Below, piece after piece: positions 1 through 36,075 of a DNA stretch of 36,075 nt; position 1 is the stretch's first letter; every line of letters begins with the position of its first letter. Made by a program: the position numbers and the translations under genes. Origin of the DNA: Chloroflexota bacterium (GTDB taxonomy: Bacteria > Chloroflexota > Dehalococcoidia > Dehalococcoidales > RBG-16-60-22); contig JAHJTL010000117.1 of the NCBI GenBank assembly GCA_018829775.1, positions 1 to 36,075 of the forward strand, written 5' to 3'. The notes beneath the pieces were generated by a model, which saw nothing but the letters and a program-made list of their open reading frames with translations, was not told the DNA's origin and made no database searches.

Positions 1-903
1 CGGGAAGTCGCCATGGCTCTCAACATAGGTGGTTACAGGACTACCGGGACCCACGGCTCCAGGCCTTTTTCTAAGGATACCGTTAAAGATATGGTCACGA
101 ACCGGTTCTATATTGCCTATATCCCAGACGGTAATGGCGGGTGGCTCAAAGGTAAACATGAACCTTTCGTAAGCTCGGAACTATTTGAGAGAGTGCAAGA
201 CGAGAGGGCGAAGAGACGAACCAATATGAACAACAGGATAAGGACCGAAGCGACAACATATAGTTTGTCAGGGATTATTTGGTGTAGGCCTTGTAAGTCT
301 AAGATACACATTCACCGGAACCGTCAAGGTAAGCCACGGGTCTATTGTGGCAGTAGGGCCGGAGGTCTTGGTTGTACGAGCAAGGGCACATTTCTTGAAG
401 TGTACGAAGCTCAGATCCAGTGGTACCTGGAAAACTTTATTATACCGGAGGATTACAGGGAGAAGATTCTTGAAGCTCACAGGAAACTGGAAAAAGCCTA
501 TGGCGACACTGACGGGCAAAGAGCGAGGTTGGAAGCAGCCTTGGAAAGGCTAGGGGACCGGTATAATTGGGGGCATATCGCGAAGGAGAGATACCTGGCA
601 GAATACGATGAAATCCAGAAGCAACTGAGGCAGTTCGTCCCGGAAGAAGACAAGGTTAAGAATCTTGATAAGTTTGCCCATTTCCTGGCGCACATCGCAG
701 AGGCCTGGAAGGAGGGAACCCAGGAGCAGCGCAATAAGATGGCAAATGTGCTGTTTCAGGAAGTCTGGATAGAGGATAACAGGGTTGTAGCTGTCAAGCC
801 GCGGGAGGAACTGAAACCCCTCTTCCAGCTATCGTATGAAGAGCATCTTGAAAAGTCTAACTGGCGACCCCGGCGGGATTTGAACCCGCGATCTCCACCG
901 TGA
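1..903 (+). CDS. Large serine recombinase, C-terminal part (5' end outside window)
   Basis: Site-specific recombinase of the resolvase/invertase superfamily, presumably the integrase of an element lying to the left. The open frame continues upstream past the first visible ATG (position 13), so the catalytic N-terminal domain is outside the window. Visible are the end of the recombinase domain (GYRT...PFSKDTVKDMVTNRFYIA), a zinc ribbon with CxxC plus two further Cys (about visible residues 95-125), then a charged coiled-coil segment (about 145-215). The last codons translate to WRPRRDLNPRSPP, which is the antisense of the tRNA-Asp 3' half; the TGA stop (901-903) lies inside the tRNA gene. That position suggests the element uses the tRNA 3' end as its attachment site (inference). 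Family assignment is firm; target specificity is not proven. Confidence 0.88.
   Translation, partial: REVAMALNIGGYRTTGTHGSRPFSKDTVKDMVTNRFYIAYIPDGNGGWLKGKHEPFVSSELFERVQDERAKRRTNMNNRIRTEATTYSLSGIIWCRPCKSKIHIHRNRQGKPRVYCGSRAGGLGCTSKGTFLEVYEAQIQWYLENFIIPEDYREKILEAHRKLEKAYGDTDGQRARLEAALERLGDRYNWGHIAKERYLAEYDEIQKQLRQFVPEEDKVKNLDKFAHFLAHIAEAWKEGTQEQRNKMANVLFQEVWIEDNRVVAVKPREELKPLFQLSYEEHLEKSNWRPRRDLNPRSPP
862..903. other. Putative attachment-site end of an integrated element (tRNA-Asp 3' half)
   Basis: The recombinase gene on the plus strand terminates within these bases, which are also the 3' half of tRNA-Asp. Integration that rebuilds a tRNA 3' end is a common arrangement for integrative elements. 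The second copy of the direct repeat would be to the left of the window and cannot be seen, so this is inference from position only. Confidence 0.45.
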
Positions 904-938
904 CAGGGTGGCATGTTAGACCGCTACACCACGGGGCC
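862..938 (-). tRNA. tRNA-Asp (anticodon GTC), CCA encoded
   Basis: Read on the minus strand, GGCCCCG (938-932) pairs with CGGGGTC to form a 7-bp acceptor stem with one G-U. The anticodon arm is CCACC-CTGTCAC-GGTGG, giving GTC (Asp). The T arm is GCGGG-TTCAAAT-CCCGC. The discriminator is G (865) and CCA is encoded at 864-862. The gene is intact although a recombinase reading frame ends inside its 3' half on the opposite strand. Confidence 0.96.
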
Positions 939-993
939 GTTGAACTTATCTTTACGAGGAAGATACAGATTTTTATTCCCTGTACTTAACTAG

Positions 994-1022
994 AGTGTAA
1001 CAAAGGTGGTATACTGTGTCAA
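994..1022 (-). promoter_or_regulatory. Promoter of tRNA-Asp
   Basis: On the minus strand a perfect TTGACA (1022-1017) is followed by a 17-base spacer and TACACT (999-994). Transcription would start near 987, about 50 bases before the mature tRNA 5' end. Confidence 0.75.
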
Positions 1023-1085
1023 GCTGGCAAACTAGGCGGTGACAGGTGGTGGAGAACTGGCTGGAATACCTAGTTTGATAAAGCA

Positions 1086-1114
1086 TTGTCGGTATCTGCC
1101 GTTTGTGGTATAAT
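1086..1114 (+). promoter_or_regulatory. Promoter of the rpsF operon
   Basis: TTGTCG, 17-base spacer, perfect TATAAT at 1109-1114. Expected start near 1121, leaving about 20 bases of leader before the ATG at 1142. This argues against the longer upstream TTG-initiated frame at 1103, whose first codons would overlap the -10 box. Confidence 0.75.
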
Positions 1115-1141
1115 GTTCGAGAAAATTTTTTAGGTTGGAAA

Positions 1142-1483
1142 ATGGCGACAAAGAAGAGTAGTAAAAAAGAAGAGGTAAAAACAGAAGAGAGACAGTTACG
1201 GGACTACGAACTGGTATTAGTGGTCAGCCCTGAAGGGGCAGAGGATGCCCTTGAGGCTGCGGTCAACAATGTAAACCAGTTTATTACCGGTAAAGGTGGC
1301 GTCATATCCGAGGAAGAACGGTGGGGTAAGCGAAAGCTGGCCTATCCAATTAATCGCCATCTGGAGGGCAATTACGTGCTAACGCGATGTAAAATGAGGC
1401 CCACTTGGGCTAAGGAGTTGGACGCAAACCTGAATATATCGGAGGAAATTCTACGGCACCTGTTGTTAAAGGTCGGTAGTTAA
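1142..1483 (+). CDS. rpsF: 30S ribosomal protein S6
   Basis: Primary 16S rRNA-associated protein of the small-subunit platform, which binds S18. The 113-residue product has a lysine/glutamate-rich N-terminal extension (MATKKSSKKEEVKTEE) and then the S6 fold: RDYELVLVVSP, RWGKRKLAYPI and GNYVLTRCKM are recognisable family strings. I chose the ATG at 1142 because the promoter -10 box lies upstream of it and the extra residues of the longer frame are not S6-like. First gene of an rpsF-ssb-rpsR operon, the classic arrangement. Confidence 0.96.
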   Translation: MATKKSSKKEEVKTEERQLRDYELVLVVSPEGAEDALEAAVNNVNQFITGKGGVISEEERWGKRKLAYPINRHLEGNYVLTRCKMRPTWAKELDANLNISEEILRHLLLKVGS

Positions 1484-1495
1484 ACTGGGGGGTTA

Positions 1496-1522
1496 CCCTG
1501 ACATCTCTGCAGAAGAGCAGGG
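1496..1522 (+). other. Hairpin between rpsF and ssb
   Basis: CCCTG (1496-1500) pairs with CAGGG (1518-1522), and CTCT (1505-1508) with AGAG (1514-1517) around a GCAGA loop. There is no T-run, so it is not a terminator. It may be an mRNA stability or processing element; that is inference. Confidence 0.35.
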
Positions 1523-1542
1523 ATGAAAGGAGTGTCGGAGCC

Positions 1543-1980
1543 ATGCCGAGTCTGAACAAAGTGACCATAATAGGGAATGTCGGTGGGGAACCGGAGATGC
1601 GGTTTACACCAAATGGAAAGCCCGTAACCTCGTTTGGTGTGGCCACCAACTGGGTATCGACGACTCCAGAGGGAGAGCGCAGACAGGAAACGGAGTGGTT
1701 CAACGTGGTGACCTGGAACAAGCTTGCCGAACAGTGCAACCAGTTCCTGGCCAAGGGCCGGTTGGTTTATGCTGAAGGCAGGCTACACACTCGTTCCTGG
1801 GAAGGACAGGACGGGCAGCAGCATTCCAGGGCAGAGATAATTGCCAATAAGGTGATATTCCTTGACCGTAGAGGGGTATCGCCACTACCTGAGGAAAAGC
1901 CGGAGGAAGGTGCTGGTGCTGGTGGCAAGGTAGAGGAAAGCGATGCCGCGGAACTGGAACCGGACGATATTCCATTTTAG
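1543..1980 (+). CDS. ssb: Single-stranded DNA-binding protein
   Basis: Binds and protects single-stranded DNA in replication and repair. The 145-residue protein starts with the OB fold (SLNKVTIIGNVGGEPEMRFT, then FNVVTWNKLAEQCNQFL and VYAEGRL) over about residues 1-108. A low-complexity acidic linker follows, ending in DDIPF, the conserved C-terminal tip that docks partner proteins. GAAAGGAG lies upstream of the ATG. Sits between rpsF and rpsR as in most bacteria. Confidence 0.97.
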   Translation: MPSLNKVTIIGNVGGEPEMRFTPNGKPVTSFGVATNWVSTTPEGERRQETEWFNVVTWNKLAEQCNQFLAKGRLVYAEGRLHTRSWEGQDGQQHSRAEIIANKVIFLDRRGVSPLPEEKPEEGAGAGGKVEESDAAELEPDDIPF

Positions 1981-2005
1981 ATAAATGCAGTTGAAAGGGT
2001 TGTGA

Positions 2006-2296
2006 ATGGCAGAAACGAGGGAAGCGCCTAGAAGCAGGAAGTGGACCAAACCAAGGTATGTACCCAAGCGCAAGGTATGTGCGTTCTGTGCGGACAAGAC
2101 GCAGGTCATGGATTACAGGAAACCCGAGAAATTACTTTTTTTCATTACCGAGAGGGGAAAGATTGCGCCACGTCGTAAAAGCGGTACCTGTGCCAAGCAT
2201 CAACGCATGCTGGCGAGGGAGATAAAGAGGGCTCGTCACCTGGCCCTATTGCCCCACGCACCGGTTCATATTCATGAGCTGGAAATGTCCCGTTGA
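2006..2296 (+). CDS. rpsR: 30S ribosomal protein S18
   Basis: Small-subunit platform protein, partner of S6. The 96-residue product has a basic N-terminus, a CxxC at residues 25-28 (KVCAFCAD) and a further Cys in SGTCAKH, so this is a cysteine-bearing, probably zinc-binding version. S18 core strings are [13 protein letters not shown] and [20 protein letters not shown] precedes the ATG. Last gene of the rpsF-ssb-rpsR group. Confidence 0.95.
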
Positions 2297-2385
2297 TTGG
2301 TGACGACGATAGATAACGATATTTCCGCTTGATTTCCCAGAATTAAAAAGGGACAAATTGGTATATTTATTAACGGTGAGTTGAA

Positions 2386-2526
2386 GTGCCAAAAAGGACG
2401 TATCAACCAAAGAGGATTCCGCGGAAGCGAGAGCACGGTTTCCGAGCGCGGGCAAGCACAAGGAGTGGACGCGCCGTTTTAAAAGCAAGACGACTGAAAG
2501 GACGTAAGAGATTAACGGTCGTGTAA
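2386..2526 (+). CDS. rpmH: 50S ribosomal protein L34
   Basis: A small 46-residue basic protein beginning [19 protein letters not shown] and ending [12 protein letters not shown], the complete L34 signature. It starts with GTG at 2386, with GGTGAG a few bases upstream. L34 followed by rnpA is the standard arrangement near many bacterial replication origins, although no dnaA is visible here. The frame is short but unmistakable. Confidence 0.96.
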
Positions 2527-2563
2527 TGCTTGGCTAGCCAGTCATGTAAGGGGGGCGTGTGAA

Positions 2564-2926
2564 GTGAGGGGCAAGCAGTATCTGACGAAACCAGCGCAGT
2601 ATGCGCTGGTCTACAATAAAGGCGATTCATGGACCAATAATTTGCTGGTGATGAAGACACTATCTAACGAACTTGCATCGTCCAGATACGGTTTTTCGGT
2701 TGGCCGCCGAGTAGGCAAGGCAGTGGTGAGAAATAGAGTGAAACGCTTGCTCCGTGAAATCCTGCGGTCGGCCTCTCTGCAAGCTGGATGGGATATCGTC
2801 TTCATTGCTCGCTCATATACGGCGGGTGTTGATTACGCTGGACTCGAAGTAGCCGTTAAGGATTTGCTGTCTCGGGCCGGTTTGCTGGTTGAAAATTATG
2901 AAAAAGTTAGCCTTAGGTCTAATTAG
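2564..2926 (+). CDS. rnpA: Ribonuclease P protein component
   Basis: Protein subunit of RNase P, which helps the catalytic RNA mature tRNA 5' ends. The 120-residue product carries the family core RYGFSVGRRVGKAVVRNRVK with the RNR motif, followed by RLLREILR. GTG start at 2564 with a G-rich Shine-Dalgarno (AAGGGGGG) upstream. It follows rpmH and overlaps yidD, so the three genes are probably co-transcribed. Confidence 0.95.
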   Translation: MRGKQYLTKPAQYALVYNKGDSWTNNLLVMKTLSNELASSRYGFSVGRRVGKAVVRNRVKRLLREILRSASLQAGWDIVFIARSYTAGVDYAGLEVAVKDLLSRAGLLVENYEKVSLRSN

Positions 2927-3107
2927 GCTTTATCAGATGACCCTATCTCAGGTCACGTTGCATTCCTGCCGATTTGCCCCTACCTGTTCTCAATACACAT
3001 TTGAGGCTATTACCAGACACGGCCTGGTGAAGGGTATCTGGCTGGGAGCAAGACGTCTCTGTCGCTGTCATCCCCTGCATGAAGGGGGATATGACCCGAT
3101 ACCATGA
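2898..3107 (+). CDS. yidD: Membrane protein insertion efficiency factor YidD
   Basis: Small membrane-associated protein thought to help YidC-dependent insertion. The 69-residue product has the full signature: a hydrophobic N-terminus, CRFAPTCSQY, then RLCRCHPLHEGGYDPIP with its conserved cysteines and GGYDP end. It overlaps the 3' end of rnpA by 29 bases. ATG at 2898 gives the usual N-terminus (MKKLALGLIRLYQ); an upstream TTG at 2889 would add only three residues. The usual yidD-yidC neighbourhood is interrupted by a propeller gene here. Confidence 0.94.
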   Translation: MKKLALGLIRLYQMTLSQVTLHSCRFAPTCSQYTFEAITRHGLVKGIWLGARRLCRCHPLHEGGYDPIP

Positions 3108-3163
3108 GTAAAGAGGACGTTGATTCTCCATGTACAGGAAACAAGACGAGGAATAGGAAATAG

Positions 3164-4297
3164 TTGTTTAAGAAACGAACGATAAGTAAGGTGTTGCTTC
3201 TGGCAGTAATGCTCCTTATACTGGCCAGCGGGTTGGCTGTCCCCAGCTGCCAGCCGGCCAAAGGTATACCAAGGGGGTGGTCAGGGATTTACGTTGGCGA
3301 TGACGCTCTCTTTCTGGGTTCAATGGAAGGCAAGCTGGTCGCCATCGATAAGTCCACCCAGCAGCGCCTCTGGCCGGATGTCCCGTTTAAACAGAAGCAG
3401 TCAAGCGGCTTTGGCTGTGGCCAGGGAGACCAGGCGGTGGCCATATACGGAACACCCGCGGTGGCGACGGAATTGGTCTACATTACCGGCTATAACGGCA
3501 AAATGTATGCCATAAACGTGGAGACCGGCGCGCTGCGCTGGGTGTATCCAAGGGAAGATGAACTCGACCCGATTGTTGGCGGCCCTGTGGCGGCAGGGGA
3601 TAAAGTATATTTCGGCGGCTCTGATGGCAAGTTATATGCTCTCGATGCTGCAACCGGAGATGAACTCTGGATATTTGAAAAATCCGAAGGGAAGATATGG
3701 GGAACACCGGCGGTAAACGGTGAAACCCTGTATATCGGCTCATTTGATAAGAAGCTGTATGCGGTGAATGTGGCCGACGGCACCCTGAAGTGGCAGTTTG
3801 AAACGGAGGGGGCGATTGTCAGCACTCCACTGGTGTATGATGACATGGTTTATTTCGGTTCTTTCGACCGGCATCTGTATGCCCTGAGTGAGGCCGACGG
3901 CAGTCTGCGCTGGAAATACCAGGCCGATAACTGGTTCTGGTCACGTCCCCTGGCTGATAACGGTGTCATCTATGCCGGTTCGGTTGATGGAACAGTACAT
4001 GCATTGACGGCTGATAAAGGTGAAAAAGTCGCCGTCTTTGACCTGGAAAGCCCGGTTAGTTCCTCGCCGGTTCTGGCCGATGGTAATGTAATTGTGGCGG
4101 TGGAGGCAGGCCAGGTGTACTCGTTAAATGTCAGTCCCAGGCAGAAAGAACAGCTGGTAAACCTGGAGGAAGAGATTTACGCGCCTCTGGCAACTGGCGA
4201 TGGAGTTGTCTATATTCACAGCGCCGATGATACACTTCACGCAATGGATGCCGTGTCCGGAACAATACTGTGGATGATTAAATTGGAGAGCGAGTGA
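3164..4297 (+). CDS. PQQ-type beta-propeller lipoprotein (BamB-like repeats)
   Basis: Predicted exported, lipid-anchored propeller of 377 residues. The N-terminus (FKKRTISKVLLLAVMLLILA) is a signal peptide ending in VPSC, a weak lipobox with the candidate lipidated Cys at residue 29. The rest is repeated units of the form VYFGSxDxxLYALxxxxGxLxW, for example near VYFGGSDGKLYALDAATGDE and LYIGSFDKKLYAVN; I count roughly seven. No catalytic residues are evident, so a scaffold or binding role is likelier than an enzyme. It starts with TTG at 3164 and lies between yidD and yidC, which suggests a job in membrane or surface protein assembly (inference). Confidence 0.82.
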   Translation: MFKKRTISKVLLLAVMLLILASGLAVPSCQPAKGIPRGWSGIYVGDDALFLGSMEGKLVAIDKSTQQRLWPDVPFKQKQSSGFGCGQGDQAVAIYGTPAVATELVYITGYNGKMYAINVETGALRWVYPREDELDPIVGGPVAAGDKVYFGGSDGKLYALDAATGDELWIFEKSEGKIWGTPAVNGETLYIGSFDKKLYAVNVADGTLKWQFETEGAIVSTPLVYDDMVYFGSFDRHLYALSEADGSLRWKYQADNWFWSRPLADNGVIYAGSVDGTVHALTADKGEKVAVFDLESPVSSSPVLADGNVIVAVEAGQVYSLNVSPRQKEQLVNLEEEIYAPLATGDGVVYIHSADDTLHAMDAVSGTILWMIKLESE

Positions 4298-4308
4298 GGT
4301 AAGTTATC

Positions 4309-5265
4309 TTGGTTGGTGAAATCTGGGATTTAATCATACTGTCACCGATGATAAATGTCCTTATCGTCGTTTCTGGCGCTCTGTTCAATAATTTTGGCCT
4401 GTCAATAATAGCGCTGACCATTATTGTGCGGGGGATAACGATGCCGCTTACCCTCAAGCAAACCAGGTCAACCAAGGCGCTGCAGGAGCTGCAGCCGAAG
4501 ATGTCCGAGCTGCAGCAGAAATTCGGCAAGGACAAGCAGAAGCTGGCACAGGAGCAGATGCGGCTTTATAAAGAGTCCGGCGTCAATCCCGCCGGCTGTC
4601 TGCTGCCCATGCTGGTCCAGCTGCCGGTCTGGATAGCGCTCTTCCAGTCGATAATCCGTGTTCTGGCGGTCGTACCGGAGGATTTCCTGAAGCTTTCCGG
4701 GCATCTATACTCTGCATGGCCGCAGGTCTTTTCTCTGGTGCCGCTCAACAGCAAATTCCTCTGGCTGGACCTGGCAGTACCGGACAGGTTCCTGATGCTG
4801 CCGATTCTGGTGGGCGGTACGATGTGGCTGTCGCAGAAAATGGTTACGCCGAGAACGGGCGACCCCAAGCAGCAGGCGCAGAGCACGATGATGTTGTGGG
4901 TGATGCCACTGATGTTCGCCTTCATCACCATGCAGTTCCCGAGTGGACTGGCACTCTACTGGGTGGTTTCCAATGTCATCCAGATCGGCATGCAGTACTT
5001 CATTACGGGTGGGTGGGGTGGATTATCCTCTCAGGCAGCCAAACCGGCGGGACGGGATAAAAGGTATCTGACGCGTATTACCATGGCGGAGGAAAAGGTG
5101 GGCGACTACACGGCAACTGATTCCGATATTGGAGCGGACGTTGGTGCTGACATCGCTGTGGCTGATATGGCACCGAAAGAAGGTACGGCGTCCGCCAAGT
5201 ATCAACCGGGCCTGAGGGCAATGAAACGACATCCGAAGAAGAGCAAACGCCCCAAGCGAAGGTAA
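4309..5265 (+). CDS. yidC: YidC/Oxa1-family membrane protein insertase
   Basis: Inserts proteins into the cytoplasmic membrane, alone or with Sec. The 318-residue product has five hydrophobic segments. An Arg follows the first segment (IIALTIIVRGITMPLT) where the family has its hydrophilic-groove arginine. A charged cytoplasmic coiled-coil hairpin (ALQELQPKMSELQQKFGKDK) comes next, then GVNPAGCLLPMLVQLPVW. There is no large P1 periplasmic domain, as in single-membrane bacteria. The tail is basic (KKSKRPKRR), a possible ribosome contact. TTG start at 4309 with GAGGTAAG upstream. Confidence 0.95.
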   Translation: MVGEIWDLIILSPMINVLIVVSGALFNNFGLSIIALTIIVRGITMPLTLKQTRSTKALQELQPKMSELQQKFGKDKQKLAQEQMRLYKESGVNPAGCLLPMLVQLPVWIALFQSIIRVLAVVPEDFLKLSGHLYSAWPQVFSLVPLNSKFLWLDLAVPDRFLMLPILVGGTMWLSQKMVTPRTGDPKQQAQSTMMLWVMPLMFAFITMQFPSGLALYWVVSNVIQIGMQYFITGGWGGLSSQAAKPAGRDKRYLTRITMAEEKVGDYTATDSDIGADVGADIAVADMAPKEGTASAKYQPGLRAMKRHPKKSKRPKRR

Positions 5266-5288
5266 TTAATGTAGGGTAATAGCTACAG

Positions 5289-5792
5289 ATGAACGAGAAC
5301 GAATCTGAAATTACTGAGGCAGCACGGGACATCCTGGAGACCTTGCTTGACCTGATGGATATTCCGGCTTCGGTGAATCCGGTACACGGGGCGCTGGTGG
5401 AAAGCACAGCCGAAGCACCAAGCTCCATAACTCTCAATGTAGAAGGTGATGACCTGGGAATCCTGATAGGGAGGAGGGGACAGACCCTCTCCTGCCTCCA
5501 GTATCTGGTGAGGATTATCATCGGTCAACAGAAGAAGGTATGGTTGCCGATTGTCATCGATGTTGAAGGCTACAAGCAACGTCGCTGCAACGCGCTTCAG
5601 ACTATGGCCTTGAGGATTGCGGAGCAGGTAACGCAGAGGAAAGAACGATTTGCCCTGGAACCAATGCCTGCCTTTGACCGTCGAATCATCCATCTGGTGC
5701 TTTTTGACCATCCGGACGTGACCACGGAGAGCAGTGGAGAGGGTGAAGAACGGCGGGTGGTCATCATACCGAAAGAGCTGCCATCTAATTGA
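5289..5792 (+). CDS. jag: Jag/KhpB-type RNA-binding protein (KH and R3H)
   Basis: RNA-binding protein usually encoded next to yidC. In the 167-residue product, a KH domain (about residues 45-110) shows the GxxG loop in ILIGRRGQTLSCLQ, and an R3H domain (about 110-165) shows FDRRIIHLVL. The N-terminal Jag-N domain of Bacillus-type proteins is absent. The TGA stop overlaps the -35 box of the promoter for the next transcription unit. Function is inferred from the family; in Firmicutes it binds many RNAs and affects cell-envelope growth. Confidence 0.92.
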   Translation: MNENESEITEAARDILETLLDLMDIPASVNPVHGALVESTAEAPSSITLNVEGDDLGILIGRRGQTLSCLQYLVRIIIGQQKKVWLPIVIDVEGYKQRRCNALQTMALRIAEQVTQRKERFALEPMPAFDRRIIHLVLFDHPDVTTESSGEGEERRVVIIPKELPSN

Positions 5793-5817
5793 CTTGCCTT
5801 CTGGACTGTGCTAACCT
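5789..5817 (+). promoter_or_regulatory. Promoter of the ileS T-box leader
   Basis: TTGACT (5789-5794), 17-base spacer, TAACCT (5812-5817). The -35 is strong and the -10 weak. It overlaps the jag stop codon, so ileS has its own start site near 5824. Confidence 0.5.
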
Positions 5818-5823
5818 TTAGCC

Positions 5824-6105
5824 ATAAAGGCTTTGACGGAGAAGAGTAGGGGAGATTACGGGCACCCAGCGAGTCTGGTGCAGTGGAAGCAGATGTGAAC
5901 GCCTTCCTGAAAATCCCTCCTGAGCTGCCAACCGAACGGTCGTCAGGTGAATATTGACGCTCAGTAGACTTGGCCGGTGGCGTCAGCCGTTATCCGCGAC
6001 GAGGGCATCAGAGGGTGCTTTTAAAGAGTGCCCCGAGCAATCGGGGAAATAGGGTGGTACCGCGGGTCGAAAATTCCCGTCCCTTAGGGACGGGTTTAGT
6101 ATTTT
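5824..6105 (+). promoter_or_regulatory. T-box leader, isoleucine-responsive
   Basis: A tRNA-sensing leader upstream of ileS. Visible parts: AGTA motif of Stem I (near 5846), apical AGCGAG region near 5869, and the specifier region CTGAAAATCCCTCC, in which ATC (5913-5915) is an isoleucine codon. The T-box sequence AGGGTGGTACCGCGG lies at 6051-6065. Its TGGT bulge would pair with a tRNA ending ACCA, as expected for tRNA-Ile. A terminator follows. Uncharged tRNA-Ile should favour the antiterminator and switch ileS on. Start of the leader is approximate. Confidence 0.93.
6076..6105 (+). terminator. T-box terminator ahead of ileS
   Basis: CCCGTCCC (6076-6083), loop TTA, GGGACGGG (6087-6094), followed by TTTAGTATTTT. 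It is mutually exclusive with the antiterminator formed by the T-box sequence. Confidence 0.9.
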
Positions 6106-6119
6106 ATGGGGGTAAGAAT

Positions 6120-9100
6120 ATGTTCCGTCCGGTGAGCAGTAAGCTCGACCTGCCGCAGCTTGAGGAAAGGGTCCTCCACTGGTGGAAGGAAAATAAAATC
6201 TTTGAGCAGAGTGTGGAGAACCGGAAGGGCGGTCCGCGCTTCACTCTCTATGAAGGTCCGCCAACGGCCAACGGCAGTCCCGGAATTCACCACGTTCTTT
6301 CCCGCATTTTTAAAGATATCATCCCACGTCACAGGGCAATGAAAGGCTACTACACACCGCGCATTGGCGGCTGGGATACACACGGCCTTCCCGTGGAACT
6401 GGAAGTGGAAAGGGAGCTCGGCATTTCCAGCAAGACACAGATTGAGGAATACGGCATTGATAAATTCAACGCTCGCTGCCGGGAGAGCGTTTTCCGATAC
6501 CTGAAAGACTGGAACGCGCTGACCGAGCGCATCGCCTACTGGTGTGACCTTGAGCACCCCTACGTCACCATGGAGAACGACTACATAGAGACCGCCTGGT
6601 GGGCGATAAAGCAGATGTGGGACAAAGGTCTGGTCTACCTGGGTTACAAGACGGCAGCTCATTGCCCTCGTTGTGGCACGTCATTAAGCTCGCATGAGGT
6701 GGCTCTTGGCTATGAAGAGGACACCGAAGACCCGTCAGCGTATATAAAGTTTAAGGTCGTTCCTTCGCCAATATCAGAATCTGAGGAGCAAAAGAGACTT
6801 TATGAACTCTCGCGAGATAAACCAACCTATTTACTTGCGTGGACAACCACGCCGTGGACTTTGCCGGGCAATACTGCCTTGGCGGTAGATGATGATGCTG
6901 ACTATGTTGTAGTGGCGGTAAACGACGAGTATATAGTTTTGGCTTTGGCTCGACTGGAGCCAGTGGGGCTTGGTGATTGTGAAGTACTGGTAAGATTAAA
7001 GGGAAGCGATTTAGCCACCATAACTGGAGTAAATTATGAGCCGCTTTATAATCCTCACAAATTTAATGTAGAACGGAGGCGTTTAGAGTTCGTTAATGAA
7101 GCTGGCGTATCAGGAGCACCGCGGTTAAAATTACAGGAGCCGAAAGAAAACTTAACCTATAAAGTAATCGCTGCTGATTTCGTGTCACTGGATGAGGGAA
7201 CTGGAATCGTACATATGGCCCCTGCTTTTGGTGAGGTTGACTTTGAAGTTGGAATGCATCCTGATTATTGCCTAGATTTTGTCCAGCCGGTAGATTTGCA
7301 GGGCAATATAACCGGGAATTATTCGTTTTCCGGCAAGTTTGTTAAAGATGCTGACCCACTGGTGATAAAGGAGCTGAAAGAGAAGGGATTGCTTTACCGC
7401 AGTGAGACCATCCGGCATACCTATCCCTTCTGCTGGCGTTGCAGTACACCCCTCCTCTACTACGTCAAAGAGAGTTGGTATATCAAAACCACCGCGGTGA
7501 AAGACCGCCTCATTTCCGGCAATGACGAGATAAACTGGTATCCCGAGCATATCAAGTACGGTCGCTTTGGCGACTGGCTGGAGAACAATGTCGACTGGGC
7601 ATTCTCCCGCGAGCGCTACTGGGGCACGCCGCTGCCCATCTGGCGCTGTGAATCATGCGATTATCGGGAGTGTGTTGGCGGCGTTGATGATTTGAAAGGA
7701 AAATCCGGTTTCGGCGGCCTGAAAGAGCCGCTAGACCTGCACCGCCCTTACGTTGATGAGATGACCTATGACTGCCCGCAGTGCGGTGCTACCATGCGGC
7801 GCGTGCCCGAGGTCATAGACTGCTGGTTTGATTCCGGCGCGATGCCGGTGGCCCAGGTACACTACCCGTTTGAGAATGAGACGCTGCTCGAGGACGGGCG
7901 CTTCCCGGCGGACTACATCTGCGAGGCGGTTGACCAGACGCGAGGCTGGTTCTACAGCCTGCATGCCATCTCCACCTTGCTGTTCAATCGACCCTGCTTC
8001 CTGAACTGCATCTGTCTGGGGCATATCCTGGATGCCAAGGGAGAGAAGATGAGCAAAGCCAAGGGCAATGTCATTGAGCCGTCCGCGGTGATTGATAAGT
8101 ATGGTGCGGATGCCCTCCGCTGGTATTTCTTCACCTCCTCGCCGCCCGGAAATGTGCGCCGTTTCAGCGCCGATATGGTGTCGGAGGTTACCCGTCGCTT
8201 TCTCCTGACCCTGTGGAACACCTATTCCTTCTTTATCAATTATGCCAACATCGACCGGTTCACGCCGGGTGCAGAAGGAATCCTCTCCCATTCCGAGCTT
8301 GACCACTGGATTATCTCCGAGCTTAACCAGCTTGTGGCGGATGTTGACAACGGGCTGGAACACTACGACCCCAACGGGGCGGGGAGAAAGATAGAGGGCT
8401 TTGTTGATGACCTTTCGAACTGGTACGTGCGGCGGAGTCGAAGGCGTTTCTGGAAGAGCGAGAGCGACGCTGATAAACTGGCTGCCTACACGACGCTCTA
8501 CCAGTGCCTGGTGACGCTGTCCAAACTGCTTGCCCCGTTCATACCCTTTGTCGCCGAGGAGATGTACCGGAATTTAGTGTGCTCAGTGTTTCCGGACCAG
8601 CCGGAAAGCGTGCACCTGGCCGATTTCCCAGTGACAGATATGGATAAAATTGACAAGCACCTGGCCGCTGATATTCGTCTCATTATGCGGGTATCCAGCC
8701 TGGGCCGGGCCGCCCGCAGCGAGGCCGGAATCAAGGTGCGCCAGCCACTGTCCCGGCTCCTGGTCAAGGTTGCCTCCGAGCGACATAAGCGGGCGCTCAA
8801 GCACCTCGCCCCACAGGTTCTGGAAGAGGTCAACGTGAAAGCGCTCGACGTGGTTGATGATATGCCGGTGACGAAGCATAAAGATTGGCCTCTCGCCTCC
8901 GAAGGTGACTTGATGGTAATGCTGGATACCGATATTACACCGGAGCTGGCGGCAGAAGGGATGGCGCGGGAAATCGTGCGCCGTCTGCAGATGATGCGAC
9001 GCTCCGCTGGCTTTGAGATAGCCGACCACATCGCCACCTACTATCAGGGGGATGAGTATATAAAGCGCGTGATGGCCGATTCTGCCGATTACATCAAGCA

Positions 9101-9212
9101 GGAAACACTTTCCGAACAGCTTGTAGACAGTGCTCCAGGAGAAGGAGCTTATGCGGAGAGCTTTAAACTGGAGGGCCACGAGCTACTTATCGGAGTCAAA
9201 AAGCTGAATTAG
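6120..9212 (+). CDS. ileS: Isoleucyl-tRNA synthetase, IleS2 (eukaryote-like) type
   Basis: Charges tRNA-Ile; class I synthetase of 1030 residues. HIGH-type motif GIHH at residues 55-58, THGLPVE downstream, CP1 editing domain about 190-420, KMSKA at 643-647, then the anticodon-binding region. The protein lacks a C-terminal zinc finger and resembles the clade that includes eukaryotic and mupirocin-tolerant bacterial enzymes (known for the clade; not tested here). The ATG at 6120 with GGGGGTAAG upstream is chosen; the open frame running back to 5970 is just T-box leader. Bases about 6740-7390, within the editing domain, are clearly more AT-rich than the rest, suggesting a recombined segment. The stop overlaps that of htrA. 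Confidence 0.96.
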   Translation: MFRPVSSKLDLPQLEERVLHWWKENKIFEQSVENRKGGPRFTLYEGPPTANGSPGIHHVLSRIFKDIIPRHRAMKGYYTPRIGGWDTHGLPVELEVERELGISSKTQIEEYGIDKFNARCRESVFRYLKDWNALTERIAYWCDLEHPYVTMENDYIETAWWAIKQMWDKGLVYLGYKTAAHCPRCGTSLSSHEVALGYEEDTEDPSAYIKFKVVPSPISESEEQKRLYELSRDKPTYLLAWTTTPWTLPGNTALAVDDDADYVVVAVNDEYIVLALARLEPVGLGDCEVLVRLKGSDLATITGVNYEPLYNPHKFNVERRRLEFVNEAGVSGAPRLKLQEPKENLTYKVIAADFVSLDEGTGIVHMAPAFGEVDFEVGMHPDYCLDFVQPVDLQGNITGNYSFSGKFVKDADPLVIKELKEKGLLYRSETIRHTYPFCWRCSTPLLYYVKESWYIKTTAVKDRLISGNDEINWYPEHIKYGRFGDWLENNVDWAFSRERYWGTPLPIWRCESCDYRECVGGVDDLKGKSGFGGLKEPLDLHRPYVDEMTYDCPQCGATMRRVPEVIDCWFDSGAMPVAQVHYPFENETLLEDGRFPADYICEAVDQTRGWFYSLHAISTLLFNRPCFLNCICLGHILDAKGEKMSKAKGNVIEPSAVIDKYGADALRWYFFTSSPPGNVRRFSADMVSEVTRRFLLTLWNTYSFFINYANIDRFTPGAEGILSHSELDHWIISELNQLVADVDNGLEHYDPNGAGRKIEGFVDDLSNWYVRRSRRRFWKSESDADKLAAYTTLYQCLVTLSKLLAPFIPFVAEEMYRNLVCSVFPDQPESVHLADFPVTDMDKIDKHLAADIRLIMRVSSLGRAARSEAGIKVRQPLSRLLVKVASERHKRALKHLAPQVLEEVNVKALDVVDDMPVTKHKDWPLASEGDLMVMLDTDITPELAAEGMAREIVRRLQMMRRSAGFEIADHIATYYQGDEYIKRVMADSADYIKQETLSEQLVDSAPGEGAYAESFKLEGHELLIGVKKLN

Positions 9213-10357
9213 CGCGGTGGGCTCTCGATTGGTATCACTTCCGTAGTATATTCAGACTGGTCACGCCAGTAAGTTACGGGTACTGCCTGTCCGATTTCAG
9301 ACAGGTGAATCGCCCTTATCATATCTTCTGCAGTGGCGATTTCTTCATCAGCAAAGCGGGTAATCACATCTCCGGGTTTAAGTCCGGCTTTATCGGCAGG
9401 GCTGCCCTGAACCACCTGGGTTATCAGGACGCCGCTTTCTACTCCCAGCTCATACCTGGCGACGGCAAACTGGCCCACGGTGTAAAGCACAATCCCCAGC
9501 CACGGGCGAATAACGTAGCCATTGGTTACCAGTTCCTCGATGATGGGAATGGCCGTTTCCGTGCTGATAGCGTAGCCCATGCCTTCAACGCCAACGGTGG
9601 CGATTTTGGCGCTGGTGATGCCAATTACCTCTCCGGCGAGGTTAACCAGCGGTCCGCCGCTATTGCCGGGATTGATGGCAGCCGTTGTCTCGATGAGGTC
9701 GTACAGGGTCTGCCCCGGTGCCACCTGTATAGAAACATCCTGACGACTGATTATGCCTTCGGTGGCCCGTATCCCCTGGCCCAGCGCGTTGCCGATGGCA
9801 ACCACCCACTCCCCAACCCGCAATGCGTTGGAATCGCCAACTGCTACCGCGGGCAGGTTCTGGGCATCGATTTGGATGATGGCCAGGTCATTCAGGCTAT
9901 CGGTGAAGACGGCGCTCTGGTCAACGGTATAAGTGCTGCCATCGTACATGGTAACCGTGATGCTGCTGGCACCTTCAACCACGTGGTTGTTGGTCACAAT
10001 TATACCGTCCTCGTCCAGAATCCACCCTGAGCCGGCCCCCTGCTGGGTAAAAGGCCGATTGAAAAAATCAAAGGAAACTACTTCGGTGGTGATAGCGACA
10101 ACCGATGGTTTCACCTTGGTAACGACATCGGCGATGTTGGGTAGTGCCAGGGAAGCGTTTTCCGATGGTGTGGTAGGCGGCGGTGTCCAGGTGGGGTTTA
10201 TCGGTTCGGGTGGCTGTGCCGGTGCCGGGGCTGGTGGCGGGCTTGGCGCCGGTACTGGCGTTATTTCCACCTGGGGTATGGCACACCCGACGCTCAATAC
10301 CAGTACCAAGATGGTAATTAAAAGCGTTAGTATAAAGTTGGCTTTTCTTCGTCCCAT
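9209..10357 (-). CDS. htrA: HtrA/Deg-family serine protease with PDZ domain
   Basis: Envelope quality-control protease, 382 residues. A hydrophobic N-terminal segment (about 8-24) ends at Cys25 (LSVGC), so it could be a lipoprotein or a membrane-anchored enzyme. A Pro/Ala-rich linker covers about 30-65. The trypsin-like domain shows His125 (VTNNHVVEG), Asp157 (DSLNDLAI) and Ser233 (NPGNSGGPL). A single PDZ domain follows (about 280-375, with SPADKAGLKPGDVI). I chose the ATG at 10357; the frame extends 13 codons upstream but without signal-peptide character. The stop overlaps the ileS stop by 4 bases, convergently. Substrates unknown. Confidence 0.93.
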   Translation of the reverse strand: MGRRKANFILTLLITILVLVLSVGCAIPQVEITPVPAPSPPPAPAPAQPPEPINPTWTPPPTTPSENASLALPNIADVVTKVKPSVVAITTEVVSFDFFNRPFTQQGAGSGWILDEDGIIVTNNHVVEGASSITVTMYDGSTYTVDQSAVFTDSLNDLAIIQIDAQNLPAVAVGDSNALRVGEWVVAIGNALGQGIRATEGIISRQDVSIQVAPGQTLYDLIETTAAINPGNSGGPLVNLAGEVIGITSAKIATVGVEGMGYAISTETAIPIIEELVTNGYVIRPWLGIVLYTVGQFAVARYELGVESGVLITQVVQGSPADKAGLKPGDVITRFADEEIATAEDMIRAIHLSEIGQAVPVTYWRDQSEYTTEVIPIESPPR

Positions 10358-10396
10358 TATAATTAAAATTGTAACACAGTCAAAAAAACGGGACAA
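10356..10396 (-). promoter_or_regulatory. Candidate promoters of htrA, overlapping the start codon
   Basis: Two readings on the minus strand. TTGTCC (10396-10391), 17 bases, TACAAT (10373-10368) would give an almost leaderless mRNA. TTGACT (10383-10378), 16 bases, TATAAT (10361-10356) has a -10 that overlaps the ATG itself. No Shine-Dalgarno is visible before the ATG. The first is more plausible; both are predictions. Confidence 0.4.
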
Positions 10397-10426
10397 CTGG
10401 GGGGCTGGGTCAACCCAGCCCCCCAG
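10382..10426 (-). terminator. Terminator-like hairpin after trpB2
   Basis: A 13-bp GC-rich hairpin, CTGGGGGGCTGGG paired with CCCAGCCCCCCAG around a 4-base loop (10397-10426), lies just past the trpB2 stop. On the minus strand a T7 run follows after an 8-base gap, which is longer than usual, so efficiency is uncertain. Confidence 0.6.
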
Positions 10427-10436
10427 TTTAAAGAAT

Positions 10437-11801
10437 CTAGGCAGATACCTTGGGCAGGTGCTTCAGCGCCTCCTTCACCTTTTCCTCAGGGTACGCGTAG
10501 TCCTGCATCCTGCCGGAAAGGTACTCATCGTAGGCAGCCAGGTCAAAGTGCCCGTGACCGCTGTGCGCAATCAGGATGGTTTTTGCTTCCCCTGACTCCT
10601 TGCATTTCAGGGCTTCGTCTATAGCAACCCTGAGGTCATGGCAAGGTTCCGGTCCGGTGATGATGCCTTCGGTACGGGCAAACTGCACGCCAGCCTCAAA
10701 GACGGCCTTTTGATGCTCGGCTCTAGCCTCGATTAAGCCCAGTTTGTAAAGGTGGCTGACGATGGGGGCCATGCCGTGATAGCGCAGTCCCCCAGCGTGC
10801 ACTGGAGGTGGCACAAAGGTATGTCCCAGAGTGTACATCTTCAGTATGGGAGCCATGCCCGCGGTATCCCCGTAGTCCCAGGTATAGGGCCCCTTGGTCA
10901 GGGTGGGGCAGGCTTCAGGCTCAACGCAGATAATGCGCAGGTCCGGCTTCTTGCCGCTGAACTTGTCCCGAATCCAGGGCAGGAACTGTCCGGCGAAATT
11001 GGAGCCGCCTCCGACACAGCCGACGATGATATCCGGATAGGCATCGGCCATCTCCATTTGCAACCGTGTTTCTTCGCCGATGATGGTCTGGTGAAGCAGG
11101 ACATGGTTGACGACACTGCCGATGGAATAATTGGTGTCATCGTGGGTGGCGGCATCCTCTATGGCTTCGCTGATGGCGATTCCCAGGCTACCGGGAGAAT
11201 CGGGATTCTCGGCCAGTATATCACGCCCGGCTTTGGTATCCTGGCTGGGACTGGGCACGCACTTGGCTCCCCAGGTCTCCATCAGGATACGGCGGTAGGG
11301 CTTCTGGTCGTAGCTTACCTTGACCATGTAAACCTTACATTCAATGCCGAAGAACGCGCAGCCCATCGCCAGGGCGCTGCCCCATTGTCCGGCACCGGTC
11401 TCCGTGGTCAGCCGTTTAACGCCTTCCTTCATGTTATAGTAGGCCTGAGCGACGGCGGTATTCGGCTTGTGGCTGCCCGCCTGACTGGTCCCTTCGTATT
11501 TGAAGAAAATTTTGGCCGGCGTATCCAGAGCTTTCTCCAGTCGGTGCGCCCGGTGCAGGTGGGTTGGCCTCCAGGTACGGTATATAGCCTGTACCTCCTC
11601 CGGGATTTCAATGTAGCGCTCCGGGCTGAACTCCTGCATGATTATGCCCATAGGGAAGATTGGAGCCAGGTCGTCAGGGGTTACCGGTTTGCCTGTGCCG
11701 GGATGAAGCTCGGGTGGCAATGGCTCTGGTAAATCGGGGAGCACGTTGTACCATTTCGTTGGCATGTCTTTTTCATCGAGCATAAATTTGGTTCTCTCCA
11801 T
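10437..11801 (-). CDS. trpB2: Tryptophan synthase beta-like protein, TrpB2 type
   Basis: PLP enzyme expected to join indole with serine (or phosphoserine) to make tryptophan. The 454-residue length and N-terminal extension ([20 protein letters not shown]) are typical of TrpB2 rather than TrpB1. PLP-binding Lys112 lies in [18 protein letters not shown] and the phosphate-binding GCVGGGSNF are visible, with a C-terminal [11 protein letters not shown] at 11801 is preceded by AAAGGAG; longer upstream frames are leader sequence. No trpA or other trp gene is adjacent. A tryptophan T-box lies immediately upstream, which supports a true role in tryptophan supply. Confidence 0.95.
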
Positions 11802-11924
11802 TGTTTTCTCCTTTCTTATATATTTTGTGACGTTTTTGCCTGTTAAATCGTTATTTGGCCCCGGAGGGCCACCTCCAAGACATCGTTGCCATGGCAATTA
11901 CCCCCTTTTATGCTATCAGGTAAT

Positions 11925-11956
11925 AAAAAAGCCCCCACCCTGGAAGGGGCGGGGGC
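11925..11956 (-). terminator. T-box terminator ahead of trpB2
   Basis: GCCCCCGCCCC pairs with GGGTGGGGGC (11956-11931 on the minus strand) and is followed by TTTTTTATTA. It competes with the antiterminator of the Trp T-box. Confidence 0.88.
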
Positions 11957-12222
11957 TGCTTCCGCGGTGCCACCCTTCTTCGGTCAAGGATTATAAGAAA
12001 TGTGCGACCATCTCACTCAGGTACAGCCCTTCCTGGAAGGGCGATACCCCGGGATACGATAACGCTTCCCCTGCGTCAAGGCCTACTCACGATTACCGCT
12101 TTCGGTTTGCGGCTCCCAGGTCCATTCCGCTCCGGCGCTGGCATCGGCTCTCAGCTTACCCGACTCTCTGCGCCCCGCTCTGGAACCTACTAGTCCTGTT
12201 CACAGCCTTTGCGTGATTATTT
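11925..12222 (-). promoter_or_regulatory. T-box leader, tryptophan-responsive
   Basis: Minus-strand leader of trpB2. The AGTAGG motif of Stem I, a GCAGAGAG apical motif and the specifier region GCGGAATGGACC are visible; TGG (complement of 12122-12124) is the tryptophan codon. The T-box AGGGTGGCACCGCGG is the complement of 11962-11976. Its TGGC bulge would match a tRNA ending GCCA, as in bacterial tRNA-Trp with discriminator G. Both readouts agree on Trp. Uncharged tRNA-Trp should switch trpB2 on. The 5' boundary is estimated from the promoter. Confidence 0.93.
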
Positions 12223-12228
12223 TTGGTA

Positions 12229-12257
12229 AGTTTAACAGCAGGCTGTACGTTTGTCAA
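12229..12257 (-). promoter_or_regulatory. Promoter of the trpB2 T-box leader
   Basis: Minus strand: perfect TTGACA (12257-12252), 17-base spacer, TAAACT (12234-12229). Divergent to the rpsB promoter. Confidence 0.75.
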
Positions 12258-12273
12258 GTACCCACATCCGATA

Positions 12274-12302
12274 TTGCTGCCTCTTAAGCTGTATGCTATA
12301 CT
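12274..12302 (+). promoter_or_regulatory. Promoter of the rpsB operon
   Basis: TTGCTG (12274-12279), 17-base spacer, TATACT (12297-12302). Predicted start near 12309, giving a leader of about 40 bases. The -10 is good, the -35 poor. Confidence 0.6.
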
Positions 12303-12346
12303 GTTAAACGACATATTTAATTCCAGACGGGAAAAGGGGGGGAAAT

Positions 12347-13132
12347 TTGCCGGATACGACGACCATTAAGCAACTGCTGGAAGCGGGTGCTCACTTCGGG
12401 CATCAGACGGGGCGGTGGCATCCCCGTATGAAGAACTACATCTTTACCAAGCGCAATGGTATTCACATCATTGACCTGGAAAAGACGGCAAGCATGCTGG
12501 ACAAGGCCTGTGAGTATGTCCGGGAACTGGCTGCTGGAGGCAGCACTATCCTGTTTGTCGGCACCAAGAAGCAGGCTCAGGAGTCAATTGTGGAGGAGGC
12601 GCAGCGCTGCAGAATGCCGTACATAGACCAGCGCTGGCTGGGCGGGATGTTGACCAACTTCACCACCATACAGGCACGCATCGACCACCTGGTACGCCTT
12701 GAAGACCAGCAGTCCAGAGGAGAGTTCGGTCGCCTTACCAAAAAAGAAATCATGAAAATCAATGAGGAAATCGACAAACTCAACAAGCAGATGGGCGGTA
12801 TCAAGGAAATGACCAGCCTGCCCAGCGCGCTTTTTATTGTTGACCCGACCAAAGAAGATATCGCGCTCGCTGAGGCCAAAAGAATGGGAATACCGGTGGT
12901 GGGCATTGTGGACACCAATTGTAACCCCGACACGATAGACCATCCGATACCGGCGAATGATGACGCGATTCGTGCCATAAAGCTGATATGCGTCAAGATT
13001 GCTGATGCCGTTCTGGAGGGCAAAGCTGGTATTGCTGAAATATCAATGGAGGCAGCGGAGCTGGAGGGGGCAGAGGAAGCCGAAGCACTGGAGACGATGG
13101 AGCCGCTTATCTTCACTCCGGAAGAGGAATAA
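12347..13132 (+). CDS. rpsB: 30S ribosomal protein S2
   Basis: Late-assembling small-subunit protein, 261 residues. Core strings are [48 protein letters not shown] and the C-terminal [20 protein letters not shown]. The tail is acidic ([19 protein letters not shown]). TTG start at 12347 with AAAAGGGGGG upstream. Heads the rpsB-tsf-pyrH-frr-uppS-cdsA run common in bacteria. Confidence 0.97.
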
Positions 13133-13144
13133 GGAGGACGGCTT

Positions 13145-14381
<1,237 letters not shown>

Positions 14382-14387
14382 GGCTAA

Positions 14388-14945
14388 ATGGTCAGTGATG
14401 AATTACAGAAAATAGAGGGAAGGATGCAGGCGTCCGTCAGTGGCCTGCGGAAAGAGCTGGCGACACTGCGTACCGGACGTGCCACCCCGGCGCTGGTCGA
14501 GCACATCAGGGTGGACTACGCTGGCGTACCCACACCCCTCAATCAGATTGCTGGTATTTCCGTGCCCGAGGCCAGCCTCCTCATCATTCAACCCTGGGAC
14601 AAGAGCAGTATCCGTGAGATTGAAAAGGCCATCCTGAAATCCGACCTCGGTTTCAATCCGACCAATGATGGGAACGTTGTCAGGATAAGTATCCCGCCCC
14701 TTTCCGAGGAAAGGCGACAGGAGTTGATAAGGGTAGTGTGGAAAAGGATCGAGGAGAGAAAGATAGCGGTTCGTAATCTGAGGCACGAGGTTATGAATGA
14801 CCTGAAGACTATAGAGAAGAATAAAGAAATATCTGAGGATGAGCATAAAAGAGCTCTCGGTCAGCTGCAAAAGCTCACCGATTCTCACATCGCAGAAATT
14901 GACCAGACCGGGCGGGATAAGGAAAAAGAACTTCTGGAAGCATAG
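14388..14945 (+). CDS. frr: Ribosome recycling factor
   Basis: Splits the post-termination ribosome with EF-G. 185 residues, the normal length. Domain I helices are at both ends; the central domain carries LRTGRATPALVEHIRVDYAG and the C-terminal helix carries RELRR-like RNLRHEVMNDLK. Strings IQPWDKSSIREIEKAI and NPTNDGNVVRI are diagnostic. Co-transcribed with pyrH. Confidence 0.97.
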   Translation: MVSDELQKIEGRMQASVSGLRKELATLRTGRATPALVEHIRVDYAGVPTPLNQIAGISVPEASLLIIQPWDKSSIREIEKAILKSDLGFNPTNDGNVVRISIPPLSEERRQELIRVVWKRIEERKIAVRNLRHEVMNDLKTIEKNKEISEDEHKRALGQLQKLTDSHIAEIDQTGRDKEKELLEA

Positions 14946-14982
14946 TCCGCCGAACTATACGTACTGAAGAAAAGACGGGTCA

Positions 14983-15693
14983 ATGATATCAATCAGGAAG
15001 CAAATAGAACGATTGCCAATTCATATTGCCATTGTACCCGATGGGAATGGACGCTGGGCGGAGAAGCGCGGGCTGTCCCGGCTGGCCGGACATCAGGCTG
15101 GCGTGAAAAAGATGCGCTCCCTGATTGAATACCTTAATGACCTGCAGATAAAATACGTTACCCTTTATGGGTTCTCCACCGAGAACTGGGGTCGTCCTAA
15201 GGATGAAATCAAGGGATTATTCCGCATTCTGGTGGAGAGGATTGACCAGGATGTACCCAAGCTGCACAAGAGGGGCGTGAGGGTTCGCCACCTCGGGCGA
15301 CCTGGAGAGCTGCCTGACTGGCTGCAGAGTTCGGTTAAGCGTGCGGAAGAACTCACCAAGGACAATACCGGATTGACGCTGAGTCTGGCCTTCAACTACG
15401 GCGGGCATATTGAAATCATAGACGCGGTTCGCCGCATCATCGCGGAAGGCATCCCGCCGGAAAAGATAGACGAGAAACTGTTCAGCAACTATCTGTATAC
15501 GGCCGGTATTCCAGACGTTGACCTTTTGATAAGAACCGGTGACGAACTGCGCCTCAGCAACTTCCTGCTATGGCAGACCGCCTATAGCGAATACTACTTC
15601 ACCGATGTTCTCTGGCCCGATTTCACCAAAGAGGACATGGACAAGGCGCTGATTGACTACAGCCAGCGGGAACGGCGCTTCGGTGCGCTGTAA
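14983..15693 (+). CDS. uppS: Isoprenyl transferase (undecaprenyl diphosphate synthase)
   Basis: Cis-prenyltransferase making the lipid carrier for cell-wall or glycan assembly; product chain length is not deducible. 236 residues. The catalytic Asp20 lies in PDGNGRWAEKRGLSRLAGH, where many relatives have MDGNGRWA. Other signatures are LYGFSTENWGRP, SLAFNYGGHIEI, DVDLLIRTGDELRLSNFLLW and DVLWPDF. Ten bases ahead of cdsA. Confidence 0.95.
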   Translation: MISIRKQIERLPIHIAIVPDGNGRWAEKRGLSRLAGHQAGVKKMRSLIEYLNDLQIKYVTLYGFSTENWGRPKDEIKGLFRILVERIDQDVPKLHKRGVRVRHLGRPGELPDWLQSSVKRAEELTKDNTGLTLSLAFNYGGHIEIIDAVRRIIAEGIPPEKIDEKLFSNYLYTAGIPDVDLLIRTGDELRLSNFLLWQTAYSEYYFTDVLWPDFTKEDMDKALIDYSQRERRFGAL

Positions 15694-15702
15694 ATATAAG
15701 GC

Positions 15703-16506
15703 ATGCTCAAGAAAAGACTCATAACCGCACTGTTAGGTCTCCCCCTCCTTATTGTCGTAGTCTGGTTTGATAAACCTCTGCCCTGGTTCACTGTCTTTAT
15801 TGCCATCTGGGGATTGCTGGCCGCTTACGAGTTCTACCGGCTGGTGGGCGTTTCCGGCATCTATTCGCTGACCGTCTTCGGGCTGCTCTTTACATTTCTG
15901 ATAATAATAAGCCCTCACTGCCCATCCCCATTTGCCGCCCCGCTGCTGGTGACGCTGGCCGTGGTGCTGCCGCTCATCTGGCTGGTGCTGCGCCAGCGCG
16001 TCGAGGGAGCTTTTACCGGCTGGGCATGGATGGTGGCGGGGTTTCTCTACGTCGGCTGGATGCTGAGCTTCCTGATTGATTTGCGACTTGAAGCGGGCAG
16101 AAACTGGGTGTTATTCGCTTTTTTCACCACCTTCGGCTCCGATAGCGCCGCATACTTCATCGGTCGGGTGCTGGGCCGACACCGCCTCGCCCCTCGTATA
16201 AGCCCGCAAAAGTCGTGGGAGGGGGCGATTGGAGGGATGCTGGGGGCGGCGGCAGTGAGCCTGCTCTTCACGCTGTCAACACCTTTACATATAACGCTGA
16301 GCATCGGGCAGGGGATTGTCCTGGCGCTGTTGGTAAGCATTTTCGGGCAGATTGGCGATTTGGCCGAGTCCCTGCTCAAACGTAATACCGGTGTAAAAGA
16401 GTCGGGCACTTCAATTCCAGGACATGGCGGTTTTCTGGACCGGATGGACAGCGCTGTCTTCGCCGGCGTTACCGTATATTTATACTATACATTCGCCATT
16501 CTATAA
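15703..16506 (+). CDS. cdsA: Phosphatidate cytidylyltransferase
   Basis: Makes CDP-diacylglycerol, the precursor of anionic phospholipids. 267 residues with about seven to eight hydrophobic segments. The C-terminal family signature is present as SLLKRNTGVKESG followed by IPGHGGFLDRMDSAVF; where many relatives have KDSG this protein has KESG. The usual downstream dxr and site-2 protease genes are missing; an NHL-repeat gene follows instead. Confidence 0.94.
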   Translation: MLKKRLITALLGLPLLIVVVWFDKPLPWFTVFIAIWGLLAAYEFYRLVGVSGIYSLTVFGLLFTFLIIISPHCPSPFAAPLLVTLAVVLPLIWLVLRQRVEGAFTGWAWMVAGFLYVGWMLSFLIDLRLEAGRNWVLFAFFTTFGSDSAAYFIGRVLGRHRLAPRISPQKSWEGAIGGMLGAAAVSLLFTLSTPLHITLSIGQGIVLALLVSIFGQIGDLAESLLKRNTGVKESGTSIPGHGGFLDRMDSAVFAGVTVYLYYTFAIL

Positions 16507-16559
16507 CTGCAGCTGGAAGTTAACAGACTTTTTCAGATAGTAAGGGAGGTAAAAAAAGA

Positions 16560-17441
16560 ATGATAGTTGGCAGCGGTGACTTCAAGTACGAGCGTGTGGA
16601 AGGTTGGGCCAAGGTACCTGAATATTTTGACCTGAATGACCCGGTTGATATTGCTACCGATTCGCGGGACCGCGTCTATGTTGGCTCCCGAGGCAACCAC
16701 CCGATTCTTATCTTCGACCGCGAGGGCAACTTCGTTTCCTGCTGGGGTGAGGGATACTTTCTGGACCCCCACGGTCTTTACCTCGGTCCCGATGATACGA
16801 TCTATATTACCGATGCCAAGACACACACGGTGGAGAAACGGACGCTCGGCGGCGAACTGCTCATGACCCTGGGGACCAGGTTCCGCGCCATGCCTATCAT
16901 GCTGCGCGCCCCGTTCAATCAACCGACGGGAGTAGTGCTGGGGCCAGAAGGAGAGATGTTTGTCACCGACGGTTATGGCAACTTTCTGGTGCACAAGTTC
17001 TCGCCCGAGGGAGAGTTGCTCAAGACTTGGGGTGAACATGGCAATGGCTCTGGGCAGTTCGAGCTGCCGCACAAGCTTGATATAGATAAGTATGGTCGGC
17101 TCTATATCTGCGACCGGAACAACGACCGCATACAGATTTTCGACCTTGACGGTGAGTTCATTGATATGTGGACCGACTGCCACTGGCCGCAGGATATCTC
17201 CATTGACAAGGGAAATGATCTCGCCTATGTGGTGGAGAGCCACATGCACGGGACGTTCAAACCCCGAGTCACGGTGCGTGACCTGAAGGGCAATATCCTG
17301 TCCGAATTCGGCGGGTATGAGCATGAAGGCAAGGGAGTGCTGGAAAATTCCCACACCATCTGCGCTGATTCACGTGGTGACATCTACATTGGCGATATCG
17401 TCAAGGTCAAGCGATTGATGAAATTTGCCAGAGTGAGCTAA
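16560..17441 (+). CDS. NHL-repeat six-bladed beta-propeller protein, function unknown
   Basis: A 293-residue protein built of NHL-type repeats such as DIATDSRDRVYVGSR, GLYLGPDDTIYITDA, GVVLGPEGEMFVTDGYGN, KLDIDKYGRLYICDRNNDRI and TICADSRGDIYIGDI. The fold resembles the lyase domain of peptidylglycine alpha-amidating enzymes, but I see no signal peptide and cannot assign activity; a cytoplasmic binding protein is equally possible. ATG at 16560 is preceded by GGGAGG. It lies between cdsA and rsmG and starts 53 bases after cdsA, so it may ride on the same transcript. Confidence 0.8.
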   Translation: MIVGSGDFKYERVEGWAKVPEYFDLNDPVDIATDSRDRVYVGSRGNHPILIFDREGNFVSCWGEGYFLDPHGLYLGPDDTIYITDAKTHTVEKRTLGGELLMTLGTRFRAMPIMLRAPFNQPTGVVLGPEGEMFVTDGYGNFLVHKFSPEGELLKTWGEHGNGSGQFELPHKLDIDKYGRLYICDRNNDRIQIFDLDGEFIDMWTDCHWPQDISIDKGNDLAYVVESHMHGTFKPRVTVRDLKGNILSEFGGYEHEGKGVLENSHTICADSRGDIYIGDIVKVKRLMKFARVS

Positions 17442-17451
17442 TGGTTGCGAC

Positions 17452-18171
17452 ATGGAAAGGCTGGCGGCAGGGGCTCGTAAATTGGGGTTGCAGCTAACCC
17501 CCCAACAATATGAGCAGTTCCAGGTCTACTATCAGGAGCTCATCGACTGGAACCGGCGAATAAACCTGACGGCAATCACCGATTATGATGAGGTGCAGGT
17601 CAAGCATTTCCTCGATTCCCTGACCGTGGTCCTGGCACTGAAGCGGCCTTTAAATAAGGGGATAAGGCTTATTGACGTTGGTACGGGGGCGGGGATACCC
17701 GGAATTCCACTGAAGATACTGCTGCCTGATATTCGACTGATGCTCCTTGACGCCACGAGGAAAAAAGCGAAATTTCTGGAGTATATCACGGAAAAGCTAA
17801 ATCTGAAGAACATTGAAATTGTGGTCGGGCGGGCGGAGGAAATTGCTCATCGTTCCGAATACCGAGAGCAGTTTGAAATCGTGCTTTCGCGGGCGGTGGC
17901 GGGCCTGCCAACGCTGGTGGAACTAACTCTGCCGTTCTGCGCCATTGGCGGCAGGTTCATCGCCCAGAAAAAGGGAAATATAGAGGCAGAGGTACAGGCG
18001 GCACAACGGGCGATTTCCACCCTGGGTGGTGAACTTACCGATGTGAAAAGAATCGACCTGCCCGAGTTTGACGATAGGCGCTGGCTGGTGGTTATCGATA
18101 AAATTGGGGAGACCCCACCGCAGTACCCCCGCCGCCCCGGCATCCCGGCCAAAAGGCCACTTCTTCCCTGA
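17452..18171 (+). CDS. rsmG: 16S rRNA (guanine-527-N7)-methyltransferase RsmG
   Basis: Methylates G527 of 16S rRNA with S-adenosylmethionine. 239 residues. N-terminal YYQELIDWNRRINLTAI, SAM-binding IDVGTGAGIPGIPLKI, LLDATRKKAKFLEYI, and the later SRAVAGLPTLVELTLPF are all family-typical. The Pro-rich C-terminus (PPQYPRRPGIPAKRPL) is common for this protein. Loss of this gene is a known cause of low-level streptomycin resistance in other bacteria. Followed by a hairpin terminator inside a dispersed repeat. Confidence 0.96.
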   Translation: MERLAAGARKLGLQLTPQQYEQFQVYYQELIDWNRRINLTAITDYDEVQVKHFLDSLTVVLALKRPLNKGIRLIDVGTGAGIPGIPLKILLPDIRLMLLDATRKKAKFLEYITEKLNLKNIEIVVGRAEEIAHRSEYREQFEIVLSRAVAGLPTLVELTLPFCAIGGRFIAQKKGNIEAEVQAAQRAISTLGGELTDVKRIDLPEFDDRRWLVVIDKIGETPPQYPRRPGIPAKRPLLP

Positions 18172-18192
18172 AGATCGAGCTAAAATACAGGA

Positions 18193-18271
18193 GTGTTTAA
18201 GAGGGGCGAAGCCCCTCTTCTTTCTATCTTCCCCCTCTCCTTTGAAGGAGAGGGGGATAAAGGGGGTGAGG
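18193..18271 (+). repeat. Dispersed double-hairpin repeat, copy 1
   Basis: Two inverted repeats in tandem: AAGAGGGGC-GAA-GCCCCTCTT (18199-18219) and CCCCCTCTCCTT-TG-AAGGAGAGGGGG (18231-18256), then GATAAAGGGGGTGAGGT. Nearly the same architecture recurs at 22090-22170. It resembles the palindromic intergenic repeats found in multiple copies in many genomes. It lies between rsmG and the pdxS promoter. Confidence 0.8.
18199..18224 (+). terminator. Terminator after rsmG (first hairpin of repeat copy 1)
   Basis: AAGAGGGGC-GAA-GCCCCTCTT, a perfect 9-bp stem, followed by CTTTCT. The T-tract is weak, but the position just past rsmG fits termination. Confidence 0.6.
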
Positions 18272-18297
18272 TAGACAAAAACTCCAATAGGGTAGAG

Positions 18298-18326
18298 TTG
18301 ATAAACGCTTTACACAGTAGTAGAAT
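18298..18326 (+). promoter_or_regulatory. Promoter of pdxS-pdxT
   Basis: TTGATA (18298-18303), 17-base spacer, TAGAAT (18321-18326). Start near 18333, a leader of about 40 bases before the ATG. Confidence 0.75.
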
Positions 18327-18371
18327 ATCATTGCGAGAGGGCAGGTTCTCGGCAAAGTGAGGTGATTAGGT

Positions 18372-19253
18372 ATGGAAACGGGAACATGGAAGGTAAAAAC
18401 CGGACTGGCCCAGATGCTCAAGGGCGGGGTGATTATGGATGTGGTCAGCTCGGAGCATGCCAAGATAGCTGAGGAGGCTGGTGCCTGTGCTGTGATGGCC
18501 CTGGAGAGGGTGCCGGCGGATATCCGCGCCGCGGGCGGCGTGGCCAGAATGGCCGACCCGACGATAATCGAGGCCATTATGAAGGCGGTTTCCATACCGG
18601 TGATGGCCAAATGCCGCATCGGGCACTTCGTCGAGGCGCAGGTGCTGGAAGCGCTGGGCGTGGACTACCTCGACGAATCGGAAGTGCTCACCCCGGCCGA
18701 TGAGAGCCACCATATCTGGAAGCACGACTTCAAGGTCCCCTTTGTCTGCGGCTGCCGCAACCTTGGAGAAGCCCTGCGCCGCATCGGTGAAGGAGCAGCG
18801 ATGATACGGACCAAGGGTGAAGCCGGCACTGGCAACGTTGTGGAGGCGGTGAGGCACATGCGCGCCGTGATGGATGGTATCCGCGAACTGCAAAATACGC
18901 CGCAGGAAGAACTGATGTCCAAGGCCAAGGAGATGGGGGCACCGTTTGAACTAGTAGTTGAGATACACAAGACCGGGAAACTGCCTGTAGTCAACTTCGC
19001 CGCGGGTGGCGTGGCCACGCCGGCGGATGCGGCGCTGATGATGCAGCTTGGCGCGGACGGCGTCTTCATTGGCTCCGGCATTTTCAAGTCGTCCAATCCT
19101 TCAGCGCGGGCGCAGGCGGTTGTCAAAGCCACCACGCACTACAACGACCCGCAGATTGTCGCCGAGGTCTCCAAGAATCTGGGCGAAGCGATGCCCGGAC
19201 TGGACATCAAACAGATTCCGGAAAAGGAACTACTGGCACCGAGAGGTTGGTAG
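18372..19253 (+). CDS. pdxS: Pyridoxal 5'-phosphate synthase, synthase subunit
   Basis: Forms PLP from ribose 5-phosphate, glyceraldehyde 3-phosphate and ammonia supplied by PdxT. 293-residue beta/alpha barrel. Visible motifs: [10 protein letters not shown] with the N-terminal Asp, [20 protein letters not shown], the Lys of [25 protein letters not shown] and the phosphate loop [20 protein letters not shown] precedes the ATG. pdxT starts one base after the stop, so the two subunits are made together. Confidence 0.97.
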
Positions 19254-19254
19254 T

Positions 19255-19827
19255 ATGAAGATTGGCGTCCTTGCCTCGCAAGGAGCCTTTATCGAGCACA
19301 TAGAGAAACTGAAGCAGCTGGGAGTTGAAGCTATGCCCGTCCGTTTGCCCGAAGAACTTGAGGGTCTGGACGGGCTAATTATTCCCGGCGGTGAGAGTAC
19401 GTCCATCGGGCGGCTGATACGGGACTACAAGCTCACGCAGGCGATTCGGGACAAAGTGAAGAATGGGATGCCCGTATTCGGTACCTGCGCCGGCATGATT
19501 CTTATGGCCAAGAAAAGCAGCGACGCGAACTTCGAGTCGCTGGGATTAATGGATATTACGGTCAGGCGCAATGCCTTTGGCCGGCAGCTGGAAAGCTTTG
19601 AGACCGAACTCAATGTGCCGGTGCTGGGTGAAAAACCGTTTCCCGGCGTTTTCATCCGCGCTCCGCTGATTGAACAGGTCAACGGGAATGCGGAGGTACT
19701 GGCGAAACTGGCCGACGGTACCATCGTGGCGGTACGTGAAGGCAAAATGCTGGCGCTGGCCTTTCATCCCGAGCTGACGGATGACCCGCGGTTTCATCAA
19801 TATTTTCTGGAGCTCGTGTCCGGATGA
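19255..19827 (+). CDS. pdxT: Pyridoxal 5'-phosphate synthase, glutaminase subunit
   Basis: Class I-like glutamine amidotransferase feeding ammonia to PdxS. 190 residues: KIGVLASQGAFIEHI at the N-terminus, IPGGESTSIGRL, the catalytic Cys in FGTCAGMIL, and the His-Glu pair in LAFHPELTDD. The ATG at 19255 follows the pdxS TAG by one base; the longer open frame starting inside pdxS is not protein-like. Confidence 0.96.
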   Translation: MKIGVLASQGAFIEHIEKLKQLGVEAMPVRLPEELEGLDGLIIPGGESTSIGRLIRDYKLTQAIRDKVKNGMPVFGTCAGMILMAKKSSDANFESLGLMDITVRRNAFGRQLESFETELNVPVLGEKPFPGVFIRAPLIEQVNGNAEVLAKLADGTIVAVREGKMLALAFHPELTDDPRFHQYFLELVSG

Positions 19828-19853
19828 AAATAAGTGGTTACGGGAGAGGGTAG

Positions 19854-21368
19854 TTGCAGAAGATAATTACCGACGACCTTGATGCATTGCTCGATATCCT
19901 GCCGCCTCATATACGGCAGCCGCTCTGCGAGCAGAAAGACTTAAGAGAGCTGCTGGAAGTAGTGCTGGACCTGGGGCGCCCCCCGGAAGCTCGCTTCCCC
20001 AGTCGAGAGGTAACACTCGACCCTAAAGAAGTCGACGAGACCGATATCGACCACGTGGTTTCACGCATCGGCAGCTTCGGCGATGACAACCGGGCCGGTA
20101 TTGAGCGGACGCTGCACCGCATCTCCGCCATCAGAAATCGCAAGGGGCGCATAGTTGGGCTGACCTGTCGCGTAGGCCGCGCCGTTTTCGGCACTATAAA
20201 GGTGATTGAAGACCTGGTGGAATCGGGCAAGAGCGTCATGCTGCTGGGCCGTCCCGGCGTGGGCAAGACGACGATGCTGCGGGAGGTTGCCCGGGTGCTG
20301 GCTGACGATATGAACAAGCGGGTTATCATCGTTGATACGTCCAACGAGATTGCCGGCGACGGCGATATTCCTCACCCGGCGATTGGCCATGCGCGCAGGA
20401 TGCAGGTGAAGACGCCGGCCATGCAGCACGCGGTGATGATTGAAGCGGTGGAAAACCACATGCCCGAGGTTATCGTCATTGACGAAATAGGCACCGAGCT
20501 TGAAGCGCAGGCGGCGCGCACCATCGCCGAGCGCGGCGTCCAGCTGGTCGGTACCGCCCACGGCAATAATCTGGAAAACCTGATGCTGAACCCCACCCTT
20601 GCCGACCTTATCGGCGGCATACAGTCGGTCACGCTGGGGGACGAGGAAGCGCGGCGGCGGGGCACCCAGAAATCCATACTGGAGCGGACGTCTCCACCCA
20701 CCTTCGACATTGTGGTTGAAATTCAGGAACGGGACCGCGTGGCCATTCACCCCGATGTTGCCGAGGCGGTTGACGCGGTTCTGCGCAATCAGTCCGTTGA
20801 CACCGAGGTCCGCTGGATGGATGAAAGCGGTGAGGTAAGGGTGGAAAAGCCGCTCGTTGAGCCGAAAAAGGGCAGAGAGAAGAAGTCGGCCGGTCAAGAC
20901 CAGCACCGTATTTACCTCTTCGGGGTCAACCGTACCCGGCTGGAGCAACTGGCCAGAGAGTTGAACCTGAGCCTGAATATCGTGGAAAACCTGCGGGAAG
21001 CAAATCTCTTTGTCACCTCCAAGAACTACTACCGCCGCAAGCCGCAGAAGGTCAGGGACGCCGAGGCGGCCAACCTGCCCATTTACGTTCTGAAAAGCAA
21101 CACCCCGCCCCAGATTAAGCAGATGCTGCAGAATATCTATCCGCTCACCGGCCCGGGCAAGCGTGACTCATTCCAGGTGGCGCTTGCCGAAGCCGAAGCG
21201 GCGGTGGAACAGGTAAAGAACGGTGATGAGGGCGAGGTTGAGCTCAGCCCCCAGAGCGCCTATATCCGCCGCCTGCAGCACCTAATCGCGGAAAGAAACG
21301 AACTAACCTCACGCAGCGAAGGCAAAGACCCGAACCGACGGGTGAAGATTTACAAGGGGGTAGCATAG
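19854..21368 (+). CDS. AAA ATPase with R3H domain (SpoIIIAA/Ycf45-like)
   Basis: A 504-residue nucleoside-triphosphatase related to SpoIIIAA and plastid Ycf45. Walker A is [10 protein letters not shown] (about residues 131-140); Walker B and following residues are [20 protein letters not shown], then [21 protein letters not shown] linker and a second domain (about 340-430) precede a C-terminal single-stranded nucleic-acid-binding R3H domain with [10 protein letters not shown]. Nucleic-acid binding is inferred from R3H; the physiological role is unknown outside spore formers. TTG start at 19854. tmk begins one base after the stop. Confidence 0.85.
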
Positions 21369-21369
21369 T

Positions 21370-22086
21370 ATGTCTCTATTTATCACCTTTGAGGGTGGAG
21401 AAGGAGGAGGGAAAAGTACACAGGCAAATATTTTAGTTGAACGTCTACGTAAAGAAAAAAAGTGGCGTGTAATTTATGCTGAGGAACCTGGTACTACTCT
21501 TCTGGGTAAAATGCTGAAGGAATGGCTGCGTGACCGCAACCGTTCACTAACTTTGATTCCTAAAGATGAAACACAATTATCACTTGTTGAACAACCTTTG
21601 GATGATAATTTGCTACCAGACATTTTGCTGCATGCAGTAGCACCGCGCGCAGAATTACTTGCCTTTACTATTGCACGTGCACAACTTGTCGAGGAAATTA
21701 TTATACCAAATTTAAAAAATAATAATATTGTGGTTTGCAATCGTTATGCTGATTCGACTACTGCTTATCAAGGCTATGGGCGAGGACTGGATTTAAAATT
21801 GATCAGGATGGCTAATGAGGTTGCTACTCAAGGGATTAAACCAGACCTTACTATATTGTTAGACTTATCACCAGAAGATGGGCTAGCTAGAAAATTCGGA
21901 ACTAGCAAAGAAGACCATTTTGAGAAGCAGGTATTGGATTTTCATCAAAGAGTAAGAACTGGGTTTCTAACTTTAGCTAAAGAAGAGCCTGATAGATGGC
22001 TGGTGGTGGATGCTGCACAGTCTAAAGAAAAGATAGCTGAGATTATCTGGCGGAAAGTCAGTCAGTTGCTCTCAAAAAAGCTTTAA
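21370..22086 (+). CDS. tmk: Thymidylate kinase (atypical, low-GC)
   Basis: Phosphorylates dTMP to dTDP. 238 residues, longer than the usual 200-215. P-loop FEGGEGGGKST with Lys15; EEPGTTLLG; PRAELLAFTIARAQLVEE; ADSTTAYQGYGRG. Two oddities: the DR(Y/H) motif reads NRY (Asn124 for Asp), and residues about 56-88 are an insertion rich in Leu, Asp and Pro. Codon use is strikingly AT-rich compared with both neighbours (about 32% GC in 21661-21720 against 60% in 20461-20520), suggesting acquisition or allelic replacement. No second tmk is visible in the window. Confidence 0.88.
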   Translation: MSLFITFEGGEGGGKSTQANILVERLRKEKKWRVIYAEEPGTTLLGKMLKEWLRDRNRSLTLIPKDETQLSLVEQPLDDNLLPDILLHAVAPRAELLAFTIARAQLVEEIIIPNLKNNNIVVCNRYADSTTAYQGYGRGLDLKLIRMANEVATQGIKPDLTILLDLSPEDGLARKFGTSKEDHFEKQVLDFHQRVRTGFLTLAKEEPDRWLVVDAAQSKEKIAEIIWRKVSQLLSKKL

Positions 22087-22089
22087 GGG

Positions 22090-22170
22090 GTGTTTAAGAG
22101 GGGCGGAGCCCCTCTTTTTAATTTCTTCCCCTTCCCCTTATCAAGGGAAAGGGGATAAAGGGGATGGGGT
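22090..22170 (+). repeat. Dispersed double-hairpin repeat, copy 2
   Basis: Same design as 18193-18271: AAGAGGGGC-GGA-GCCCCTCTT (22096-22116), then CCCCTTCCCCTT-ATC-AAGGGAAAGGGG, then GATAAAGGGGATGGGGT. The second stem differs in sequence from copy 1 but stays paired apart from one mismatch. Its end runs into the rnhB start codon. Confidence 0.8.
22096..22119 (+). terminator. Terminator after tmk (first hairpin of repeat copy 2)
   Basis: A 9-bp stem AAGAGGGGC/GCCCCTCTT with a GGA loop, followed by a T5 run (22115-22119), just after the tmk stop. Confidence 0.75.
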
Positions 22171-22799
22171 TGCTAAATATTCATCAAAGACCATCCTTTA
22201 GCGAGGAAGAAGAACTGCTGGCCCGGGGAATCAGGCTTATTGCCGGGGTGGATGAGGTGGGGCGGGGCTCCATAGCCGGTCCGGTGGTTGCTGCCGCAGT
22301 CATCCTGCCGAATAACCTGAGGGCATCGTGGCTCGCCGAGGTAAGAGACAGCAAAGAGTTAAGTCCGGTGAAACGCGAAATCCTCAATAAACATATCAGG
22401 GAAACGGCGATATCGTTTGGCATCGGAGCCGTAAGTCACAAGCTTATAGATACCTTGGGAATCGTCAGGGCAAACAAACTGGCTATGAAACTGGCCATAG
22501 ATAAGCTTTCGCCAGCACCCCAGTACCTGCTCATTGACTACCTGCAATTGCCAGCAGTGCGTCTGCCCCAGAAGGGGATCACCGACGGCGACTGCAAGTG
22601 CTTTTCCATTGCCTGCGCTTCCATCGTGGCGAAAGTGGCCAGGGATAATATGATGGTCAAGATGGATCGACTTTATTCGGGATATAGGTGGGCGGAAAAC
22701 AAAGGATACTGCACCGAAGCGCACATGGTGGGCCTATCGAGACTGGGGCCATCGCCCATCCACCGGCGGACCTTTGAGCCGGTCAGGGGCTATTTCTAG
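22164..22799 (+). CDS. rnhB: Ribonuclease HII
   Basis: Removes ribonucleotides and RNA primers from RNA-DNA hybrids. 211 residues with GVDEVGRGSIAGPVVAAAV (metal-binding Asp and Glu), RDSKELSPVKRE, LLIDYLQLP and SIVAKVARDNMM, ending GPSPIHRRTFEPVRGYF. The start is ambiguous: ATG at 22164 lies directly against an AAAGGGG, whereas TTG at 22170 has better spacing from GGGG. Either way the initiation region is part of a dispersed repeat. yraN follows after 9 bases. Confidence 0.94.
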   Translation: MGLLNIHQRPSFSEEEELLARGIRLIAGVDEVGRGSIAGPVVAAAVILPNNLRASWLAEVRDSKELSPVKREILNKHIRETAISFGIGAVSHKLIDTLGIVRANKLAMKLAIDKLSPAPQYLLIDYLQLPAVRLPQKGITDGDCKCFSIACASIVAKVARDNMMVKMDRLYSGYRWAENKGYCTEAHMVGLSRLGPSPIHRRTFEPVRGYF

Positions 22800-22808
22800 G
22801 CAGGCATC

Positions 22809-23174
22809 ATGAAGCGCCAGGACACGGGTACTCTGGGGGAAAAAATGGCGGCGGGGTTTCTAAAAAAGCAGGGTTATCATATCCTGCAAGCGAATTACCG
22901 CTGCCCGGAGGGAGAAGTCGATATCGTCGCCCGACACAAAGACTGTCTGGTTTTCGTTGAGGTGCGGGCAAAACGGAGTTCAGCATTCGGCAGCCCGGAA
23001 GAATCAATCACGCCGGTTAAAATGGATAAATTGCGCAGAGTAGCTGCGAACTACCGGCAGACACACGACGATATACCTGATTCCTGGCGCATTGATGTCG
23101 TTGCCGTGGAGATTGACCGGCGGAATCGGCCGCTGCGCATTGAGCTTATCGAAAATGCCGTTGGCGAAACGTGA
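22809..23174 (+). CDS. yraN: UPF0102 family protein YraN (nuclease-like fold)
   Basis: A 121-residue protein of a conserved family with a restriction-endonuclease-like fold and no settled function. TGTLGEKMAAGFLKKQGYHI at the N-terminus, the metal-site pattern EGEVDIVA and VFVEVRAKR, then AFGSPEESITPVKMDKLRR. Commonly adjacent to rnhB, as here, which suggests a shared role in nucleic-acid maintenance (inference). Confidence 0.92.
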   Translation: MKRQDTGTLGEKMAAGFLKKQGYHILQANYRCPEGEVDIVARHKDCLVFVEVRAKRSSAFGSPEESITPVKMDKLRRVAANYRQTHDDIPDSWRIDVVAVEIDRRNRPLRIELIENAVGET

Positions 23175-23186
23175 ACCGCAGCCAGC

Positions 23187-23215
23187 TTTACCCCCACAAT
23201 AAGCTGTGTTAGAAT
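23187..23215 (+). promoter_or_regulatory. Candidate promoter of the thiD2-like gene
   Basis: TTTACC (23187-23192), 17-base spacer, TAGAAT (23210-23215). Start near 23222. It supports the ATG at 23230 over a GTG at 23206 that would precede the transcript. Confidence 0.45.
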
Positions 23216-23229
23216 TAACCCACCTGGAA

Positions 23230-23673
23230 ATGGAGAAATTACCCAAAGAAACACTGCGTATTATTGATGCCAATGTGAACCGCATTGGCGAGGGTCTGCG
23301 TGTCCTGGAGGACGTCGGCCGGCTGATGCTCAACAGCAGCGACCTGAGCCAGCGGCTGAAAAACCTGCGTCACGAGCTGGTAAGGATTGAGCCGGCGCTG
23401 GACAGGCAGCTCATTCGGGCACGGGACGCCGCCGGTGACGTGGGCCGGGACCTTGAGGTGCCGGGGGAGGAAAAGCAAAGGGACTTACTGTCCACCGTGG
23501 TTGCCAATTCGCGGCGGGTGCAGGAATCCCTGCGGGTTATGGAAGAACTGGCCAAACTGCCGGGCACGGTTCTGGATTCGGAAAAGTACAAGCAGGCACG
23601 TTTCGCACTCTACACCATAGAAAAGGAGTTGGTCTCCGAACTGATGCGCTGGGATAAAGCTCAAAATGAGTAA
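23230..23673 (+). CDS. ThiD2-like protein, stand-alone (thiamine synthesis)
   Basis: A 147-residue helical protein matching what is usually the N-terminal part of fused thiamine-phosphate synthases (ThiD2 domain): RIIDANVNRIGEGLRVLEDV is the hallmark, and VVANSRRVQESLRVMEELAK repeats the same pattern in the second half. ThiD2 is proposed in the literature to act on the HMP branch of thiamine synthesis; that is family knowledge, not shown here. No ThiE domain follows in frame or next door. The last 8 bases overlap the ATG of the translin-like gene. Recognition is good; activity is inferred. Confidence 0.75.
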   Translation: MEKLPKETLRIIDANVNRIGEGLRVLEDVGRLMLNSSDLSQRLKNLRHELVRIEPALDRQLIRARDAAGDVGRDLEVPGEEKQRDLLSTVVANSRRVQESLRVMEELAKLPGTVLDSEKYKQARFALYTIEKELVSELMRWDKAQNE

Positions 23674-24301
23674 GTCAACTGACGGGCTTGAAGCAATAGC
23701 CGAACAGATAAGGCGTGATTTCACGGAACTGGATGCGGCCAGGGAGAAGGTGCTGCCCTGCTGCCGCGAGGTAATCCGCAACTGCAGCCAGGCGATACGC
23801 GCCGTGCACCGGCAGGAGTTCGACCTGGCGGCGGAACTGTTGAAAACGGCCCGAAGTCTGCTCAACGAGGCGCAAAAGGCGGCGGTCGATTACAGTCAAC
23901 TTAATTACACCGGTTTTTTCAAAGATGCTCAGAAAGAGTACGCCGAGGGAAGCATTCTCCTTGCCGTGGTCGGCGGGAAGCCGATACCCTCGCCGGGGTC
24001 GCTGGGCATTGATGCCGCCGCTTACCTGAACGGGCTGGGGGAAGCGGTGGGGGAACTGAGGCGCTACCTGCTGGACAGCATGAGACAGGGCGATGTATCC
24101 AGGGGCGAGGAACTGCTGTGGGTAATGGACGATATTTACAGCGTCCTGGTGACCATGGACTTTCCCGATGCCATCACCGGCGGGCTTCGCCGCACCACCG
24201 ATATGGTTCGTGGGGTGCTGGAGAGAACACGCAGCGACCTCACGCTTATTATGAGGCAGAAGGACCTGGAGAACAGACTGGATAAAATAGGGGGAGATTG
24301 A
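23666..24301 (+). CDS. Translin-family RNA-binding protein
   Basis: A 211-residue all-helical protein. The C-terminal DFPDAITGGLRRTTDMVRGV and ERTRSDLTLIMRQ match the translin core, and FKDAQKEYAEGSILL also fits. Eukaryotic translin binds single-stranded RNA/DNA and, with TRAX, forms a nuclease; prokaryotic relatives are mainly archaeal and little studied. No TRAX-type catalytic set can be affirmed by eye. It overlaps the preceding ThiD2-like gene by 8 bases (ATGAGTAA), so the two are probably translationally coupled, though a functional link is not obvious. Confidence 0.78.
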   Translation: MSKSTDGLEAIAEQIRRDFTELDAAREKVLPCCREVIRNCSQAIRAVHRQEFDLAAELLKTARSLLNEAQKAAVDYSQLNYTGFFKDAQKEYAEGSILLAVVGGKPIPSPGSLGIDAAAYLNGLGEAVGELRRYLLDSMRQGDVSRGEELLWVMDDIYSVLVTMDFPDAITGGLRRTTDMVRGVLERTRSDLTLIMRQKDLENRLDKIGGD

Positions 24302-24313
24302 AAAAATCGCTCA

Positions 24314-24342
24314 TTGACCATGGTCGGAAAATGCGTTAAACT
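24314..24342 (+). promoter_or_regulatory. Promoter of hppA
   Basis: TTGACC (24314-24319), 17-base spacer, TAAACT (24337-24342). Start near 24349, so hppA has a leader of about 100 bases. Confidence 0.7.
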
Positions 24343-24386
24343 AACAAAGTCAGTGAGCATGCGAAAAACAATGAAGTGATGTTCAT

Positions 24387-24416
24387 GAAGGCGGTTGCAG
24401 AGCTGCCTTCTTTTTT
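24387..24416 (+). terminator. Terminator-like hairpin in the hppA leader
   Basis: GAAGGCGGTT (24387-24396), loop GCAG, AGCTGCCTTC (24401-24410), then T6: a 10-bp stem with two G-U pairs. It lies between the predicted promoter and the hppA ribosome-binding site, so it could attenuate hppA. It could also simply stop readthrough from upstream. Confidence 0.75.
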
Positions 24417-24449
24417 GCATAGAGCACCATTTTTCAGGAGGTCTGACAT

Positions 24450-26462
24450 ATGGATTCAATGGTTCTGCGTATACTGATTATTCTGGCGGGTGTGCTGGCT
24501 CTCGGTTTCGTTGGCTACCTGGTTAGGACGATTGTTCGCGAAAGCCCGGGCAATGAGAAAATGCAGGAGATTTCCCAGGCCATTCGGCAGGGGGCGATGG
24601 CCTTCCTGCGCCGCGAATTCACCACACTGGCCATCTTCACCGTGGTGGTCTTCATTATCCTGGCCGTATTCATTGAACCGAGGCCATATGTCGCCATCGC
24701 TTACCTCTGCGGCACGTTTACCTCGGCACTGGCGGGCTGGCTGGGAATGAACATCGCCACCCTGGCCAATGCCAGGACGGCCAATGCCGCCATCGGGAGC
24801 TGGGCCAGGGGACTGAAAATCGCCTTCTCCAGCGGTGCGGTAATGGGCTTCTGCGTCGTCGGCCTGGGACTGCTCGGCCTTTCCATCATCGCCTTTATCT
24901 GGCCCGACAGCCATGTCTGGCTGGGATTTGCCTTCGGTGCTTCTTCGGTAGCTCTGTTCCTGAGGGCGGGCGGTGGCATCTTCACCAAGAGCGCGGATGT
25001 CGGTGCTGACCTGGTGGGCAAAGTGGAGAAAGGCATTCCCGAGGACGACCCGCGCAATCCGGCGGTTATCGCTGACAACGTCGGTGATAACGTCGGTGAC
25101 GTGGCCGGCATGGGCTCTGACCTGTATGAATCCTATGTTTCGGCAATTGCCGCCTCGATGGTGCTGGGTGTCATCGTCCTCGGTGCAGCGAAAGGCATGC
25201 TGTTGCCTCTGGCACTTAGCGGGGCGGGCATCGTGTGCTCGATAATCGGCGCCCTTTCGGTAAAGCCAAAAGATATAGACGCTGAATTTGAGAAGCAGGT
25301 TGCTATGGCGCATGGTGCCATGAACCGGGGCGTATATGTGAGCAACATCCTGATGATAATCGCCAGCTTTTTGATTATCTGGTTCTATGTTGGCGAGCTC
25401 GGGCTATTCTGGGCGCTGGTATCCGGTCTTATCGCCGGCTTCCTTATCGCGCAGGCGACGGAATACTTTACGTCGGCGGAGCATGGTCCGGCGAAGAAGA
25501 TAGCCAAGGCGGCTCAAAGTGGTGCCGCAGTTACCATTATTGAAGGCTTCGCCACTGGCCTGATGAGCACCGTCATCCCCGTCCTTCTCGTCGCTGCCGC
25601 TACGGTGTTCGCCTACATTTTCGGCGGTCTGCTGGGAATTGCCGTTGCCGCCATGGGCATGCTCATCAACCTGGGTATGTTACTGGCCATGGACTGCTAC
25701 GGCCCGATTGCGGATAACTCGGCGGGTATAGCGCAGATGGCCAATCTGGGCAAGAGAGTCAGAGAACGCTGTGAAGCCCTCGATTCGGTAGGTAACACTA
25801 CAGCTGCCCTGGGCAAGGGATTTGCCATTGCCTCGGCAGCGCTAGCCTCGCTGGCCTGGCTGGCCACTTACTTTAAAGTGGCCAATATTGACATTGCCAG
25901 CCTGACCAATGTGGCGGTTATCACTGGAGTGCTAATTGGTGGCATGCTTACCTTTGTCTTCAGTGCCCTGGCGATGAAAGGTGTCGGGGCGGGCAGTTTT
26001 GCCATCGTCAACGAGGTGAGAAGGCAGTTTCGTGAGATAAAGGGGCTGATGGAAGGTACTGCCAAGCCCGATTACGTAGCCTGTGTGGATATCGCCACCA
26101 AGAGGGCGTTGAAATCAATGATGCTGCCGGGCGTGCTGGTGCTGGTGGTGCCGTTAATCCTCGGCTTTACGCTGGGACCGGAGGCGGTCGCCGGCCTACT
26201 CGTCGGGTCGCTGCTTACCGGTTTCCTGATGGCGGTGATGATGGCCAATGCCGGTGGCGCCTGGGACAATGCCAAGAAATTCATTGAAGCCGGCAACTAT
26301 GGCGGCAAGGGCAGCGAGGCGCACAAGGCGGCCGTTATCGGTGATACCGTTGGTGACCCATTCAAAGATACGGCCGGGCCTTCACTGAACATACTTATCA
26401 AGCTGGTGGGTAAAGTGGCAGTTATCTTCGGGCCGGTCTTCATAATGTTTGTGCCGCTATAA
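24450..26462 (+). CDS. hppA: Membrane-bound ion-translocating pyrophosphatase
   Basis: Hydrolyses pyrophosphate and pumps H+ and/or Na+ across the membrane. 670 residues with some 15-16 hydrophobic segments. The substrate site is visible as DVGADLVGKVEKGIPEDDPR and NVGDNVGDVAGMGSDLYES, and near the end DTVGDPFKDTAGPSLNILI. GNTTAALGKG has Ala at the position where K+-independent enzymes have Lys, so this should be a K+-dependent type (family rule). Whether it moves H+ or Na+ cannot be decided by eye. AGGAGG precedes the ATG. Confidence 0.96.
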   Translation: MDSMVLRILIILAGVLALGFVGYLVRTIVRESPGNEKMQEISQAIRQGAMAFLRREFTTLAIFTVVVFIILAVFIEPRPYVAIAYLCGTFTSALAGWLGMNIATLANARTANAAIGSWARGLKIAFSSGAVMGFCVVGLGLLGLSIIAFIWPDSHVWLGFAFGASSVALFLRAGGGIFTKSADVGADLVGKVEKGIPEDDPRNPAVIADNVGDNVGDVAGMGSDLYESYVSAIAASMVLGVIVLGAAKGMLLPLALSGAGIVCSIIGALSVKPKDIDAEFEKQVAMAHGAMNRGVYVSNILMIIASFLIIWFYVGELGLFWALVSGLIAGFLIAQATEYFTSAEHGPAKKIAKAAQSGAAVTIIEGFATGLMSTVIPVLLVAAATVFAYIFGGLLGIAVAAMGMLINLGMLLAMDCYGPIADNSAGIAQMANLGKRVRERCEALDSVGNTTAALGKGFAIASAALASLAWLATYFKVANIDIASLTNVAVITGVLIGGMLTFVFSALAMKGVGAGSFAIVNEVRRQFREIKGLMEGTAKPDYVACVDIATKRALKSMMLPGVLVLVVPLILGFTLGPEAVAGLLVGSLLTGFLMAVMMANAGGAWDNAKKFIEAGNYGGKGSEAHKAAVIGDTVGDPFKDTAGPSLNILIKLVGKVAVIFGPVFIMFVPL

Positions 26463-26476
26463 ATTATAAATCCTTC

Positions 26477-27094
26477 TCAAGTCAGAAACGGGTTATTCCG
26501 GCGCTCAGCACCGATTGTTGTCTGCGGGCCGTGGCCCGGGTACACAACGGTCTCGTCGGGCAGAGCCATAAGCCTGGACTGAAGGCTATTTAAAAGCTGG
26601 GCATAATCCCCGCCGGGCAGGTCGAAGCGGCCGATGCCGTAATTGAAAAGGGTGTCGCCGCTGAAAAGGACACCGTGTCCAAGCAGGCAAATGCCGCCGG
26701 GGGTATGTCCCGGTGTGTGAATCACCTTGAAATGAAGCTCGCCTATGTCTATACTGTCTCCATCCTTGAGCAATTTGTCCGGGGGAGGTGGGGTTGGACA
26801 GTAAAAACCGAAGGCGAGGGCGAGCGTACCCTGCCTGTGGTATTCGGCGTCATCGGTATGAACCATGATTTCGGCACCGGTGACTTCCTTGACCTCCTTC
26901 AGGGCGGCGATATGGTCGGGATGTCCATGGGTGAGGATAATGAACCTGATGGTTAGTCCAAGTTCCTCAACGCTCCGCAATATATTCTCGGCTTCATCCG
27001 CCGGGTCAATGATAACTCCCACTTTGGTGGCCTCATCGCCGACGATGTAGCAGTTGGACGCCAGCGGCCCGACAACAAGTGGTTTAAGTATCAT
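26477..27094 (-). CDS. MBL-fold metallo-hydrolase (glyoxalase II-like)
   Basis: A 205-residue hydrolase with the metal-binding THGHPDH (His56, His58, Asp60, His61), HTPGHTPGG, FSGDTLF and YPGHGP motifs in order. It resembles hydroxyacylglutathione-hydrolase-like proteins, but the substrate is unknown and glutathione use need not be assumed. I place the start at the ATG at 27094; the ATG at 27115 coincides with a TATAAT box (27119-27114) and would precede the transcript. It converges on hppA and diverges from ribF. Confidence 0.9.
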   Translation of the reverse strand: MILKPLVVGPLASNCYIVGDEATKVGVIIDPADEAENILRSVEELGLTIRFIILTHGHPDHIAALKEVKEVTGAEIMVHTDDAEYHRQGTLALAFGFYCPTPPPPDKLLKDGDSIDIGELHFKVIHTPGHTPGGICLLGHGVLFSGDTLFNYGIGRFDLPGGDYAQLLNSLQSRLMALPDETVVYPGHGPQTTIGAERRNNPFLT

Positions 27095-27207
27095 TGTGCT
27101 TTCGCTATCAACCATTATATTGAAAAGCGTCAGCCTTCACTGACGCCGACTCTGCATTTTACCACTATGCCCAATTCTGCTCAAGGTTGATAAACCATGA
27201 TGTTTAA

Positions 27208-27237
27208 TTGACGTTCAAGCCCGGCTTGTGCTACTAT
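27208..27237 (+). promoter_or_regulatory. Promoter of ribF
   Basis: TTGACG (27208-27213), 18-base spacer, TACTAT (27232-27237). Gives a leader of about 105 bases before the ATG. Confidence 0.6.
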
Positions 27238-27265
27238 GAAGACATTCCAGAGAGTCGGCCAAAGC

Positions 27266-27289
27266 GGGGTTTGCATAGAGCCCCTTTTT
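27266..27289 (+). terminator. Terminator-like hairpin in the ribF leader
   Basis: GGGGTT pairs with AGCCCC (one G-U) around TGCATAG, followed by T5 (27285-27289). It lies downstream of the predicted ribF promoter, so attenuation is possible. No conserved FMN riboswitch elements are visible. Confidence 0.55.
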
Positions 27290-27349
27290 CATTTTATCCT
27301 TATAGCAGGCTGGAAGTAAGTTACAGGCAATTACTGGCAGGAAAAGGCA

Positions 27350-28282
27350 ATGCTGGTCGAGGAAGAACTGGCCCGGTCTTCACCGGAAAAAGACACACTC
27401 CTCACCGTTGGTGTGTTTGACGGCGTGCACCTCGGTCACAAGCATCTGATTTCACAGCTGGTGGGCAAGGCGGAGCAGGAGGGTTTGATGAGCGGGGTGG
27501 TAACGTTTCGGCAGCACCCCCAGGAGGTGATGCGCCCGGGTATGAAGTTGCCCTTTCTGACCAACCTTGCGGAGAGGGAAAAGCTGCTCAAAAATGAAGG
27601 GGTGGATATTATCGTTCCGCTTACCTTTATCGCTGAGACTGCTCAGCTTAATGCGCGCGATTTCATCGGTCTGCTTGTAAAATACCTGCACATGCGCGGT
27701 ATGGTAATCGGGCCTGACTTCGCCCTGGGTAAAAAACGGGAAGGCAACGCAGATGCGCTCTATTTATTGGGGCGTGAACAGGGCTTCAGCGTTACCGTGG
27801 TGCCTCCGGTGGTAGTCGATGGAGAAATTGTGAGCAGCACCGCCATCAGAAAGGCTCTGTCGGACGGAGATGTGCATAAGGTGAAGCGGCTGGCTGGCCG
27901 CAGCTTCAGCCTCCGGGGTCATGTTGTAGCGGGTGCCGGGAGGGGAGTGGCGCTGGGATTTCCGACCGCCAATCTGGATATCGGCCCCGAGCAGGCTCTA
28001 CCAGCAGACGGGGTTTATGCCAGCTGGGTGAGTATTGACGGCGAAACTTTCCCCTCATTGACCAATATCGGTACCAGCCCTACCTTCGGTGATGGCCGGC
28101 GGGCGGTGGAGGTCTACATTGTTGATTACGAGAGTGACCTCTACAGGCGTGAAATAGAAATCGAGTTTGTGGAACGGTTGCGCGGAGAAAAGAGATTCGA
28201 TAGCATAGAAGAGCTGAAAAGACAGATAGCCGAAGATGTAAAACGGGGCGTCGCCTTATTGAACGCTAAAGGTGGAAGGTAA
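27350..28282 (+). CDS. ribF: Bifunctional riboflavin kinase / FAD synthetase
   Basis: Converts riboflavin to FMN and then FAD. 310 residues in two domains: an N-terminal nucleotidyltransferase with GVFDGVHLGHKHLI (about residues 23-36), VVTFRQHPQEVM and SSTAIRKALSDGDV; and a C-terminal flavokinase with GRGVALGFPTANL, YASWVSI and LTNIGTSPTFGDGRRAVE. ATG at 27350. tyrS starts only two bases after the stop, so the two share a transcript. Confidence 0.96.
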   Translation: MLVEEELARSSPEKDTLLTVGVFDGVHLGHKHLISQLVGKAEQEGLMSGVVTFRQHPQEVMRPGMKLPFLTNLAEREKLLKNEGVDIIVPLTFIAETAQLNARDFIGLLVKYLHMRGMVIGPDFALGKKREGNADALYLLGREQGFSVTVVPPVVVDGEIVSSTAIRKALSDGDVHKVKRLAGRSFSLRGHVVAGAGRGVALGFPTANLDIGPEQALPADGVYASWVSIDGETFPSLTNIGTSPTFGDGRRAVEVYIVDYESDLYRREIEIEFVERLRGEKRFDSIEELKRQIAEDVKRGVALLNAKGGR

Positions 28283-28284
28283 AC

Positions 28285-29592
28285 ATGAAAGACCAGGTAA
28301 GAAAAACGACTGAGAAAGAAGAAAAATTCCTTCTACGACGGGGGGTAGCTGAAATCATCGTTGAGGATGAAATGATTGCGCTGCTCCGCTCCGGAAGAAA
28401 GTTGAGATTGAAGGAGGGGTTCGACCCCAGTTTCCCCGATATCCACCTCGGGCACATGGTGTCGCTGCGGAAGCTGCGCCAGTTTCAGGAACTTGGCCAT
28501 CAGGTGGTGCTCATCGTCGCCGACTGGACGGCCCGGATAGGCGACCCGAGCGGCGCTTCGGCAACCCGGCCCATGCTCACTGTGGAGCAGGTGCGGGCCA
28601 ATGCCCAGACCTATATGGAGCAATTTTTCAAGGTGGTGGATAAGGCAAGGACCGAAGTGAGGTGGCAGAGCGAGTGGTTCGATAAGTTCACACTAACGGA
28701 AGTAATTCAGCTGACCAGCAAATTCACCGTTGCCCAGTTTTTAGCGCGTGATGATTTTAATGCCCGGTACAATGACGGGCGGCCGATTGCGCTAACCGAG
28801 TTCATGTACCCGCTGCTCCAGGCATATGACTCGGTGGCAATAGAGGCGGACGTTGAGTTCGGTGGCACCGACCAGAAGTTTAACTTCCTGGTGGGAAGAG
28901 AACTCCAGTCCATGATGGGGCAGCCTCCCCAGCAGTGTTTTATGACGCCGCTTCTGGTGGGCACCGACGGCAGCCAGAAGATGAGCAAGAGCCTGGGGAA
29001 CTACATCGGCGTGGTGGAGACACCGGATGAAATCTATGGTAAGACAATGTCCATCCGTGACGACCTGATTATCCAGTATTTTGAACTGGTGACCGATGTG
29101 CCGGATGATGAACTGGAGGAATTCAGACAGGCACTGGATAACAATGCGGTAAATCCGATGGAGCTGAAAAAACGTCTGGCCAGGGAAATTGTGAGTCAGC
29201 TCTATAGTAAAAAGGCAGCCACTGCGGCTGAAGAGCAATTTGCTAAGGTTGTGCAGAGAAAAGAAGTGCCTGAAGAGATACGGCAAGTAAAGATAACTGA
29301 AGAATTGCTACAAAAAATAAAAGCCCGCTCATTTAAGGAAGTGGGACTTGTGGTTAGCATTAGAGAGGTCGGCAAGCCCGAGACTGAGGAGTTGATTGTA
29401 TCAGTTCCTTTGCTGTTATGTGAGATAGACCTAGCTAAAAGTCGTAGTGATGCCAAGCGTCTTATAGCACAAGAGTCTGTTCGCATAGATAACAGGACAG
29501 TTTATGAGAAACGCGGTAATATCAAGGTAGGCAGCGTCATCGTCATCAAGGTAGGCAAGCGGCGTTTTGTGAGAGTGGTTTTTGCTAATTAG
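28285..29592 (+). CDS. tyrS: Tyrosyl-tRNA synthetase
   Basis: Charges tRNA-Tyr; class I synthetase, 435 residues. HIGH-type motif HLGH (54-57), WTARIGDPSG, the tyrosine-site YPLLQAYDSVAIEADVEFGG, KMSKS (232-236) and a C-terminal S4 RNA-binding domain (DLAKSRSDAKRLIAQESVRI). From about base 29200 codon use becomes AT-rich (about 35% GC in 29281-29340 against 72% in 28501-28560). In the same frame just past the stop lies a second copy of the C-terminal peptide KVGKRRFIRV. Together these suggest the 3' third was replaced by recombination. No T-box precedes it. Confidence 0.96.
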   Translation: MKDQVRKTTEKEEKFLLRRGVAEIIVEDEMIALLRSGRKLRLKEGFDPSFPDIHLGHMVSLRKLRQFQELGHQVVLIVADWTARIGDPSGASATRPMLTVEQVRANAQTYMEQFFKVVDKARTEVRWQSEWFDKFTLTEVIQLTSKFTVAQFLARDDFNARYNDGRPIALTEFMYPLLQAYDSVAIEADVEFGGTDQKFNFLVGRELQSMMGQPPQQCFMTPLLVGTDGSQKMSKSLGNYIGVVETPDEIYGKTMSIRDDLIIQYFELVTDVPDDELEEFRQALDNNAVNPMELKKRLAREIVSQLYSKKAATAAEEQFAKVVQRKEVPEEIRQVKITEELLQKIKARSFKEVGLVVSIREVGKPETEELIVSVPLLLCEIDLAKSRSDAKRLIAQESVRIDNRTVYEKRGNIKVGSVIVIKVGKRRFVRVVFAN

Positions 29593-29595
29593 GAA

Positions 29596-29664
29596 AGTGG
29601 CAGCATTATCAAAGTCGGCAAACGCCGCTTTATCAGGGTAATAAATACTGATAGAATAAAATAA
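29596..29664 (+). pseudogene. Leftover of a tyrS 3' end
   Basis: In frame with tyrS but beyond its stop codon, these bases read SGSIIKVGKRRFIRVINTD and end in TAA. The live tyrS ends GSVIVIKVGKRRFVRV. The remnant uses GC-richer codons like the tyrS 5' part, so it looks like the original C-terminus left behind when a foreign 3' segment with its own stop was recombined in. Confidence 0.7.
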
Positions 29665-29678
29665 ACAAGGAGTTCAAA

Positions 29679-30761
29679 ATGGGACAATTGCGTATTCCAG
29701 GGCCTACCCCGTGCCCGTCGGAAGTCCTGCAGGCGATGGCCTGGCAGATGATAAACCACCGCGGGCCGGAATTCGGGGAGATGCTGCATGATGTTACCGC
29801 CAAGCTGAAACAGCTATTCCAGACCAAAAACGACCTGTACCTGCTGACAGGTTCCGGGACGGGGGGACTGGAGGCGGCAATTGTCAATACTCTCTCTCCA
29901 GGGGATAAGGTCCTTTCCGTGACGGTGGGAGTGTTCGGGGAGCGGTTTACCGACATGGCGGCGGAGTTTGGCGCCGAGGTTATCCCGCTCCGCTTTGAGT
30001 ATGGCAGGGTGGCTGACCCCGACGAAGTACGACGCGCATTGCAAAAGGAATCGGAAATCAAGGCCGTGCTGATAACACATAATGAAACCTCGACCGGCGT
30101 TACCAATGACCTGGCGGCCATCAGCTCCGTGGTCAAGGAGTTTGATAAACTGCTGCTGGTCGATGCCATCAGCAGCCTGGGCTCGATTGACCTGCCAGTG
30201 GACAAATGGCGCTGCGATGTAACCGTAACTGCCTCCCAGAAAGGGTGGATGGTACCTCCGGGCATGGCGATGGTCAGCGTCAGCAAGGAGGCGTGGCAGG
30301 CGCATGCCAAAGCCAAAATGCCCCGTTTCAACTGGGACTTTGCCAGAGCTCAAAAATATCTGGAGATAGGGCAGACACCCTGGACGCCGGCGATATCAAT
30401 CGTGTTTGCCCTCTCGGTGGCGCTGGACTTGCTGCTTGAGGAAGGATTACCCAACATCTTCGCCCGTCAGGCCAGGATAGGCAATGCGGCCCGGGAGGGG
30501 GTGAAATCGCTGGGATTATCTCTCTTCGCCGACGAGAAGTACGCTTCCGACACAGTTACTGCCGTGACCGTCAAGGACGGCCTGGATGTAAAGGGACTGC
30601 TCAAAATACTGCGCGAGGAATACCAGATAGTGCTTGCCGGCGGCCAGCAGAGCCTGCAGGGTAAGATATTCCGCATCGGGCACCTGGGCCTGATAACAGA
30701 AGAGGATATCAAAGAGATAATCTCAGCCCTGAAAGAGGTGTTGCCCAGGGTAAGCAAGTAA
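29679..30761 (+). CDS. Class V aminotransferase (alanine-glyoxylate / serine-pyruvate type)
   Basis: PLP-dependent transaminase, 360 residues. LRIPGPTPCPSEVL and MINHRGPEF at the N-terminus, LTGSGTGGLEAAIVNTLSPG, THNETSTGV, VDAISSLGSIDLPVD and the PLP-lysine region ASQKGWMVPPGMAM. The family includes serine-glyoxylate, alanine-glyoxylate and phosphoserine-like transaminases; the substrate cannot be fixed from sequence. No serA is adjacent. AAGGAG precedes the ATG. It follows tyrS and its remnant and is closed by a terminator. Confidence 0.9.
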   Translation: MGQLRIPGPTPCPSEVLQAMAWQMINHRGPEFGEMLHDVTAKLKQLFQTKNDLYLLTGSGTGGLEAAIVNTLSPGDKVLSVTVGVFGERFTDMAAEFGAEVIPLRFEYGRVADPDEVRRALQKESEIKAVLITHNETSTGVTNDLAAISSVVKEFDKLLLVDAISSLGSIDLPVDKWRCDVTVTASQKGWMVPPGMAMVSVSKEAWQAHAKAKMPRFNWDFARAQKYLEIGQTPWTPAISIVFALSVALDLLLEEGLPNIFARQARIGNAAREGVKSLGLSLFADEKYASDTVTAVTVKDGLDVKGLLKILREEYQIVLAGGQQSLQGKIFRIGHLGLITEEDIKEIISALKEVLPRVSK

Positions 30762-30838
30762 CATGCTGTGGAGTACAGAGAGCGCATGAGACCGCCGCAG
30801 GTACAATAATAAACGTCTCATTGAAACGGCGATTACAG

Positions 30839-30860
30839 GAGGGGCATACGCTCCTCTTTT
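30839..30860 (+). terminator. Terminator after the class V aminotransferase
   Basis: GAGGGGC (30839-30845), loop ATAC, GCTCCTC (30850-30856) with one G-U pair, then TTTT. Confidence 0.75.
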
Positions 30861-30883
30861 CGTTTCCACAGCTATATTTCAAA

Positions 30884-30912
30884 TTGACTTGACATATAGG
30901 TAATGCTATCAT
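30884..30912 (+). promoter_or_regulatory. Promoter of the udg-rnj-ftsK operon
   Basis: TTGACT (30884-30889), 17-base spacer, TATCAT (30907-30912). A second TTGACA at 30889 has a spacing too short to pair with this -10. Confidence 0.7.
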
Positions 30913-30966
30913 AAGCACAGAAGTCGGAAGGCCGATTTATTAAGCTTGATTGAACCCCTGAGTGAT

Positions 30967-31563
30967 ATGACGACGCTAAGTGAGCTTAATCAGGAAATTG
31001 CCCGCTGTGTGCTGTGCGAGATAGCCAAGTATCGGACCAATACCGTACCCGGAGAGGGCCCGGAAGATGCTGAAATCATGTTTATCGGTGAAGCTCCGGG
31101 CTGGCATGAAGACCAGCAGGGACGGCCTTTTGTCGGGCCAGCCGGCCACTATCTGGAGCAACTTCTGGCGTCCATTGGCCTGACGCGGCGTCAGGTCTTT
31201 ATCGCTAATGTTATCAAGTGCCGCCCCGCAAACAATCGTGACCCATTGCCGACGGAAATTCAGAACTGCCAGAAATGGCTCGACCAGCAGATGGATACCA
31301 TCAAGCCGAAAATGGTTGTTACGCTGGGTCGTTATTCGATGGCCAGGTTTTTCCCGGGTAAAAGTATAAGCAAAATTCATGGCACTGCGGTCAAGCAGGA
31401 CAGCACTATTTTATTTGCCATGTACCACCCGGCAGCGGCGCTCCACCAACAGAGTTTGCGGCAGGCAATAGAGGCGGACATGAAAAAGATACCTGCCGTT
31501 CTTGCCGAGACGAAAAGTGTTCCCGAAGCTGAGCCCGGAGCCCAGCAGTTGAGTATGTTCTAG
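30967..31563 (+). CDS. udg: Uracil-DNA glycosylase, family 4 (iron-sulfur)
   Basis: Removes uracil from DNA arising from cytosine deamination. 198 residues. Cluster cysteines at 14, 17, 85 and 101 ([19 protein letters not shown]) match the family 4 spacing. Motif A is [17 protein letters not shown] and motif B is YHPAAAL. The last residues QQLSMF look like a sliding-clamp-binding tail. ATG at 30967 is preferred; a TTG at 30946 would add seven residues. Ten bases before rnj. Confidence 0.94.
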
Positions 31564-31573
31564 GACTGGTTAT

Positions 31574-33232
31574 ATGGCTAAATCGAAGTTGAAGCTCATT
31601 CCCCTCGGCGGTCTTAGCGAAATCGGCAAGAATATGATGCTGCTGGAATATGAGAACGACATTTTAATCATTGACGCCGGACTCATGTTTCCAGGTGAGG
31701 ATATGCTCGGCATTGACCTAGTAATCCCCGACATCAATTACCTTCTGGATAAGAAAGACAAAATAAGGGGCATTGTCGTCACTCACGGTCACGAAGACCA
31801 TATCGGCGCGCTGCCCTATATTTTAGCGCAACTGAATGTTCCCGTCTATGCTACCCGCCTGACCAGTGGCATGATACGCGTCAAGCTCAAGGAGCGGAGA
31901 GCGCTGGCTCACGCCGAACTCAAAGTGGTATCGCCCGGCGAACAGATCACGCTGGGAGTATTCAAGGTGGAGTTCTTTCCCGTCTGTCACAGTGTTCCCG
32001 ATGCCGCCGGCCTCATTATATATACCCCGGTTGGCGTTGTGGTACACAGTGGCGATTTCAAGCTCGACTATACGCCGGTCAGCGGCAAGCCAACCGACCT
32101 TTCGCGTCTGGCCCAGATGGGGACACAGGGGGTTTTGCTCCTTCTTTCCGACTCCACCTACGCCGAACTCCCCGGCTATACGCCGTCGGAAAAGGTGGTT
32201 GGAGAGACCCTGGACCACATCATGGCCGATGCCCCGGGGAGGGTAATCGTTACCACCTTTTCCTCGCTGATATCACGCGTCCAGCAGGTGATTGATGCTG
32301 CGGCCAAGCACGGACGACGTGTTTTCATTGTCGGCCGCAGTATGAGCGACACGGTGCGCATGGCACTGGAGCTCGGTTATATCCAGGCTCCAGATGGAAT
32401 CCTGGGCAGAATCGATGAGGCTCGTGGCCTTCCACACGATAAAATCGTGTTTGTTACCACCGGCAGTCAGGGGGAGCCCACCTCGGCGCTGGTGCGCATG
32501 GCAAATCGTGACCACCCCAACGTTAACATTCACCCCGGGGATACCATCGTAATGTCGGCAACGCCGATACCCGGCAATGAGGCCGTTGTCAACCGCACGG
32601 TGGACAACCTTTTCAAGCAGGGAGCACGGGTGCTGTACGACAAGGTGGCACAGGTGCATGTTCACGGGCACGGCAGCCAGGAAGAGCTCAAATTACTGCT
32701 CAACCTGGTCAAACCAAAATTCTTCATGCCCATTCACGGTGAATACCGCCACCTCAGCCTGCACGCCAAGCTGGCTGAATCAGTGGGCATCGCGAAGGAA
32801 AATATCTTTGTTCTGGAGGACGGGGATATTCTTGAGCTCGACGCGCAATCGGCCAGAAAAGATGGCAAGGTCGGTTCGGGTAACGTGTATGTTGATGGAT
32901 TGAGCGTCGGAGATATCGGCGGCGTGGTGCTGCGCAATCGACGCATGCTCTCCAAAGACGGCATCGTGGTGGCGATCATCGCGGTGAACCGGCAGACGGG
33001 CAAGCTGGTGGGGCGTCCCGATGTTGTGACTCGCGGTTTTGTCAATACCAGGGAGTCCAAAGAGATGCTCGAGGAAAGCCGTGACCTGCTGGCCAAGGTT
33101 CTGGACCACAGCGGAGGCAAGGCTGCTGAGTGGAGCTTCGTCAATGCCAAGGTGAGGGATACGCTGGACAAGTTTTACTATGATAAGACCAAGCGCCGCC
33201 CGATGATTCTTCCATTCATGGTCAGGGTATAG
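31574..33232 (+). CDS. rnj: Ribonuclease J
   Basis: Metallo-beta-lactamase/beta-CASP nuclease with 5'-exo and endonuclease activity in mRNA decay and rRNA maturation. 552 residues. The zinc site is THGHEDHIG (His71, His73, Asp75, His76). HSVPDAAGLII, HSGDFKLDYTPV and the beta-CASP strings FSSLISRVQQVIDAA, GSQGEPTSALVRMA and MPIHGEYRHL follow. The C-terminal domain is present and of normal length. Lies between a uracil glycosylase and ftsK, with 5-10 base gaps. Confidence 0.97.
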   Translation: MAKSKLKLIPLGGLSEIGKNMMLLEYENDILIIDAGLMFPGEDMLGIDLVIPDINYLLDKKDKIRGIVVTHGHEDHIGALPYILAQLNVPVYATRLTSGMIRVKLKERRALAHAELKVVSPGEQITLGVFKVEFFPVCHSVPDAAGLIIYTPVGVVVHSGDFKLDYTPVSGKPTDLSRLAQMGTQGVLLLLSDSTYAELPGYTPSEKVVGETLDHIMADAPGRVIVTTFSSLISRVQQVIDAAAKHGRRVFIVGRSMSDTVRMALELGYIQAPDGILGRIDEARGLPHDKIVFVTTGSQGEPTSALVRMANRDHPNVNIHPGDTIVMSATPIPGNEAVVNRTVDNLFKQGARVLYDKVAQVHVHGHGSQEELKLLLNLVKPKFFMPIHGEYRHLSLHAKLAESVGIAKENIFVLEDGDILELDAQSARKDGKVGSGNVYVDGLSVGDIGGVVLRNRRMLSKDGIVVAIIAVNRQTGKLVGRPDVVTRGFVNTRESKEMLEESRDLLAKVLDHSGGKAAEWSFVNAKVRDTLDKFYYDKTKRRPMILPFMVRV

Positions 33233-33237
33233 TTGTT

Positions 33238-35493
33238 ATGCCAAAGAGAAAACCCAGAGCGGATAACGAGTTCCTGAACAGACCAACGCGAAGACGGCAG
33301 CGGCGTTCTTTCTTGGGTGGGCTATTACATTTCCTGTGGTGGGCACCGGTGCGCTGGACCATTCTGCTGGCGATAACAGGCGTACTCGTCTGGCTATTCC
33401 GGGAAAGCCTGTATGGCTTTTTTGGCTGGGGGCTGCTCATCATAGCGGCCGCGATTATCACCGTTATCGTTCAGGTAATACGTCGCAAACTGTCATCATT
33501 TATACTCCGCTTAAATCGGTGGCTGGGCGCCGCTGCCTTTGTGCTGGCGGTCTGGGGAATACTGGCGATTTTTGACCTTGGAGGAGGGTTCGGCGCGGCT
33601 CTAATTATGGAGCCGGCACCGGTAGTCGATATTCTGATAGTTATAGGGCTTGTTATAGTTGGTGTAATCATGGTTGCCCCCAGGGCCAGCATACGGATGG
33701 TCGCCAAGTTCTTCTCATGGCTGGGAGGCCAGTTCCAGCGGCGGCCGGAGAAGGTGCCAAAGTATCTCGAGAAACAGCTTGACGAAGAACGCAGGGCAGT
33801 ACCGCCTCACGTAGCGCTTCACCCGAGGGTGCCCTTTGAGGAAAAGCCGGCCATGCCTCGCGAGATGGAGGAGCCTATCGTGAGGCCGGAAAAGGTGATA
33901 CCAAAATCGCCGCTGATGACGCCTCTGGAGAAGGAAGCAGTGGCCAGAACCCCAACGCAGGCGCCGACCACCGAGGAGCTGAAGCAGGTGGCGCAGGAGG
34001 TCTGGAAGAAATACGGCCAGTCATCCGACCTGGTGGTGGTCGACGGCTGGCGATTGCCACCCATAGATATCCTCGATACGACGCCGGAAATCGAGTTCAG
34101 CGAGGCGGATAACGTAAGGAGGGCAAAGATAATTGAAGACGCGCTGGCTAGCTATGGCGTTGAGACCAAAGTGGTGCAGATAAACGCCGGCCCCACGGTA
34201 ACCCAGTTTGGCGTGGAACCGGGATGGGACAGAAGGTTAAAGGAAAGAAAGGAGCGGGACAGGAACGGCGAGGTCAAGGTGACGCTGGAGGAGGTCTCCA
34301 AGACCAGGGTCAAGGTGGAGCGGATTACCTCTCTGGCCAACGACCTGGCACTGGCACTGGCGGCACCGAGCATCAGAATAGAAGCACCGGTCCCGGGCAA
34401 ATCAATCGTTGGTATTGAGGTGCCGAACACCAGTATCAGCGTGGTCAGCCTGCGCAGCGTTATCGAGTCCGGCGCATATCAGAAATTGCAGGCGCGGGCG
34501 AAGCTGGCACTGGCGTTGGGCAAAGGCGCCGGCGGCGAGTCCATGGCGGGAGACCTGTCCCGGATGCCGCACCTGCTTATCGCCGGGGCTACGGGGAGCG
34601 GTAAAACGGTCTGTCTCAACGCCATTATCTGTTGTATGTTGCTCTACAATACCCCGTTCGATACCAGATTTATCATGGTTGACCCCAAGCGCGTTGAGCT
34701 TACGCCCTACAACAGCATCCCGCATCTGGCCATCCCGGTTATCGTTGATACCAAAAAGGCTTTGAGTGCACTGCGCTGGCTGAGTCAGGAAATGGACCAG
34801 AGGTACCAGAAACTGGCTGCCGCCGGTGCTCGCAATATTGAGGGCTACAACAAGAACCGCGAGGGCACCGATAAGTTGCCCTATATGGTGCTCGTCATCG
34901 ATGAGCTGGCCGACCTGATGATGACCAGCTTTGACGAGGTGGAGCATACTCTGTGTCGACTTGCCCAGCTTTCCCGTGCCACCGGCATCCACTTAGTTGT
35001 GGCCACGCAGCGTCCATCGGTGGACGTGGTTACCGGGTTGATAAAAGCCAACTTCCCCACCCGCATCAGCTTTGCCGTTACCTCGCAGGTGGACTCGCGA
35101 ACCATCCTCGACGGCGCTGGTGCCGAAAAGCTGCTGGGCCGGGGCGATATGCTCTATATGCCCACGGAAGCCTCCAAACCAAAACGGCTCCAGGGATGCT
35201 TTGTCTCCGACCCCGAGGTGGAGCGGCTGGTCTACTTCTGGAACAGCCAGCGGCAGCAGGAAGTGGCCCCGATTAAAGTCGAGGAAATGGTGCCGCCCAC
35301 CGTACCGGGCAGCCGTGGCGGGCAGCAGGAAGACCCGCTTCTGGATTCCGCCCGCGAGCTGGAGCAGCAGCACGAGCACATCTCGACCTCTTTCCTGCAA
35401 CGTAAACTGCACATCGGCTACCCCAGAGCGGCCCGCATCATGGAGCAGCTTGAGGAGGAGATGGGTGGTGAGGTAGGGGAGGGGGGAGCCTGA
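33238..35493 (+). CDS. ftsK: DNA translocase FtsK/SpoIIIE
   Basis: Septum-located motor that pumps chromosome ends at division. 751 residues. Four hydrophobic segments fill about residues 30-145, followed by a charged, Pro-rich linker. The motor has Walker A GATGSGKTV (Lys456) and Walker B MVLVIDELADLM, with ATQRPSVDVVTGLIKANFPT nearby. The C-terminal gamma winged-helix domain (HISTSFLQRKLHIGYPRAAR) reads orientation sequences. ATG at 33238, five bases after rnj. No terminator was seen downstream. Confidence 0.97.
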   Translation: MPKRKPRADNEFLNRPTRRRQRRSFLGGLLHFLWWAPVRWTILLAITGVLVWLFRESLYGFFGWGLLIIAAAIITVIVQVIRRKLSSFILRLNRWLGAAAFVLAVWGILAIFDLGGGFGAALIMEPAPVVDILIVIGLVIVGVIMVAPRASIRMVAKFFSWLGGQFQRRPEKVPKYLEKQLDEERRAVPPHVALHPRVPFEEKPAMPREMEEPIVRPEKVIPKSPLMTPLEKEAVARTPTQAPTTEELKQVAQEVWKKYGQSSDLVVVDGWRLPPIDILDTTPEIEFSEADNVRRAKIIEDALASYGVETKVVQINAGPTVTQFGVEPGWDRRLKERKERDRNGEVKVTLEEVSKTRVKVERITSLANDLALALAAPSIRIEAPVPGKSIVGIEVPNTSISVVSLRSVIESGAYQKLQARAKLALALGKGAGGESMAGDLSRMPHLLIAGATGSGKTVCLNAIICCMLLYNTPFDTRFIMVDPKRVELTPYNSIPHLAIPVIVDTKKALSALRWLSQEMDQRYQKLAAAGARNIEGYNKNREGTDKLPYMVLVIDELADLMMTSFDEVEHTLCRLAQLSRATGIHLVVATQRPSVDVVTGLIKANFPTRISFAVTSQVDSRTILDGAGAEKLLGRGDMLYMPTEASKPKRLQGCFVSDPEVERLVYFWNSQRQQEVAPIKVEEMVPPTVPGSRGGQQEDPLLDSARELEQQHEHISTSFLQRKLHIGYPRAARIMEQLEEEMGGEVGEGGA

Positions 35494-35669
35494 TTAAGGT
35501 CATGTTAGCAAAAATATTAATGGTCAAATAGCGAGCAGAGAATACGCTTTACCCTAATAACAGGACGCCGGAAACGCCGTGAATAAGAAAATGGGTATTC
35601 TGTAACATTACTTCGAAACGCTTTTGCATAAAAATTTGTAACAGGGATTAGAAAATCGACAGCAAATAC
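35494..35669. other. Low-GC intergenic stretch
   Basis: No gene, tRNA or convincing terminator was seen. Base composition drops relative to ftsK, consistent with an accessory region beginning here. Confidence 0.5.
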
Positions 35670-35698
35670 TTGACTTTTGGGTTCTACAGTAATACCAT
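35670..35698 (+). promoter_or_regulatory. Promoter of the truncated SDH-like gene
   Basis: TTGACT (35670-35675), 17-base spacer, TACCAT (35693-35698); predicted start near 35705, followed by GGAGG and the GTG at 35725. Confidence 0.6.
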
Positions 35699-35724
35699 TG
35701 TTTCTGCTTTGGAGGTGTGTTGAA

Positions 35725-35947
35725 GTGACAACAGGTGATGAAAATAACGTTGCTTTAGAACGTCGACGAGGCCTAATTAACCAGATTCAGGAAGCAAGGA
35801 ATAGCAAGGTTATTTGCTATGTCACGGGCGATAGGCAGAATCTACAGACTAAGATTGCTCACGATTGTCATCCCTTAATATTCAGTCACCTTCGCGAAAT
35901 AGGGACAACGAATAAGATTGACTTGTTTCTCTATACACAAGGTGGAG
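35725..35947 (+). pseudogene. Serine-dehydrogenase-proteinase-like protein (SppA/ClpP fold), cut by an IS element
   Basis: About 74 residues of the N-terminus remain: RRGLINQIQEARNSKVICYV, TGDRQNLQTKIAHDCHPLIF and IDLFLYTQGG, which match the start of the SDH family of ClpP-fold serine peptidases. Such proteins normally continue for about 200 residues with the catalytic Ser and Lys. Here the frame runs into an IS3-type left end and stops at TGA four codons later. GTG start at 35725 has GGAGG upstream. The rest of the gene may lie beyond the IS, outside the window. Confidence 0.72.
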
Positions 35948-36075
35948 TGAACCCCTGAAGCTGGACACAATGGGGTAGGAAGGTTTGGCAGGGTCCAAGT
36001 ATAATGAATGAAAGAGAGGACCTTGCCATGAAGAATCAGAGGACGTTCAGCTTAGAGTTTAAACGCCAGGTAGTC
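35948..36075 (+). mobile_element. IS3-family insertion sequence, left end (partial)
   Basis: The homology of the interrupted gene breaks at TGAACCCCTGAAGCTGGACA, which begins with the TG typical of IS3-family ends. About 80 bases on, an OrfA-type transposase frame begins. The right end and the target duplication lie outside the window, so the exact boundary is an estimate. Confidence 0.75.
36028..36075 (+). CDS. IS3-family transposase OrfA, N-terminus (cut by window edge)
   Basis: ATG at 36028 with GAGAGGA upstream. The 16 visible residues, MKNQRTFSLEFKRQVV, match the start of the helix-turn-helix OrfA of IS3-type elements (FSxEFKxxVV). In this family OrfA is normally joined to the OrfB integrase by -1 frameshifting; that part is outside the window. 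Confidence 0.75.
   Translation, partial: MKNQRTFSLEFKRQVV

Follow-up and report, generated by a model that had tools for sequence, protein, structure and literature searches.

The tyrS locus and its second gene end

The window, meaning the whole stretch of 36,075 nucleotides from a Chloroflexota bacterium that was analysed, carries a single tyrosyl-tRNA synthetase gene (tyrS) between two other coding genes (Table 1), and this is the only copy in the 2.16 Mb genome, for which the nearest matches were Dehalococcoidia metagenome-assembled genomes. The protein of 435 residues ends in ...IKVGKRRFVRVVFAN (fuller C-terminal reading ...VGSVIVIKVGKRRFVRVVFAN), followed by the stop codon TAG. Directly 3' of this stop, and in the frame of tyrS, 24 codons reading ESGSIIKVGKRRFIRVINTDRIK up to a further stop form a second, divergent gene end. 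The peptide IKVGKRRF(V/I)RV is found at 29545 and again at 29608 with 10 of 11 residues equal, in agreement with the original prediction of a repeated C-terminal peptide; the background did not exceed 6 matching residues, either in 5000 shuffles of the downstream stretch or at 3583 other window positions. At the DNA level, 24 of 33 bases are equal and 9 differ, which identifies the copies as divergent alleles rather than a recent duplication.

Table 1. Features of the tyrS region, with positions in the window
Feature	Positions	Strand	Basis
Upstream bifunctional riboflavin kinase/FAD synthetase gene	27350..28282	+	Pfam FAD_syn and Flavokinase
tyrS, chimeric tyrosyl-tRNA synthetase (435 aa)	28285..29592	+	Pfam tRNA-synt_1b at residues 37-323; single copy
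Resident part of tyrS, catalytic domain to codon 332	28285..29280	+	N-terminal tree: groups with genus and family relatives L031, L037, L038; codons from ~305 less certain
Cassette read as foreign (form A): linker, S4 domain and own stop	29281..29592	+	Third-position identity step at codon 333/334; dS 0.32 vs 1.87; DNA matches at tyrS
Displaced old tyrS 3' end, ESGSIIKVGKRRFIRVINTDRIK and stop	29593..29664	+	In-frame second end, repeat match, normal-tail matrix
Promoter-like TTATCA, 16 bases, TAGAAT within displaced end	29630..29657	+	Hexamer and spacing conservation; predicted from sequence
Downstream class-V aminotransferase gene, presumed promoter target	29679..30761	+	Pfam Aminotran_5; host-like on own tree

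The AT-richer composition claimed for the 3' part of tyrS was also confirmed, with a GC content of 0.538 up to 29200 and 0.438 from there to the stop (0.530 vs 0.436 if the gene is split at codon 333). The second copy of the peptide had been described as GC-richer, and this was incorrect: over the 33-base repeat its GC content is 0.48 vs 0.52 in the first copy, and that of the entire remnant is 0.36. In AlphaFold2 modelling of the protein, the best model reached a mean pLDDT of 80.7 and the remaining four 58-60. The catalytic part was mostly confident, the S4 domain moderate, and the linker at 349-369 of low confidence. The model only shows that the chimera would be compatible with a two-domain TyrRS.

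Separate histories of the catalytic part, the C-terminal part and the downstream gene

For comparison, 166 distinct tyrS loci were gathered. The C-terminal parts that follow the catalytic domain can be divided into several forms, the clearest being form A, the type of the window (...RSDAKRLIAQESVRID...), and form C (...KSEARRLIEQGAVYINGK...KST at the stop); the remaining forms were pooled as 'o'. Carriers of form A belong to 11 family groups, some of the loci being tied to genomes indirectly. Among 156 genomes of the order, form A DNA matches sit at tyrS, no second cassette copy is present elsewhere in the window's own genome, and in a class-level sample of 393 genomes cassette A matched only genomes of the same order. 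The GC content of the cassettes is 0.42 vs 0.53 in their hosts' catalytic parts for form A, and 0.46 vs 0.55 for form C. Other form A cassettes lack a 6-base tandem duplication (GTCATCGTCATC) found at 29536-29547 of the window, through which the protein gains two residues (VIVI) right before KVGKRRF.

Separate trees of residues 16-332 and of the C-terminal part are in conflict. On the first, the 14 form A loci require 12 changes, and monophyly of form A is rejected (lnL difference 344, AU p 1.5e-48); on the C-terminal part it is not rejected (p 0.92). It is rejected again on the tree of the downstream aminotransferase (p 5e-6). Both the catalytic domain and this aminotransferase group with their hosts. 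Since the trees of both flanks reject a form A clade and the C-terminal tree does not, the flanks on both sides are resident, and the part between them alone has moved. Relatives do share displaced tails, yet the composition is not uniform and the trees conflict. The prediction that a divergent allele has replaced the 3' part is strongly supported. Across ten form A loci, dS falls from 1.87 in the catalytic part, where 12 of 45 pairs are saturated, to 0.32 in the cassette, and pN/pS rises from 0.17 to 0.60. No dS gap of this kind was found in the other forms, where pS is alike in both parts. Form A cassettes, including that of the window at 29281-29592, change at nearly the same rate in the first, second and third codon positions (pN/pS about 0.6). 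The cassette pN/pS suggests relaxed or diversifying selection after transfer.

The left border of the cassette is sharp. Between form A carriers of different families, third-position identity is ~0.5 up to residue 332 and 0.7-0.9 just beyond, with the step at codon 333/334 in 53 inter-family pairs. Close relatives that carry different forms (L004/L136, L043/L039, L048/L045) likewise switch at codons 327-334, and no donor tract upstream of codon 333 is kept in any inter-family pair. A border at 29200 had been placed by composition; the composition shift there is real, and homology to other carriers moves the border ~80 bases downstream to codon 333 (29281). Compared with the genus-mates L031 and L037, some codons from ~305 on could be foreign too, which would fit the border by composition. 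No co-converted stretch precedes the border among carriers from different families, a point on which the result differs from the original prediction. In L115 (2770-3353, minus strand, G041), an in-frame duplication of ~40 codons, with two copies of HFARVVQQKEVPEEIEE, extends across this left border, as though another junction had arisen at that point.

Judged from the trees and distances, the S4 C-terminus is a foreign cassette of ~310 bases, exchanged among many related families, that has replaced the resident end of tyrS. By the same comparison, the domain swap in tyrS of this Dehalococcoidia order is recurrent and not one event; the replacement that had been read as a single scar therefore stands, and its singleness does not. 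The metagenome-assembled genome G050 has two contig ends, L111 with cassette A and L112 with cassette C. Their left flanks, ending in ...GTGCCGGAGGAGAT, have one difference in about 75 bases, and their right flanks, GGCAAACGCCGCTTTGCTAAAGTAATTAATTCAGATATACTTAG..., are identical across the shared 62 bases. Near-equal flanks around different cassettes suggest that two alleles with exchanged cassettes coexist in the G050 sample, and the two contigs appear to stop where an assembly graph would branch. The contigs of many such genomes break within tyrS (ends in G002, G003, G008, G010, G012, G021, G032, G036, G050), as expected if co-sampled strains carry different tyrS 3' cassettes.

Displaced ends and their promoter-like sequence

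Displaced ends in relatives were searched with a DNA matrix, made from 26 normal tails, that was scanned behind the stop codons. Twenty-three loci outscored all shuffles, one of which (L153) is a frameshift of its own tail, and two (L009 and L047) were added by eye. Displaced ends are kept at about 24 loci, most of them out of frame with tyrS. Most remnants start near GKRRF (GSIIKVGKRRF), without any piece of the catalytic domain. The spacers between stop and remnant are mostly 0-30 bases, and neither an integrase nor a nuclease was found between them in any of the remnant-bearing loci. Two loci, L009 and L034, are two-layered: a form A tail is followed by a form C end (GKRRFIKST or ST before the stop) and then by the oldest tail. 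The leftover ends represent a layered record of cassette swaps. Among loci with a replaced tail, remnants were detected in 18 of the 63 with the aminotransferase behind and in 0 of the 19 without it, a contrast that is confounded by relatedness. In the other 45 of the 63 loci with a non-normal tail and the aminotransferase, no remnant is detectable; it may not always have been needed, it may have decayed, or these tails may be native.

Several other features were observed behind tyrS. In L153 (G129), a frameshift within the S4 domain seemingly truncates tyrS, whose own tail comes next in another frame; this may be an assembly error. Six loci (L044, L147, L117, L042, L005, L047) have ~130-230 bases of palindromic repeats of the CCCCCT/AGGGGG type just after the tyrS stop; lying between the stop and the remnant or next gene, these resemble REP or MITE sequences. 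In L043, a form C tail is followed by ~520 bases (about 0-520 after the tyrS stop) that are missing from its close relatives L039 and L040 and contain a convergent ORF, the product of which is small, appears to be a membrane protein and has no Pfam match.

The gene downstream of tyrS is usually the class-V aminotransferase, and the old tail carries TTTGCTAAAGTNATTAATNCNGATATAAT-like DNA. In most remnants, a sigma70-like promoter (TTGCTA-16-TATACT type) can be seen a short way before the aminotransferase gene. Of 22 remnants, 16 have the two hexamers at the fixed distance of 16 bases, compared with 1.6% at other offsets, and the -10 bases fall mostly outside the matrix used for finding remnants. 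The -10 box at the fixed place is weak in L041, L048, L030, L145, L044 and L117. Conservation falls sharply upstream of GKRRF and is maintained over the -35, the spacer and the -10. In normal tyrS tails, the promoter sequence is encoded within the last codons, and promoter-making codons are preferred there (Phe TTT 26:3, Asp GAT 24:2, Ile ATA 9/9), and the preference persists when the 110 codons before them serve as the reference. In complete genomes of 1.4-1.5 Mb that probably belong to Dehalococcoides, the stop of a non-normal tail is immediately followed by TTGCTA-16-TATACT. The conserved -35 and -10 hexamers at fixed spacing before the aminotransferase gene correspond to the definition of a sigma70 promoter. 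The remnant probably functions as a putative promoter and is not debris; the passive leftover of the original prediction is improbable, since the remnant holds and keeps the promoter-like sequence. From the sequences compared, we infer that the motif drives transcription and that selection has retained it.

Explanations of the exchange and comparison with known systems

Sequence comparison has established that the C-terminus was replaced, that this recurred in many families, that the left border is sharp, that old ends were displaced and that the promoter motif is conserved. These features are probably the result of cassette swaps by horizontal recombination, in which the old end was retained for its putative promoter. 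Recombination would exchange the resident S4 module of TyrRS, from codon 333, for a foreign cassette of ~310 bp with its own stop, presumably via short conserved DNA at the borders (VPEEI codons on the left, GKRRFAK on the right), and the resident's last codons would end up just behind the new stop. These old codons would already have held a sigma70-type promoter for the aminotransferase gene, and recombinants retaining them would be favoured. Selection would favour recombinants in which the catalytic domain and the promoter are intact and the S4 domain is in frame. In our reading, the old 3' end most likely survives because the downstream gene needs its predicted promoter, which explains why the leftover starts at a similar position across many lineages and why the -35/-10 spacing persists as the bases before it decay. 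The left border speaks against this explanation: with plain homologous recombination, donor DNA would be expected upstream of codon 333, yet none is seen between families, and a site-specific or homing system would explain such a border.

A dedicated mobile element, such as an integrase island or homing nuclease, could be proposed to have inserted at tyrS with a new 3' end and to have been lost later, so that the new tail and the displaced old end stayed behind. The sharp border at the same codon across many families and the recent inter-family spread confined to tyrS are in its favour, as is the relative L056, in which a VRR-NUC nuclease ORF separates tyrS from the aminotransferase gene (~+59 to +584 after the tyrS stop; the same ORF lies in L123 at 1820-2344, minus strand). 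This origin is nevertheless unlikely, given the short spacers free of integrase or nuclease and a remnant far shorter than the replaced part. The VRR-NUC ORF was rejected as a general agent, being a singleton among the 156 genomes of the order, and L056 is without a clear remnant. No close relative of the cassette that would point to a viral or phage donor was found by protein scans of viral contigs, a viral pattern scan or tblastn against phages, and no mobile element tied to the cassette was found at the loci, in the genomes or in the viral and phage sets searched. We likewise give a low probability to an unseen mobile system that inserts S4 cassettes specifically into tyrS, with exact borders, across families of the order. 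If true, part of an essential aminoacyl-tRNA synthetase would be replaced by an element, and the raised pN/pS would point to the tRNA-binding domain being under diversifying selection, for instance to escape an inhibitor or phage.

Ordinary homologous recombination of tyrS, with native alleles later trimming the upstream donor DNA and the remnant as functionless neutral debris, is a rather improbable explanation. Near-identical flanks within populations such as G050 do permit cassette swaps, and the absence of the remnant at some loci would agree with debris; however, the upstream donor tract is missing from every inter-family pair, promoter spacing and -10 bases are kept in remnants while neighbouring bases decay, and coding tails favour the promoter codons. 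A simple tandemly duplicated gene end, or two C-termini produced by programmed readthrough of the stop, in either case without foreign DNA, is suggested by the in-frame second copy directly after the stop of the window and is refuted by the 9 differing bases, by the separate history of the C-terminal domain, and by the other reading frames of the leftovers in relatives, which exclude conserved readthrough.

Three further candidates were rejected. A diversity-generating retroelement does not fit, as the substitutions are not adenine-specific and all four bases vary alike (0.43-0.58 of columns). A conserved RNA structure in the cassette was unconvincing (z about -2, little covariation). Tail duplication is not a general trait of the genomes, with one clear case among 707 non-tyrS ORF ends and otherwise weak low-complexity matches. 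The clear case is a tandem tRNA-like pair overlapping the ORF end; in L043, near position 1627, two near-identical tandem tRNA-like copies overlap the end of an ABC transporter ATPase ORF.

In bacterial TyrRS with a C-terminal S4 domain, the class I catalytic domain precedes an S4-type tRNA-binding domain. The domain order is the same here, although the S4 domain has a horizontally mobile history of its own. In E. coli, prophage e14 or phage 21 integrates at the 3' end of icd, supplying a new end for the gene and displacing the old one; the replaced part and the remnant begin at the same core site, with the prophage between. In tyrS, the 3' end of a housekeeping gene is also supplied anew and the old one displaced, but the replacement starts at codon 333 and the remnant near GKRRF, no element is present, and the remnant covers much less than the stretch that was replaced. 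The rhs genes combine a conserved N-terminal part with laterally exchanged, non-homologous C-termini of distinct GC content; old C-termini are displaced downstream as layered remnants, the displaced tips still carrying a piece of the core (Jackson et al. 2009, PMC2935791). As in rhs, the C-termini of tyrS evolve independently of the conserved N-terminal part, and the old C-terminus is present downstream of the new one. Unlike in rhs, the remnant is short, lacks the core fragment that would point to a circular intermediate, and contains a predicted promoter. Moreover, rhs genes are polymorphic accessory genes whose exchange requires near-identical cores (PMC2935791), whereas tyrS is an essential housekeeping gene exchanged between families despite saturated upstream divergence. 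In mobile ORFs of fungal mitochondria (atp6, atp9, cox2, nad3), a foreign C-terminus is fused and the native one displaced downstream, and an endonuclease ORF in between explains the mobility (PMC3630166). The tyrS arrangement is similar, with a foreign C-terminus on the resident gene and the native end displaced, except that no nuclease or recombinase gene lies between the two ends. The displacement of C-termini works as in rhs, here in a housekeeping gene and with no core fragment in the displaced piece, and the nuclease of the fungal type is missing.

No reports of such swaps in tyrS were found in the literature searched. The transfers usually observed for aminoacyl-tRNA synthetases involve the entire gene. 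In this bacterial order, a single domain of an essential synthetase has been exchanged repeatedly as a cassette with borders near the same codons, and full-length tyrS trees in this group blend two histories. The leftover ends also suggest how a promoter that overlaps the coding 3' end of the preceding gene can determine the recombinants that persist.
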